Shown: piece by piece, positions 1 to 43,837 of the stretch
How positions within the stretch are numbered: position 1 is the stretch's first letter
Layout of the letters: each line of letters starts with the position of its first letter
DNA from: Bacteroidota bacterium
GTDB lineage: Bacteria > Bacteroidota > Ignavibacteria > Kapaibacteriales > UBA961
Assembly (NCBI GenBank): GCA_005788035.1
Contig: SXZI01000047.1
Span: 1-43,837 of the forward strand
Direction: 5' to 3'
DNA: 43,837 nucleotides
Made by a program: the position numbers and the translations under genes
Notes under the pieces: model-generated
Seen by the model: only the letters and a program-made list of their open reading frames with translations
Databases searched by the model: none
What the model was told of the DNA's origin: nothing

Positions 1-104
1 CGACCCATCAGCTTATTGATATAGGCCCTTTGAGAAGGTATCAAAGCCATGAATTCAGGAGTGAATTCTTCCGGCAATGTGATATTGACCATATAACATT
101 TCAT
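1..104 (-). CDS. YCII / muconolactone-isomerase-like small protein (3' part off window)
   Basis: Only the first 34 or so codons are present; the reading frame is open to the left edge. The visible N-terminus runs MKCYMVNITLPEEFTPEF and then MALIPSQRAYINKLMGR. This resembles the start of small ferredoxin-fold proteins of the YCII/muconolactone delta-isomerase type, which are usually about 90 residues, but the family call rests on the N-terminus alone. An upstream ATG at 113 overlaps the stop codon of the aldehyde dehydrogenase gene. The ATG at 104 is preferred because AAGGAG lies 9 nt upstream, whereas it would directly abut the ATG at 113. The gene is therefore probably co-translated with the aldehyde dehydrogenase. 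Its substrate cannot be inferred. Confidence 0.55.
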   Translation of the reverse strand, partial: MKCYMVNITLPEEFTPEFMALIPSQRAYINKLMG

Positions 105-109
105 ATTCT

Positions 110-1513
110 TCATCTCCTTAGATATTGAGAATGGAAGACCATCATCTTTTCTCTTGAATATTCTCTGATTGAATGAGGAATTCCTCCCCAACCCAATCCT
201 GATTGATTGCGTCCACCAAAAGGCATCCAGTCCACTCGAAATGCCGTATGATCATTATGCATAACGGCACTAGCATTCAATGATGACATCACATTGAATG
301 CAATATCAGTATTCTTTGTAAATATTGATGCCTGAAATCCAAACGATGAAGAATTTATGGTGTTGATTGCTTCTTCCATGGTTGAATATGCATGCAAACA
401 CAAAACAGGACCGAATATTTCCGAAGTAGATACCTTTGCATTGATGGCCGGTTGTAATAACACTGTTGGCTCATGCATTGTTTCAGACAATATATTTCCT
501 CCTGAGACTATCTTTGCTCCTTGTTCAACGGCTTCCTGAATCCATGACTGAACTCTTTTCACTTCATTCGGATGAATAAGCGGACCACCCTCACTATCAT
601 GTTGAAGCGGATCTCCGATTTTGAATCGTTGAACATGTTCCTTCAATGCTAATGCCACTTCATCAAGGCATGCTTGATGCACATACAAATGCTGTGTACT
701 CACACATACTTGACCTGAATGATACATTGCACCCTTTACGATTTTTTGCACGAACTCTTCGATATGTACATCATTGGCAAGGATACTCGGCGCCATACCT
801 CCGTGCTCTAATGCACATCTCATTCCCGGGGCAAGCAAAGAACGTAATTTCCATCCTACTTCTGCTGAACCGATAAATGAAAGAAAAGCTATCCGTGAAT
901 CAGAAACTAGTTGTTGCGCCAAGGAAGATGTACAAATCAATGCTTGACACCATTCTTTAGGCAAACCGGCATTATAAAGCATATCTATGAATGTAAGGCA
1001 TGTTCTCGGGGTGGAACTCGCAGGCTTGATGATGATAGGCGTACCTGCTGCAATTGCCGGTACTACTTGATGAACAATCAAATTGAGAGGGTGATTAAAT
1101 GCACTAATTGCAAAAACCACTCCAATCGGTTCATGAATGGTCAATGCTATTTTGTGTTGCGAACCCTCAGTCAATCCCATTGGGATTTCTGTCCCATGCA
1201 TTGTACGCATGGTATCAATCGCACTTTTCACACCTTGTATCGCGCGCAGCACTTCCACCTTAGAATCAAGATAGGGTTTACCACCTTCTTTTGCAGCCAT
1301 GATGGTGAGTAATTCCACTGACTCTTCCATCATTGGGATTAGTCTTTCGAGTATTGCAATCCTTTCATGCATAGGAAGATGTAATTCTCGATTCTTGAAT
1401 AGAGTATATGCACGCTCCACCATGCGCTCAGCATCAATCTGATTATGCATCTGAACGCAATCAATCAATTCTCTTGTATATGGTGAAAACACCTGTAATT
1501 CATCTGCTTTCAT
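110..1513 (-). CDS. Aldehyde dehydrogenase family protein
   Basis: This is a full-length (467 aa) NAD(P)-dependent aldehyde dehydrogenase that oxidises an aldehyde to an acid through a cysteine thiohemiacetal. Visible elements are the Rossmann entry FNHPLN at residues 139-144, the cofactor lysine in IIIKPASS (K163), FIGS at 213-216, the general base E236 in ALEHGGMAP, and the catalytic cysteine C270 in GQVC. EIFGPVL and PFGGRNQSGLG follow near the C-terminus. The usual ELGG is EHGG here, a mild deviation that keeps the glutamate. The family includes lactaldehyde, phosphonoacetaldehyde and glyceraldehyde-3-phosphate dehydrogenases, and the substrate cannot be chosen from sequence. A TAATTTCG element 21 nt upstream (1534-1541, minus strand) may be its -7 box. 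The stop codon overlaps a possible ATG of the next gene. Confidence 0.88.
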   Translation of the reverse strand: MKADELQVFSPYTRELIDCVQMHNQIDAERMVERAYTLFKNRELHLPMHERIAILERLIPMMEESVELLTIMAAKEGGKPYLDSKVEVLRAIQGVKSAIDTMRTMHGTEIPMGLTEGSQHKIALTIHEPIGVVFAISAFNHPLNLIVHQVVPAIAAGTPIIIKPASSTPRTCLTFIDMLYNAGLPKEWCQALICTSSLAQQLVSDSRIAFLSFIGSAEVGWKLRSLLAPGMRCALEHGGMAPSILANDVHIEEFVQKIVKGAMYHSGQVCVSTQHLYVHQACLDEVALALKEHVQRFKIGDPLQHDSEGGPLIHPNEVKRVQSWIQEAVEQGAKIVSGGNILSETMHEPTVLLQPAINAKVSTSEIFGPVLCLHAYSTMEEAINTINSSSFGFQASIFTKNTDIAFNVMSSLNASAVMHNDHTAFRVDWMPFGGRNQSGLGWGGIPHSIREYSREKMMVFHSQYLRR

Positions 1514-1563
1514 ATGTTCACTTGTATTTCTTTCGAAATTACAAAACCTGTGAATGCTATCTT

Positions 1564-1617
1564 AAAAAAAGAATGGCGCATCGATTGCTCCACTTAAGAA
1601 CAATCAAAGCGCCATTC
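1564..1617 (-). terminator. Rho-independent terminator after the MarR-pirin-YceI operon
   Basis: Read on the minus strand, the arms GAATGGCGC and GCGCCATTC pair perfectly, with an inner GATTG/CAATC stem, and are followed directly by seven T residues. It lies just past the YceI stop and separates that operon from the aldehyde dehydrogenase gene. Confidence 0.85.
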
Positions 1618-1635
1618 GGCTATCAGGATAGGATA

Positions 1636-2220
1636 TTATTTTGTGATTTCGATATTCGCAACAAGATCAACCACATCTCCAACTACTGCGCCACCTTGAT
1701 CAAGCAACTTGCTCCAGGAAACACCATAGTCTTTACGGTTGATTTTACCTGTGATTTTGAAGCCTGCAACAGTTTGACCCCATGGGCTTTTTTGTGTGCC
1801 TCCAAATTTCACATCAAGTGTAACTGGTTTAGTAACTCCACGCATGGTGAAATCACCGGACAACTTATATGTGCCTTTCCCAGTCTTTTTCATAGACTTG
1901 CTTTTGAATGTGATATTCGGATGATTTGCTACATCAAAAAAGTCTGCACTGCGCAAATGTTCATCACGTTTTGCATCATCAGTGTTGATGGTTGTTGCTT
2001 TGATCGTTACATCGATGTTTGCATCTGAAAAATCATCTTTGTCAGAAGCGACGTTGACTGAAAAATCGCCGAATTTTCCATCAGCTTCAGATACGACCAT
2101 GTGGCTTACTGAAAACTTGATTGAAGAATGAGATCTGTCAAGATTCCATTTTGTGTTTTGCGCATTAGATGACAAAGCTCCAAATATGAGGATTGCCATC
2201 ATTGTAATAAAGGATTTCAT
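1636..2220 (-). CDS. YceI family periplasmic lipid-binding protein
   Basis: The protein is 194 aa, the usual length of YceI-family lipocalin-like beta-barrels, which bind isoprenoid-type lipids in the periplasm. Residues 1-21 form a signal peptide ending SSNAQ. The mature protein begins TKWNLDRSHSSIKFSVSHMV, the typical YceI opening, and later shows HLRSADFFDVANHPNITFKS and the segment GDFTMRGVTKPVTLDVKF. The start is backed by GGAGCAGGT immediately upstream. It is the last gene of a MarR-pirin-YceI operon and is followed by a strong terminator. In other bacteria yceI genes often respond to stress or pH, which fits the neighbouring regulator, but the ligand here is unknown. Confidence 0.93.
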   Translation of the reverse strand: MKSFITMMAILIFGALSSNAQNTKWNLDRSHSSIKFSVSHMVVSEADGKFGDFSVNVASDKDDFSDANIDVTIKATTINTDDAKRDEHLRSADFFDVANHPNITFKSKSMKKTGKGTYKLSGDFTMRGVTKPVTLDVKFGGTQKSPWGQTVAGFKITGKINRKDYGVSWSKLLDQGGAVVGDVVDLVANIEITK

Positions 2221-2265
2221 ACCTGCTCCAAAAAATGTGTGATAAGTGAAAAAGTGAAAAGTGAT

Positions 2266-2973
2266 TTATACTGGTACTTCTATGAGTAATATTTTGGAAT
2301 TAGATGCAATGTGAATCAACACGGATTCTTCATCTTGAATTCCCATTCCATCACGCCTTTGCAGTTCTTGTCCTGATATTGTAACCATACCTTCAATGAC
2401 AAAGACATACACTCCATGTTTCGTTGATGCCATATGATGCTTCACAATTTTTGATTCATCAAATTCCCCTAGGTAAAGACTTGCATCTTGGTTTATTCGC
2501 AATGCCTCAATGCTCGGATTATTCGAAACGATTGGACATAATTGATTCTTCAACTTGTCATGATCAAATCGCATTTGATCATAGCGAGGTTCGATATTCC
2601 GCTCTTTGGGGAATATCCAAAGTTGAAGAAAATTCACAAGCTCGGATTCGCTTGCATTGTATTCGGCATGCATGATGCCTGTTCCCGCACTCATGATTTG
2701 AACATCACTTGTCGAGATTATTCCTTCATTACCTGTAGAGTCTGTATGAGCAAGACTTCCTTTCAGTGGTATGGAGATGATTTCCATATTATCATGACCA
2801 TGTTTTCCAAAGCCTGCACCACCAATGACGATATCATCATTCAATACTCTCAACATCCCAAAATGCATTCTGCTTGAGTCATGATACATGCCGAAACTGA
2901 ATGTATGATAAGTGTCCAACCATCCATGATTGGCATGACCTCTAGTTTCAGATTTGTGAATCTGCATGCTCAC
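2266..2973 (-). CDS. Pirin family protein (bicupin)
   Basis: This is a pirin-family bicupin of 235 aa. Family members bind a mononuclear metal, and some, such as YhhW, act as quercetin dioxygenases; others are redox sensors. The metal-site residues are visible: H58 and H60 in GKHGHDNMEI, and H102 and E104 in GTGIMHAEYN (numbered from the GTG start). The N-terminal SETRGHANHGWLDTYHTFSF is the family signature. The GTG at 2973 overlaps the MarR stop (GTGA) and is preceded by GAGGGTGA at good spacing; the ATG at 2967 is the alternative. Overlap with marR indicates translational coupling, so the regulator probably controls this gene. Confidence 0.92.
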   Translation of the reverse strand: MSMQIHKSETRGHANHGWLDTYHTFSFGMYHDSSRMHFGMLRVLNDDIVIGGAGFGKHGHDNMEIISIPLKGSLAHTDSTGNEGIISTSDVQIMSAGTGIMHAEYNASESELVNFLQLWIFPKERNIEPRYDQMRFDHDKLKNQLCPIVSNNPSIEALRINQDASLYLGEFDESKIVKHHMASTKHGVYVFVIEGMVTISGQELQRRDGMGIQDEESVLIHIASNSKILLIEVPV

Positions 2974-3461
2974 TGATTATCACCCTCGGGTTTTATGTCA
3001 AGTGCGATAATTCTTTCACATAATTCCGAAAGCTCAACCAACTCTTTATTTGAATAGAGCTTATCCAGTTCAGTTGAAAATTCTTGCATTGGTTGATGCA
3101 ACTCATCTAATAATGCAATCCCATCCTCAGTGATTTTTGTCAATGACATACGTTTGTCTGTTTCACTCTGAATCCTTTCGGCTTTTCCATCAGTAACAAG
3201 TCCATCAATAAGTCTTGTCACGTCCGGAGCTTTCTCCAACATTCTTTCAATGATTTCTTTTCTGCAGTACCCATCTGGATGGCATCCCTTCAGTATACGA
3301 AGTATATTATATTGGGAATGTGTTAGGTTTTTTGATGCACAAACTTCAGATTGTTTGCGTTTAATAATGTCTGCTGCAACCAACATGCTCAACATTGCCT
3401 GTTGCGTTGCAGTTTGAAACTGCTTTTGTTTCAATCTATTATGAATTGTCGACTGTTTCAT
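2970..3461 (-). CDS. MarR family transcriptional regulator
   Basis: This is a 163-aa winged-helix repressor of the MarR type. The core is SQYNILRILKG (first helices), then RKEIIERMLEKAPDVTRLIDGLVTDGKAERIQSETDKRMSLTKITEDG, the recognition helix and the wing with the conserved D-x-R. Such proteins bind palindromes as dimers and release DNA on binding phenolics or after thiol oxidation. Cysteines occur in EVCAS and GYCRK, so redox sensing is conceivable but unproven. It is the first gene of the MarR-pirin-YceI operon. A near-perfect palindrome lies 13 nt upstream within the putative promoter, so autorepression is likely. If the -7 box there is right, transcription would start essentially at the ATG. 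Confidence 0.92.
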   Translation of the reverse strand: MKQSTIHNRLKQKQFQTATQQAMLSMLVAADIIKRKQSEVCASKNLTHSQYNILRILKGCHPDGYCRKEIIERMLEKAPDVTRLIDGLVTDGKAERIQSETDKRMSLTKITEDGIALLDELHQPMQEFSTELDKLYSNKELVELSELCERIIALDIKPEGDNQ

Positions 3462-3465
3462 GATT

Positions 3466-3497
3466 CAAATATACGTGTTTGAACATGTATGTTCCAA
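3466..3497 (-). promoter_or_regulatory. Bacteroidota-type promoter of the marR operon
   Basis: On the minus strand TTG (3497-3495) is followed after 21 nt by TATATTTG (3473-3466), matching the Bacteroidota consensus TTG-N19-21-TAnnTTTG. The expected start of transcription is about 3462, one base before the marR ATG, implying a leaderless transcript. The operator palindrome overlaps the whole spacer. Confidence 0.5.
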
Positions 3498-3501
3498 CAC
3501 G
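3474..3501. promoter_or_regulatory. MarR operator palindrome
   Basis: A 28-bp inverted repeat with arms CGTGTTTGAACAT and ATGTTCCAACACG around GT has a single mismatched pair. Each arm also contains a TGTT-NN-AACA box (3476-3485 and 3490-3499). It sits between the divergent marR and DUF1801 genes and covers the spacer of the putative marR promoter, the expected place for an autorepressor operator. Confidence 0.7.
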
Positions 3502-3546
3502 CAAATTATCTTTTGATTATTATGCCCTTTTTATGGAAATTCCACC

Positions 3547-4128
3547 ATGAAGAATTCCGTTGACATATATCTTGACACATTTTCGGGTAAAGCCAGGGAA
3601 AGACTCAATGAAATGCGCAGAATACTAATTGATGCATTGCCCCATGCAGAAGAGTGTATTTCTTATGGGATGCCGGCATATCGCATGTCGAAGGTTTTGG
3701 TTTACTTTGCGGGTAATAAGCATCATGTTGGTTTTTATCCTACATCTTCGGGAATAAGGAAATTCGAACATGAACTTGGGGAATGGAAGCATACCAAAGG
3801 AGCGATACAATTTCCCTATGATAAACAATTACCCAAAGGACTGATCAGGAAGATTGCAATCATGAGAAAACATGAAACAGAGAATCGATCAAAACAGAAA
3901 TGTGAGATAAAGAAAAATCATAAGAAAGCACTTTCATATGAACAAGCAATTGCAAAGATGGAATCGGAATTACGACATTCCGGACTTGCAAAGCCTGCTT
4001 TACGCGCACTGATTGATCTCGAAGTGCAGACGATCAAATCGCTTAAGAAAGCTGATATTCAAACGCTTGCGGGGAAACATGGTATTGGACCACATGCATT
4101 GAACATCATCAAGAAATTGATTGAATAG
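3547..4128 (+). CDS. DUF1801 protein with C-terminal helix-hairpin-helix (alpha-CTD-like) domain
   Basis: The first 105 or so residues follow the DUF1801/YdhG family: LDTFSGKARERLNEMRRILIDALPHAEE, SYGMPAYRM, LVYFAGNKHHVGFYPTSSGI and KGAIQFPYDKQLP. A basic linker leads to a C-terminal segment (about 140-193) with LAKPALRALIDLEVQTIKSL and KHGIGPHALNIIKKLIE. That segment resembles the helix-hairpin-helix module of the RNA polymerase alpha C-terminal domain and is often appended to this family. The biochemical role of the family is not established; iron-chaperone-like and nucleic-acid-binding roles have been suggested for relatives. It is divergent from marR and shares the operator region, so it may be in the same regulon. 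Its 3' end overlaps the convergent VOC gene by 20 bp. Confidence 0.85.
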   Translation: MKNSVDIYLDTFSGKARERLNEMRRILIDALPHAEECISYGMPAYRMSKVLVYFAGNKHHVGFYPTSSGIRKFEHELGEWKHTKGAIQFPYDKQLPKGLIRKIAIMRKHETENRSKQKCEIKKNHKKALSYEQAIAKMESELRHSGLAKPALRALIDLEVQTIKSLKKADIQTLAGKHGIGPHALNIIKKLIE

Positions 4129-4555
4129 CATAATTGACCATCCAATACACCCCGAACTTATCTTGCAGATGACCATAATATGCTCCCCAAAACATTTCTT
4201 GCATTGGTTGTAAAATCACACCTCCATCAGCAAGTCCATGAAATAGACGTTCAGCTTCTTCTTTTGTATCGGGTTCAAGATTGATATTCACATTATTTCC
4301 CTGCTTGAGAGAAAATCCCATTTCTTCAGGAGCATCTGTGCCCATGAGAATCAGACCTCCTGTAATCTCGATTTCCACATGAAGAATCATTCTCTTTACG
4401 GCTTCACTCATGTGTTGAGTTTTCTCATCTGGAATCATGTCTCCAAATCGAGAAATGCCATCATTTCCAAAATCACCACCGAATACGGATTTATAAAACA
4501 AGAATGCTTCTTCGGTATTTCCGGAGAAATTGAGATAAATGCTAGTTCTTGCCAT
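4109..4555 (-). CDS. VOC family protein, PhnB-like
   Basis: The protein is 148 aa from the preferred ATG at 4555, which has GGTGA six nt upstream; an in-frame upstream codon at 4585 lacks such support. It follows the PhnB/3-demethylubiquinone-methyltransferase-like VOC (glyoxalase-fold) family: MARTSIYLNFSGNTEEAFLFYKSVFGGDF, ILHVEIEITGGLILMGTDAPEEMGF, LEPDTKEEAERLFHGLADGG and the ending FWGAYYGHLQDKFGVYWMVNY. Family members bind diverse small molecules or metals and many are annotated only by fold, so no substrate is claimed. The 20-bp tail-to-tail overlap with the DUF1801 gene means the two transcripts are complementary at their ends. Confidence 0.88.
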   Translation of the reverse strand: MARTSIYLNFSGNTEEAFLFYKSVFGGDFGNDGISRFGDMIPDEKTQHMSEAVKRMILHVEIEITGGLILMGTDAPEEMGFSLKQGNNVNINLEPDTKEEAERLFHGLADGGVILQPMQEMFWGAYYGHLQDKFGVYWMVNYAIQSIS

Positions 4556-4655
4556 ATTTTCACCATGCGAAGAAACTAAAAACACAATGATTTTGATTTA
4601 TAGTAAGTGTGTAAAATATGCTAATTTCGTTATACATTAAATGGCCAACATATAG

Positions 4656-6053
4656 ATGATACATAGATTACTTTCTTCCTTCAAAAGCGGTCATGCACAA
4701 TCACCATTGCAGCATGATGCTTTGTTCAATACTCTTCGAGAAAAAGAGTATGCGAGATTGGACAAAGCAGGACATGTCTATTTGGATTATACAGGTGGCA
4801 ATCTATATGCAGAATCTCAATTGATGCAACATCAGGCAATGTTGCGTGAAAATGTTTTCGGCAATCCTCATTCGACAAATCCATCCTCGCAATTAGCAAC
4901 CAAGCTCACAGAGGAAGCCCGTGAAGAAGTATTGAAGTTTTTCAATGCTGAAGACTATTTCTGCATTTTCACACAAAATGCAACCGAAGCACTCCATATT
5001 GTTGGGGAATGTTATCCTTTTGGGGTAGATTCTCAGTTTGTACTACTTGCAGATAATCATAATTCAGTAAATGGAATACGGGAATATTGTCGTTCAAAAA
5101 ACGGAGCATTCACCTATGTTCAGACATATTATGAAGATCTGATGATTGATGAAGAAGCATTGCTTCGTGAGCTCGATGGTCATAAAGAGAAAAAGCACAA
5201 ACTTTTCGCTTTTCCCGGGCAATCGAATGTATCCGGCGTGAAGCATGATTTGTCATGGATACAAAAAGCACAAGAACGTGGATGGAATGTTCTTCTCGAT
5301 GCTGCCGCATTTGCTCCGACCAATAGACTGGACCTCAAAAAAGTTCAGCCGGATTTTGTGTCATTGTCATTTTATAAAATATTTGGATATCCAACAGGCA
5401 TCGGATGTTTACTCGTCAAAAAGACCTCATTTGATCTACTCAAAAAACCTTGGTTCGCCGGGGGTAATGTCACCATGGTTGCGGTGCTCTCTCCACATCA
5501 TTATCTACATGACAATCATGAACGATTTGAAAATGGTACAATCAATTATCTTGACATCCCGGCTGTGACGATTGGGTTGAGATATATCGAGTCCATTGGT
5601 CGTGAGAATATTTCAGAACGCATTCAATCATTGATGAAATACCTCTGCAATGAATTGCGAACGATGCATCATTCCACGGGCATGAAACAAGTCAATATGT
5701 ATGGTCCGGAAGATAGATCCAAAACCGGCGGAACGGTGATCATGACATTTCTGAACCCCGATGGATCCGCTGTTCCTTTTGAGATCGTAGAGCAGAAAGC
5801 AAATGAACACATGATATCACTTCGATCGGGATGCTTTTGCAATCCGGGAATTGATGAAATCTTCAATTGCGTCACGACTGAAGAATTGACTCGGTTTTTC
5901 AGCGGCAGAACCAAAGGCAATTATTCCGACATGTTCAATTTCTTGAAAAAGATGCGAGGGGCAGTGCGCATTTCAGTGGGGCTTGCCACCACCAAATCAG
6001 ACATAGATCGCTATGTGAGATTTGTTGGCAGTTTAAAAGATCAGCATATCTGA
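4656..6053 (+). CDS. Class V aminotransferase-fold PLP enzyme, molybdenum-cofactor-sulfurase-like
   Basis: This is a 465-aa PLP-dependent fold-type I enzyme of the class V (NifS/Csd) group. The schiff-base lysine is K241 in SLSFYKIFGYPTG. The cofactor region includes NATEALHIVGE (about 108-118) and LLDAAAFAPTNRLDL (213-227). The N-terminal VYLDYTGGNLYAESQL and GNPHSTNPSS, and the late SLRSGCFCNPGI carrying a candidate persulfide cysteine, match the N-terminal domain of MOCOS/ABA3 sulfurases better than IscS/SufS. No MOSC domain follows, so true Moco sulfuration is not proven; a different cysteine desulfurase-like role is possible. Transcription may begin from a TAATTTCG element at 4622-4629. 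Its stop is one base from the convergent dnaX stop. Confidence 0.82.
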   Translation: MIHRLLSSFKSGHAQSPLQHDALFNTLREKEYARLDKAGHVYLDYTGGNLYAESQLMQHQAMLRENVFGNPHSTNPSSQLATKLTEEAREEVLKFFNAEDYFCIFTQNATEALHIVGECYPFGVDSQFVLLADNHNSVNGIREYCRSKNGAFTYVQTYYEDLMIDEEALLRELDGHKEKKHKLFAFPGQSNVSGVKHDLSWIQKAQERGWNVLLDAAAFAPTNRLDLKKVQPDFVSLSFYKIFGYPTGIGCLLVKKTSFDLLKKPWFAGGNVTMVAVLSPHHYLHDNHERFENGTINYLDIPAVTIGLRYIESIGRENISERIQSLMKYLCNELRTMHHSTGMKQVNMYGPEDRSKTGGTVIMTFLNPDGSAVPFEIVEQKANEHMISLRSGCFCNPGIDEIFNCVTTEELTRFFSGRTKGNYSDMFNFLKKMRGAVRISVGLATTKSDIDRYVRFVGSLKDQHI

Positions 6054-6054
6054 T

Positions 6055-7794
6055 TCAACGTTTTGGTATTTCTCTTGCACCAAAATTCTTGACGAGTGTT
6101 TTTTCCACTTCACTCAAATCTTTTTCTTTCACAGTTGGTCTGGCTTGTTCAATTGCTTCCAATTGTGAAGGCATAGAACCTATGATGCCTAGTCCGCCAT
6201 TTTGGGCATGTGATTCTTGCGGTGCTATGGATTCAAAGATGGATTTTTTCATGCCCTGATTAACACCTTCATTGCCTATCACAAGTTGTACTTCTATTTC
6301 AATTCCATAAAATGACAGCAATGATGATTTTAGAGCTTCAGCATTTGTTTTCAATTGTTCAAATGTAAATGACAGTTCAGTATGAATGAACAGTGTATCA
6401 TTCTCGATTCTCGGCTCAACCGTATTCAAAGCAAATTGTAGAATTGATGATGTTGAATCGATGAATTCATCCCATCGATTAAGAATGTCAACAGTCAGTG
6501 ATGATTTTTTTGGGGGTTCAGGAGATATTGTGGATTGAGTACCCTCTTCTTTTTTCTCGAACACTTTTTGAGCGAATGCATTGATTATATCAGGAGTTTT
6601 TTTTTCAGGGGTACTTATTGGCTTTGGTTCAGAACCATGTTCACCCCTTAATGATTGCAATACTTCGGATATTTCAATGATTGAATCGAGCGAAGCCATT
6701 TGAGTGAGTGCAAGCTCCAGGCGTACACCCGGCTGTGCGGCAAACTTCAAGCCATGTTCGGTTGTGGTGACTATATGCATCAATCGCAACATTTCTGCTT
6801 GCGAGAACAATGTAGCTTCTTGCTCATAGCGCTGAAGATAAGACGCGCTACTTTCTATGAGAGAAGTAGAACCTGTTGCTTGTACCGACAAAATATTCCG
6901 AAAATGTTCAAGAAGTCCATTCAAACATTCTTGAATATCATACCCCTTCACAATCACCTCGCGAGCGATTGCAAACATTTCAGCGACATGTTTCTCACGA
7001 ATTGCTCGACTTATACGGAAAAAGAACTCCGTGTCTATCAAATGCAATGCATCGTGCACATCTGCTGCAATAATTGTATTTCCACAAAATGCTCGCACTT
7101 GATCAAAGATACTTTGTGAGTCGCGCATCGATCCATCTGCTTTGCGAGCAATTGCAATCAATGACTCTTCATCGATGGATATACCCTCCCCTTCAGCAAT
7201 CTTTTTCAATTGCCCAACGATGGTCTCGATTTCCATTCTGCGAAAATCAAATCGTTGACAACGTGAGAGGATGGTTGCAGGAACTTTATGAACTTCCGTC
7301 GTTGCAAAAATGAACATCAAATGCGGTGGAGGTTCTTCCAATGTTTTCAAAAGTGCATTGAATGCCGATGTCGACAACATGTGCACTTCATCAATGATAT
7401 ACAGTTTATACTTACCATGAACCGGCGGATAGCGGGAATTTTCACGTAGCTTTCTGATGTCTTCAACGCTATTGTTTGAGGCACCATCGATTTCAATAAC
7501 ATCGATTGAACGACCATCCATAATATCATTGCAAGAAGCACAGGAATTACATGGCTCTGCATCAGGACCCGGATTCAAACAATTCAATGCTTTTGCAACG
7601 ATGCGTGCCGAAGTTGTTTTTCCAACACCACGCGGACCGGTGAATAAATATGCATGATGCACTCTTCCGGTGAGCATTGCATTGCGCAATGTTGTGGCAA
7701 TATGATCCTGTCCGACAACTTCTTTGAATGTCAGGGGACGCCATTTTCTGGCTGTTACCACATAGTGTTCATTATGCTCATTGCCGGACATCAT
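6055..7794 (-). CDS. dnaX: DNA polymerase III subunit gamma/tau
   Basis: This is the clamp-loader ATPase subunit that loads the beta sliding clamp and organises the replicative polymerase. The Walker A motif GPRGVGKTTSARI lies near residue 55. It is followed by a zinc module with cysteines in CLNPGPDAEPCNSCASC, the Walker B DEVHMLS, FIFATTE and the sensor/arginine-finger region SRCQRFDFRRM. The N-terminal ARKWRPLTFKEVVGQDHI is diagnostic. The roughly 200 C-terminal residues are a variable tail with a short DnaX domain III-like part. The ATG at 7794 overlaps the TGA of the upstream paaB-like gene (TGATG), so the two are translationally coupled. The convergent PLP-enzyme gene ends one base away. 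Confidence 0.96.
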   Translation of the reverse strand: MMSGNEHNEHYVVTARKWRPLTFKEVVGQDHIATTLRNAMLTGRVHHAYLFTGPRGVGKTTSARIVAKALNCLNPGPDAEPCNSCASCNDIMDGRSIDVIEIDGASNNSVEDIRKLRENSRYPPVHGKYKLYIIDEVHMLSTSAFNALLKTLEEPPPHLMFIFATTEVHKVPATILSRCQRFDFRRMEIETIVGQLKKIAEGEGISIDEESLIAIARKADGSMRDSQSIFDQVRAFCGNTIIAADVHDALHLIDTEFFFRISRAIREKHVAEMFAIAREVIVKGYDIQECLNGLLEHFRNILSVQATGSTSLIESSASYLQRYEQEATLFSQAEMLRLMHIVTTTEHGLKFAAQPGVRLELALTQMASLDSIIEISEVLQSLRGEHGSEPKPISTPEKKTPDIINAFAQKVFEKKEEGTQSTISPEPPKKSSLTVDILNRWDEFIDSTSSILQFALNTVEPRIENDTLFIHTELSFTFEQLKTNAEALKSSLLSFYGIEIEVQLVIGNEGVNQGMKKSIFESIAPQESHAQNGGLGIIGSMPSQLEAIEQARPTVKEKDLSEVEKTLVKNFGAREIPKR

Positions 7795-8177
7795 CAACCT
7801 TGATTTTTTTTGAATGCTTCAACTTTGTCTCGAATTTTCGCATAAGCGGCAACTTCTCTGTATCCTTTTTCAGGAACAGTTTCAAAGAAATCTGCATCTG
7901 CTTGATCCAACACATGAATATGTGAAGTTTCTACAACCCAAATATTGAAGGTTTGCCCTCTTCGACCATATTGCTCTTTAGCATAAGACATGGCTATCTC
8001 AGGTGTTGGTGCATGTACAGATCCAACATGTGCATGATGTCCACCCGTTTTACTTTGAACAAACACTTCAAATGTTTGAAATTGATCCATCGGTTCCTTT
8101 GGATCAAATGGCTGTTCCTGATCTGCAGGAAGTTGTGCGCGAGTGATGCGCGGATCCAATGATGTGATAGTTGGCAT
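7794..8177 (-). CDS. PaaB-like protein (1,2-phenylacetyl-CoA epoxidase small-subunit family)
   Basis: The 127-aa product begins at the ATG at 8177. It carries the PaaB signature: FQTFEVFVQSKTGGHHAHVG, then SVHAPTPEIAMSYAKEQYGRR, NIWVV and a C-terminal FFETVPEKGYREVAAY. In the Paa pathway PaaB bridges the catalytic PaaAC core and is not itself an oxygenase. No PaaA, PaaC, PaaD or PaaE gene is present in this window, so this copy is either separated from its partners or has another role. It overlaps dnaX by one base (TGATG). Upstream is the divergent obg gene. The family assignment is firm; participation in phenylacetate degradation is only inferred from family membership. Confidence 0.85.
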   Translation of the reverse strand: MPTITSLDPRITRAQLPADQEQPFDPKEPMDQFQTFEVFVQSKTGGHHAHVGSVHAPTPEIAMSYAKEQYGRRGQTFNIWVVETSHIHVLDQADADFFETVPEKGYREVAAYAKIRDKVEAFKKNQG

Positions 8178-8271
8178 AATTCTCAAATCGATAATGGATG
8201 GAAAAACTCCCTTCCTATATGCAATTTACGATTTTCGATGCAGTTGTGGAGGGGATGCAGTGGGAATACCG

Positions 8272-8279
8272 TATTTTTG
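8272..8279 (+). promoter_or_regulatory. Candidate -7 promoter element for obg
   Basis: TATTTTTG matches the Bacteroidota -7 consensus TAnnTTTG and lies about 48 nt upstream of the obg start codon. No TTG is found at the ideal 19-21 nt upstream, so the assignment is weak. Confidence 0.3.
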
Positions 8280-8327
8280 TGCACATGATGGCTTTTCCAT
8301 CAAATAAATGTAGCATCGGACCTTTAT

Positions 8328-9326
8328 ATGAATTTCATAGATAATGCAGTAATCGAAGTTTCTTCCGGTAATGGCGGAAAAGGACATATGAGTTTCAGAA
8401 AAGAGAAATTCGTACCTCTTGGCGGACCGGATGGCGGAAATGGTGGAAAAGGTGGCGACATTATCTTTGAGGCCGACAGACAATTAACCACACTTCTTGA
8501 TTTTCGCTATGAACGGAAATATCATGCCGAAGATGGTAAGCAAGGTGGAACTTCCCGTTGTACGGGCAAAAGTGGAAAAGACAAAATCATTCGCGTCCCT
8601 GCCGGCACAGTCATCAGAAATGTTGAAACACAGGAAGTCCTTGCGGATCTTACCGTTGACAAACAGCGCATGATGATTGCAAAAGGTGGTAGAGGAGGTC
8701 GGGGAAATGCGGAATTCACGACTTCGGTCAATCAAGCACCAAGGAATTTTGAACCCGGGGAACCCGGTGAGCAATTCACCTTGGAATTGGAATTGAAAAT
8801 ACTTGCCGATATCGGCCTTGTCGGGTTTCCGAATGCAGGAAAATCCACATTGATTTCAGTGATGTCTGCGGCAAAACCAAAAATTGCCGATTATCCCTTT
8901 ACCACATTGATACCAAATCTTGGGATGGTCTATGTTGGAAATGAACGTTCATTCACGATGGCTGATATTCCCGGCCTTATCGAGGGTGCACATGAAGGAA
9001 AAGGTTTGGGCATACAATTCCTTCGACATGTTGAGCGTACAAAAGTTTTAGTGTTCCTTCTTGATGCAATGAGTGGAGATCCGATTGAGGAATATACCGT
9101 CTTGTGCGAAGAATTACGGAAATATGATGCATCGATGCTTGAGAAACCACGCATCATTTGTATCAGCAAAATGGATACTGTCACCGATGCTGACAGACCA
9201 ATTTTGGAAGCACTGGATTTTGGGAAAAATCATCTTGTTATGATGATATCAGCAGTTTCAGGGGAGAATATAGAAGTGCTGAAACGTGAAATGTGGAAGC
9301 TATTGGCGGAAGCTGGCCAGGAATAA
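8328..9326 (+). CDS. obg: GTPase Obg/CgtA
   Basis: This is a ribosome-associated GTPase involved in 50S subunit maturation and stress control. The glycine-rich Obg fold covers residues 1-158 (SSGNGGKGHMSFRKEKFVP, GGPDGGNGGKGG, AEDGKQGGTSRCTGKSG). The G domain follows with G1 GFPNAGKSTLI, switch/G2 DYPFTTLIPNLG, G3 DIPGLIEGAHEGKGLG and a G4 element in CISKMD. At 332 aa it lacks the C-terminal OCT extension found in some Gram-positive Obg proteins, which is normal for the short form. The start ATG is the only one fitting the conserved N-terminus MNFIDNAVIEV. It is convergent with tRNA-Arg, only 4 bp away, with no terminator visible between them. Confidence 0.97.
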   Translation: MNFIDNAVIEVSSGNGGKGHMSFRKEKFVPLGGPDGGNGGKGGDIIFEADRQLTTLLDFRYERKYHAEDGKQGGTSRCTGKSGKDKIIRVPAGTVIRNVETQEVLADLTVDKQRMMIAKGGRGGRGNAEFTTSVNQAPRNFEPGEPGEQFTLELELKILADIGLVGFPNAGKSTLISVMSAAKPKIADYPFTTLIPNLGMVYVGNERSFTMADIPGLIEGAHEGKGLGIQFLRHVERTKVLVFLLDAMSGDPIEEYTVLCEELRKYDASMLEKPRIICISKMDTVTDADRPILEALDFGKNHLVMMISAVSGENIEVLKREMWKLLAEAGQE

Positions 9327-9330
9327 GGGA

Positions 9331-9405
9331 GCGACCCCGAGAGGACTCGAACCTCCGACATCAAGTTTAGGAAACTTGCGTTCTATCCGGCTGAACTACG
9401 GGGTC
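9331..9405 (-). tRNA. tRNA-Arg (anticodon CCT)
   Basis: On the minus strand the acceptor arms GACCCCG and CGGGGTC pair fully. There is a D-arm GTTC...GAAC, an anticodon stem CAAGT/ACTTG with loop TTCCTAA (anticodon CCT, reading AGG), and a T-arm GGAGG-TTCGAGT-CCTCT. The discriminator is G and CCA is not encoded. The 5' end lies 5 nt after the stop codon of the DUF494/Smg gene, so it is probably released from a polycistronic transcript by RNase P. Confidence 0.93.
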
Positions 9406-9410
9406 ATGCC

Positions 9411-9869
9411 TCAATGAATCTGCTCATCACCCTTCAACAACATGCGATGCAATGAGTGTTTAGAATCTTCATCCTGAAACAATAAAGAAACTATCAACAT
9501 CGTGAGCGTGGAATTGTCAACCGTGCCGATATTCATCATTGATGCTCGTTCAATGATCATTTCTACATGCTCGGTATGCAATAATCCAATCTCTCTGAAA
9601 TGAATGAGTTTTCCCCAAGCTTCAGCCGAAAACATAAGTCGCTCGGAATCATTCAAGATGCGATGCGAATGCTCTGAACGCATTGCATGATCAGTTTTCT
9701 CAACCATGGAATTCTCTATACGCTCAGCAATCCAACTCAAAGCTGTTGAAATCTCTGCAACAGTGAACCCACGATTTTCCAGTTCCTTGAACTGCATAAC
9801 AGTGAGCTTGTCACCCTCCTGCATGCGGCCGATCATTTCGGAAATTATTTGCATGATGCGATCATACAT
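9411..9869 (-). CDS. DUF494 / Smg family protein
   Basis: The 152-aa product, from the ATG at 9869 with GAGG 8 nt upstream, matches the DUF494 (Smg) family. It shows the N-terminal MYDRIMQIISEMI, a winged-helix-like ELENRGFTVAEISTALSWIAE, the middle ILNDSERLMFSAEAWGKLIHFREIGLL and the terminal helix TLTMLIVSLLF. The E. coli relative smg lies near fmt-def-dprA and its function is unknown. Here it follows ybeY by about 10 nt and is followed immediately by tRNA-Arg, giving a translation-themed unit. An in-frame longer start at 9926 lies inside ybeY and has no ribosome-binding site. A role in translation is only suggested by context. Confidence 0.8.
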   Translation of the reverse strand: MYDRIMQIISEMIGRMQEGDKLTVMQFKELENRGFTVAEISTALSWIAERIENSMVEKTDHAMRSEHSHRILNDSERLMFSAEAWGKLIHFREIGLLHTEHVEMIIERASMMNIGTVDNSTLTMLIVSLLFQDEDSKHSLHRMLLKGDEQIH

Positions 9870-9879
9870 GATCAATACC

Positions 9880-10320
9880 TCATCCTTGTGAATTACCGGC
9901 ATGCATGTATTTTGTTTCAAGAACACTCATCTGCTTTTTGCCTTCAGGCGTAGAATCATCATATCCTGCAAGATGAAGAGCACCATGAGCAGCCAATCGA
10001 AGAATTTCTTCCGTGAGTGTCACTCCATACTCAACAGCTTGATTGCGAGCCGTGTCTGCACTGATATACACCTCGCCTTCAAGCGGATCTTCACTTATAG
10101 GAAAGGTGATCACATCCGTTGGATAATCATGCTTCAAGAATTCAATATTTAATTCATGAATACGCTCATCAGTGACGATGATCACATTCACTTCGGCTTC
10201 TTTGATTCCTTCACTTGCAAAGACTCTTCGTACCACTTCCTGAATCTTTGTCCGGGGAACTGGTTTCTGATTGGAATCATTGAAAACCTGAACTTGTATT
10301 TTATTGTTACGAGAACTCAT
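9880..10320 (-). CDS. ybeY: Endoribonuclease/rRNA maturation factor YbeY
   Basis: YbeY is a metal-dependent factor needed for 16S rRNA 3'-end maturation and 70S quality control. The 146-aa product shows NVIIVTDERIHELNIEFLKHDYPTDVITFP and then the metal motif in LAAHGALHLAGYDD. The first two histidines are present, but the third ligand of the canonical H-x3-H-x5-H motif is aspartate; a substituted third position also occurs in other Bacteroidota YbeY. The ATG at 10320 overlaps the upstream gene's stop (ATGA), which is why it is preferred over the extended frame reaching 10440. It is the second gene of a four-gene minus-strand unit ending in a tRNA. Confidence 0.93.
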   Translation of the reverse strand: MSSRNNKIQVQVFNDSNQKPVPRTKIQEVVRRVFASEGIKEAEVNVIIVTDERIHELNIEFLKHDYPTDVITFPISEDPLEGEVYISADTARNQAVEYGVTLTEEILRLAAHGALHLAGYDDSTPEGKKQMSVLETKYMHAGNSQG

Positions 10321-10748
10321 GATAGAATACTCTCCGCTATTGACATTTGCATTGCTGACATCAACACAGCAGGATCCAGAAGTATCAGATCCGTGCGTAA
10401 TAATTCTCTTTTGATCGGGGCAAACATTGAACATGTGCAATTCTTTCCTATCACCATGCTAGAAACATGCACATCGTCAACCCTTAAAAAAATAACCTCA
10501 TCCGGCTCAAATAACATCACATGGGTACAACCATGCAACTCAAAGTATCCGTGACCGGTCTGAACGGCAATCAATGAACTTGTATCATCATTCCCAAAAT
10601 CAACTGACTCATGGACAATAATCGTCTGTGCCTGCCCAGTTGCATTATTAGACATTTGCCATGTCCACGCACTATCCTGCTTCGTCGGAGATATATCCAA
10701 CACTCGGGCAATCGCCTCAATATCTTGTGCAGAAAAGGGTATAGTCAT
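10317..10748 (-). CDS. Unknown protein upstream of ybeY
   Basis: I do not recognise this protein of about 143 aa. It begins MTIPFSAQDIEAIARVLDI at the ATG at 10748; the frame is open farther upstream to 10835, but the putative promoter at 10795-10802 lies inside that extension. There is no signal peptide or membrane segment. The middle, IIVHESVDFG, SSLIAVQTGHGYFELHG and VMLFEPDEVIFLRVDD, has alternating hydrophobic residues suggesting a small beta-rich domain, followed by two helices at the C-terminus (RELLRTDLILLDPAVLMSAM). The stop overlaps the ybeY start (ATGA), so the proteins are made from one mRNA in coupled fashion. A link to ribosome maturation is possible from position alone. Confidence 0.6.
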   Translation of the reverse strand: MTIPFSAQDIEAIARVLDISPTKQDSAWTWQMSNNATGQAQTIIVHESVDFGNDDTSSLIAVQTGHGYFELHGCTHVMLFEPDEVIFLRVDDVHVSSMVIGKNCTCSMFAPIKRELLRTDLILLDPAVLMSAMQMSIAESILS

Positions 10749-10794
10749 GGCATCATGTAGAAAATTTGTCTCGTCCGCCTTATGCCGTAAAGTG

Positions 10795-10802
10795 CAAAAA
10801 TA
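10795..10802 (-). promoter_or_regulatory. Candidate -7 promoter element of the ybeY operon
   Basis: TATTTTTG on the minus strand fits TAnnTTTG and would start transcription about 40 nt before the ATG at 10748. No clear TTG occurs 19-21 nt upstream, so this is tentative. Confidence 0.33.
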
Positions 10803-10956
10803 CGATAATTCTTGTGATTTCAGGACTCCCGACACATCAAATGAGGCAAATCACCATGAAAGAAAACGTGCAAAAGACCTGTTTTTTCCGTATCTTCGCC
10901 ACTTGCTTTTTTTTGTACAAAGTATGTGAATTTTCAGGCAATTGGCAGGTAAAATC

Positions 10957-11949
10957 ATGCAATCCATTTCTTCTTCGAGAGCACAAGAAATTCTATCTCA
11001 CAGCTCAGGAAAGACCATTGCTGTTGTGGGCGATGTCATGCTCGATCGGTATTTCTGGGGTTCCGTCAGTCGGATTTCCCCCGAGGCACCGGTTCCGGTC
11101 ATTGATTTGGAACATGAATCCCTACATCTTGGCGGGGCTGCAAATGTTGCCGGGAATCTTCAGGCATTGGGCATTAAACCCTTGCTCTGTGGTGTCATCG
11201 GTGATGATAATACCGGCGTAATTCTATTGGATATCCTCGAATCTATGGGTTGCTCTTCCACAGGCATGATTCGCCTGAATCACAGACCCACAACCGTCAA
11301 AACAAGAATTATCGGAAATAATCAACAAATGCTTCGGGTGGATCGTGAGATCCGGGATGCTATTAGTGATGCGGAAGCTGATATGCTCCTCGGATCAATT
11401 ATGAATATCCCTGATTTGTCAGGAATCATATTGGAAGATTATAATAAAGGCGTTATGACCCAATCATTGATTCAATCAATTTGTTCAATCGCACAAGCAA
11501 GAAATATTCCTGTTTTTGTAGATCCAAAATTCAATCATTTTTTTGATTATAAAGGCGTGGCTGTATTCAAACCAAATCGGAAGGAAGCACAAGAAGCGCT
11601 TGGATATTCATTACGTTCTGAAGATGATATACAAAAAGCAGGCAAAGAACTTCTGAAGAGATTGGAATGTGGCAATGTCCTTCTAACACTTGGCGAACAG
11701 GGCATGATGTTGTTTGAAAATAATGGTAATGTGTCATCTGTTCCAACAAGAGCAAGAAAAGTATCTGATGTTTCAGGTGCAGGTGATACCACTATTGCGA
11801 TGCTCGCAGCAGCAATGGCAGGAGGGGCTAGCGTTCAAGAGGCAGCAACATTATCGAATTATGCTGCAGGAATTGTATGCGAACAACCCGGCATAGTCAC
11901 TGTCAAGCCGGCTGAAGTGATACATGCAATTGACATTGATGTGGAGTGA
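10957..11949 (+). CDS. hldA: D-glycero-beta-D-manno-heptose-7-phosphate kinase (HldA/RfaE1)
   Basis: This is a PfkB/ribokinase-family sugar kinase of 330 aa that phosphorylates heptose-7-phosphate at C1 on the way to ADP-heptose for lipopolysaccharide. The family-specific N-terminus is VVGDVMLDRYFWGSVSRISPEAPVP, followed by HLGGAANVAGNLQALG; the catalytic DVSGAGDTTIAML carries the base aspartate. It ends after the kinase domain, so it is the single-function form without the C-terminal nucleotidyltransferase of E. coli HldE; an HldC-like partner must be elsewhere. The ATG at 10957 has AGGT 8 nt upstream and is preferred to an upstream in-frame TTG. It is followed at once by queE, with which it likely forms an operon. 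Confidence 0.92.
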   Translation: MQSISSSRAQEILSHSSGKTIAVVGDVMLDRYFWGSVSRISPEAPVPVIDLEHESLHLGGAANVAGNLQALGIKPLLCGVIGDDNTGVILLDILESMGCSSTGMIRLNHRPTTVKTRIIGNNQQMLRVDREIRDAISDAEADMLLGSIMNIPDLSGIILEDYNKGVMTQSLIQSICSIAQARNIPVFVDPKFNHFFDYKGVAVFKPNRKEAQEALGYSLRSEDDIQKAGKELLKRLECGNVLLTLGEQGMMLFENNGNVSSVPTRARKVSDVSGAGDTTIAMLAAAMAGGASVQEAATLSNYAAGIVCEQPGIVTVKPAEVIHAIDIDVE

Positions 11950-11954
11950 TCTCA

Positions 11955-12665
11955 ATGCCGAAATTCACACAACCGGATACCACTCTGTTAGATGCAATCA
12001 ATCCACTTGAAGCCGAATTCCTGGTAAGTGAGATATTTCACTCAATCCAAGGCGAAGGATTAAGAGCAGGTGAACGTTGTGTATTCATACGCTTACATGG
12101 TTGTTCACTGCGTTGTAGTTGGTGCGATACACCTTATGCACTGGACAAGAGAACCGGTGGTGTTTCAATGACTGGTCGTGAAATCATGGACCAAATCAAG
12201 AGTTATGATTGTACATTTATTGAGTTCACCGGTGGAGAACCACTTGAACAAATCGCTGTACATGGCTTAATGAAGCATTGCTGCGAATTAGGATATACAG
12301 TGGCAATTGAAACAGGTGGTCATATGGACATCTCACATATCGATCCAAGAGTCATTAGAATTATGGACGTGAAATGCCCTGATTCCAAAATGAGCTCACT
12401 GAATCATCTCCCGAATTTGAGAAAACTCAAACAATTGGATGAAGTGAAATTTGTGTTGGCCTCACGAACAGATTATGAATGGGCAAAACACATTATCGAA
12501 GAATATGACTTAAGCAATGTATGCGGAGCCGTATTGATGTCTTGCGTGTTTGATGCACTCTCATTCAAATCATTGGCCGAATGGATACTCGAAGATTCAT
12601 TGAATGTACGTATGCAGCTCCAGATGCATAAATTCATCTGGGATCCTGCAATGCGAGGAGTATAA
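11955..12665 (+). CDS. queE: 7-carboxy-7-deazaguanine synthase (radical SAM)
   Basis: QueE converts 6-carboxytetrahydropterin to 7-carboxy-7-deazaguanine in queuosine/preQ0 biosynthesis. The 236-aa protein shows the N-terminal SEIFHSIQGEGLRAGERCVFIRLHGC, the radical-SAM cluster motif C-x3-C-x2-C in CSLRCSWCDTPYA, and FIEFTGGEPLEQ, the usual SAM-binding GGE motif. IAIETGG-type and DVKCPDS motifs follow. The ATG at 11955 has GGAG 8 nt upstream; this Shine-Dalgarno overlaps the end of hldA. Other queuosine genes (queC, queD, queF) are not in the window. Its stop codon abuts the stop of the convergent 85-codon gene with no intervening base. Confidence 0.94.
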   Translation: MPKFTQPDTTLLDAINPLEAEFLVSEIFHSIQGEGLRAGERCVFIRLHGCSLRCSWCDTPYALDKRTGGVSMTGREIMDQIKSYDCTFIEFTGGEPLEQIAVHGLMKHCCELGYTVAIETGGHMDISHIDPRVIRIMDVKCPDSKMSSLNHLPNLRKLKQLDEVKFVLASRTDYEWAKHIIEEYDLSNVCGAVLMSCVFDALSFKSLAEWILEDSLNVRMQLQMHKFIWDPAMRGV

Positions 12666-12923
12666 TTAGAAAGGCAATACTTGGAAGAGACTTTCCGATG
12701 TCCTGGAATCTATGATCTCAGCGGTATAATTCCCTGATTCATTCCGTGTGCACATCAAAGTAAGAGCCGAAATGCCTTGAGTGGTGGAAATTGCATGTAA
12801 TGTATCCTTGCATGCATGCTCTATCTCCGACAGCAAAGTTCCACGCTCACTGACAAATCGATAATCGGCATCGCAAACATCTCCAAAGCATGGTACGGCT
12901 TTGACGATTAATGCTGAACTCAT
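12666..12923 (-). CDS. Small unknown protein (85 aa)
   Basis: I do not recognise this gene. The product starts MSSALIVKAVPCFGDVCDADYRF and has a pair of cysteines (C12, C17) near the N-terminus and another in TLMCTRN. The acidic helix TLLSEIEHACKDTLHAI lies in the middle and a beta-rich end follows. There is no signal peptide or transmembrane segment. It is squeezed between queE (adjacent convergent stop) and the divergent SNF2 helicase gene, only 28 bp away. The full use of this slot, with no other frame available, supports it being real. The short divergent spacer means its promoter would overlap the helicase gene or its start. Confidence 0.5.
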   Translation of the reverse strand: MSSALIVKAVPCFGDVCDADYRFVSERGTLLSEIEHACKDTLHAISTTQGISALTLMCTRNESGNYTAEIIDSRTSESLFQVLPF

Positions 12924-12951
12924 GATAAAACCTATGATTCATTAAAAACTC

Positions 12952-15798
12952 ATGAAACATAGGACTGCAATAACAATGCCAAAAGATATGGACAATACAT
13001 CTCCTTTATATCAAGCCATGAAAAGGCGCTCGGTTTCTTCGGGTTCCAAACGTGAAACTCCGCTGCAATTGTATTTTCAAATCAATGTGGATGAACATGG
13101 TGCATATCTACGCATCATAGATGATAGCAGGCGTGATATTGAGCCGGATCCACGAGGATATTCCGGCCCTGTTCGTGATATTTTACAGTTAATTGATGCC
13201 ATAAAACTCCGAACTGCATTTCAGATTGATTGGGAAAAACCATCGGGAAGATTATATCTGGCAGATAATGAGACAGTATTATGGCAATTGAGAAATTGTC
13301 CAAATGTCGTTGATGCAGCAATGCGTCCAATTCAATTCGCAGATAATGATCAACTTGGGAAAGTAATCATAACAATTCAGGATGCGGAACCTCAACTTGA
13401 AACAACATTCGCGGTGGAATACAATCATGAGATCATCAGCCCCATCATGGCCATCACCGAAACCTGTGTCTATGCTCAAGGAACATTAATTGATATCAAA
13501 TCACTTGGTGGCAAACCTCAATCATTGCGTTTGTTTCAAACATTCGTCTTCCCTCATGAATTGGAAAAATATCTTTCTCTATTGATGAGTACATATCCAG
13601 GTATCAGTATACGATATGACAATTTCATCGTGGAAGAGGGCGAACCCATTACCACTCAGCAATGTGTGTTCATTGAGAAAATCGATGCAGACAATACGCT
13701 ATATCTCCGTATGTCACAATCCATTCCGGAAACCGAACCCACTCTCATCGAAGAATTTGACATTCAACGTTATGTGTCCGTGAATCCGGCAGAGAAGAGA
13801 ATGTTGATTTCTCGAATTCTTGACAAAGATATAGCACCCCTTGTTGAAGGACTTTCAAAGAAATTGTCTCAAATCAAAAAGCTTGCTCGTACTTCTTCCG
13901 ATTTCATCGTGGATGGTACATTATTCATCATTCAAGAAGAATTGGCAAGGGAATTCATCAGAAAAGAATTGGAACATATTGTCCAGAACTTTGTAGTATA
14001 CGGTTCTGAGAATCTCAAGACATATAGAATCAAATCAGTCACTCCAACATTATCAGTTTCTCTCAGCCATGGTATCGATTTTCTCGAAGGAGATGTGGGA
14101 GTTGTGATTGATGAAGAGCACTTTACGGTATTTGATGCATTAGCCATGTTCAAAAACCATGGATATGTTCAATTATCTGATGGAACTCAAGCATTGCCAA
14201 ATGCAGAGTTCATGCGAAAACTTGAACGTATCTTTCATAAGTCCAAAAAGAAGACACGTATTTCATTTTTTGATTTGCCAATCATTGAAGAATTGCTTGA
14301 TGAAAATGCCGCTGAAAAAGCATTCCCTAAAGCTAGATCCATATTCCGCGGCTTCTCAACATATCAAGATCGTGACATACCCATTCCATCTTTAAATACC
14401 GAACTCCGTAATTATCAGGAATTGGGTTTTAAATGGATGCGCTATTTGCATGACAATCGTCTCGGCGGATGTTTGGCAGATGACATGGGATTAGGGAAAA
14501 CCCTTCAGACCATCGCATTGCTTGCTTCATTGTATCCTGGTGAGAAAAAGCAATCACTCATCATCATGCCAAAAAGTTTATTGTTCAATTGGGAACAAGA
14601 AATCAAGAAATTTGCTCCTCAAATCTCAACCTATACATATTATGGTGGAAATAGAGACTGGGACTTGGCTATTAAATCCGATGTGATCCTCACAACATAT
14701 TCAGTATTGAGAAATGATATTGAAGCTTTACGTGAAAAAGAATTTCATATGGTGGTGCTGGATGAATCACAAAATATCAAGAATCTAAATTCTCGAACAG
14801 CGCGATCTGCTCTGCTTCTACGGTCAGAATGTAGATTTGCATTATCCGGCACACCTATTGAAAACAATATCGGCGAGCTCTATGCATTATTTAGATTTTT
14901 GAATCCTTCGATGTTTGGCGGACCGGACGAATTCACAAGAATGTACGCAACACCAATACAAAGAGAGAATAGTAAGGAGATCGCATCGGAACTCAGAAGA
15001 AAGATTTTCCCGTTCATCCTTCGCCGACTAAAAAAAGAAGTTGCAAAAGAATTGCCTGATCGCATTGAACAAACAATCTTTGTTGAAATGTCACCCGAAC
15101 AGATGTCTTATTATGAACAAAGACGCAATTTCTATTATCAAACAATTCGTGAAGAAATTCAGGCAGAAGGTTTGCAGAAATCACAATTCCACATCTTGCA
15201 GGCATTAAGCGATCTTCGTCAAATAGCATCATGTCCGGAAGTAAAAACCGAAGGTACTATCATTTCTCCAAAGCGAGAAGTTCTGATGGAACATGTTGTT
15301 GATGCAGTGGCCAATGGACATAAAATTTTGATATTCTCAAATTACATCGGTGCAGTCTCCACGATTGAAGAAGAACTTACAAAAGAAGGTATCGGTCATG
15401 TTGTTATGACCGGCTCTTCCACGAATAGACAGAGTATCGTTGAAAAATTCCAAAAGGATGATTCAATCAGAGCATTTGTCATGACATTGAAAACCGGTGG
15501 TTTGGGACTTAATCTTACGGCTGCGGACATGATCTTCCTCTATGATCCATGGTGGAATATTGCCGCAGAAAATCAAGCAATTGATAGATCTCATAGAATT
15601 GGTCAAGCGAACACTGTATTGAGTTATAAACTCATCGCTCGCGGATCCATTGAGGAAAAAATTCTCAAACTACAAGATCGTAAACGAGAGTTATTCGATG
15701 CAATCATATCAACGGATGGTGGTTCACTAAAAGCTTTGACTGAGGAAGACATTGAGTACATATTAGGCGATGGAGAGACAAATGATCATACAAGATGA
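12952..15798 (+). CDS. SNF2-family DEAD/DEAH-box ATPase
   Basis: This is a 948-aa bacterial SNF2/Rad54-like double-stranded DNA translocase. The helicase core occupies roughly residues 480-930. Motif I is ADDMGLGKTLQTIA near 508-521, motif II is DESQ at 604-607 in place of the common DEAQ/DEAH, and motif III is SGTPIENNIGELYALFRFLNP. In lobe 2, SNYIGAVSTIEEEL, TGGLGLNLTAADMIFLYDPWWN and QAIDRSHRIGQ are motifs IV-VI. The first 480 residues are beta-rich and unlike known zinc-finger N-termini; no SWIM cysteine cluster is present. The gene overlaps the next one by 17 bp, whose ribosome-binding site lies inside this reading frame, so the two proteins are probably produced together. A chromatin-like remodelling, transcription-recycling or defence role cannot be decided. 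Confidence 0.92.
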   Translation: MKHRTAITMPKDMDNTSPLYQAMKRRSVSSGSKRETPLQLYFQINVDEHGAYLRIIDDSRRDIEPDPRGYSGPVRDILQLIDAIKLRTAFQIDWEKPSGRLYLADNETVLWQLRNCPNVVDAAMRPIQFADNDQLGKVIITIQDAEPQLETTFAVEYNHEIISPIMAITETCVYAQGTLIDIKSLGGKPQSLRLFQTFVFPHELEKYLSLLMSTYPGISIRYDNFIVEEGEPITTQQCVFIEKIDADNTLYLRMSQSIPETEPTLIEEFDIQRYVSVNPAEKRMLISRILDKDIAPLVEGLSKKLSQIKKLARTSSDFIVDGTLFIIQEELAREFIRKELEHIVQNFVVYGSENLKTYRIKSVTPTLSVSLSHGIDFLEGDVGVVIDEEHFTVFDALAMFKNHGYVQLSDGTQALPNAEFMRKLERIFHKSKKKTRISFFDLPIIEELLDENAAEKAFPKARSIFRGFSTYQDRDIPIPSLNTELRNYQELGFKWMRYLHDNRLGGCLADDMGLGKTLQTIALLASLYPGEKKQSLIIMPKSLLFNWEQEIKKFAPQISTYTYYGGNRDWDLAIKSDVILTTYSVLRNDIEALREKEFHMVVLDESQNIKNLNSRTARSALLLRSECRFALSGTPIENNIGELYALFRFLNPSMFGGPDEFTRMYATPIQRENSKEIASELRRKIFPFILRRLKKEVAKELPDRIEQTIFVEMSPEQMSYYEQRRNFYYQTIREEIQAEGLQKSQFHILQALSDLRQIASCPEVKTEGTIISPKREVLMEHVVDAVANGHKILIFSNYIGAVSTIEEELTKEGIGHVVMTGSSTNRQSIVEKFQKDDSIRAFVMTLKTGGLGLNLTAADMIFLYDPWWNIAAENQAIDRSHRIGQANTVLSYKLIARGSIEEKILKLQDRKRELFDAIISTDGGSLKALTEEDIEYILGDGETNDHTR

Positions 15799-17611
15799 TT
15801 TGTCTCCCTTGGTCCAGGATATTTGCGATCATTATAGTCATGCAGAACTTGCAATGGTTTATACAGAATATCTGCGTGGTCAAGTTCTGATCCACTCATC
15901 ACATCCTGCTTTGCAAGATTTCATCGACGGTGCAAAACAAACCGAGACCCCTGAAAAGATTGTGATTGCGATGCTGTATGCTACAATTGTAGTACAAACG
16001 GATCTTGCCGAAGCACTATTGCAATATCTACATAAACCAGTTTATGCCATCTTGGAAACAGTAGTTTGGCGTGGATCTTGCCAAGCTGTTCAATCTTCTT
16101 CAAAAGATCGCGATGAAATAACCACGATTCAATATTCAGAAGATTCAGTCTTGCCATCAATGGCAATCGCAAAACCTGAATATTCATTACTTGCTCTGGA
16201 TGAGCTGACTCCACCACTTCTGCGAAGAGTACAAACATCGAAAGCACCTAAATTCCAAAATGTTTGGTTTACACTGCCGCCATTATTAAAACTTGCTTTC
16301 AGAGAAATAATGGAAGCACCGATTTCAGCTCTTCCATCAACTTCATCAGAACTTCCAAAAGCCCCTAAAGGCGGATGGTGCGTTTATGAATCAGAGCATA
16401 GATTACCCGAAATCATCAAAGATCTGATTCCGAGAATCAGGACCGATTTTTATATCGAAGAATGTTCATCACCAAATTCATTGCAAAGAAAGAAGACAAA
16501 ATCTTTGATTTCGATGTATTCCCTTCCCGAACTATATCCTGATCAACGTGAATTTGACACAATTCAAACCTCCGCTCTCATTTGGTTATTGTTGCATGCA
16601 CCCGATGATACAACCATTGCAACAGGTTCCGGAATAGATGTAACCCGTGCATGTTATGAATTACTTGTGAAGAATACATTACCCATCAAAGACTATCTCC
16701 TGCATTTTCTACATGACAATCATACTAAAAACAATCTGTCATCCATTTGTGCAGGAATCCCCCATTTGCTTGACTTGTTCCCAAAACAAGGGTGGATGAA
16801 TATAGAGTCTTTGATTGACTCACTTATCGTGCATGAACAGCTACCCCCCTTTTATCCCGAATTACCGGCGAAAGAAGAAGCGGCTTATCTAAATCTGTCA
16901 ACCTATGATAAACCCCCGGTAGATCCTCTCACCTATCGTGAGGCAATCTATCCATCATTGATAAGAGGCATATTAGGCCTACTTGGTTCATTGGGAATGC
17001 TTGATTTTCTTGGAAATAAACCAACAAATCATCACTATCAATTGAAAGGCTTCACCTTCCTTTCTCCATGGGACGGCTTGGCATATGCAAGAATCACTGA
17101 ATTGGGTTTGATTTTCCTTGGAAAACAAAGTGAAGATATCATAACAAAGTCCACACAGGAAGAAGATCCATATCTACTCGATCCCGAGCGACTCATGATC
17201 ACAGTACGTGGCACAGCTGCTCATAGGCAATTGGCTCTCACTCAATTTGCTCGTAGAATCAGCGGACAATTTTTCCAAGTAGATTCAACAATATTCACCA
17301 AAGGATGTCACTCTGTACGAGACATCCAACAACGAATACAGCAATTCAAAAGCATCATCAGACAAGACCTTCCTGATAATTGGGAACAATTTTTCGAAAA
17401 TATGATCGACAAAGCAAATGCGCTCATCCCCGAACCTGCAGCGCTAGTGTTCAAATTGAAAGATCAATCCGAATTGGCCCAAATTTTCGCAACAGACCCA
17501 GAGTTAAGACTCATAACCAAAAGAGCAGAAGGGTTCCGCATCATCGTCAATAGATCCGATATCCCGAAACTGAAACAGCGTTTGGGAGAACTCGGTTATT
17601 TTATTGATTAA
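15782..17611 (+). CDS. Unknown 609-aa partner of the SNF2 ATPase, helicase-associated-like C-terminus
   Basis: The ATG at 15782 has a GGAGAGAC ribosome-binding site inside the SNF2 gene, which it overlaps by 17 bp. No characterised domain is certain. The last 175 residues resemble, in order, elements of the XPB/Ssl2-type helicase-associated (Helicase_C_3-like) module: a winged-helix ending YARITELGLIFLGK near 434, the strand LLDPERLMITV, a helix HRQLALTQFARRISG, DIQQRIQQFKSII, and a terminal FATDPELRLITKRAEGF with SDIPKLKQRLGELGYFI. This match is by eye and distant. The N-terminal two thirds is mostly helical and unassigned. The tight coupling argues that it works with the SNF2 motor. There is no signal peptide or membrane segment. 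Confidence 0.75.
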   Translation: MIIQDDLSPLVQDICDHYSHAELAMVYTEYLRGQVLIHSSHPALQDFIDGAKQTETPEKIVIAMLYATIVVQTDLAEALLQYLHKPVYAILETVVWRGSCQAVQSSSKDRDEITTIQYSEDSVLPSMAIAKPEYSLLALDELTPPLLRRVQTSKAPKFQNVWFTLPPLLKLAFREIMEAPISALPSTSSELPKAPKGGWCVYESEHRLPEIIKDLIPRIRTDFYIEECSSPNSLQRKKTKSLISMYSLPELYPDQREFDTIQTSALIWLLLHAPDDTTIATGSGIDVTRACYELLVKNTLPIKDYLLHFLHDNHTKNNLSSICAGIPHLLDLFPKQGWMNIESLIDSLIVHEQLPPFYPELPAKEEAAYLNLSTYDKPPVDPLTYREAIYPSLIRGILGLLGSLGMLDFLGNKPTNHHYQLKGFTFLSPWDGLAYARITELGLIFLGKQSEDIITKSTQEEDPYLLDPERLMITVRGTAAHRQLALTQFARRISGQFFQVDSTIFTKGCHSVRDIQQRIQQFKSIIRQDLPDNWEQFFENMIDKANALIPEPAALVFKLKDQSELAQIFATDPELRLITKRAEGFRIIVNRSDIPKLKQRLGELGYFID

Positions 17612-17640
17612 AAATATTTTTTACTCTATTATAATTTTAT

Positions 17641-17648
17641 TAACTTTG
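17641..17648 (+). promoter_or_regulatory. Candidate promoter of the accessory block
   Basis: TAACTTTG fits the Bacteroidota -7 consensus TAnnTTTG and sits in a very AT-rich gap after the helicase pair, about 100 nt upstream of the preferred start at 17749. Transcription would begin near 17655. The -33 region is T-rich without a clear TTG. Confidence 0.4.
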
Positions 17649-17748
17649 TATCGTTAACACATGATATGAGTTTAAAACAATGCTCATATAGTTCGAAACT
17701 AAGATGAATCAGGGTTCTTTATTACGTTTATTTATTGGGGGTTATTCA

Positions 17749-18639
17749 ATGTCCACAAGATTTTTACATGCACTTGAACAAAGAGGCAATACACATTTTT
17801 CGGCTTTTATTGCTAATCTTTGCCATGATGCCCGAATTGCTTGGTATCCTTCGGCCGGTACTGATTTCAGACCATTGTTTTTTTTGGATGAGACATTTTA
17901 TGCTCAACATCCTTCCGATGGTAAAGCCGATCCGCTACAACCGGATATTTTTTTATATACTGATTATGATCTGATGAGCAAGCCATTTGAGGATGCGCTT
18001 TTTCATCAAGGCAATCCGGTGATTCATGAGGATGGCAGAACAAAAGTCACCCTCATGAACATAGAGCATCTAGGAAGATGTGAGTTTGCTCCCTATTCAG
18101 TGCATCAAGAACATGAAAGAAATAGTCATTATTTCAATCGGATCTTCTTTTTTCAAGTAAAGATTGAAAGCAGATTGGGAACATTTATCAAACCTGTTCT
18201 TTATGCTTTTTGCAATAATGAGCAAATCTGCTCAGAATTATTGATTCCAGTAAGAGCTACTGTGAGTCATGTGATTCATGTAAGGTATGGACATGGGTTT
18301 GGCGGAGCAAATTGTTCCGGACTTTGGATTCAGCATGTATTGCCATTGTTGAATTGCGAAGTGTACATTCACGACAAAATGGCTCATGATTCTGCAGCTG
18401 AACAAGTTGTGATAAGGCATTATGGAAATGTGATTCCTCAAAATCAAATTGCAACATTTGCAACCATTCGAACAATTGATGGGAAATGTTGGTCTGATTC
18501 ACGGAAAATAGTATGGCAATTGGTTGAAAGAGACAAACATGCAAACATTATCTATCATTATAATCGTGAATTAAGAGAACTCAGATTGCGAACTCGAATG
18601 ATAATGAAAAATCAAAGAATGTATAATTTTTTAGTGTAA
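17749..18639 (+). CDS. Unknown protein with WYPSAG-x-DFR motif
   Basis: The product is 296 aa from the ATG at 17749, chosen because GGGGG lies 7 nt upstream; an in-frame ATG at 17704 would add 15 residues without a clear ribosome-binding site. I cannot assign a function. Near the N-terminus are FSAFIANLCHDARIAWYPSA and then GTDFRPLFFL, a motif I associate with uncharacterised bacterial proteins in variable regions. Later, RYGHGFGGANCSGLWIQ forms a glycine-rich conserved-looking stretch. Several tyrosines, histidines and acidic residues could make an active site, but no known catalytic triad is evident. There is no signal peptide. It leads a block of four unknown genes with AT-rich composition. 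Confidence 0.7.
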   Translation: MSTRFLHALEQRGNTHFSAFIANLCHDARIAWYPSAGTDFRPLFFLDETFYAQHPSDGKADPLQPDIFLYTDYDLMSKPFEDALFHQGNPVIHEDGRTKVTLMNIEHLGRCEFAPYSVHQEHERNSHYFNRIFFFQVKIESRLGTFIKPVLYAFCNNEQICSELLIPVRATVSHVIHVRYGHGFGGANCSGLWIQHVLPLLNCEVYIHDKMAHDSAAEQVVIRHYGNVIPQNQIATFATIRTIDGKCWSDSRKIVWQLVERDKHANIIYHYNRELRELRLRTRMIMKNQRMYNFLV

Positions 18640-18644
18640 ATATC

Positions 18645-19301
18645 ATGTCAGGAAAAACGTATAACTCAAAAGAAATATGCGAGATGTTTAATATCTCTGC
18701 ACCTCGATTATTACAATTCAGAAAAGGACAATCAGTAAATGTAAAGACCTCAAAAGAGGGTGCCTTGAGAACATATAAATTCGAAGCACTTCTTGAAGAA
18801 GGACAGGATTGGTATTGGGATGGATCGGAAGTAGTTTTTAGACAATCATCTGTGACCAAATTAAGCAAGCGTAAGATTTACAATAAAAATCGAGATAATA
18901 ATGCTGAGCCAAAAGAAAGAAAAAAGAGGGAAAACAAAAAAGAGAATCTATTAAAGGAAGGTGAATACACTGTGCAAGAAATTGCTGATAGGCTTGATAT
19001 AACCGTCCAAAAGATTTATGCCTTACGTGACATAAGCTCCAACAAACCGGTTTCCTACAAAAATTATCTCATTCAAAATCAAGACTGGAGATATGATGAT
19101 GGAAAAGTGATTCTCCTGCAAACCGCCAAGGAAAAAATTAAAGGGTATATCGAATTATTGAAAGACAGAGAAGAAGTGCCAAAAGCAAAGCGTATCGCAA
19201 TTTTGATTGGTACAAAAGTATTTCATCTTACAGGTGAGGCAGCTTTTAGAGTTATTGATATCATAGAAGATGATCAAGCAAGAAGAAAAGTAAAACAGTA
19301 A
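18645..19301 (+). CDS. Tandem helix-turn-helix DNA-binding protein
   Basis: The 218-aa protein contains two copies of one module. Copy 1 (about 5-70) reads YNSKEICEMFNISAPRLLQF ... GQDWYWDGSEVVFRQ; copy 2 (about 107-165) reads YTVQEIADRLDITVQKIYAL ... NQDWRYDDGKVILLQ. Each begins with a MerR/excisionase-like helix-turn-helix (EI-x7-I-x3-x-[RK]) and ends with a QDW-[YR]-[WY]-D wing. A strongly basic linker (about 80-102, KERKKRENKKEN) joins them, and a helical tail follows. The arrangement suggests binding to a two-part DNA site as a monomer. It starts 5 nt after the previous gene, so the two are probably co-transcribed. The coding sequence is A-rich, which suggests transfer. The regulated genes are unknown. 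Confidence 0.75.
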   Translation: MSGKTYNSKEICEMFNISAPRLLQFRKGQSVNVKTSKEGALRTYKFEALLEEGQDWYWDGSEVVFRQSSVTKLSKRKIYNKNRDNNAEPKERKKRENKKENLLKEGEYTVQEIADRLDITVQKIYALRDISSNKPVSYKNYLIQNQDWRYDDGKVILLQTAKEKIKGYIELLKDREEVPKAKRIAILIGTKVFHLTGEAAFRVIDIIEDDQARRKVKQ

Positions 19302-19331
19302 TACATGTTATAATATTTAGGGGTTTACCTT

Positions 19332-19706
19332 ATGAATTCAAAAGAAGAAGCATTGTTATTCGAACTCGTATCGAGAAGTAATGGATATGGAGATGGCGTG
19401 GCATTATATCCATTTGAAAGCGTATTGAGAGATATGTTCGACAACAAAGTAGATGGCAAGCTTGCTATATACAGTTTGCAGAAGCAAGGAATTATTCAAA
19501 TCAATGAAAAGGCAGGATGGGATGAATTTCGCAAGAGAAGCAGCTTATATCCTGTATATATAGTTACAACAGATGGCTGGGAATATGCACTAAAGGCACG
19601 TGGCGAAGAATTGAAAATCAAAGAGAAGATTGAACAAGAATCACTGGACGACATAGATCTTCCGGATTTTTTGAAAGAAGATGACACGGATGAGCTGGAT
19701 GACTGA
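19332..19706 (+). CDS. Small acidic winged-helix-like protein
   Basis: This is a 124-aa protein of unknown function. The N-terminal KEEALLFELVSRSNGYGDGV, the helix DGKLAIYSLQKQGIIQIN and then VYIVTTDGWEYALKARGEEL follow the helix-helix-wing order of a winged helix, ending in the familiar TxxGxxyA-type strand-to-helix turn. The last 25 residues are very acidic (DDIDLPDFLKEDDTDELDD). Such a tail can mask or mimic DNA, or bind a basic partner; the preceding gene product has a highly basic linker, so an interaction is conceivable but is pure inference. Translation likely uses a GGGG run 8 nt before the ATG, like two neighbours. No signal peptide is seen. Confidence 0.62.
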   Translation: MNSKEEALLFELVSRSNGYGDGVALYPFESVLRDMFDNKVDGKLAIYSLQKQGIIQINEKAGWDEFRKRSSLYPVYIVTTDGWEYALKARGEELKIKEKIEQESLDDIDLPDFLKEDDTDELDD

Positions 19707-19734
19707 TTTTTTTAAGATTGTGTAGGGGGATTAC

Positions 19735-20166
19735 ATGGATTTTGACGACGTGATTGATGTCATAGGGTCATCATTTACTTTTCACATACCTGACACAGAA
19801 GGGTATTCCTATGACATAGGAGATGAAGAGAGAATTCTTGGGGAAAGTGATCCCGAAGCCACAAAAAAGTATGTTGATAATATGGTGCATGCAGACGGAT
19901 ACAGAAACATGATTCCGTCATTCTTAATCTTAAGTGAGAAGTTCACTTCCATTCAGCAAGTGAAGAGAGCTGCTTGTGCCGTTGTTCAATCATGTTATTA
20001 CATTGACTTCGGAGCACATCATATAACATGCGACAAAAAATCAATGACGATACGTTATGTAACTGTCGGAACAGCAATGTTTATAACAGGATCCATTACC
20101 CTTAGCGGTGCTCATTATGAGAAACTGTATCTTGAATATTTAGACTTTTTGGAAGAGAATAAGTAA
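19735..20166 (+). CDS. Unknown 143-aa protein
   Basis: I do not recognise this protein. It starts MDFDDVIDVIGSSFTFHIPD with an acidic N-terminus. A helical middle follows (SEKFTSIQQVKRAACAVVQSCYYIDFGAHHITCD), with closely placed cysteines and the pair HH. The end is beta-rich, RYVTVGTAMFITGSITLSG, with a final helix YEKLYLEYLDFLEENK. There is no signal peptide and no confident membrane segment. GGGGG 5 nt before the ATG is shared in style with the two other genes of this block, so they look like a unit of common origin. It is the last gene before a bidirectional terminator that ends the block. Confidence 0.6.
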   Translation: MDFDDVIDVIGSSFTFHIPDTEGYSYDIGDEERILGESDPEATKKYVDNMVHADGYRNMIPSFLILSEKFTSIQQVKRAACAVVQSCYYIDFGAHHITCDKKSMTIRYVTVGTAMFITGSITLSGAHYEKLYLEYLDFLEENK

Positions 20167-20200
20167 AAAAAGAGGCATTCATATTGAATGCCTCTTTTTT
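20165..20200. terminator. Bidirectional Rho-independent terminator
   Basis: The arms AGAGGCATTCA and TGAATGCCTCT pair perfectly around a tiny TAT loop, with A6 before and T6 after. The symmetry lets it end both the plus-strand unknown block and the convergent minus-strand acyl-CoA dehydrogenase gene, whose stop is at 20202. Confidence 0.92.
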
Positions 20201-20201
20201 A

Positions 20202-21368
20202 TCAATCCATCAATAACTGTCGAGCAATGACCAGTTTTTGCACTTCACTTGTGCCTTCTCCAATCGTCAGCAACTTAACATCACGATAAAACTTTTCAAC
20301 AGGATATTCTTTTATATATCCGTAACCACCATGAATTTGCACTGATTCTTCGGCAGCACGTACCGCAATTTCACTTGCATGTAATTTAGCTTGTGATGCT
20401 GCCAATGTAATACCTTGTCCATTGTCCTTCATCCATGCTGTTTTGTATGTGAGAAGTCTTGCCGCATCGATGTCCATGGCCATCTTCGCCAACTTGAATT
20501 GTATCGCCTGCATGTCTGCCAAGCGCTGATTGAATTGCTTGCGTTCGATAGAATACTTGAGTGATGCATTCAAAGCACCTTGCGCCAATCCCACTGAAAG
20601 AGCGGCAATTGAGATACGGCCTCCATCAAGAATTTGCAATGCCTGAACAAATCCCTCACCTTCATTTCCAATCAAATGTGAAGCCGGAACACGCACATTG
20701 TCAAATGTAAGCGAAGCTGTATCGCTACAACGCATTCCAAGTTTGTTTTCTTTCTTTGATGCATAAAATCCGGGCATGGATTTATCAATCGCAAAAGCTG
20801 AAATGCCACGCTTCCCTTTTGTTTGATCTGTCACTGCCATAATTACCGCTATGTCACCGACATTACCATGCGTGATGAAATTCTTTGAACCATTGATGAT
20901 ATAATGATCGCCATCTTTAACTGCAGTCGTGCGGGTTCCACCAGCATCACTTCCTGCACTAGGTTCAGTCAATCCCCATGCACCCAATGTTTCACCGGTT
21001 GCCAAACGAGGAATATATTTTTGCTTGACATCTTCAGTTGCAAATTTCAGGATGTGATTTGTGCACAATCCATTGTGAGCGGCAACTCCTAATGCCATTG
21101 CTGGACATACGCGTGCAATCTCTTCAACGATTACGGAATATTCCTGATATCCCAATCCACTTCCACCATATTCATGCGGTACAAGTATCCCAAGAAAACC
21201 GAGCTCACCAAGTTTATTGAAAATTTCATGGGGGAATTCTTGCGTTTCGTCAAAATGTAGAACATGAGGTGCTATTTCATTATCCGCAAATGAAGCTGCA
21301 ACATCTTTGATTGCACGGACTTCTTCCGAAAGGTGAAAATTGAGTGAAGAAGTTTCTGTATGTGACAT
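20202..21368 (-). CDS. Acyl-CoA dehydrogenase
   Basis: This is a 388-aa FAD-dependent acyl-CoA dehydrogenase of the short-chain/general type, catalysing alpha-beta desaturation of acyl-CoA in fatty acid or amino acid breakdown. The signatures are WGLTEPSAGSDAGGTRTTA (flavin/substrate), GSKNFITHG, the subunit-contact FNQRLADMQAIQFKLAKM, QIHGGYGYIKEYPVEKFYRD and the catalytic glutamate in IGEGTSEVQKLVIARQL, placed as in butyryl-CoA dehydrogenases. Length and domain order are normal, and the chain-length preference cannot be read. It has its own candidate promoter (TAATTTTG at 21403-21410) and a shared terminator downstream. No thiolase, hydratase or ETF genes lie nearby. Confidence 0.95.
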   Translation of the reverse strand: MSHTETSSLNFHLSEEVRAIKDVAASFADNEIAPHVLHFDETQEFPHEIFNKLGELGFLGILVPHEYGGSGLGYQEYSVIVEEIARVCPAMALGVAAHNGLCTNHILKFATEDVKQKYIPRLATGETLGAWGLTEPSAGSDAGGTRTTAVKDGDHYIINGSKNFITHGNVGDIAVIMAVTDQTKGKRGISAFAIDKSMPGFYASKKENKLGMRCSDTASLTFDNVRVPASHLIGNEGEGFVQALQILDGGRISIAALSVGLAQGALNASLKYSIERKQFNQRLADMQAIQFKLAKMAMDIDAARLLTYKTAWMKDNGQGITLAASQAKLHASEIAVRAAEESVQIHGGYGYIKEYPVEKFYRDVKLLTIGEGTSEVQKLVIARQLLMD

Positions 21369-21402
21369 AGATTATTTTCCAAATGTTTTGGTGAAAGGAA
21401 GA

Positions 21403-21410
21403 CAAAATTA
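21403..21410 (-). promoter_or_regulatory. Candidate -7 element of the acyl-CoA dehydrogenase gene
   Basis: TAATTTTG on the minus strand matches TAnnTTTG; a TTG occurs 23 nt upstream, slightly longer than the usual 19-21. Transcription would start about 29 nt before the ATG. Confidence 0.42.
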
Positions 21411-21455
21411 CGAAATATTGCCCATGAACTTGTCAATCTATTTATGCCAATATCT

Positions 21456-22508
21456 TTAAATCTTCAAAGAGAATGATATTGTAGTACCCTCTCCCTGAAT
21501 ACTTTCCACAAGCGGTGTGGTTTGATGGGCTTCCAAAATATGCTTAACGATTGCAAGGCCCAATCCTGTTCCCCCGACTGCCCTTGACCGATCTTTGTCA
21601 ACCCTGTAAAAACGCTCAAATATTCTGTCCTTATGCTCCTCTGCAATGCCAATGCCGGTATCCCGAACCGAAATCTTTACCACTGAGGTATTCAATTCCA
21701 ATTCGACTGTGACGCTTCCACCTGGCTTATTGTATTTCATTGCATTCTCTACAAGATTCGTAAGCGCTTGTGAAAGACGTTCTTTGTCACCATAGACTGA
21801 TACTTCTTCCTGTTCAAATATAGTCTTGAGTTCTACTTTGTATTGCTGAGCTTGATATTCAAGTGAATGCAAAACATCCTGAATCATTTCAACTACATTG
21901 AAATAACGATAACTCATTCTCATTTCGCCGGATTCAATTTTTGAGATGTCAATCAAATCCGACAATAACAGATTGAGTCTTACCGCATTTGCATGTGATC
22001 TCTCAATGAATTTTCTCCTAACGGTAGGATCATCCAAAGCTCCATCCAATAGTGTTTCCAAATATCCTTGAATGGAAAATATTGGTGTTCGCAATTCATG
22101 AGAAACATTTCCTAGAAATTGACTGCGGACTTGTTCTAGTTTTTTTAATTCAGAGATGTCTTTTGATGATTTTTCGGCCAATCCATTGAATGCCTCCGAC
22201 AATTCTGCGATTTCATGAGATGACAACTTAGCAGAATTAACCCTTGCTGAAGAAATACCACCAACAAAACTATTCATGGTTTCAATCACTTCTTGGAGCG
22301 GAATTGTGATGCTCTTACGGAAGATGAACCTCATCAATAACCATACAACCATATTAGAAGCTATCCACGCAAGCAGTAATATGGGAATTACTTGAGAGTA
22401 AATCCCAAACACATTTAAAATGATTCCGATGATGATGAAAGAAAACGTTAACAGCAGGAATGCTGAAGCACGCAGGGTTTTCTCTATGGGTCCTTTTACG
22501 TTTACCAT
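21456..22508 (-). CDS. Membrane sensor histidine kinase (PhoR-like)
   Basis: This is a 350-aa transmembrane kinase with two adjacent hydrophobic segments (about 14-37 and 40-60) separated by only a few residues, so there is almost no periplasmic sensor. A HAMP-like linker follows (about 63-115). The HisKA box is FLGNVSHELRTPIFSIQGYLE with phospho-acceptor H137. The ATPase domain shows the N box NLVENAMKYNKPGG, G1 DTGIGIAEEHKDRIFERFYRVD and G2 GTGLGLAIVKHI. The sequence around the histidine is typical of PhoR/WalK kinases. No response regulator is adjacent; the PhoB-like regulator at 37185 is a possible partner by family only. It follows mutY by 12 nt on the same strand. Confidence 0.93.
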   Translation of the reverse strand: MVNVKGPIEKTLRASAFLLLTFSFIIIGIILNVFGIYSQVIPILLLAWIASNMVVWLLMRFIFRKSITIPLQEVIETMNSFVGGISSARVNSAKLSSHEIAELSEAFNGLAEKSSKDISELKKLEQVRSQFLGNVSHELRTPIFSIQGYLETLLDGALDDPTVRRKFIERSHANAVRLNLLLSDLIDISKIESGEMRMSYRYFNVVEMIQDVLHSLEYQAQQYKVELKTIFEQEEVSVYGDKERLSQALTNLVENAMKYNKPGGSVTVELELNTSVVKISVRDTGIGIAEEHKDRIFERFYRVDKDRSRAVGGTGLGLAIVKHILEAHQTTPLVESIQGEGTTISFSLKI

Positions 22509-22520
22509 ATTGAGGCACTA

Positions 22521-23414
22521 TTATGATGCAATGGATACAATGTTAGTTTGCATGTCGTATTCTATCAGACTGTCTTTTACCAATGCAGGTATAATCGTTT
22601 GATCGAACCAAAGTATGTCCTGGTCATTCACTTGCTGTTCAATGACTGCAGATAAGAGCAATTCTTTGCTTTCGGCAAAGGATGGTCGATTTCGAAGACA
22701 CTCGACAGTTCTTCCTCGCCATATTCTATTCGGCACATCTCTATGCGATGGTTCTTTTCTTTTTATCTTTTTTACATCCATGTTCACTTGAAATGCCGAT
22801 TTGCAATGCATGTTTAGCGGGCATGCATTGCATTGTGCATGATGTGCCTTGCACAAACTTGCTCCTATATCCATCAGTGCTTGATGCCATTCCGATGCAT
22901 TGCCTCTGGGATATATTTGATCTGCAAAGATTGCAATCATGCTTTTATTGGCATCAGCAGGATTGCTTATTCCCATCATTCTGGAATAAATTCTATAAAT
23001 GTTCACATCAATTATTGCTATGTCTTTGCCATGAGCAAATGCCATAATTGCCGAAGCTGTATAGGGTCCGATTCCGGGCAATGAAATCAATTGATCATAC
23101 ATATCCGGAATAATGCCTCCAAATTTCTCAACTATTGTCAAAGCACACTCTCTCAAACGCAATGCTCTATTGTTATATCCCAAACCTTGCCATGCCAAAA
23201 TAATTTCTTGTTTTGTTGTTTTGGACAAAGCCTGGATGTTTGGATATCGCTCGATGAATGCAGGGAAACGATCAGCAATTCTTTGCGTTTGCGTTTGTTG
23301 CAACATATATTCCGAGATGAGAACATGATATGGTTCTGGGTTAGCATATCTCCAAGGAAACATGCGCGCTTCCCTTGCATACCATTCCAACAGAGTTCGA
23401 TGTACTTCAATCAT
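22521..23414 (-). CDS. mutY: A/G-specific adenine glycosylase MutY, without NUDIX-like domain
   Basis: This is a 297-aa HhH-GPD base-excision enzyme removing adenine opposite 8-oxoguanine. Features are E35 in ISEYMLQQTQ, the helix-hairpin-helix LPGIGPYTASAI (112-123), the catalytic D136 in IIDVNIYRI, and the [4Fe-4S] cysteines C188, C195, C198 and C204 (C-x6-C-x2-C-x5-C). The usual NUDIX-like 8-oxoG recognition domain of about 350-aa MutY is missing; instead about 75 residues begin DVPNRIWRGRTVECLR. Y119 in the hairpin also occurs in thermophilic MutY and MIG-type thymine glycosylases, so mismatch specificity is slightly uncertain. The kinase gene follows closely. Its 5' end is shielded by the upstream lipoprotein gene's terminator. 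Confidence 0.87.
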   Translation of the reverse strand: MIEVHRTLLEWYAREARMFPWRYANPEPYHVLISEYMLQQTQTQRIADRFPAFIERYPNIQALSKTTKQEIILAWQGLGYNNRALRLRECALTIVEKFGGIIPDMYDQLISLPGIGPYTASAIMAFAHGKDIAIIDVNIYRIYSRMMGISNPADANKSMIAIFADQIYPRGNASEWHQALMDIGASLCKAHHAQCNACPLNMHCKSAFQVNMDVKKIKRKEPSHRDVPNRIWRGRTVECLRNRPSFAESKELLLSAVIEQQVNDQDILWFDQTIIPALVKDSLIEYDMQTNIVSIAS

Positions 23415-23422
23415 TTACACTT

Positions 23423-23461
23423 TAAAAAACAAAGGCACTTCGTAAACTGACGAAGTGCCTT
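23423..23461 (-). terminator. Rho-independent terminator after the lipoprotein gene
   Basis: On the minus strand AAGGCACTTCGT pairs perfectly with ACGAAGTGCCTT around a 6-nt loop, followed by TGTTTTTT. It stands between the lipoprotein stop and the mutY start. Confidence 0.92.
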
Positions 23462-23480
23462 GAATATGTTCATTGTTTCA

Positions 23481-24536
23481 TCATAACATGCGGAATGTGC
23501 TGATGCTCTTTTCAAATACAGGTTTATAGACATCCTGTTTTGGAATGAAATAATTCATTGTGACACGGAACATCTTATCGCCTTTGATTGCGAAATAAAC
23601 GCGGCTTTGCACATTATTGCCAAATGAATAATTCATGTAATATGCTTCGACTCCACCCAATGATGTTTTGGATGCACTTGCAGCACCATATGCTTTCTTA
23701 TTGTCCTCAACAATCTTGGAGAGATTCTTTTGCTTTGAAGCGTCAATCACATCAACTTGAATCGTGCAATCGAGACGATCGCCTTGGAAACTCACTGAAT
23801 AGATCGTGCCTGAATTTTGAGTGCGTACACCATTGAAATTATCCGGTATCGAAATTGCGAATCCTGTTCCGTTCACGATTCTGCTTGTTGGTGATGGTGG
23901 AGCAGCTTCGGCATTCTGTATCAATGTGTCAGGTTTCTTCTCAATCGGATTAGATGCAGGTATAAAGTTCTTTGCAATATTGTCGAAGGTTGGTTTATAG
24001 AATGAATAAGAATCACTGAATGCACTAAATTCAAGCACTGTTGCATAGGCAGTATCCTTCACTACGATGTACTTTTCACCTTCATAGAGTCCATCAGCCA
24101 AATTATATCTATAACGAACACGATATGCAGGTAGACCTGCGATGGTAGTACGTCTTTTTTCTGTGTACAAAGAATCGTTGATCATGTCAGTCATATTGTC
24201 AAGCACAACTGAATCCAGAATTCTTCCCCGCAATGGTTGGAGAAACACTGCTATCTGGGCAGCCGAATGATTTACTTCTCCGGGCATAGCATATACTTTT
24301 CTAAATGATTCGCTTGCATCTTTGCTTGGAAAAGCCATGAATCTTCTGCCGGATTCTTTTTGAAGCTCTTTCCAGTTTTGAGGATACTGTACTTTGAATG
24401 ATGTGCCGGGGTCAACATATTCTTTGAGCGCGCCAAGAGGTTCGGGACCCTTCGATTTTTCGCTGCATCCCCATAGAAACACAGATAGAACGATAAGCGT
24501 AAGTCCTTTTGCAGAAAAGAGTTTGATTATATTCAT
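23481..24536 (-). CDS. Two-domain lipoprotein (PsbP-like repeats)
   Basis: The start at 24536 gives a classical lipoprotein signal, MNIIKLFSAKG then LTLIVLSVFLWGC, with the lipidated cysteine in FLWGC. A frame-internal start at 24608 lies upstream of the putative promoter and is rejected. The mature chain (about 325 aa) holds two similar units. The first begins PGTSFKVQYPQNWKELQ and the second TGFAISIPDNFNGVRTQ; each runs through a beta-rich segment with an aromatic FYKP or VYKP motif near its end (SFYKPTFDNIAKNF, DVYKPVFEKSISTF). The layout is like PsbP/DUF1795-type domains. A proline-rich hinge with KKPDTLIQ separates them. It is anchored to a membrane, probably facing the periplasm. The ligand is unknown. 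Confidence 0.8.
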   Translation of the reverse strand: MNIIKLFSAKGLTLIVLSVFLWGCSEKSKGPEPLGALKEYVDPGTSFKVQYPQNWKELQKESGRRFMAFPSKDASESFRKVYAMPGEVNHSAAQIAVFLQPLRGRILDSVVLDNMTDMINDSLYTEKRRTTIAGLPAYRVRYRYNLADGLYEGEKYIVVKDTAYATVLEFSAFSDSYSFYKPTFDNIAKNFIPASNPIEKKPDTLIQNAEAAPPSPTSRIVNGTGFAISIPDNFNGVRTQNSGTIYSVSFQGDRLDCTIQVDVIDASKQKNLSKIVEDNKKAYGAASASKTSLGGVEAYYMNYSFGNNVQSRVYFAIKGDKMFRVTMNYFIPKQDVYKPVFEKSISTFRML

Positions 24537-24589
24537 GATCGAAGGTTCTCCAGAACAATCTATTGAGTTGAAGTAAACACAAGCATCGG

Positions 24590-24619
24590 CAAAGATAGAA
24601 AACTCCAATGAGAATTCAA
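24590..24619 (-). promoter_or_regulatory. Bacteroidota-type promoter of the lipoprotein gene
   Basis: On the minus strand TTG (24619-24617), 19 nt, then TATCTTTG (24597-24590) matches TTG-N19-21-TAnnTTTG exactly. The predicted start near 24584 leaves a leader of about 48 nt before the ATG at 24536. This is the best promoter match in the window. Confidence 0.6.
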
Positions 24620-24654
24620 TTTCAGGAAATCTTTACACTGAGCTCCCAAAATAC

Positions 24655-26043
24655 TCATTCACCTTGAGCTTTTGAAAAGAGAGGTGTATCTCCCTCATTA
24701 TGAAGAATCTCCACATGCATCCAAGGATAATCCTTTGGGAATGCGGTGAGCATTGAAATTATGTCTTCGCGCTGAACGGGCTGTTGAGCATAGAAACGAC
24801 AGCGATAATGGTCCACCATTAAAATATCTGGTGCATTACCCGGATAGATCTTTGTACCACGATTGGAAATCATCGCCAATTTGAATGATCCTATTGTTTC
24901 AGGCAAAACAGGGATTGAACCTGTTTTTGAACGTACGAAGACATCAATTCCGTGAATATTCCAATCCTGCTGTTCTTTTGTGAGTGGCTCACGTGCAATG
25001 ATGATTTTGGTTGGGGTTTCTTGTCCGGACACTGTGTCTTCAGGAGCAATTCTTGAACAAATAGCATCTGTGAATTCTTGAGTAGATGCCTTTCCACCCA
25101 AATCGCCGGTTTTGATTCCTGCTTCCAAGGTTTGTTGCAAAGCATCTTCTATTCTTTTTGCATAACCATTCAATCCCAGATAGCGAAGCATTTGCAATCC
25201 GGAGAGCAAAATTGCGGTTGGGTTTGCAAGACCTTTCCCAGCGATATCGGGAGCTGAACCATGCACTGCTTCAAATACGGCTGAATCTTGACCAATATTT
25301 CCTCCGGGTGCAACACCGAGACCACCAACCAAACCAGCGCATAAATCAGATGCAATGTCACCGAACAAATTTGGTAATAACAACACATCGAATTGTTCGG
25401 GCTTCGTAACCAATTGCATGCACAGATTATCAATCAAAATATCATCATGTTGAAGTTGAGGATAATCAGCTGCAACTTCTTGGAATGAACGAAGGAATAA
25501 TCCATCGGTGATTTTTTGAATATTTGCTTTATGCACGCAAGTCACGCGTTTGCGACCACTGAGCTTCGCCATTTCAAAAGCATAACGAGCTGCATTACGA
25601 GATCCGGAACGAGTGATCAAACGAAGACATTGCGCTACCTCAGGTGTTTGCATATGCTCGATTCCACCATAAGTATCTTCAAGATTTTCTCTGACGATAA
25701 TCAAGTCTACATTATCAAAGCGCGTTTTGATTCCTGGCAAAGATTTAGAAGGGCGAACATTCGCAAACAAATCAAGTGATTTACGAATAGTCACATTGAT
25801 ACTCTTGTGACCACCACCTATCGGTGTTGTAGTTGGGGCTTTCAATGCAACTTTATTGCGAATGATCGAGTCCAAGGTTTCCTGAGGAATTCCATTTCCA
25901 TATTTCTCAATGCAATACAAGCCTGCATCGGCTTCCTCCCAAGTGATCGGCACATTGGCTGCGGAGAAAATAGTTTGTACAGCATGTGAAATTTCCGGGC
26001 CAATTCCATCGCCTTTGATCAATGTCACTGTTTGCTTGTTCAT
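24655..26043 (-). CDS. icd: Isocitrate dehydrogenase, long (Rickettsia/Thermus) type
   Basis: This 462-aa enzyme decarboxylates isocitrate to 2-oxoglutarate in the TCA cycle. Substrate residues are visible as S81, N83 and R87 in HKSINVTIRKSLD, then ENLEDTYGG with Y125 and K172 in HKANIQK. The metal-binding aspartates lie in NLFGDIASDLCAGL. At the coenzyme determinant the sequence is HGSAPDIAGKG with D266-I267 in place of the Lys-Tyr of E. coli NADP-IDH, which in this superfamily goes with NAD+ use. A C-terminal domain of about 120 residues (from about 340) is typical of the alphaproteobacterial/Thermus type. It follows the ftsL-like gene on the same strand with a short spacer. NAD preference is inference. 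Confidence 0.9.
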   Translation of the reverse strand: MNKQTVTLIKGDGIGPEISHAVQTIFSAANVPITWEEADAGLYCIEKYGNGIPQETLDSIIRNKVALKAPTTTPIGGGHKSINVTIRKSLDLFANVRPSKSLPGIKTRFDNVDLIIVRENLEDTYGGIEHMQTPEVAQCLRLITRSGSRNAARYAFEMAKLSGRKRVTCVHKANIQKITDGLFLRSFQEVAADYPQLQHDDILIDNLCMQLVTKPEQFDVLLLPNLFGDIASDLCAGLVGGLGVAPGGNIGQDSAVFEAVHGSAPDIAGKGLANPTAILLSGLQMLRYLGLNGYAKRIEDALQQTLEAGIKTGDLGGKASTQEFTDAICSRIAPEDTVSGQETPTKIIIAREPLTKEQQDWNIHGIDVFVRSKTGSIPVLPETIGSFKLAMISNRGTKIYPGNAPDILMVDHYRCRFYAQQPVQREDIISMLTAFPKDYPWMHVEILHNEGDTPLFSKAQGE

Positions 26044-26070
26044 GATACATCTATGTTAATATTGAAACAT

Positions 26071-26403
26071 TCAAGGAGTTACGCTTGTAGGTGCTTTTGG
26101 ATTGGGAATCATTCCCAATCTCTGTTTTGCTAAATCTGTTATTCGTGGTGCCGACTGCATGTCGAGAACTTTTGATTTCAATTGTTGATTCACAGAAATC
26201 AATGAATCTCTTGTCTTTTCCAAAGCTCTTACTTCATTCAGCATTTTATTGACGCGCATCACATTGTTGATATAAATCGCCGTGCCGCCTGCAGCCAATA
26301 TCAACACGAACATCAAGGATATTCGATTGAGAAATTTTCGAGCCCTGCTCACGGTCTGTGATTCTTTTGGCCCTTGAACATTATGTGTTTGTCTCACTGC
26401 CAT
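26071..26403 (-). CDS. ftsL: FtsL-like cell-division protein
   Basis: The 110-aa protein has the bitopic design of FtsL/DivIC: a basic cytosolic N-terminus (RARKFLNR), one transmembrane helix at about 29-47 (ISLMFVLILAAGGTAIYI), and a periplasmic coiled coil (MRVNKMLNEVRALEKTRDS through QQLKSKVLDM). It ends PRITDLAKQRLGMIPNPKAP, the conserved FtsL finish. FtsL joins FtsB and FtsQ to activate the septal synthase. FtsL is usually upstream of ftsI in the dcw cluster; here it is downstream of ddl, whose stop overlaps its ATG by one base (TAATG), so coupling is expected. DivIC/FtsB is the main alternative. Confidence 0.72.
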   Translation of the reverse strand: MAVRQTHNVQGPKESQTVSRARKFLNRISLMFVLILAAGGTAIYINNVMRVNKMLNEVRALEKTRDSLISVNQQLKSKVLDMQSAPRITDLAKQRLGMIPNPKAPTSVTP

Positions 26404-27416
26404 TAGGACAATGCAATGATGCGTTCACAAAGTTCAGGAAATTCGATTCCATATTCTTTTGCAGCCATGGGTACCAAACTTGTGGAACTGAAACCTGGTA
26501 TGGTGTTCACCTCCAGGCAATATGGGACTTGCTCGTCATCCAATCTAAAATCAACCCTGCTATATGCTATACAACCCAAGACCTTATGCGCTGAGATTGC
26601 AAGATTCTGAACAAATTCAGCGACATCATTGCTTAATTCTGCTGGACAATGATAAGCGGTTTCGCCTTTGGTGTATTTGTGCTTATAGTCATAAAAACCT
26701 CCTTCAGGAATGATCTCTATGATAGGAAGAGCTTCATCACCAAGAACCGCGACGGTCAATTCCCTTCCTTCAATGAATGATTCGATCAGAATGACATCCG
26801 CATAATTTCCTGCTTCAATCAAAGCATTGCGAAGCGACTCAATGTCGGGTCTGTGGAGAATGGTCATGCCCACGGTTGAACCCTGATTATTCGGTTTTAT
26901 CACAAGCGAACCTGACAAATCCGTGATGATTTCCTGCAGTGCATCATCATCATCGAAATCACCTTTGCTTTTCACTGCTATCGCCCAAGGGGGAGTCATG
27001 ATATTCATTGCAGACATCATCATTTTCGAAGCAACTTTGTCCATCGCCAATGCGCTGGCCAATACTTTGCTGCCAGTATACTTCACGCCTTTGGCTTCCA
27101 ACATTGCTTGAAAAATCCCATCTTCACCATTAGTGCCATGGATGAGCATGAATGCAATGTCAATCCCATCAAATGCTGAAGACATGACACATTCCAACAA
27201 ACGCTGTTTTGGAAGCGAAAGTATATCTTCACTCGGAAGAATGGAAGGGTCAATGGTGATTTGTTCTTTATTGCGGATGCAATCAGATCCAAATGCAGGA
27301 TCGATGATTCGAACTGAATGCCCAAGGGATTCCAAAGCATTTGTTGCAGCCAATCCGCCTACAAGCGAAACATTTCGTTCAGGTGAAATACCACCGCAAA
27401 TGACGGCTATGTTCAT
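26403..27416 (-). CDS. ddl: D-alanine--D-alanine ligase
   Basis: This is a 337-aa ATP-grasp ligase making D-Ala-D-Ala for peptidoglycan precursors. The visible motifs are ICGGISPERNVSLVGG, LIHGTNGEDGIFQAMLEAKG, YTGSKVLASALAMDKVASK, KPNNQGSTVGM, ESFIEGRELTVAVLG, GGFYDYKHKYTKGET (omega-loop tyrosine-lysine region) and the metal-binding VDFRLDDEQVPYCLEVNTIPGFSSTSL. All core elements are present. The ddl gene normally lies in the dcw cluster with murC and ftsQ; here it is with ftsL only, and murF-mraY lie 8 kb away, so the cluster is broken in this genome. The omega-loop keeps a Tyr-Lys pair, consistent with D-Ala rather than D-lactate in the second site. Confidence 0.95.
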   Translation of the reverse strand: MNIAVICGGISPERNVSLVGGLAATNALESLGHSVRIIDPAFGSDCIRNKEQITIDPSILPSEDILSLPKQRLLECVMSSAFDGIDIAFMLIHGTNGEDGIFQAMLEAKGVKYTGSKVLASALAMDKVASKMMMSAMNIMTPPWAIAVKSKGDFDDDDALQEIITDLSGSLVIKPNNQGSTVGMTILHRPDIESLRNALIEAGNYADVILIESFIEGRELTVAVLGDEALPIIEIIPEGGFYDYKHKYTKGETAYHCPAELSNDVAEFVQNLAISAHKVLGCIAYSRVDFRLDDEQVPYCLEVNTIPGFSSTSLVPMAAKEYGIEFPELCERIIALS

Positions 27417-27447
27417 GATTGAATCCGTAAAGTCAAGAAACTATACA

Positions 27448-27651
27448 TCACTGTTCCAATTTGGCAAATATCCTCTTCCTCAAGGCCTGCAAACCTATTA
27501 CTGCAATCATCATACATGTCCCGGCAATGATGAAGAGTAAATCGCCTTGAAGGAAATACCCTGAAAAAAAAGCCAAACCTGCCGTGAAATTGCTAATCTG
27601 CAAAACCAAGAGTGCTTTCTTTATCTTGCTGATGAGAGCATCATTACTCAT
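27448..27651 (-). CDS. Small two-helix membrane protein
   Basis: A 67-aa protein from the ATG at 27651; a longer frame starting with TTG at 27681 is not preferred because it would begin exactly where transcription is predicted to start. After a short basic N-terminus (ISKIKKALLVL) come two hydrophobic segments, about 20-35 (FTAGLAFFSGYFLQG) and 38-55 (LLFIIAGTCMMIAVIGL), and a basic tail QALRKRIFAKLEQ. By the positive-inside rule both termini would be cytoplasmic. I do not recognise a family. It stands first in a minus-strand run with ddl and ftsL, so an envelope role would be plausible, but this is only positional. Confidence 0.6.
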   Translation of the reverse strand: MSNDALISKIKKALLVLQISNFTAGLAFFSGYFLQGDLLFIIAGTCMMIAVIGLQALRKRIFAKLEQ

Positions 27652-27686
27652 AGTGATATTTTGTGGTGTATTGGGTGACAAGACTA

Positions 27687-27694
27687 CAAAAATA
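27687..27694 (-). promoter_or_regulatory. Candidate -7 element of the small membrane protein-ddl-ftsL run
   Basis: TATTTTTG on the minus strand fits TAnnTTTG and would start transcription near 27681, about 30 nt before the ATG. The -33 region lacks a TTG. Confidence 0.32.
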
Positions 27695-27795
27695 TCAAAA
27701 AGTCCTCATTCTTAAGGAGTTTTCCTTGATTCAAAAGCACTTTGAGATATCCCCACCATTGTTCGCTCCACTACCCACATAAGCCAAATGAGCCG

Positions 27796-27803
27796 TATAT
27801 TTG
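27796..27803 (+). promoter_or_regulatory. Candidate -7 element of pheT
   Basis: TATATTTG matches TAnnTTTG about 58 nt before the pheT start codon. No TTG stands at 19-21 nt upstream. No T-box or leader-peptide attenuator was recognised in the leader. Confidence 0.35.
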
Positions 27804-27861
27804 CATGGTCAAATCCGTGATGTAGTCGATTTCCCATTTGTAAAACATTTCTCATTGCTCA

Positions 27862-30306
27862 ATGATTGCTTCCGTTAACTGGTTAAAAGAGTGCTATCCT
27901 TTTCAAAAGCCGATCGCAGAAGTGGCTGATGGACTCACGATGCTCGGCATCGAGGTTGAGGCAATTCGAGATGAATCGGCAATTTATGCGGGTTTTGTGA
28001 CAGGCAAAGTAGTAAGCAGAGACCCACATCCAAATGCGGATTCTTTGTCTATATGCATGGTAAATACTGGTACAAGTGAAGTCATCATCATTTGTGGCGC
28101 GCCGAATGTGGATGCCGGACAAACAGTTGTCGTTGCTCAATCCGGTGCTTGTGTACCTAATGGAGGATTCACCATTGGAAAAAGAAAAATCCGCGGAATT
28201 GAATCCAATGGAATGATTTGCAGCAAACATGAACTTAATCTTGGGGAAGATGATGGTGGAATATGGGTATTGCCTGATGATACCCCGATTGGTATTGCTT
28301 TTGCAGAATTTCTCGGAATGACTGATATACTTCTTGAAATAGGAATTACACCCAATAGAGCGGATTGTTTAAGCCATATTGGACTGGCAAGGGAAATTGC
28401 CTGTTTCGAAAATAACATCTCATCTTTGAAGATACCGGATTCTGATCAGGCTGAAGAGATATATGCATTGCATAGATCGGAAGGTAATCCATCCATCGTG
28501 ATTCAGGATTCCGATTTATGTCATCGATATATCGGAATAAAAATTTCTGGAATCAATAATGGTTCATCTCCGGATTGGCTCAAAAGAAGATTGGAATCAA
28601 TTGGGCTTCGTCCAAAAAACATCGTGGTTGATGTCAGTAATTATGTGATGTTCGAGACTGGTCAGCCCCTACACACATTCGATGCAGATTTGATTGCTGG
28701 GAACACCATCATCATAAAAAGAGCGGAGCTTGGTCAATCGTATGAAACGCTTGATGGCAAATCCCGCATATTGGACAATCACATGTTGTTGATTTGTGAT
28801 GCAGAAAAACCGATTGCAATTGCTGGCGTGATGGGAGGGAAAAACAGCGAAATTTCCGATCAGACCCAATCGGTGTTTATTGAATCCGCATACTTTCAAC
28901 CATCCTCGATTCGTAGAACAGCCAAAACTCTGGGAATTTCAAGCGATGCTGCATATCGTTTCGAGCGTGGCGTTGATATCAATATCATCCAACATGCGGC
29001 AAAAAGAGCTGCACAAATGATCATTGAATTGGCAGGCGGATATATTGCCGATGTAATGGTTGATGAATATCCGAAAAAGCATGAAGACACAATAATTCAA
29101 CTTAGAATTCAACGTGCCAATGACTTACTCGGCATTTCTTTGGATACATCAAAGGCAAGGACTTCTCTAGAAGCGATCGGTTGTAAAGTCATTGATCAAT
29201 CTGAAAAAGTACTGCAAGTAATGTCTCCAAGTTGGCGAATAGACATCCATGATGAAATCGATTTGATTGAAGAATTGGCTCGCATAGTCGGTTATGACAA
29301 TCTCCCCATGAATACCGATGTCCGTTTTCCCGGTAATGCAATCATCGATCCCAAACTCCAGCAGCATCCACTAAGAAATGCTTTAAGAGTTCAATTGACA
29401 TCAATGGGATTGCAAGAGATCGTCACCTATACACTGATGGATGCTGAGAATGCAATGCATTTCACGGATACACCCGTTCGATTGCTAAATCCACTCGGTG
29501 AAGAATATTCCGTGATGCGTCCCTCTCTAATCCCCGCATCTCTTGAAACTATTTCAAGAAATTGGAATGCTGGTCAAAAGAGCATTGCAATCTTTGATAT
29601 TGGAAGAATCTTTCATAAGGATTTGTCCGTTAAAGATTCCATCATTTCTCTCGAAGGGTATAAAGAACGAGAACATGCGGTAATCATGTTGGCAGGATCC
29701 AATGCTGAACATCATTGGAATGAGAAAAATCGACCTGTTGATTTTTATGATGCAATGGGTTTGGCAGAAGCTTTGTTGAGATTTGCAAGAGTTGATAATT
29801 ATTCAACCACACAGTCTGTACCAAAAGAATTTGCCCCGGATTCAGTCATGAGCACAAATGCAATAACGCTTGTGTCTGAAAAACAAACAATAGCATGCAT
29901 CGGGCAATTATTGCCGGCATATTGCGCTACATTTGATTGCGAAATGCCCGTCTTTGCAATTGTAATTGACTTGACTGCCTTGTATGCACTAAAACGAGCA
30001 AAGCCATCTTATAAACCAGTAAGTGTTTTTCCCGCAGTGCATCGCGATCTCTCTTTCATCGTGGATGCTTCTCAAACAGCAAAAAGCTTGATGAATACGG
30101 CTCGTTCAGGTGCAAGCAAATTGCTGGCCGACATCACTGTTTTCGATATTTTCAAAGGCCCTTCAATTGGTGAAGGAAAGATATCAATCGGATTGAGAAT
30201 GACATTTCAATCACATGACAGAACTTTGGTTGAAGAAGAAGTCAATCACGAGTTAAATGCCATTAAAGAATCGCTGATATCTAAGCATCAAGTAATAATG
30301 AGATAA
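27862..30306 (+). CDS. pheT: Phenylalanyl-tRNA synthetase beta subunit
   Basis: The 814-aa beta chain of the (alpha-beta)2 enzyme charging tRNA-Phe. The domain order is standard. The N-terminal MIASVNWLKECYPF is followed by the EMAP/tRNA-binding fold (about 40-150, GAPNVDAGQTVVVAQSGA), then B3/B4 editing (about 210-380, GVMGGKNSEISDQTQ). The B5 domain follows with ANDLLGISLDTSKARTSLEAIG, then the core with YTLMDAENAM and RLLNPLGEEYSVMRPSL. The anticodon-binding FDX-ACB domain (about 720-814) starts KPVSVFPAVHRDLSFIVD. The catalytic alpha subunit gene, pheS, usually just upstream, is absent from the window. The next gene starts 4 nt after the stop, so the two are co-transcribed. Confidence 0.97.
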   Translation: MIASVNWLKECYPFQKPIAEVADGLTMLGIEVEAIRDESAIYAGFVTGKVVSRDPHPNADSLSICMVNTGTSEVIIICGAPNVDAGQTVVVAQSGACVPNGGFTIGKRKIRGIESNGMICSKHELNLGEDDGGIWVLPDDTPIGIAFAEFLGMTDILLEIGITPNRADCLSHIGLAREIACFENNISSLKIPDSDQAEEIYALHRSEGNPSIVIQDSDLCHRYIGIKISGINNGSSPDWLKRRLESIGLRPKNIVVDVSNYVMFETGQPLHTFDADLIAGNTIIIKRAELGQSYETLDGKSRILDNHMLLICDAEKPIAIAGVMGGKNSEISDQTQSVFIESAYFQPSSIRRTAKTLGISSDAAYRFERGVDINIIQHAAKRAAQMIIELAGGYIADVMVDEYPKKHEDTIIQLRIQRANDLLGISLDTSKARTSLEAIGCKVIDQSEKVLQVMSPSWRIDIHDEIDLIEELARIVGYDNLPMNTDVRFPGNAIIDPKLQQHPLRNALRVQLTSMGLQEIVTYTLMDAENAMHFTDTPVRLLNPLGEEYSVMRPSLIPASLETISRNWNAGQKSIAIFDIGRIFHKDLSVKDSIISLEGYKEREHAVIMLAGSNAEHHWNEKNRPVDFYDAMGLAEALLRFARVDNYSTTQSVPKEFAPDSVMSTNAITLVSEKQTIACIGQLLPAYCATFDCEMPVFAIVIDLTALYALKRAKPSYKPVSVFPAVHRDLSFIVDASQTAKSLMNTARSGASKLLADITVFDIFKGPSIGEGKISIGLRMTFQSHDRTLVEEEVNHELNAIKESLISKHQVIMR

Positions 30307-30310
30307 TGCG

Positions 30311-30922
30311 ATGAATATCAATGCAATCATCACCACACTCAATGCTCAAATGTCTAATCCTGGATCACGAGGCATCCTTACATTTGAAGAAGATATATTC
30401 TCGACTCTAACGGTTGATGATGCAAAGTATATCATTTCGCAAGTTGGCACAGCTCATTTGATGCGCTTGCCAAAAAAAGAGCAGATGTTTTTTGAATGGC
30501 TTAAAGAACATCATCTTCTTGTATGGAATGATTTGTGGGGAAATGATGAAGAAGAGTATTTATACACTGTCGGGCTTGAATTTCTTCCACTCATGATGGA
30601 TCCTGTCCGAGGTTTTCCCATTTGTGATTTATTGACATTGGAAAATTATTTCTTTGTTCCCGATCATTTGGTTGGCGAGGAAATATCTTTTTATTTGGAA
30701 GCAGTTAAAGAGCGATATCTCAAACAGGAAACTGTAACGGTTGCTCAATTACTGGTATTGGAAATCAGCATGGCACCAATTGATGCATGGAGATTTTCTT
30801 ATCATCATCGCATTGAATTTGAACGTGTGGTTAAAGCAATTCAGGATCTCAAGGAAGAAGGCATGCTTCTTCATTTGGGAAAAGCCGAAGACTTGGCTGA
30901 TTTTGTTTCTTTTGAATACTAA
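30311..30922 (+). CDS. Unknown protein downstream of pheT
   Basis: A 203-aa soluble, acidic protein that I cannot assign. It starts MNINAIITTLNAQMSNPGSR and is rich in aromatic residues. It carries AKYIISQVGTAHLMRLPKKE, EWLKEHHLLVWNDLWGNDEEEYL and RGFPICDLLTLENYFFVPDHLVGEE, and finishes with helical stretches (FERVVKAIQDLKEEGMLLHLG). There is no signal peptide, membrane helix or recognisable nucleotide-binding motif. It begins 4 nt after the pheT stop, so co-expression with the synthetase is likely, and a response regulator follows 27 nt later. Coding potential is clear from length, frame use and tight packing. Confidence 0.7.
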   Translation: MNINAIITTLNAQMSNPGSRGILTFEEDIFSTLTVDDAKYIISQVGTAHLMRLPKKEQMFFEWLKEHHLLVWNDLWGNDEEEYLYTVGLEFLPLMMDPVRGFPICDLLTLENYFFVPDHLVGEEISFYLEAVKERYLKQETVTVAQLLVLEISMAPIDAWRFSYHHRIEFERVVKAIQDLKEEGMLLHLGKAEDLADFVSFEY

Positions 30923-30949
30923 TAAGCATATTCTTTCCGGATCTAATCA

Positions 30950-31660
30950 ATGAAGATTCTTGTAATTGAAGATGAAAAGAAAATGGCTCTCTTCATAAAG
31001 AGAGGGTTGGAGGAAGAGCGATATATTGTTGAAACCGCTTTTGATGGCCAGACCGGACTGGAAATGGCTCTTCACAATCAATATGATGCCGTCGTCTTAG
31101 ATGTTATGCTTCCAAAAAGAAATGGCCTTGCGGTATTGAGCGCAATGCGAGCCGCAGGAAATGCAACTCCTGTTCTTATGCTTACAGCCAGAGGCAATAC
31201 AGAAGACAGAGTTGCAGGATTGGATCTCGGTGCCGATGATTATATGCCCAAACCTTTTCACTTCGAAGAGTTGGCCGCAAGACTCCGTTCCATCATGCGT
31301 AGATCAAGTCCGGAAAAGTCAACCAAAATGCAATGCATGGATCTAACCCTTGACACAGTGGCGCATGTAGCATTCAGATGGGGTAAAGAAATTGAACTCA
31401 CAACAAAAGAATATGCTCTGCTAGAATATTTAATGCGAAACAAAAATCGCATCATTTCACGAAGCATGATCACACAGCATGTATGGAAACATAATTTTGA
31501 TCCCGAATCAAATATCATCGATGTGTATATCAAAAGAATTCGATCAAAAATTGAAAGACCGGGATCCCCGCGGATTCTTCAGAGCATTAGAGGTGTGGGA
31601 TATCGAATGAGAGAAACCGAACAGCCGGAATTGGATGATCAAGACGAATCATTTGAGTGA
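30950..31660 (+). CDS. OmpR-family response regulator
   Basis: A 236-aa two-domain regulator. The receiver has the acidic pocket E7-D8, the phospho-acceptor D51 in VVLDVMLPKRNGL, T79 and K101 in DYMPKPF. The C-terminal winged helix is of OmpR/PhoB type, with LTTKEYALLEYLMRNKN, the transactivation loop and the recognition helix NIIDVYIKRIRSKIERPG, closing on ILQSIRGVGYRM. No histidine kinase follows; instead the Lon-domain gene is convergent and overlaps its end by 12 bp. In most genomes regulators of this ArlR/CusR-like type are paired with a kinase, so it is orphan here. The target genes are unknown. Confidence 0.93.
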   Translation: MKILVIEDEKKMALFIKRGLEEERYIVETAFDGQTGLEMALHNQYDAVVLDVMLPKRNGLAVLSAMRAAGNATPVLMLTARGNTEDRVAGLDLGADDYMPKPFHFEELAARLRSIMRRSSPEKSTKMQCMDLTLDTVAHVAFRWGKEIELTTKEYALLEYLMRNKNRIISRSMITQHVWKHNFDPESNIIDVYIKRIRSKIERPGSPRILQSIRGVGYRMRETEQPELDDQDESFE

Positions 31661-32284
31661 TGTTAAATAACCATCGCTCATGACAATTCTTTCTCTGAGT
31701 GTATGTTCTTCCAATTTGGGAACAACCACTCTGAGAATCTCAGTAAGCATTTCGATCCGCTTCGACTCTGATTTCATTTCCAATAATTCTTGTTTCTGTT
31801 TTACATTCAAACCACTTTTTGTGGCAAAAATGAATGAAGGCATGAGCGTCATCTCGAGAATATCCTCCAAGGAATATCTTCTTGCCTGCAAATCAGGGAT
31901 CGCTCGCACCACGCGATTGTACAAATCCAAGCATTCCATCAAAGCTGTTACATTGACTTCTTCGTCTTCCCTATCTTCATACACCATCGAATCAGCCAAA
32001 TAATATGGGGTGGTATTTGTGTTTATTCTGGAAATCTTATGTCTGTACTTCCCTTTCACAAGGATATCCATTCTTCCATCTTCATATCTTCTCAGTAATG
32101 TGATGTCTACAACAGTTCCGATCGGATGCAACATTCCGGTTGATTTCAAATGAATTCCAAACTGCGTTTGTTCGGCCAAGCAAAGTCCTATCATTGCCTT
32201 ATATCTCTCTTCAAAGATGTGAAGAGGATATGTTGTATCTGGAAATACTACCAGCTCTAGCGGAAATATTGGGAGTGTCGACAT
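31649..32284 (-). CDS. Lon substrate-binding (LON-N) domain protein
   Basis: The 211-aa product, from the ATG at 32284 (an in-frame TTG four codons upstream is less likely), consists of a stand-alone LON-N domain. It starts LPIFPLELVVFPDTTYPLHIFEERYKAMI and continues FGIHLKSTGMLHPIGTVVDITLLRRYEDGRMDILVKG, with a helical bundle in the second half (MECLDLYNRVVRAIPDLQAR). There is no ATPase or protease domain. Stand-alone LON-N proteins are widespread and may bind unfolded clients; their function is not settled. Its end overlaps the convergent response-regulator gene by 12 bp. Confidence 0.88.
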   Translation of the reverse strand: MSTLPIFPLELVVFPDTTYPLHIFEERYKAMIGLCLAEQTQFGIHLKSTGMLHPIGTVVDITLLRRYEDGRMDILVKGKYRHKISRINTNTTPYYLADSMVYEDREDEEVNVTALMECLDLYNRVVRAIPDLQARRYSLEDILEMTLMPSFIFATKSGLNVKQKQELLEMKSESKRIEMLTEILRVVVPKLEEHTLRERIVMSDGYLTSLK

Positions 32285-32311
32285 ATAATTTGCCAAGTCA
32301 AATAATAAAGA

Positions 32312-32363
32312 AAACGGGCACCTGACTCATCGCTGTAGCGAAATGCCAAATGCCCATTCTTTT
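32312..32363 (-). terminator. Probable terminator after the superoxide dismutase gene
   Basis: On the minus strand GGGCA pairs with TGCCC, enclosing a CGCT/AGCG sub-stem, and is followed by GTTTTCTTT. The outer stem is short and the loop large, so efficiency is uncertain. It lies about 70 nt past the dismutase stop. Confidence 0.5.
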
Positions 32364-32429
32364 AACTTTACGAGGAGTTCGTATGTTTAAAACCACACAA
32401 TAAACTCATTTGTTCCTGTTTTTGGAGAA

Positions 32430-33056
32430 TCAGCGCACAAATTTTTTATAACGCTCATTGATTCTTTCCCAATGAAGATTAGCCAAGAAATTATCGACAT
32501 ATTTTGCTCTACCCGGGCCATCTTTATGATAGTATGCATGTTCAAAAACATCGCATGATATCAAGGGAATTCCACCCCAGATTGCTCCATAATGATGTTC
32601 ATCAACCAATACATTGAGTAAACGACCACTATATAGTTGATCATGGGTAAGCACGCCCCAACCTGAAAGTTTTGCGGCAATGCAAGCGGCCTTGAAATCT
32701 GCTTTCCAATTATCGAAAGAACCAAATTCTTTTTCGATTGCAGCAAGAATTTCTGGTCCCTTCGATGGATCACCATCACCACCCAATACTTCCCAATATA
32801 CATCATGCAGTACAGTGCCTCCATGATTCCATGTGAGACGGCGCTTCAATTCACCAACATGACTGTAATTTCCATTTGCTCCTGAACGATCTGCATTCTC
32901 AAGCTCTGATTCAATCTTGTTGAGGAATGTAACATACCCTTTGTGATGGGTATTATAATGCCAATCTGAAGTTTCCGGTGAAACAACAGATGCAAGTTTC
33001 TCTTTTGCTTCCTCATCACTGTATGGACGAGAATTGAATTTCCATTCATATGCCAT
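32430..33056 (-). CDS. Superoxide dismutase, Fe/Mn family
   Basis: This is a 208-aa Fe/Mn superoxide dismutase converting superoxide to peroxide and oxygen. The metal ligands are H33 (in DWHYNTHHKGYV), H84 (LHDVYWEVL), D169 and H173 (ISCDVFEHAYYH). The all-helical first domain and the alpha/beta second domain are complete; there is no signal peptide, so it acts in the cytoplasm. The second-shell region differs from E. coli enzymes (VDEHHYGAIWGGIPL replaces the usual NQD-type segment), so metal preference cannot be read simply. It follows the A-type iron-sulfur carrier gene by 28 nt on the same strand, a sensible oxidative-stress pairing. Confidence 0.95.
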   Translation of the reverse strand: MAYEWKFNSRPYSDEEAKEKLASVVSPETSDWHYNTHHKGYVTFLNKIESELENADRSGANGNYSHVGELKRRLTWNHGGTVLHDVYWEVLGGDGDPSKGPEILAAIEKEFGSFDNWKADFKAACIAAKLSGWGVLTHDQLYSGRLLNVLVDEHHYGAIWGGIPLISCDVFEHAYYHKDGPGRAKYVDNFLANLHWERINERYKKFVR

Positions 33057-33084
33057 ATTCGTAATCTCTGTTTAGTAAGTAAAA

Positions 33085-33501
33085 TCAAACTCCAAAAGAG
33101 CTTCCACAACCACATGTCTTTGTGGCATTCGGATTATTGAACGTAAATCCACGTCCATTCAAACCATCGCTATAATCCAATGTGACACCCATTAGATAAA
33201 ACAAACTTTTTGGGTCGATGAATACCTTCACGCCCTGCGTTTCATACACGCGATCCATATCCTTGTGAGAAGCATCAAATCCGAGTGTGTATGACATACC
33301 AGAGCAGCCTCCACCCTTTACTCCAACTCGAAGACCATAATCTTCTGGAATGGCATTTTGAGTTTTGATCTTCTTTACTTCATTAAGGGCTTTTTGAGTA
33401 ATGCGAATATTGTCATTCTCATCAGCTCCTGTAACTCCGATCGGAATGGTTTCAAAGCTTACTTCCTCTTCGGAAGCATGTAAATTCATAAGATCTATCA
33501 T
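33085..33501 (-). CDS. A-type iron-sulfur carrier (IscA/ErpA/HesB family)
   Basis: A 138-aa protein whose last 105 residues form the A-type carrier domain: IRITQKALNEVKKI, GLRVGVKGGGCSGMSYTLGF, VFIDPKSLFYLMGVTLDYSDG and GFTFNNPNATKTCGCGSSF. The three cluster-ligand cysteines are in GGGCSG and TCGCG. Such carriers pass [Fe-S] clusters to apoproteins. An N-terminal extension of about 28 acidic residues (LHASEEEVSFETIPIG) is unusual. AGGTGAGCT precedes the ATG directly. The likely start of transcription is upstream at TAAATTTG (33548-33555). It leads an operon with superoxide dismutase. The particular subtype (ErpA, IscA or SufA) is not decided. Confidence 0.93.
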   Translation of the reverse strand: MIDLMNLHASEEEVSFETIPIGVTGADENDNIRITQKALNEVKKIKTQNAIPEDYGLRVGVKGGGCSGMSYTLGFDASHKDMDRVYETQGVKVFIDPKSLFYLMGVTLDYSDGLNGRGFTFNNPNATKTCGCGSSFGV

Positions 33502-33522
33502 AGCTCACCTCTCGGCAGATAA

Positions 33523-33534
33523 ATGTTCAAACAT
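33523..33534. promoter_or_regulatory. MarR-operator-like box upstream of the Fe-S carrier-SOD operon
   Basis: On the minus strand ATGTTTGAACAT matches the GTGTTTGAACAT half of the palindrome upstream of marR at 11 of 12 positions. It lies between the candidate -7 element TAAATTTG (33548-33555) and the carrier start. Chance occurrence cannot be excluded. Confidence 0.3.
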
Positions 33535-33583
33535 GTCATAAACAGCACAAATTTACGAACTTTGCGCGATTGCTTTGGCATCC

Positions 33584-34483
33584 ATGCCATTGGTAATCCA
33601 TACAATATCAATATTCACTCTCAAAAAACACTGCTGCAACGTGAATACAAATACGCTGAAATATTGGTATAAAGTAACAGAATCCTTTTTGGAAGATTTG
33701 GGTTCCAGGCATCTCTTTCTCATTTCCGCAGGTATTGCCTTCAATGCCCTACTTTGTGTATTTCCATTATTATTGGTTGCACTGTTCATTGTTGGGAATT
33801 TGGTGAATATAGATGCTTTTTTGCCATCTCTAGAAATTTTCCTTTCCACTCTGCTTCCCATGGGTGAATCAGGAACTGGTGCCGTATCTCTTATTTTAAA
33901 AGAAATCACCTCTTTGTTCAGCCATAGCTCCAATGCCGGTTGGATTGGCATTCCCGCTTTGCTTTGGACTGCATCGGCATTATTGTCATCTTTTCGCAGC
34001 GGCATGGAGGCAGTATTCGGGACAATCACCCAGCAATCCTTCGTGCACGTAAAAGTGCGGGATCTTTGGGGTACGATTGTTTTTATTTTCCTTTTGATAG
34101 CCAGTACATTTCTTCATCCGATAGCATCCGCATTCGAAGGAATTCTGTTTCCAATATTGCCTGATGGACTATTTATCACAGGTATAATGGTGCGAATTGT
34201 GGCTTTTTTGTCGCCTCCGATGCTATTCATGTTTATGTACAGAACTTTGCCTCCGAAAAGACTTCCTTGGAGCATGATAAGAAAAGCGACATTCCTTGCC
34301 TGGCTATTATGGGAAAGTGCTCGAATGCTCTTTAGTTGGTATGTTGGAAAAACCCCTGGTTTTGGCATATTTTATGGAACATATGCCGTCTTGGTGATTC
34401 CTGCCGTGTGGACGTATTATACTGCCGTGATAACTTTGCTTTCAGCCGAGCTTGCAAAAAGACATTCACTCAAAAATCCATAG
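33584..34483 (+). CDS. YihY/BrkB-family inner-membrane protein
   Basis: A 299-aa polytopic membrane protein of the YihY (formerly RNase BN/BrkB) family. Six or so hydrophobic segments are visible, beginning LISAGIAFNALLCVFPLLLVALFIVG, then GWIGIPALLWTASALLSSFRSGMEAVFG, IVFIFLLIASTFLH, GIMVRIVAFLSPPMLFMFMY, FLAWLLWESARMLFSWYV and TYAVLVIPAVWTYYTAVITLLSAELA. Some members are proposed transporters or exporters; no function is established. The start is unsure: ATG 33584 and GTG 33641 both lack good ribosome-binding sites, and homologues begin near LKYWYKVTESF, favouring the later one. It is divergent from the iron-sulfur carrier gene and leads towards murF. Confidence 0.85.
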   Translation: MPLVIHTISIFTLKKHCCNVNTNTLKYWYKVTESFLEDLGSRHLFLISAGIAFNALLCVFPLLLVALFIVGNLVNIDAFLPSLEIFLSTLLPMGESGTGAVSLILKEITSLFSHSSNAGWIGIPALLWTASALLSSFRSGMEAVFGTITQQSFVHVKVRDLWGTIVFIFLLIASTFLHPIASAFEGILFPILPDGLFITGIMVRIVAFLSPPMLFMFMYRTLPPKRLPWSMIRKATFLAWLLWESARMLFSWYVGKTPGFGIFYGTYAVLVIPAVWTYYTAVITLLSAELAKRHSLKNP

Positions 34484-34549
34484 CCGTTCATTTTGCTAAG
34501 TTTGCAAGGTTTAGCATTTCACGTAAATAGAGACATAACACATCAAAGC

Positions 34550-35950
34550 ATGATAAATTTCGCTTCATTCACTCAATCTGAATTGATTTCCATTCTCGGC
34601 TCGCATTCAACATTGCTGCCGAAGGATTGCCATGGCATCTCCACGGATTCGAGAAATGTACAAAAAGGAAATCTATATATTCCCTTGAAGGGCGAACAAT
34701 TCGATGGACATGGCTTCATACAAGATGCAATTTCAAAAGGTGCGATTGGCGCGGTGGTTCAAATGGATAGTCTGCATATGGTGCACGATTTGTCCGCCAT
34801 TCCACATATCATCGTTGAGAATTCACTTCATGCATTGGGATCATTAGCACAATTTCATCGTATGCGATTTGATATTCCCATAATAGCAGTAGCAGGGGCT
34901 GCAGGCAAAACTTCAACGAAGGATTGTGCTGCTCATGTGCTTGGAACTTATAAGAATACATTAAAAACAAATGCCAATTATAATAATCAAATCGGTGTGC
35001 CTTTGACAATGCTGATGCTTGATGAAGAACATGAAGCAGCAATCATAGAGATTGGCACGAATGAGCCGGGTGAAATAGCCATATTATCAAACATGCTTAA
35101 ACCAACGCATGGATTAATCACAAATATTGGCAAAGAACATCTTGAAAAATTGATTGACCTTGATGGTGTGGAGAAGGAAGAAACAGCTTTGTATGAATAT
35201 CTCGAGCAATGCGGTGGAGCACGACTCATCAATATGAATGATGAGCGATTATCCGCCTATGCGAAAGGTCCGCGATTTCTTACCTATGCATTGGACAAAC
35301 AGGCAGATATTCATGCCACATGGAAATTGGATCATCAAGGATTCGTCGAATTGGAATTATGTATGGCACATGCAACAATGCATGCACATGTTCAAGTGCC
35401 CGGGAAAGTAGGCGCATTGACAGCCATAGCATCCGCTTGCATAGGGTATTCTTGTGGATTGACTTTGAGTCAGATCACACAAGCACTTGAAACCTATCAA
35501 GCACCATTGTATACAGGGTATGGAAGAATGGCAAAAACGATGATTGATGACATTGTTGTTTTGAATGATTCTTATAATGCCAATCCTGCATCGATGATGA
35601 CTGCTCTGGAAACATTGGCCGCAATGCCTTGCATCGGAAAACGTATTGCACTTTTGGGTGATATGCGTGAGCTTGGCACTTCTTCACAGGAAGAACATCG
35701 TACTTTACTCCAACAAGTATTGCAATTTTGTGATGTTTGTATTGTGACAGGCGAAGAATTTTCTCGAGCTTATGCATCGATTGAATCATTATCTGCGGAC
35801 ATCATGCATGCTGAAGATATTGGGCAATGTGCACAATTGATCAATCAACTAGCACATTCCGGAGATATCGTTCTCATCAAAGGTTCGAGAGGCATCAGAC
35901 TCGAACGCGTATTAGAGAAATGGCGTGAATTTCGAATACTATCCGATTAA
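34550..35950 (+). CDS. murF: UDP-N-acetylmuramoyl-tripeptide--D-alanyl-D-alanine ligase
   Basis: This enzyme adds the D-Ala-D-Ala dipeptide (from Ddl) to the UDP-MurNAc-tripeptide, the last cytoplasmic step before MraY. Counted from the ATG at 34550 it is 466 aa. The Mur signatures are GISTDSRNVQKGNLYIPLKG, the P-loop AGAAGKTSTKD, NYNNQIGVPLTMLM, IEIGTNEPGEI, THGLITNIGKEHLEKL and NDSYNANPASMMTALE, with the carbamoyl-lysine region in the central domain. The nominal frame opens with a TTG at 34493, but conserved sequence begins at INFASFTQSELISILG. mraY follows 16 nt later, an operon. This pair represents a fragment of the dcw cluster. Confidence 0.95.
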   Translation: MINFASFTQSELISILGSHSTLLPKDCHGISTDSRNVQKGNLYIPLKGEQFDGHGFIQDAISKGAIGAVVQMDSLHMVHDLSAIPHIIVENSLHALGSLAQFHRMRFDIPIIAVAGAAGKTSTKDCAAHVLGTYKNTLKTNANYNNQIGVPLTMLMLDEEHEAAIIEIGTNEPGEIAILSNMLKPTHGLITNIGKEHLEKLIDLDGVEKEETALYEYLEQCGGARLINMNDERLSAYAKGPRFLTYALDKQADIHATWKLDHQGFVELELCMAHATMHAHVQVPGKVGALTAIASACIGYSCGLTLSQITQALETYQAPLYTGYGRMAKTMIDDIVVLNDSYNANPASMMTALETLAAMPCIGKRIALLGDMRELGTSSQEEHRTLLQQVLQFCDVCIVTGEEFSRAYASIESLSADIMHAEDIGQCAQLINQLAHSGDIVLIKGSRGIRLERVLEKWREFRILSD

Positions 35951-35966
35951 TTCTTGAGGGATATGC

Positions 35967-37097
35967 ATGCTTTATTTTTTGACCTCTTGGCTTCGTACAA
36001 ATTTCAATCTTCCCGGATTCGGGGTCTTTCAATATGTGACATTTCGATCGGCAGCAGCAACAATCACTGCTCTTTTGATTTCATTCATTGTCGGACCATG
36101 GATCATTAGAATGCTGAAGCGCATGCAAATCGGAGAACAAGCAAAATCCGAATTGCAAGAAACTGGAAATCACTCATTGAAAGCCGGTACTCCGACAATG
36201 GGTGGACTCATAGTACTTTCAGCCGTGATCGTACCAACCTTGCTTTGGTCCAATATTCAGAACACATTCGTGATCCTCATCATCTTCATAACTCTTGGAC
36301 TTGGAATGGTTGGATTTCTTGATGATTATCTGAAAGTAATCAAGAAAATGAAGAAAGGTTTGATTGGCCGTTATAAAATTGTTGGTCAAGTTTTGGTAGG
36401 CCTCATCGTTGGCTCCACTATTTACTTTTTTCCTGAATGGTTTTCTTCAAATTTTGAACAGTATAAAACATTAACCACACTCCCTTTTGCAAAGGATATT
36501 CATTTTGATTTTGGCTGGCTTTATATACCGGCTGTCATTTTCATTTTGACCGCAACTTCGAATGCAGTAAATCTCACAGATGGTTTGGATGGCTTGGCCA
36601 TAGGAACTGTTGGAATTGCAGCTATGGCATTGGCCGTTATTTCTTATGTAAGTGGGAATGCTGTGTTTTCACAATATTTGAACATCTTTCATTTGAGAGG
36701 TGCCGATGAATTGACCATTTTTAGTGCTGCACTTGTTGGTGCTTCACTCGGATTTTTATGGTTTAATTCATTTCCCGCTCAAGTATTCATGGGAGACACA
36801 GGTTCTCTGGCACTTGGTGGGGCATTGGGCGGATTGTGCATACTCATAAAAAAAGAGTTTTTACTACCAATTCTCGGTGGAGTGTTTTTCGCGGAAACGG
36901 TGTCCGTAATTGCCCAAGTAATGTATTTCAAGTACACCAAGAAGAAATATGGTGAAGGAAAAAGATTACTGAAAATGTCACCATTGCATCATCATTTTGA
37001 GCGCTCCGGTCTTCACGAATCCAAGATTGTGACTCGCTTTTACATCATCGGCATTTTACTTGCCATCATTACCATGGCTACCTTTAAAGTCCGTTGA
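35967..37097 (+). CDS. mraY: Phospho-N-acetylmuramoyl-pentapeptide transferase
   Basis: MraY transfers phospho-MurNAc-pentapeptide to undecaprenyl phosphate, forming lipid I at the inner membrane. It is 376 aa with about ten transmembrane helices. Diagnostic motifs are HSLKAGTPTMGGL, the aspartate pair LGMVGFLDDYLKVIKK, NAVNLTDGLDGLAIG (third catalytic aspartate), MGDTGSLALGG and the histidine motif MSPLHHHFERSG. GAGGG 7 nt upstream supports the ATG at 35967. It is longer than the E. coli 360-aa protein, with extra residues around the periplasmic loop after IYFFPEWFSSNFEQYKT, as is usual in Bacteroidota. The next gene, a PhoB-like regulator, follows after about 90 nt and probably has its own signal. 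Confidence 0.97.
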   Translation: MLYFLTSWLRTNFNLPGFGVFQYVTFRSAAATITALLISFIVGPWIIRMLKRMQIGEQAKSELQETGNHSLKAGTPTMGGLIVLSAVIVPTLLWSNIQNTFVILIIFITLGLGMVGFLDDYLKVIKKMKKGLIGRYKIVGQVLVGLIVGSTIYFFPEWFSSNFEQYKTLTTLPFAKDIHFDFGWLYIPAVIFILTATSNAVNLTDGLDGLAIGTVGIAAMALAVISYVSGNAVFSQYLNIFHLRGADELTIFSAALVGASLGFLWFNSFPAQVFMGDTGSLALGGALGGLCILIKKEFLLPILGGVFFAETVSVIAQVMYFKYTKKKYGEGKRLLKMSPLHHHFERSGLHESKIVTRFYIIGILLAIITMATFKVR

Positions 37098-37184
37098 TCG
37101 TGTTATCGAATCATAAACTTGCCGAGGGTGACAATTCCATAATTTGGAACAGTATCATGCAATCATTCATGATTTGGAAGAACC

Positions 37185-37880
37185 ATGGCAAAGAAAATTC
37201 TCGTAGTTGATGATGAAGAAGACATCGTAGACCTCATTCGATATAATCTAGAGAAAGAGGGATATGCAGTTGCAACTGCATCTGATGGGAATATTGCCCT
37301 AAGCGTAGCCGAGGAATTCAAGCCTGATCTTATCATACTTGATATCATGATGCCCGGCCCTGACGGATTTGAAGTGTGCAGACAAGTCCGCCTCATTTCC
37401 GGGCTGGCACAAGTGTCCATCATCTTTCTTACCGCAAAAACCGGGGAAATAGATCAAATACTTGGTCTGGAACTAGGTGCTGATGACTATATCCAAAAAC
37501 CGGTCAGCCCCCGCATTTTGGTAGCCCGAGTAAAAACCATTCTCAGAAGAGCAGCAGAAAAAGTACGCACAGAAACTATAGCGGCACCCGAAATCTTGAC
37601 CATTGATACTCTGGAGATCAATCGGCAGAATTATACCGTGCGTATTGATCAGAATGAATCCTTCTTCCCCAAAAAAGAATTCGAACTTTTGGCATTTTTG
37701 GCTGCCAATCGAGGAAAGGTATTTCCAAGGGAGACATTGCTCAAGAGGATTTGGGGAGAAAGCGTCTACGTGGTCGATAGAACAGTGGATGTTCACGTTT
37801 CCAAAATCCGAGAAAAACTCGGAAGATACGGTCATTTGATAGAAACCGTCAAAGGGGTCGGTTATCGTTTCAAGGATTGA
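37185..37880 (+). CDS. PhoB-like response regulator
   Basis: A 231-aa OmpR/PhoB-family regulator with receiver residues D9, D10 and E11, D53 in IILDIMMPGPDGFEV, T83 and K105 in DYIQKPVSP. The winged helix shows NESFFPKKEFELLAFLAANRG, FPRETLLKRIWGE, the recognition helix DRTVDVHVSKIREKL and the end ETVKGVGYRF. GGAAGAACC precedes the ATG. The sequence is of the PhoB/WalR subgroup; in Bacteroidota a PhoR-like kinase usually follows, but here none is adjacent. The kinase at 21456-22508 is a candidate partner by family resemblance only. A small inverted repeat, TTCCA/TGGAA, lies in the leader. Confidence 0.93.
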   Translation: MAKKILVVDDEEDIVDLIRYNLEKEGYAVATASDGNIALSVAEEFKPDLIILDIMMPGPDGFEVCRQVRLISGLAQVSIIFLTAKTGEIDQILGLELGADDYIQKPVSPRILVARVKTILRRAAEKVRTETIAAPEILTIDTLEINRQNYTVRIDQNESFFPKKEFELLAFLAANRGKVFPRETLLKRIWGESVYVVDRTVDVHVSKIREKLGRYGHLIETVKGVGYRFKD

Positions 37881-38021
37881 TTTTTCAATACATCACACTA
37901 TCCTCAACTTCGAATCGTCAAGCCACACCGAAACCAAAAAGGGAATTTGGGGGTTTGAACCTACCTGATACGAAGGTAAATGCCCATAAACTCGTAAATT
38001 GCGCCTAATAATTATCCCTTG

Positions 38022-39647
38022 ATGTACAAAGCCATGAAAATTACAAAAGCATTAATCTTTGGTGCCTTCGTCGGCATCGGCATTTTTCTCGGTACAATGT
38101 CTCGTCCGGCAATGTCTAATGACTCGATTTATGATCAAGTCAAAAAGTTCAATGATGTATTGAACAGAGCCAATCAAATGTATGTCGAGAATATTGACAC
38201 AAAAAAATTGACAGAAGCTGCCATTCGTGGCATGCTCAATGAACTGGATCCACATTCAGTGTATATTCCTGCCGATCAGATGAAAAAAGTGACTGAGGAT
38301 TTTCAGGGAAGCTTTGAAGGGATAGGAGTTGAATTTGATGTGGTAAAAGATACCATCACAATCGTCACACCGATTAGCGGAGGCCCGAGTGAAGCATTGG
38401 GTATCCAATCAGGTGATAAAATTATCAAAATCAATGATAGCAGTGCAATTGGTTTAACCAGAGAAGATGTACCCAAAAAATTACGCGGGCCCAAAGGCAC
38501 AAAAGTGAAACTCGGTATCAAGCGTTCAGGTGAATCAAAATTGATTGACTATGATATCATCAGAGATAAAATTCCGCTTTATACAGTTGATGCAGCATTC
38601 ATGATTGACAAAACGGACATCGGCCTGATTTCCATCAATCGCTTTGCCGCAACAACGCATTCAGAATTCATGGAAGCTGCAGCCAAATTGCGTAGTGAAG
38701 GAATGAAGAAACTCATTCTTGATTTGAGAAATAATCCGGGTGGATATCTCGATCAGGCATTCAGACTTGCAGATGAATTCTTGAAAGGCGGTCAAAAGAT
38801 CGTGTACACGAAAGGACGCAGGCCGGAAGTTGATGAAGATTATTATTCCAATGATGGTGGGGAGTTTGAGAATATACCTCTCATTGTGATGATCAATGGT
38901 GGCTCCGCTTCAGCAAGTGAAATTGTTTCAGGAGCAGTTCAAGACCTTGATCGCGGATTGATCGTTGGAGATGTGTCGTTCGGAAAGGGTCTTGTTCAAC
39001 AACAATATCCTCTACCTGACGGATCAGCCTATAGACTTACCATCTCAAGATACTATACACCCTCGGGTCGTTTGATTCAAAGACCATATGGCGACAAAGA
39101 TAAATACTATCGTGGCGAAGGTCGAGAAGAAGTTGAAGAAGGTGAAAACATCGAGCACTCACAAGATTCAAAGAAGAAATCTGATTCTACCCGACCCATT
39201 TTCAAAACAATGAGTGGAAGAACAGTCTTTGGTGGTGGGGGCATTACGCCGGATTATGTTGTAAAACCAGATACGATCACTCCTTTAAGTGTATCGATTC
39301 GACGCAAAAATATATTCTGGGAATTCACCGATTCTTATCTACGCGGTTCAGGAGCATCAATCAGAAACTCTTTCAAAGACAATTTCAATGGATTCAGAAA
39401 GAACTTTGATATCACCGATGATCTGCTCAAAGATTTCAGAGCATTATCTGATTCAAGAGAAATTCAATGGAATGACACCAACTATGCAACAGATAAAGAA
39501 TATCTTAAAAGCATGATCAAAGCAACAATTGCACGTTCAATATTCGGAAATGCTGGATTTTATCCAATTGCATATGAAGATGATAAGCAGATAAAGAAAG
39601 CCATTACGCTTTTTCCCGAAGCGAGCAAAATCGCGAAACTTAAATAA
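38022..39647 (+). CDS. S41 family C-terminal processing protease with PDZ domain
   Basis: A 541-aa periplasm-facing protease of the CtpA/Prc family (S41A), anchored by an N-terminal hydrophobic segment (ALIFGAFVGIGIFLGTM). An N-terminal helical part is followed by a PDZ domain (about 95-180, GSFEGIGVEFDV, GIQSGDKIIKIND) and the catalytic core with LDLRNNPGGYLDQA. The catalytic serine lies in INGGSASASEIVSGA (about S297) and the lysine in SFGKGLVQQQ (about K322). An acidic-basic linker (EEVEEGENIEHSQDSKKKSD) and a C-terminal helical region of about 120 residues follow, longer than minimal CtpA. Two ATGs compete, 38022 and 38034. Substrates are not known. Two envelope-protein genes lie downstream in the same direction. 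Confidence 0.94.
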   Translation: MYKAMKITKALIFGAFVGIGIFLGTMSRPAMSNDSIYDQVKKFNDVLNRANQMYVENIDTKKLTEAAIRGMLNELDPHSVYIPADQMKKVTEDFQGSFEGIGVEFDVVKDTITIVTPISGGPSEALGIQSGDKIIKINDSSAIGLTREDVPKKLRGPKGTKVKLGIKRSGESKLIDYDIIRDKIPLYTVDAAFMIDKTDIGLISINRFAATTHSEFMEAAAKLRSEGMKKLILDLRNNPGGYLDQAFRLADEFLKGGQKIVYTKGRRPEVDEDYYSNDGGEFENIPLIVMINGGSASASEIVSGAVQDLDRGLIVGDVSFGKGLVQQQYPLPDGSAYRLTISRYYTPSGRLIQRPYGDKDKYYRGEGREEVEEGENIEHSQDSKKKSDSTRPIFKTMSGRTVFGGGGITPDYVVKPDTITPLSVSIRRKNIFWEFTDSYLRGSGASIRNSFKDNFNGFRKNFDITDDLLKDFRALSDSREIQWNDTNYATDKEYLKSMIKATIARSIFGNAGFYPIAYEDDKQIKKAITLFPEASKIAKLK

Positions 39648-39665
39648 ATCAGGAATAATAATTCA

Positions 39666-40448
39666 ATGAACGCATTTAATAGATTTTTTTTCGTTCTCTT
39701 ATTCGGAATCTTCTCAACTCTTTCCATGCAAGCTCAAGTAATGGCGCCTGGCGAAGAATTGACTTATGATGTGTCTTATATGGGCATATCTCTTGGTACC
39801 ATCAAAGTGACAACATTGAAAAATGAAAATTTCAATGGCAAAACAGTCCATCATACAAAAGTCTATATCGACTCACGCAAAGGCATACCATTTGTTGATT
39901 TGCACTCCATTTATGAAAGCTGGATTGATCCATCGGTTCAATTCTCTCACAATTTTGCAGCAAGTACAAAAGAGTCGGATGGTTCATGGAGTTATGATAA
40001 ATATCTGTTTGATTATCCGGGTCAAACAGTCACAATGGAAAAATACAAAGCCAATAAGTTGAGCAATAAACGAATTCTGAAAACCCCAAAGAAATGGAAT
40101 GATGGAAGTAGTTTGTTCTTTCTTGCTCGGCAAATGCTGAAATCCAAAAAGACAATCAAAGTACCCACAATCATCATGGATGATACGGTTTCCACTTCGA
40201 TCAATTTTGTTGGCAAAGAAGAAATTGTTGAAATCGATGCTGCGAAATATCCAATAAAAACAGTGTACCTTAGCGGTACAGCAAATTGGACAGGTATTTA
40301 TGGTCTATCCGGAAAATTTGAAGGATGGTTTTCCGATGATGATGCGCGGATTCCTATACGAGCAAAAATGAAATTATATGTTGGAAATGCAAATATCGAA
40401 TTGGTAAAGTGGTCACGAGGTTCATGGCAACCACCAAAATCTGAATAA
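39666..40448 (+). CDS. DUF3108 domain envelope protein
   Basis: The 260-aa product has a signal peptide (FFFVLLFGIFSTLSMQAQ) and then the DUF3108 pattern: PGEELTYDVSYMGISLGTIKV, KVYIDSRKGIPFVDLHSIYESWID, FDYPGQTVTMEKY and DGSSLFFLARQML. It ends KFEGWFSDDDARIPIRAKMKLYVGNANIELVKW. The fold is probably a periplasmic beta-barrel/lipocalin-like sheet; the function is unknown. It lies 18 nt after the S41 protease gene, so one transcript is likely. A terminator-like hairpin follows its stop by about 35 nt, inside the next gene's first codons. It keeps the characteristic W-x-S-D-D-x-R-x-P ending, so it looks complete. Confidence 0.88.
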   Translation: MNAFNRFFFVLLFGIFSTLSMQAQVMAPGEELTYDVSYMGISLGTIKVTTLKNENFNGKTVHHTKVYIDSRKGIPFVDLHSIYESWIDPSVQFSHNFAASTKESDGSWSYDKYLFDYPGQTVTMEKYKANKLSNKRILKTPKKWNDGSSLFFLARQMLKSKKTIKVPTIIMDDTVSTSINFVGKEEIVEIDAAKYPIKTVYLSGTANWTGIYGLSGKFEGWFSDDDARIPIRAKMKLYVGNANIELVKWSRGSWQPPKSE

Positions 40449-40451
40449 TGC

Positions 40452-41909
40452 ATGAAGGATTCAACTTCACATACACATAAAAAAAAGGCAGTGTTGAAAC
40501 AACAATCTGCCTTTTCCTTTCTATTGCTATTGCTTTATGGCATGATGCTTCTCTCGTCTTGCGGAACATCTCGAAGAGCAGCAATGCTTTCTTCACTCGA
40601 ATTACAAAACGATGTCACTGATTCGATGAAGCGTCAATTCCTACTCACATCAACAAAGCATATTGACAGCGCAAAACCTGCCGAAATTCAGATGGAAATA
40701 ACCAGAATCGAAACCAATTCATATCCGGAACAGATTCGATTATTCGCCAAAGTTTATGATACAACAGGACACTATATCACTCATATAGCACCACCCTATC
40801 GCTCTGATCAAAAGTATTGGTATCTCCTCAAAGAAAAACTGGGGCGCTCAACGGTAACGATTGATGATTTCAAAGTCCGCGAGTATGGAGATGCAGACTC
40901 CATACCCTATGCAATCATGCTGAGCGTTGATTTCAGTGGTTCTATGTCCGGAGTAATGGATGCCATTTCTATGGGTACCGAATTATTCGTAAACATGAAA
41001 CAGCCACAAGACAGAATAGGGATTTCTGCCTTTTCGAAGGATTATACTGTAAAAGTTCCGATGTGGAAGGATAAAGAAATAATTGTCAATAAATTCAAAT
41101 CGACTTTTCTTGAAGGACAAGGGTATTATTCCGGCTTATATGATGCGATCATGAAATCAATGGAGGTATTCACCTCCGAAATTCCTGACACAGTTCCTAA
41201 AGTGATCGTTGTCTTTTCAGATGGCGAAGACAATTATTCGCAAGCACGATTAAAAATGATTCTCGACACCGCAAAGACGAAAGGTGTCAATATCTTCACG
41301 GTTGGTTTTGGTTATCCCAATGATGAAATCATGCGACAGATTGCACAATATACCGGCGGTAAATATTATCGAGCAAAAACAAAAGAAGAGTTGATTGCTG
41401 TCTTCCTCGATATTTACAGAAGTCTCCGGAATTTTTATAAAGTCACGTATAAAGCCCCTGAGTATTATGGAATACACAAAGTATTCATGGGCCTTGATTT
41501 CTCTTCGGATTCAGTTCATTGCGAAGGCGAATATGACACCGCACCACTCGGACCTGGATTCGATGTTGCCGATGGCTTCAAATATCCCATACACTTCGAT
41601 TTCAATTCTTCGATTGTTCGCCAGGAATCAATGATTCGTATTGATGAACTTGCCGAACTCATGGAACGCTATCCAAAATTGAGATTAGAGATTCAGGGAC
41701 ATACTGATAATATCGGTGGAGAAGAATTCAATCTCAAACTTTCAGATGCTCGATCCAAATCGGTGATGCAAGAATTGATTAAGAGAGGAATTGAAGAAAA
41801 ACGATTAAGAGGAAGAGGATTCGGTATGTCGCAGCCGGTTGCACCGAATGATACCGAACGAAATCGTGCCCTCAATAGAAGAACGCAATTCATTGTACTT
41901 GCAAAATGA
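40452..41909 (+). CDS. VWA-OmpA lipoprotein
   Basis: A 485-aa exported protein. The signal (about 18-38, FSFLLLLLYGMMLLSSC) ends in a lipobox, LLSSC. A VWA domain (about 150-330) has the MIDAS DFSGSMSG, then GTELFVNMKQPQDRIGISAFS and the second MIDAS region VVFSDGEDNY. The OmpA-like peptidoglycan-binding domain is C-terminal, with IHFDFNSSIVR, LRLEIQGHTDNIGGEEFNLKLS, DARSKSVMQELIKRGI and NRRTQFIVL. It therefore bridges a membrane lipid anchor and peptidoglycan and offers a metal-dependent ligand site. The start is uncertain: the first ATG has no ribosome-binding site, and a GTG or TTG at codons 14-15 is possible. A terminator-like hairpin covers codons 11-22. Confidence 0.88.
   Translation: MKDSTSHTHKKKAVLKQQSAFSFLLLLLYGMMLLSSCGTSRRAAMLSSLELQNDVTDSMKRQFLLTSTKHIDSAKPAEIQMEITRIETNSYPEQIRLFAKVYDTTGHYITHIAPPYRSDQKYWYLLKEKLGRSTVTIDDFKVREYGDADSIPYAIMLSVDFSGSMSGVMDAISMGTELFVNMKQPQDRIGISAFSKDYTVKVPMWKDKEIIVNKFKSTFLEGQGYYSGLYDAIMKSMEVFTSEIPDTVPKVIVVFSDGEDNYSQARLKMILDTAKTKGVNIFTVGFGYPNDEIMRQIAQYTGGKYYRAKTKEELIAVFLDIYRSLRNFYKVTYKAPEYYGIHKVFMGLDFSSDSVHCEGEYDTAPLGPGFDVADGFKYPIHFDFNSSIVRQESMIRIDELAELMERYPKLRLEIQGHTDNIGGEEFNLKLSDARSKSVMQELIKRGIEEKRLRGRGFGMSQPVAPNDTERNRALNRRTQFIVLAK
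40483..40521 (+). terminator. Terminator-like hairpin inside the VWA-OmpA signal-peptide codons
   Basis: AAAAGGCAG (40483-40491) pairs with CTGCCTTTT (40507-40515); the inner TGTTG/CAACA pair forms a second stem, and CCTTTCT follows. The hairpin stands about 35 nt after the DUF3108 stop, where a terminator for that gene would be expected, yet it is within the next open reading frame. Confidence 0.55.
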
Positions 41910-41921
41910 CAGGACAAATTC

Positions 41922-42704
41922 ATGAATATTCGTTTCGATAATAAAACTGCTCTCGTTTGTGGTTGTACGCAAGGCATAGGTTTGGCCATAGCCACCATGC
42001 TGGCCAATGCCGGCTGTTCCATCATTGGTTTCGCAAGGAATCAAGAAAGATTGCGCGCTGTGATTGATTCACTTCCCTCATCAGAAGGTCAACAACATCG
42101 TATGCTAATTGCTGATTTCTCTCATCCGGAAGATGTTAGGTCTGCATTGCAAAATCTTGAAGTTAGTGAAATAGACATAGTCATCAATAATTCCGGCGGA
42201 CCTCCATCAGGGTCTATTGAGTATTCATCAATCGATGAATTTCATGTGGCATTTGACAGATTACTCATGTCGTCTCACATCATTGCTCAGCATTGCATTC
42301 CTATCATGAAACAACGGGGATTTGGCAGAATAATTTCCATCATTTCAACATCTGTTAGACAACCTCTGGATGGTCTTGGCGTTTCAAATACCATTCGTAG
42401 TGCAACAGCTGCTTGGTCAAAAACATTATCCAATGAAGTCGCACAGTTTGGTATTACCGTAAATAGCGTCCTTCCAGGTGCAACAAAAACAGGAAGATTA
42501 TCAGCATTGATCGAAAAGAAAGCACTTGATCAACAACAATCAATGGAAGCTATTGCCGACGCCATGGCTCAAGAAGTGCCAATGAAGCGTTTAGGGGAAC
42601 CGGAAGAGATTGCTTCAGCCGCAGTGTTTCTTGCATCTGAACAAGCTTCGTATATAACAGGCATTACCTTGCTTGTGGATGGTGGGCGAACTCGGGCTTT
42701 GTGA
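41922..42704 (+). CDS. SDR-family protein with substituted catalytic Tyr/Lys
   Basis: A 260-aa Rossmann-fold protein of the short-chain dehydrogenase/reductase family, close to FabG-like 3-oxoacyl reductases. The dinucleotide motif is VCGCTQGIGLAIA (12-24), followed by ADFSHPEDV, VINNSGGPPSG, IISIISTS with S142 at the catalytic serine position, VNSVLPGATKTGR and FLASEQASYITGITLLVDGG. The YxxxK catalytic pair is replaced: counting 13 residues past the serine gives S155-N-T-I-R159. AGGACAAATTC before the ATG is a good ribosome-binding site. Reductase chemistry may thus be altered or lost; I recall a subfamily with similar SN-x-x-R sequences, so it may be conserved. Its stop overlaps the start of the permease gene. 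Confidence 0.85.
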   Translation: MNIRFDNKTALVCGCTQGIGLAIATMLANAGCSIIGFARNQERLRAVIDSLPSSEGQQHRMLIADFSHPEDVRSALQNLEVSEIDIVINNSGGPPSGSIEYSSIDEFHVAFDRLLMSSHIIAQHCIPIMKQRGFGRIISIISTSVRQPLDGLGVSNTIRSATAAWSKTLSNEVAQFGITVNSVLPGATKTGRLSALIEKKALDQQQSMEAIADAMAQEVPMKRLGEPEEIASAAVFLASEQASYITGITLLVDGGRTRAL

Positions 42705-43498
42705 TGCGCACTTATCTTGCAACCTTTCGAAGTGGTCTATCCTCATTGCTTGAATATCGCATGGATTATTTCAGCAATAGTTTTTTGTCTTTGGTGATTC
42801 TCATCATCGTTCAATACTTCTTATGGAATTCCGTATTCTCCGGAAGAGCGCAGCAAAACATTGGTTCATATTCACCCGACTTAATGTTTTTATATGCGAT
42901 CTTTGCAGCACTGTATGGAGTGATTATTCGTTCCGGTCGTATTGAAAAAAATGTTTCGGAAGAAATCAGAAAGGGGGACCTCAATAAATACCTGCTAAAG
43001 CCAATTTCTCATCTTGGATTTTCCGGTGCCCTTGCTGCATCAGATCGGATAGGCGTTATCTTTTCCACTTGCATACTCATTCCTTTCATCCCATTGGTTA
43101 CTTCATCTTCTATTTCACTTGAAGGTTGTGCATTATCCGTATTGCTCGTCATCATGGCTATGACAATCAAGTTTTTCATATCGATGTCTATCTCATATCT
43201 GGCATTTTGGTTTGAAGAAACATGGACATTCCATGTTATATTCGATATTAGCATGTGGTTTCTTTCCGGCTCGCTAGTTCCGATTGATGTGTTGCCCTCT
43301 TGGCTGCAATCAATTTCAACACTTTTGCCTTTTCAATATTTCGGATATGTGCCTGCGGCATTTTCGGTTGGACAATTAACTATGGATCATGCATTACACC
43401 ATCTAGGTTTATGCATCATTTGGTGTGTGTTAATGTGGGGTATGACAAGATTGATATGGAACATGGGAATCAGATCTTTCGGAGCTTATGGCGGTTAG
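42704..43498 (+). CDS. ABC-2 type transporter permease
   Basis: The 264-aa product, from the ATG overlapping the SDR stop (TGATG), is a six-helix ABC-2 permease. The N-terminal LEYRMDYFSNSFLSLVILIIVQYFLWNSVFSG has the conserved Arg-Asp near the first helix. A cytosolic VSEEIRKGDLNKYLLKPISH is followed by hydrophobic segments IGVIFSTCILIPFIPLV, ALSVLLVIMAMTIKFFISMSISYLAFWF, MWFLSGSLVPIDVLPSWLQ and ALHHLGLCIIWCVLMWGMTRLIW. The ELLIRKGDLxxYLLKP-like segment and the W(x)2-L-x(5)-LPFQY motif are typical of the ABC-2 permease group formerly called DUF990. No ATP-binding partner is in this window; the cargo is unknown. The last 4 bases overlap the convergent HpnE-like gene. Confidence 0.9.
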   Translation: MRTYLATFRSGLSSLLEYRMDYFSNSFLSLVILIIVQYFLWNSVFSGRAQQNIGSYSPDLMFLYAIFAALYGVIIRSGRIEKNVSEEIRKGDLNKYLLKPISHLGFSGALAASDRIGVIFSTCILIPFIPLVTSSSISLEGCALSVLLVIMAMTIKFFISMSISYLAFWFEETWTFHVIFDISMWFLSGSLVPIDVLPSWLQSISTLLPFQYFGYVPAAFSVGQLTMDHALHHLGLCIIWCVLMWGMTRLIWNMGIRSFGAYGG

Positions 43499-43837
43499 AT
43501 GAGAGATGCAGCTATGCCACCACTATATGCGGCACCTTCCAGCGTAGCAGGCAAACCGGTACGTGTCCAATCGCCCGCCAGGTAAAGACCTTTCACCGGA
43601 GTAGATTTATCAGGTCGACATTCTTCCGTTTCGGGATCAATCAACACAGTTGCCATTCTCTCTTTTATCACTTTCCAATGTAGTAATCGCGCATCGATCA
43701 TTTCAGGGAAACACATTCTAACTTCTTTCGCGCATGCTTGCGCAATGTCTTCAGTTGACATGTTCACGATATCATCACCAGCACTTATTGTCAATGCAAG
43801 CAATGATTCACCATGTTCCATTATAGTTGTCTTCCGA
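43495..43837 (-). CDS. hpnE: Hydroxysqualene dehydroxylase-like flavoprotein (N-terminal part off window)
   Basis: Only the last 113 or so residues are visible; the frame stays open through the right edge (preceded by RKTTI), so the ATG at 43821 is internal and not the start. The segment runs LLALTISAGDDIV, then CAKEVRMCFPEMIDARLLHWKVIKERMATVL, and ends TPVKGLYLAGDWTRTGLPATLEGAAYSG. The GLYLAGDWT and GLPAT-EGA blocks are the FAD-contacting C-terminus of phytoene-desaturase-like amine-oxidase folds, and the exact form is closest to HpnE, which makes squalene from hydroxysqualene. Squalene/hopanoid or carotenoid metabolism is implied. It is convergent with the ABC-2 permease gene, overlapping it by 4 bp. 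Confidence 0.8.
   Translation of the reverse strand, partial: RKTTIMEHGESLLALTISAGDDIVNMSTEDIAQACAKEVRMCFPEMIDARLLHWKVIKERMATVLIDPETEECRPDKSTPVKGLYLAGDWTRTGLPATLEGAAYSGGIAASLI

Follow-up and report, generated by a model that had tools for sequence, protein, structure and literature searches.

A putative exchangeable four-gene cassette encoding a DUF7663 protein with a methyltransferase-like fold model in a fixed chromosomal slot of Kapabacteria

Background

For chromosomal hotspots of gene turnover it has been described that cassettes can be replaced via recombination in the flanking core genes, without the help of mobile elements (Oliveira et al. 2017, PMC5635113). The locus presented here resembles such hotspots in its fixed slot between conserved genes, in its presence or absence in related genomes, in the apparent replacement of alleles and in the lack of an integrase. 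It differs from them in that only one type of cassette was found in the slot, with seven genomes sampled. Presence or absence combined with differing versions at one and the same spot would be typical of dispensable, exchangeable cassettes, as for instance phage-defence genes.

At the level of single proteins, two described groups come closest. The nearest folds to the product of the first gene of the block are class I SAM methyltransferases, namely the rRNA methyltransferase 3c0k, the methyltransferase 3vse and MnmC (3awi), at a sequence identity of 4-13%. As read from the model and the alignment, this protein resembles them in how strands and helices follow each other, in ending with an antiparallel hairpin and in an invariant acid (D72) behind the second strand, but it carries YPSAGxD in place of the GxGxG motif I, and its family possesses an unusual conserved SHxxxxRxGxGxGG loop. 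The second gene is reminiscent of the MADS defence system, since its product matches the 60-position mad1 model (E 2e-5). However, this match is due to the helix-turn-helix alone, which says little, and no other MADS component is present among the six proteins scanned.

Results

The block consists of four open reading frames on the plus strand (296, 218, 124 and 143 aa), with gaps of 5, 30 and 28 nt between genes 1 and 2, 2 and 3, and 3 and 4, respectively. Upstream of it, the gene of a 948-aa SNF2 protein overlaps the gene of a 613-aa protein, and on the other side a dehydrogenase-like gene converges on the block from the minus strand. All positions refer to the window, that is the whole stretch of 43,837 nt that was analysed. 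The window genome is designated G000 and was compared with six congeneric genomes, G001 to G006 (n = 7 for the genus).

12952-17611, plus strand: SNF2 gene and gene of the 613-aa partner, flanking; conserved in the genus, outside the cassette
17749-18639, plus strand: gene 1, 296 aa; member of DUF7663, modelled with a class I SAM-methyltransferase-like fold
18645-19301, plus strand: gene 2, 218 aa; two related helix-turn-helix-like halves
19332-19706, plus strand: gene 3, 124 aa; orphan with the invariant tail SLDDIDLPDFL, probably a winged helix as judged by eye alone
19735-20166, plus strand: gene 4, 143 aa; orphan, kept in four genomes
20202-21368, minus strand: acyl-CoA dehydrogenase-like flanking gene, identity read from the sequence; kept in the five genomes with common synteny

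A first-pass annotation of the same DNA had listed these four reading frames as adjacent genes of no assignable function, two of them encoding likely DNA-binding folds, next to a helicase pair. The existence of the genes is confirmed by the conservation of the reading frames across related species and by purifying selection on the block, with dN/dS values of 0.13-0.25 in every pair with unsaturated dS. The helicase pair is only half correct: the 948-aa protein belongs to SNF2, whereas the 613-aa partner matches no family above the cut-off. Genes 3 and 4 belong to no family, but gene 1 does have one.

The signals around the genes are as follows.

17641-17648, plus strand: putative -7 promoter element TAACTTTG of the Bacteroidota type TAnnTTTG
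17667-17689, plus strand: predicted hairpin or operator-like inverted repeat (ATATGAG...CTCATAT) in the leader of G000
17737-17741, plus strand: GGGGG box before gene 1
19320-19323, plus strand: GGGG box before gene 3
19725-19729, plus strand: GGGGG box before gene 4
20166-20200, no strand assigned: bidirectional terminator

TAnnTTTG is the consensus of the -7 element in Bacteroidota (PMC6847099). It is matched exactly in the leaders of G000 (TAACTTTG), G005 and G002 (TACTTTTG), and only nearly in those of G003 and G006; this makes it plausible that the block has its own promoter, as had been supposed. Hairpins of other sequence are located at about the same place in the leaders of G005 (CCGATAT/ATATCGG) and G006 (GAGTAT/ATACTC), and weaker ones in G002 and G003. 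A known RNA element was considered and dismissed, as Rfam gave no match. A GGGG occurs within 20 nt before three of the four block genes (1, 3 and 4) compared to none of 24 other window genes (Fisher p 0.001, a flattering value, since the motif was spotted before the test), and G-rich boxes before the same three genes are also kept in the relatives. Because Shine-Dalgarno sequences are reported to be absent in members of the phylum (PMC6847099), these boxes may represent unusual initiation signals. A regulon defined by the box GGGGKTTA was considered and rejected: all eight further matches in the genome precede chance reading frames of 2-37 codons. At the other end of the block, the strong symmetrical terminator of the first-pass annotation is indeed there, as an inverted repeat with two perfectly paired 16-bp arms, a 3-nt loop and A/T tails, and can serve both converging transcripts, that of the block and that of the dehydrogenase-like gene.

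All four genes are present in the same order and between the same neighbours in G000, G002, G003 and G005, i.e. in four of the seven genomes of the genus. A whole-genome search with each protein detected none of them anywhere in G001, G004 and G006. The block is hence neither kept in all relatives nor dispersed into unlinked genes; in close relatives it is present or absent as a unit at one site. G001 and G004 are more distant members of the genus, and the genes downstream of their SNF2 operon are different ones. In G003, gene 1 is split across two contigs, whose ends inside the gene overlap exactly by 127 nt. This break would fit a branch of the assembly graph at the block locus, which is only suggestive.

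The most informative genome is G006, which is the nearest relative of the window genome: the neighbouring genes share 84-98% protein identity, and the flanks 91% DNA identity. The alignment of the two breaks off at position 17788 of the window and resumes at 20166, and the spacer between the SNF2 operon and the dehydrogenase-like gene comprises 204 nt in G006 versus 2590 nt in G000. Within these 204 nt, the leader is followed by the beginning of gene 1, from its start codon to codon 13, and then directly by the terminator; 37 of the first 40 nt of this gene 1 remnant are identical to the window. The junction is the 9-mer AAAGAGGCA, which is found twice in the window.

17780-17788, plus strand: left-hand copy of the 9-bp direct repeat AAAGAGGCA, covering codons 11-13 of gene 1; it marks the left breakpoint of the deletion in G006
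20169-20177: right-hand copy of the 9-bp direct repeat AAAGAGGCA, inside the left terminator arm; it marks the right breakpoint of the deletion in G006

In the simplest reading, G006 lost the block by a deletion between these short direct repeats, by which the terminator was spared. Since the empty site keeps 13 codons of gene 1 joined to the terminator, the block is ancestral to G000 and G006 and was present before the two lineages split. Such a loss is unlike the exit of a bounded mobile element.

The second line of evidence comes from the sister species G002 and G003. In the 28-kb stretch that they share, pS amounts to 0.17-0.33 in 19 comparisons of flanking reading frames (two of which cover the same gene, as it is split in G002), and reaches 0.79 in gene 2, 0.76 in gene 3 and 0.51 in gene 4. 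In a sliding window, the nucleotide identity amounts to 85-95% until the upstream gene ends, drops to 62-80% from the leader to gene 4, and is 90-95% beyond; the jump begins at the leader and ends where the dehydrogenase-like gene starts, with identity back at 92-95%. Relaxed selection on the proteins would not be expected to produce synonymous divergence of this depth. Two explanations are left: the acquisition of a divergent copy by one species via recombination in the flanks, or the persistence of two old alleles. In the flanks, tests on protein trees group G002 with G003 and reject the alternatives, but they do not reject this species topology for the block (p-AU 0.91). The nucleotide site patterns of genes 2 and 3 favour a grouping of G003 with G005 (40 versus 17 versus 16 sites, summed). 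Since the block tree does not reject the species topology, and old balanced alleles could also give such a depth, the case for an exchange rests on the depth of divergence.

The exact absence with a scar in G006, the absence in G001 and G004, the divergence jump between G002 and G003 and the restriction of genes 2 to 4 to the genus together bear out the proposal that the block is accessory, and the comparison of synteny proposed along with it gives the same answer. Other parts of the first-pass annotation have to be modified. The block was said to be A-rich, which is true for gene 2 (41.6% A) and gene 3 (37.1%), compared to 31.3 +/- 2.2% in 28 window genes, but not for the ordinary genes 1 and 4. 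The G+C content is low in all four genes (34.7-38.4% versus 41.1 +/- 1.8% in the 28 window genes). However, the codon index is host-like in three of them: genes 1 to 4 have values of 0.729, 0.692, 0.670 and 0.636, of which the first three are inside the spread of the core (0.70 +/- 0.025, range 0.648-0.750, same 28 genes) and that of gene 4 is slightly below. An alien codon usage of the block can therefore be dismissed.

Gene 1 matches the Pfam family DUF7663 (PF24699) with an E-value of 3.4e-38 and 131.9 bits, the curated cut-off being 27, and covers positions 8-208 of the 225 of the model. We found no paper in the literature searched that names this family. The AlphaFold2 model, based on ten family members, has a pLDDT of 80 and a pTM of 0.82. 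Its best solved matches in Foldseek are MnmC methyltransferase domains (E 0.006-0.008), and the titles of nearly all 50 VIA-align rows shown name class I methyltransferases or the related spermidine synthases, with Z-scores of 4.9-7.4, a range (below 8) that the tool rates as middling. Protein-tyrosine phosphatases also appear in the Foldseek list, with low TM-scores; they are not among the VIA-align rows shown and were discarded. The canonical SAM-binding motif I (GxGxG) is missing in the alignment of the ten family members, which reads YPS(A)xxD instead. We regard a class I SAM-methyltransferase-like fold of gene 1 as putative, as judged from the model. Neither the viral structure library (at E 0.001) nor a first search of the genome contigs with gene 1 alone yielded a match.

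The two DNA-binding folds that had been proposed fare unequally. For gene 2, HTH_17 is matched in all four orthologues, albeit below Pfam's curated cut-off, and the two halves of the protein are related to each other (hhalign E 2e-5), so that the motif appears to be doubled; beyond the genus, only one weak match of 70 residues was obtained among 20 relatives. Gene 3 is conserved in the four genomes and probably encodes a winged helix, as read from the alignment by eye, with no match to any family or profile. Gene 4 is conserved in the four genomes, the orthologues being 38-41% identical to the G000 protein; no family was found, and the structure model is too poor for a search (pLDDT 48). When profiles of each of the four genes were run against the PDB sequences, nothing significant was returned.

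DUF7663 is rare: it was detected in six of 395 genomes of the phylum, in six of 341 genomes of the class and in three of 98 genomes in the class of G415. Genes 3 and 4 were found only in this genus (149 genomes of the class searched), and in the neighbourhoods that were read outside the genus DUF7663 stands without genes 2 to 4. In G415, and apparently likewise in its close relative G353, the neighbours include an EcoRII-type endonuclease, a cytosine methyltransferase and Vsr; G508 has an N4/N6 methyltransferase nearby, G562 has HerA, NurA and DruA, and in G324 a piece of Cas1 lies next to DUF7663; no obvious defence gene is found near it in G019 and G611. Defence-type neighbours at four of six independent places are a raw count with no background rate behind it, and the link of the family to defence is therefore a lead and not a test.

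The search of the products against defence and phage databases, which had been suggested as a check, revealed no convincing relative. In PADLOC-DB, genes 1, 3 and 4 have no significant match, and gene 2 matches mad1 only, all others being at 0.01 or worse; by the core families of PADLOC-DB, the block is not assigned to any known anti-phage defence system. Phage or plasmid homologues of genes 1, 2 and 4 were not found where searched, and the viral contigs scanned contain no relative of any of the four genes.

Discussion

We are highly confident that the block behaves as a cassette. It can be pictured as an accessory operon in a fixed slot between the SNF2 operon and the convergent dehydrogenase-like gene, whose alleles would pass from congener to congener through ordinary homologous recombination within the conserved flanks; we infer this route because no integrase, transposase or terminal repeat was seen. 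Within the operon, the DUF7663 protein with its methyltransferase-like fold might act on DNA, RNA or a nucleotide, the double helix-turn-helix protein of gene 2, with or without gene 3, might control expression or recognise DNA, and gene 4 might be an accessory or partner. As to the function of the block, we rank defence first and that of an ordinary regulated enzyme operon second. A defensive role against phages or mobile DNA is conceivable, though we would not bet on it, and the explanation as a whole, i.e. one accessory, exchangeable operon with an anti-phage or anti-mobile-DNA function, is put forward tentatively, at somewhat less than an even chance.

The non-defence alternative is a dispensable operon for regulation or for the modification of RNA or metabolites, in which a methyltransferase-like enzyme together with its own helix-turn-helix regulators is lost or swapped under fluctuating selection. 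Two proteins with helix-turn-helix-like or winged-helix-like features beside an enzyme-like fold suit such an operon, as do the codon usage of three genes within the host spread and the tRNA-modifying MnmC as the closest Foldseek match of gene 1. However, the apparent replacement of alleles, the presence or absence of the block and the neighbourhoods of DUF7663 with restriction genes and HerA are more typical of defence, although this argument is circumstantial. We consider this alternative a serious one that is nevertheless rather less than probable. An antidote encoded by gene 4 or gene 3, as part of a toxin-antitoxin or toxin-immunity pair inside the block, would agree with the small, fast-evolving genes 3 and 4 beside larger ones, with gene 2 resembling a helix-turn-helix autoregulator and with the restriction to the genus. 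Yet Pfam, NCBIfam and PADLOC report no toxin or antitoxin family, the loss took away the entire block with its putative antidote, and the model of gene 4 is too poor to be of help. We consider such a pair improbable.

The low G+C content and the G-rich boxes before genes 1, 3 and 4, which distinguish the block from other window genes, might point to a remnant of a prophage, plasmid or transposable element. Against this stand the unsuccessful searches for phage or plasmid homologues of genes 1, 2 and 4, where made, and for relatives of all four genes in the viral contigs scanned, the purifying selection, the one slot common to four species and the junction in G006, which is that of a direct-repeat deletion and not of the excision of a bounded element. 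In addition, neither an integrase, a transposase, a structural gene nor a terminal repeat is present in the block or its immediate flanks, and we regard this origin as very improbable. The lowest probability of all is assigned to the earlier suggestion that the block is a variable module cooperating with the SNF2 protein next to it. Adjacency, the common strand and possible read-through speak for it. However, the 613-aa partner is present in all seven genomes of the genus, each time beside an SNF2 gene, compared to four genomes with the block; the block and the SNF2 operon thus do not go together, the latter being kept with conserved sequence in G001, G004 and G006. The block also bears its own promoter-like element, and no SNF2 gene was recognised, by eye and in selected scans, in the DUF7663 neighbourhoods read outside the genus. 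Since the SNF2 operon persists without the block, we reject this partnership.

Conclusions

The block is a candidate unit whose borders are set naturally, by a deletion and by a jump in the divergence of its alleles, and it provides an example of cassette turnover in an uncultured lineage without visible mobile elements. Should it be an ordinary regulated enzyme operon, the interest would be mainly evolutionary. In the most specific formulation of the defence reading, which we consider doubtful, it would be a new anti-phage or anti-mobile-DNA system of Kapabacteria, composed of a DUF7663 methyltransferase-like effector, a double helix-turn-helix protein and two orphan partners in a swappable cassette. 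DUF7663, a rare family without known function, may thereby become a possible defence-associated enzyme; if this is true, it would constitute a new family of defence effectors that, elsewhere in the phylum, is also located near restriction genes and HerA-NurA-DruA.

Conservation of the SNF2 protein and its partner, and GGGG boxes before block genes

Upstream of the four-gene block, the genes for the SNF2 protein and its 613-aa partner overlap (12952-17611, plus strand). Conservation is much stronger in the SNF2 protein, with identities among the five nearer congeners of 89-98%, versus 64-94% for the partner. The partner, for which no family was found above the cut-off, is present in all seven genomes of the genus, and elsewhere only partial matches were detected, all of them in a single genome (G020).

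Within the block, GGGG boxes lie upstream of genes 1, 3 and 4 at roughly equal spacing, in these stretches:

17737-17751, plus strand, stretch with the GGGG box before gene 1
19320-19334, plus strand, stretch with the GGGG box before gene 3
19725-19737, plus strand, stretch with the GGGG box before gene 4

In the whole own genome, the sequence GGGGKTTA occurs 5' of a real ORF only at the two block sites of genes 1 and 3. The phylum has been reported to lack Shine-Dalgarno sequences (PMC6847099).

Observations in related genomes

In the congener G003, gene 1 is split between contigs C21 and C13, the ends of which overlap exactly by 127 nt (L035:1-127 and L034:1-127). This overlap looks like one left where an assembly graph branches at a k-mer, and may mark the presence of more than one block allele in the sample. 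In another congener, G002, the ortholog (L062:4639-5369) of the response regulator gene at 30950-31660 consists of two overlapping ORFs, reflecting either a frameshift or an assembly error.

Outside the genus, the DUF7663 gene (the family of gene 1) of G324 is directly followed, within L052:5894-7032, by a 117-aa reading frame that matches Cas1, but only its final portion, and is either a truncated gene or the result of an assembly join. In G562, the DUF7663 gene adjoins clustered genes for HerA, NurA and DruA (DUF4338), among which two unassigned genes are interspersed (L060:9773-15341), and this set is a candidate defence locus worth checking.

Follow-up and report, generated by a model that had tools for sequence, protein, structure and literature searches.

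Members of the MerR family are described as dimers with one winged helix-turn-helix (HTH) unit per chain (PMC4981023). The TraN protein of plasmid pIP501 is portrayed as an internal dimer of two winged HTH units that was crystallized as a monomer; each of its halves, and in each case only the half, is similar to MerR and excisionase domains (PMC4981023; PMC10877727; PMC6540685). TraN is reported to place its recognition helices into adjacent major grooves of the DNA and to repress the tra operon as well as its own promoter (PMC4981023; PMC10877727; PMC6540685).

Here we analyze a protein of 218 residues encoded in a stretch of DNA of 43,837 nucleotides (the window). An initial annotation of the window had described this protein as a tandem of two MerR-like HTH units in one chain and had set this design apart from the classical dimeric MerR proteins. 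The design is not unprecedented, however, because TraN is already a single-chain internal dimer according to the papers cited above (PMC4981023; PMC10877727; PMC6540685).

Two Copies of One Module in a Single Polypeptide Chain

The tandem protein and its parts are laid out as follows.

18645–19301, plus strand: tandem-module protein, ATG at 18645, stop codon ending at 19301, 218 amino acids
18654–18878, plus strand: half 1, predicted MerR-type winged-HTH module, residues 4–78 (model, VIA-align, stand-alone-module HMM)
18729–18782, plus strand: wing-like hairpin of half 1, residues 29–46 (model strands 29–34 and 41–46)
18879–18962, plus strand: basic linker, residues 79–106 (composition, low pLDDT)
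18963–19169, plus strand: half 2, diverged second module with a shortened wing region, residues 107–175 (HMM bits, HTH_17, VIA-align)
19170–19298, plus strand: C-terminal tail, residues 176–218, predicted hairpin and helix (model; conserved in four orthologs)

Half 1 carries the motif Y6-x3-E10-I11-x5-I17 and, further downstream, G-Q54-D55-W56-Y-W-D59; its counterpart in half 2 reads Y108-x3-E112-I113-x5-I119 and N-Q146-D147-W148-R-Y-D151. The shared layout pointed out in the initial annotation is therefore present in both halves, with the corrections that five residues and not seven follow the EI pair and that the residue in front of QDW is G or N, not Q or N. In the four orthologs, the D and the W of QDW are invariant in both halves, while the Q is variable.

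The relatedness of the two halves, likewise claimed at the outset, held up in each comparison that we made. BLASTP aligned half 1 with half 2 at E = 2e-6 (as a single comparison), and the local alignment score of the two halves of the window protein (62, against a shuffle mean of 27 and a standard deviation of 5) was reached by none of 2000 shuffles. In the orthologs the corresponding score was reached by 1 of 2000 shuffles (G220), by 0 of 2000 (G298) and, in the weakest case, by 25 of 2000 (G296). When the half 1 alignment was compared with the half 2 alignment by hhalign, the two matched with a probability of 85.8 and an E-value of 5e-6. A non-circular HMM, built from 13 rows of stand-alone modules and excluding any row of the tandem protein, gave 53.4–63.7 bits for half 1 and 14.8–19.7 bits for half 2 when the halves of the four orthologs were scored singly; half 2 of G296 matched over its second part only. 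Among shuffled sequences (2000 made per half, 1868 and 1854 of them scored), the best values obtained with this HMM were 9.8 bits for half 1 and 7.6 bits for half 2. Half 2 also matched the module profile in hhalign (probability 95.4), while the neighboring genes 3 and 4, used as controls, reached 0.2 and 0.05. Since both halves score above every shuffle and the controls fail, we take the halves to be copies of one module; judged by their sequences, the two modules in this chain are related beyond chance.

The region between the halves is indeed very basic, as initially noted: residues 71–106 contain 14 K/R and 6 D/E among 36 positions (pI 10.2), and the net charge of the entire protein ranges from +11 to +19 in the four orthologs. 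We also considered the C-terminal hairpin and helix as a third copy of the module and ruled this out, because 658 to 1869 of 2000 shuffles reached its score in the four orthologs. dN/dS values permit at most a claim of purifying selection, since dS exceeded 1 or was not computable in most pairs.

Established domain models recognize the protein poorly. HTH_17 (PF12728) matched residues 108–128 of half 2 (E 2.8e-5) and, weakly, half 1 of three orthologs, with all of these matches staying below the curated cut-off of 27 bits; no Pfam HTH model exceeded its curated cut-off for the tandem protein. At E ≤ 1, neither the MerR nor the MerR_1 model matched the window protein. Among 17 module copies, the best MerR_1 match had an E-value of 0.0047, and the copy at locus L010 obtained 16.2 bits against a cut-off of 21.6. 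Pfam recognized no effector domain in the tandem protein. Weak PHROG rows included a Ren-like exclusion protein (E 5e-4), whose match spanned the linker and the start of half 2.

Predicted Fold of the Tandem Protein

The tandem protein was modeled with AlphaFold2 on the basis of six sequences, and the fold was assessed with VIA-align and Foldseek. The model of the whole tandem protein is weak (mean pLDDT 64, pTM 0.39), with half 2 and the linker as its weakest parts. Averaged over blocks of ten residues, pLDDT lies between 77 and 89 for residues 1–70, except for residues 31–40 (59), and between 53 and 68 for half 2; it falls below 50 for residues 80–104 of the linker. In half 1 the model places helices at residues 8–15 and 19–27, a hairpin at 29–34/41–46, a second hairpin at 56–59/62–66 and a helix at 67–85, and in the tail two strands (184–188 and 191–195) and a helix (198–217).

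Because VIA-align Z-scores below 8 can be ordinary, we relied on the consistency of the list of matches. For half 1, the first 21 rows were all MerR-family, GlnR, RacA or excisionase domains, and the first departure from this pattern was Xrn1 in row 22 (6.7). The best row was HiNmlR (5d90; Z 8.3, 56 aligned residues, rmsd 2.0), and further rows included 6jni (8.0), 6jgx (8.0), SoxR (7.6) and MtaN (7.5), with CadR at 8.0. This list supports the assignment of half 1, as modeled, to the MerR-type winged HTH fold. For half 2, the best row was the DNA-binding domain of pSK1 Par (8csh; Z 6.1, 52 aligned residues); given this modest match and the low pLDDT of the blocks concerned, the assignment of half 2 to the same fold rests mainly on the profile evidence, and we make it with low confidence. 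Structure prediction, the check that had been suggested for the two proposed MerR-like HTH units, thus returned an HTH in half 1 (Z 8.3), while that of half 2 was modeled at low confidence (pLDDT 53–68, best row Par at Z 6.1). The model does not agree with the suggestion that each unit is closed by a QDW wing; QDW opens the second hairpin (56–59/62–66), and the wing-like hairpin is instead formed by residues 29–46.

When the whole model was compared with the PDB by Foldseek, no match passed 0.001; AbfR ranked first, and TraN occupied ranks 2, 3, 5 and 12 at non-significant E-values of 0.22–0.46. TraN was not among the 50 VIA-align rows listed. The module profile retrieved from the PDB first 8vd6, listed as a CAP repeat (0.0038), then TraN entry 6g1t (E 0.008) and 4p0y (0.019). 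On 6g1t, the first part of the module corresponded to TraN residues 9–30, while the Y..P..eG.D...k...t...l..k part corresponded to residues 74–120 in the C-terminal half. With profiles of the full protein, nothing in the PDB matched significantly, and TraN was absent from the rows at E ≤ 1 (profile A1) and at E ≤ 10 (profile A4).

A Small Family of Modules

Orthologs of the tandem protein are present in four of the seven genomes of the genus that were searched, that of the window included, and share 55–59% identity. In the genomes searched, the tandem form is restricted to a single Kapabacteria-type genus, and among 296 sampled genomes from the phylum, full-length matches came from members of this genus only; the shorter matches included single-module proteins. 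Weak matches of profile A1 in genomes G182 and G245 lay inside unrelated ORFs and were set aside. The viral_contigs, phage and plasmid collections contained no sequence relatives of the tandem protein, and a single-protein search of the genome contigs collection gave no match.

The module itself is more widespread. Of 391 genomes from the class, 15 contained it according to a profile of six module copies (two of the 15 via the tandem protein), and it was found in two more genomes of the phylum (loci L019 and L022). It either makes up a protein of about 80–130 residues or forms the C-terminal part of a longer one. We counted module copies by scanning 530 ORFs, drawn from the window and 79 loci (80 sources in total), with a 17-row module profile. 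Each of the four orthologs contained two copies (second copy at E 2e-4 to 3e-3), a count that leaves out three further ortholog copies cut by locus ends, and each of 16 other ORFs with a sequence E-value below 1e-9 contained one. At the level of sequence, the modules make up a small family, and none of the Pfam models attained its cut-off where the tables gave one. Pairwise scores of half 2 did not clearly favor half 1 over other modules; half 2 may stem from a duplication of half 1 or from the joining of two module genes.

At locus L063 (positions 901–1734), two genes that each encode a single module are close neighbors on the same strand, in the vicinity of ORFs that we read as ParA- and ParB-like, and the wing region of the first is shortened like that of half 2. 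It is possible that such a gene pair represents a precursor arrangement for the tandem protein. At locus L010, a single-module relative is located downstream of a 1610-aa ORF that, by our reading of it, resembles a tape measure protein.

A Four-Gene Block That Was Deleted in a Sister Species

The gene for the tandem protein is the second of a block with the following further features.

17633–17655, plus strand: AATTTTATTAACTTTGTATCGTT, a stretch conserved upstream of the genes and including TAnnTTTG; candidate promoter, possible operator
17749–18639, plus strand: gene 1, DUF7663; the ORF opens at 17704, start taken from ortholog comparison
19332–19706, plus strand: gene 3, 124 amino acids, conserved acidic tail SLDDIDLPDFL; same block in three other species
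19735–20166, plus strand: gene 4, 143 amino acids, orphan, detected in four of the 16 genomes searched, namely those that have the tandem protein
20166–20200, no strand assigned: terminator-like symmetric hairpin (stem of 16 pairs, minus-strand listing) that separates the block from the convergent acyl-CoA dehydrogenase gene
17780–17788, plus strand: AAAGAGGCA, left repeat copy at the deletion junction of the sister species
20169–20177, plus strand: AAAGAGGCA, right repeat copy at the same junction

All four genes point in one direction, are separated by gaps of 5, 30, and 28 bases, and end at the terminator-like hairpin. Because the ORF of gene 1 opens 15 codons ahead of the ATG used by its orthologs, its real start is probably at 17749. 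For genes 3 and 4 there was no Pfam match at E ≤ 1 and no PDB match at E < 0.2. The acidic motif of gene 3 could serve to bind a basic protein region, and the linker of the tandem protein is one candidate.

The recognized genes of the surroundings have housekeeping functions (DnaX, Obg, YbeY, a MutY-type glycosylase, isocitrate dehydrogenase, Ddl, PheT). A Pfam scan of 20 window proteins between 4656 and 30922 revealed no integrase, partition or transfer genes, and the plasmid collection contained no match for genes 1–3. Orthologous blocks exist in three other species. In two of these (G296 and G298) the block occupies the same place, flanked by a gene for a 613-aa protein, which adjoins an SNF2 helicase gene, and by the acyl-CoA dehydrogenase gene; in the third (G220) it is cut by the contig end. 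The 613-aa protein (15770–17611) belongs to no recognized family and is present in all seven genomes of the genus and in none of seven other genomes of the family.

The block is missing from a sister species (G299) whose 613-aa protein is 94% identical to that of the window. Alignment of the window with contig G299:C6 (locus L032, 5199–5210) extends to position 17788 and resumes at 20166, so that 17789–20165 are absent, and the two ends share AAAGAGGCA. Since G299 retains the first 13 codons of gene 1, the block was deleted from this species between short repeats and not inserted into the genome of the window. In two further genomes (G204 and G297) the block is absent and the neighbors are different.

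The Upstream Region of the Block

The sequence TAnnTTTG is a promoter element of the Bacteroidota. The AATTTTATTAACTTTGTATCGTT stretch, which contains it, is identical at 20 of 23 columns in three aligned carriers of the block, against 42 of 119 columns outside, with the reservation that these 23 columns were picked for being the densest. Between the window and G299, 6 of the 23 positions differ, which equals the rate outside (29 of 119) and would be expected if the site had lost its constraint once the block had been deleted.

Further downstream, the leader of the window contains the inverted repeat ATATGAG-12-CTCATAT (17664–17689), and that of G298 contains a different 8-bp repeat, GCCGATAT-12-ATATCGGC, in a similar place and with the same 12-base spacing. 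Arms of this length arose in 90 of 300 shuffles for the window and in 39 of 300 for G298, and the repeat is absent from the G296 ortholog; the two repeats may possibly form a covarying hairpin, which is not significant by itself. In the window and in G299, few shuffles equal the low folding energy of the leader (17 of 200 and 29 of 200, respectively); this does not hold for G298 and G296. Our search for a two-part operator found no significant repeat upstream of the block.

Proposed Function of the Tandem Protein

The reading that we prefer, and to which we give about even chances of being right, is that the tandem protein is a regulator of the TraN type, a single chain whose two heads bind DNA in a sequence-specific way, and that it represses its own four-gene block. 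We infer each of its elements, namely DNA binding, the target, action as a monomer, autoregulation, and repression in preference to activation. Both halves would represent one small winged-HTH module of the MerR type, with half 1 canonical and half 2 diverged, so that one molecule would set two recognition helices on two neighboring sub-sites, in likeness to the way in which TraN uses its two halves, while the basic linker would grip the DNA backbone. The most likely target would be the promoter region upstream of the DUF7663 gene, and the outcome repression of the block. In favor of this reading we counted the duplication, the predicted fold of half 1, the HTH_17 and Par matches of half 2 and the positive net charge, further that TraN was reached along two different routes through the data (Foldseek run on the complete model, and the module profile), and that the block is one-directional, has orthologous counterparts and is preceded by a conserved stretch. 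Against it we counted the weak whole model, the lack of significant PDB matches with Foldseek and with the full-protein profiles, the Pfam HTH scores below cut-off, the lack of a significant upstream repeat, and the long linker, which is unstructured in the model.

The main rival derives from gene 1, because DUF7663 looks methyltransferase-like in its model and elsewhere sometimes lies beside defense genes. According to this explanation, the tandem protein is a DNA-targeting subunit that brings the DUF7663 enzyme and the two orphans to DNA as a modification- or defense-like unit and does not regulate transcription. Gene 1 matches PF24699 with 131.7 bits against a cut-off of 27, and its model is confident (pLDDT 83). 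All of the 50 VIA-align rows listed, except 3opy (a phosphofructokinase), are methyltransferases, aminopropyltransferases or entries holding one; we classed them by title and by name, partly from protein names that we take to denote these enzymes, and two ribosome-assembly entries come without a named chain. These structural rows mostly represent methyltransferase-type Rossmann folds, yet the best Z-score (7.2) lies within the ordinary range of the tool. The first two Foldseek rows and some others are methyltransferases as well, followed by phosphatases and kinesins, with none at E ≤ 0.001. DUF7663 occurs in 24 loci, five of which belong to members of the genus, to a contig piece of one of them, or to a relative from the order. 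At eight of the other 19 loci we picked neighbors by eye, which does not provide a rate; four of the eight had defense-type matches (a type IIG restriction-methyltransferase at L045, Mrr at L039, a nucleotidyltransferase with HEPN at L038, and a DruE-like helicase at L053), two had a DUF2779 protein beside DUF7663 (L041 and L054), and two had nothing (L048 and L050). Half 2 itself is matched by the PADLOC model mad1 (E 2e-5), a match that may reflect only its HTH. Against these points stands the finding that tblastn detected no homologs of the tandem protein, gene 3 or gene 4 beside DUF7663 outside the genus. Moreover, the locus is syntenic and lies among housekeeping genes instead of in an island, and in PADLOC DUF7663 had no match, while the rows of genes 3 (0.033) and 4 (0.0099) were weak. 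We regard a targeting subunit as doubtful, while still the strongest competitor. Its boldest form, a hitherto undescribed DNA-directed modification or defense unit in which the two-headed protein would read a bipartite site and deliver DUF7663, with the orphans as partners and the tandem protein as a chromosomal TraN-type relative within an enzyme complex, strikes us as quite improbable. A literature search for DUF7663 gave no match. At one locus (L024, 5789–7032), the DUF7663 gene is directly followed, near the contig end, by an ORF resembling a Cas1 fragment.

A second alternative concerns half 2, which might not bind DNA at all and might instead serve as a protein-interaction or dimerization domain, so that the protein would act as a dimer through half 1. 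In its wing region half 2 is about ten residues shorter than half 1, and it lacks the conserved glycine of the R-x-G element of the module; its residues 121–131 and 133–137, invariant in the four orthologs, would fit any fixed surface, and the helix of the tail could dimerize. However, HTH_17 matches the window protein in half 2, and 8csh, the structural match of this half, shows a DNA-binding domain on centromere DNA. On balance, we consider this explanation unlikely. Least probable is an excisionase- or partition-like DNA-architecture protein left behind by a mobile element: excisionase-type domains do occur in the fold list (2kvv, 4j2n, 1y6u) and single-module relatives lie near phage- or plasmid-type genes (L010 and L063), but neither an integrase nor a partition gene is among the 20 scanned window proteins, the phage and plasmid collections hold no match to the tandem protein, and the block sits at the same place in four species, its loss from G299 being a deletion that left 13 codons behind.

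The data suggest that the TraN-type tandem of MerR modules, known from conjugative plasmids of Gram-positive bacteria, also exists in chromosomes of a distant phylum, with the single-module relatives as a possible source of such a tandem. That a tandem reader is paired with the methyltransferase-like DUF7663 also offers a concrete functional idea for a domain that is sometimes found beside defense genes.

Comparison with Known Systems

MerR-family DNA-binding domains (HiNmlR, CadR, SoxR, and MtaN) share the predicted fold of half 1, with Z-scores of 7.5–8.3 over 56–59 residues, but carry one module per chain, whereas the tandem protein carries two in each of its four orthologs. MerR regulators also bind the promoter spacer as dimers and possess a dimerization helix at the C-terminus and, in many cases, an effector domain; the model of the tandem protein shows helices at residues 67–85 and 198–217, and Pfam recognized no effector domain in it. 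The best match of half 2, pSK1 Par (8csh), is a partition protein, and the comparison is qualified by its modest Z-score and by the low confidence of the half 2 model. Among viral proteins, the one that matches the whole model best (E 6.7e-4 over 174 alignment columns) is an HTH DNA-binding protein of 126 residues from the Rhodococcus phage ChewyVIII (A0A1C9EI55), which may, as far as the model permits this comparison, be another tandem design.

The closest described system is TraN (PDB 4p0y, 4p0z, 4pm3, 6g1t), which has, as predicted for the tandem protein, two MerR/excisionase-like winged HTH units per chain. Sequence similarity between the two proteins is marginal. The TraN sequences listed have 122–149 residues, while the tandem protein has 218 and an extra tail; TraN possesses a compact central interface to which the wings of its halves contribute, whereas the tandem protein has a basic linker of about 30 residues that is unstructured in the model; and TraN is encoded in a conjugative transfer operon, whereas the block of the tandem protein lies among chromosomal housekeeping genes. 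The only relevant item returned by a literature search for tandem or pseudo-dimeric MerR proteins was a review on TraN (PMC6540685), and others may exist in print. The single-chain tandem architecture is hence already known from TraN, while the protein family, its chromosomal setting, the long linker and the partnership with DUF7663 are, as far as we have seen, new.
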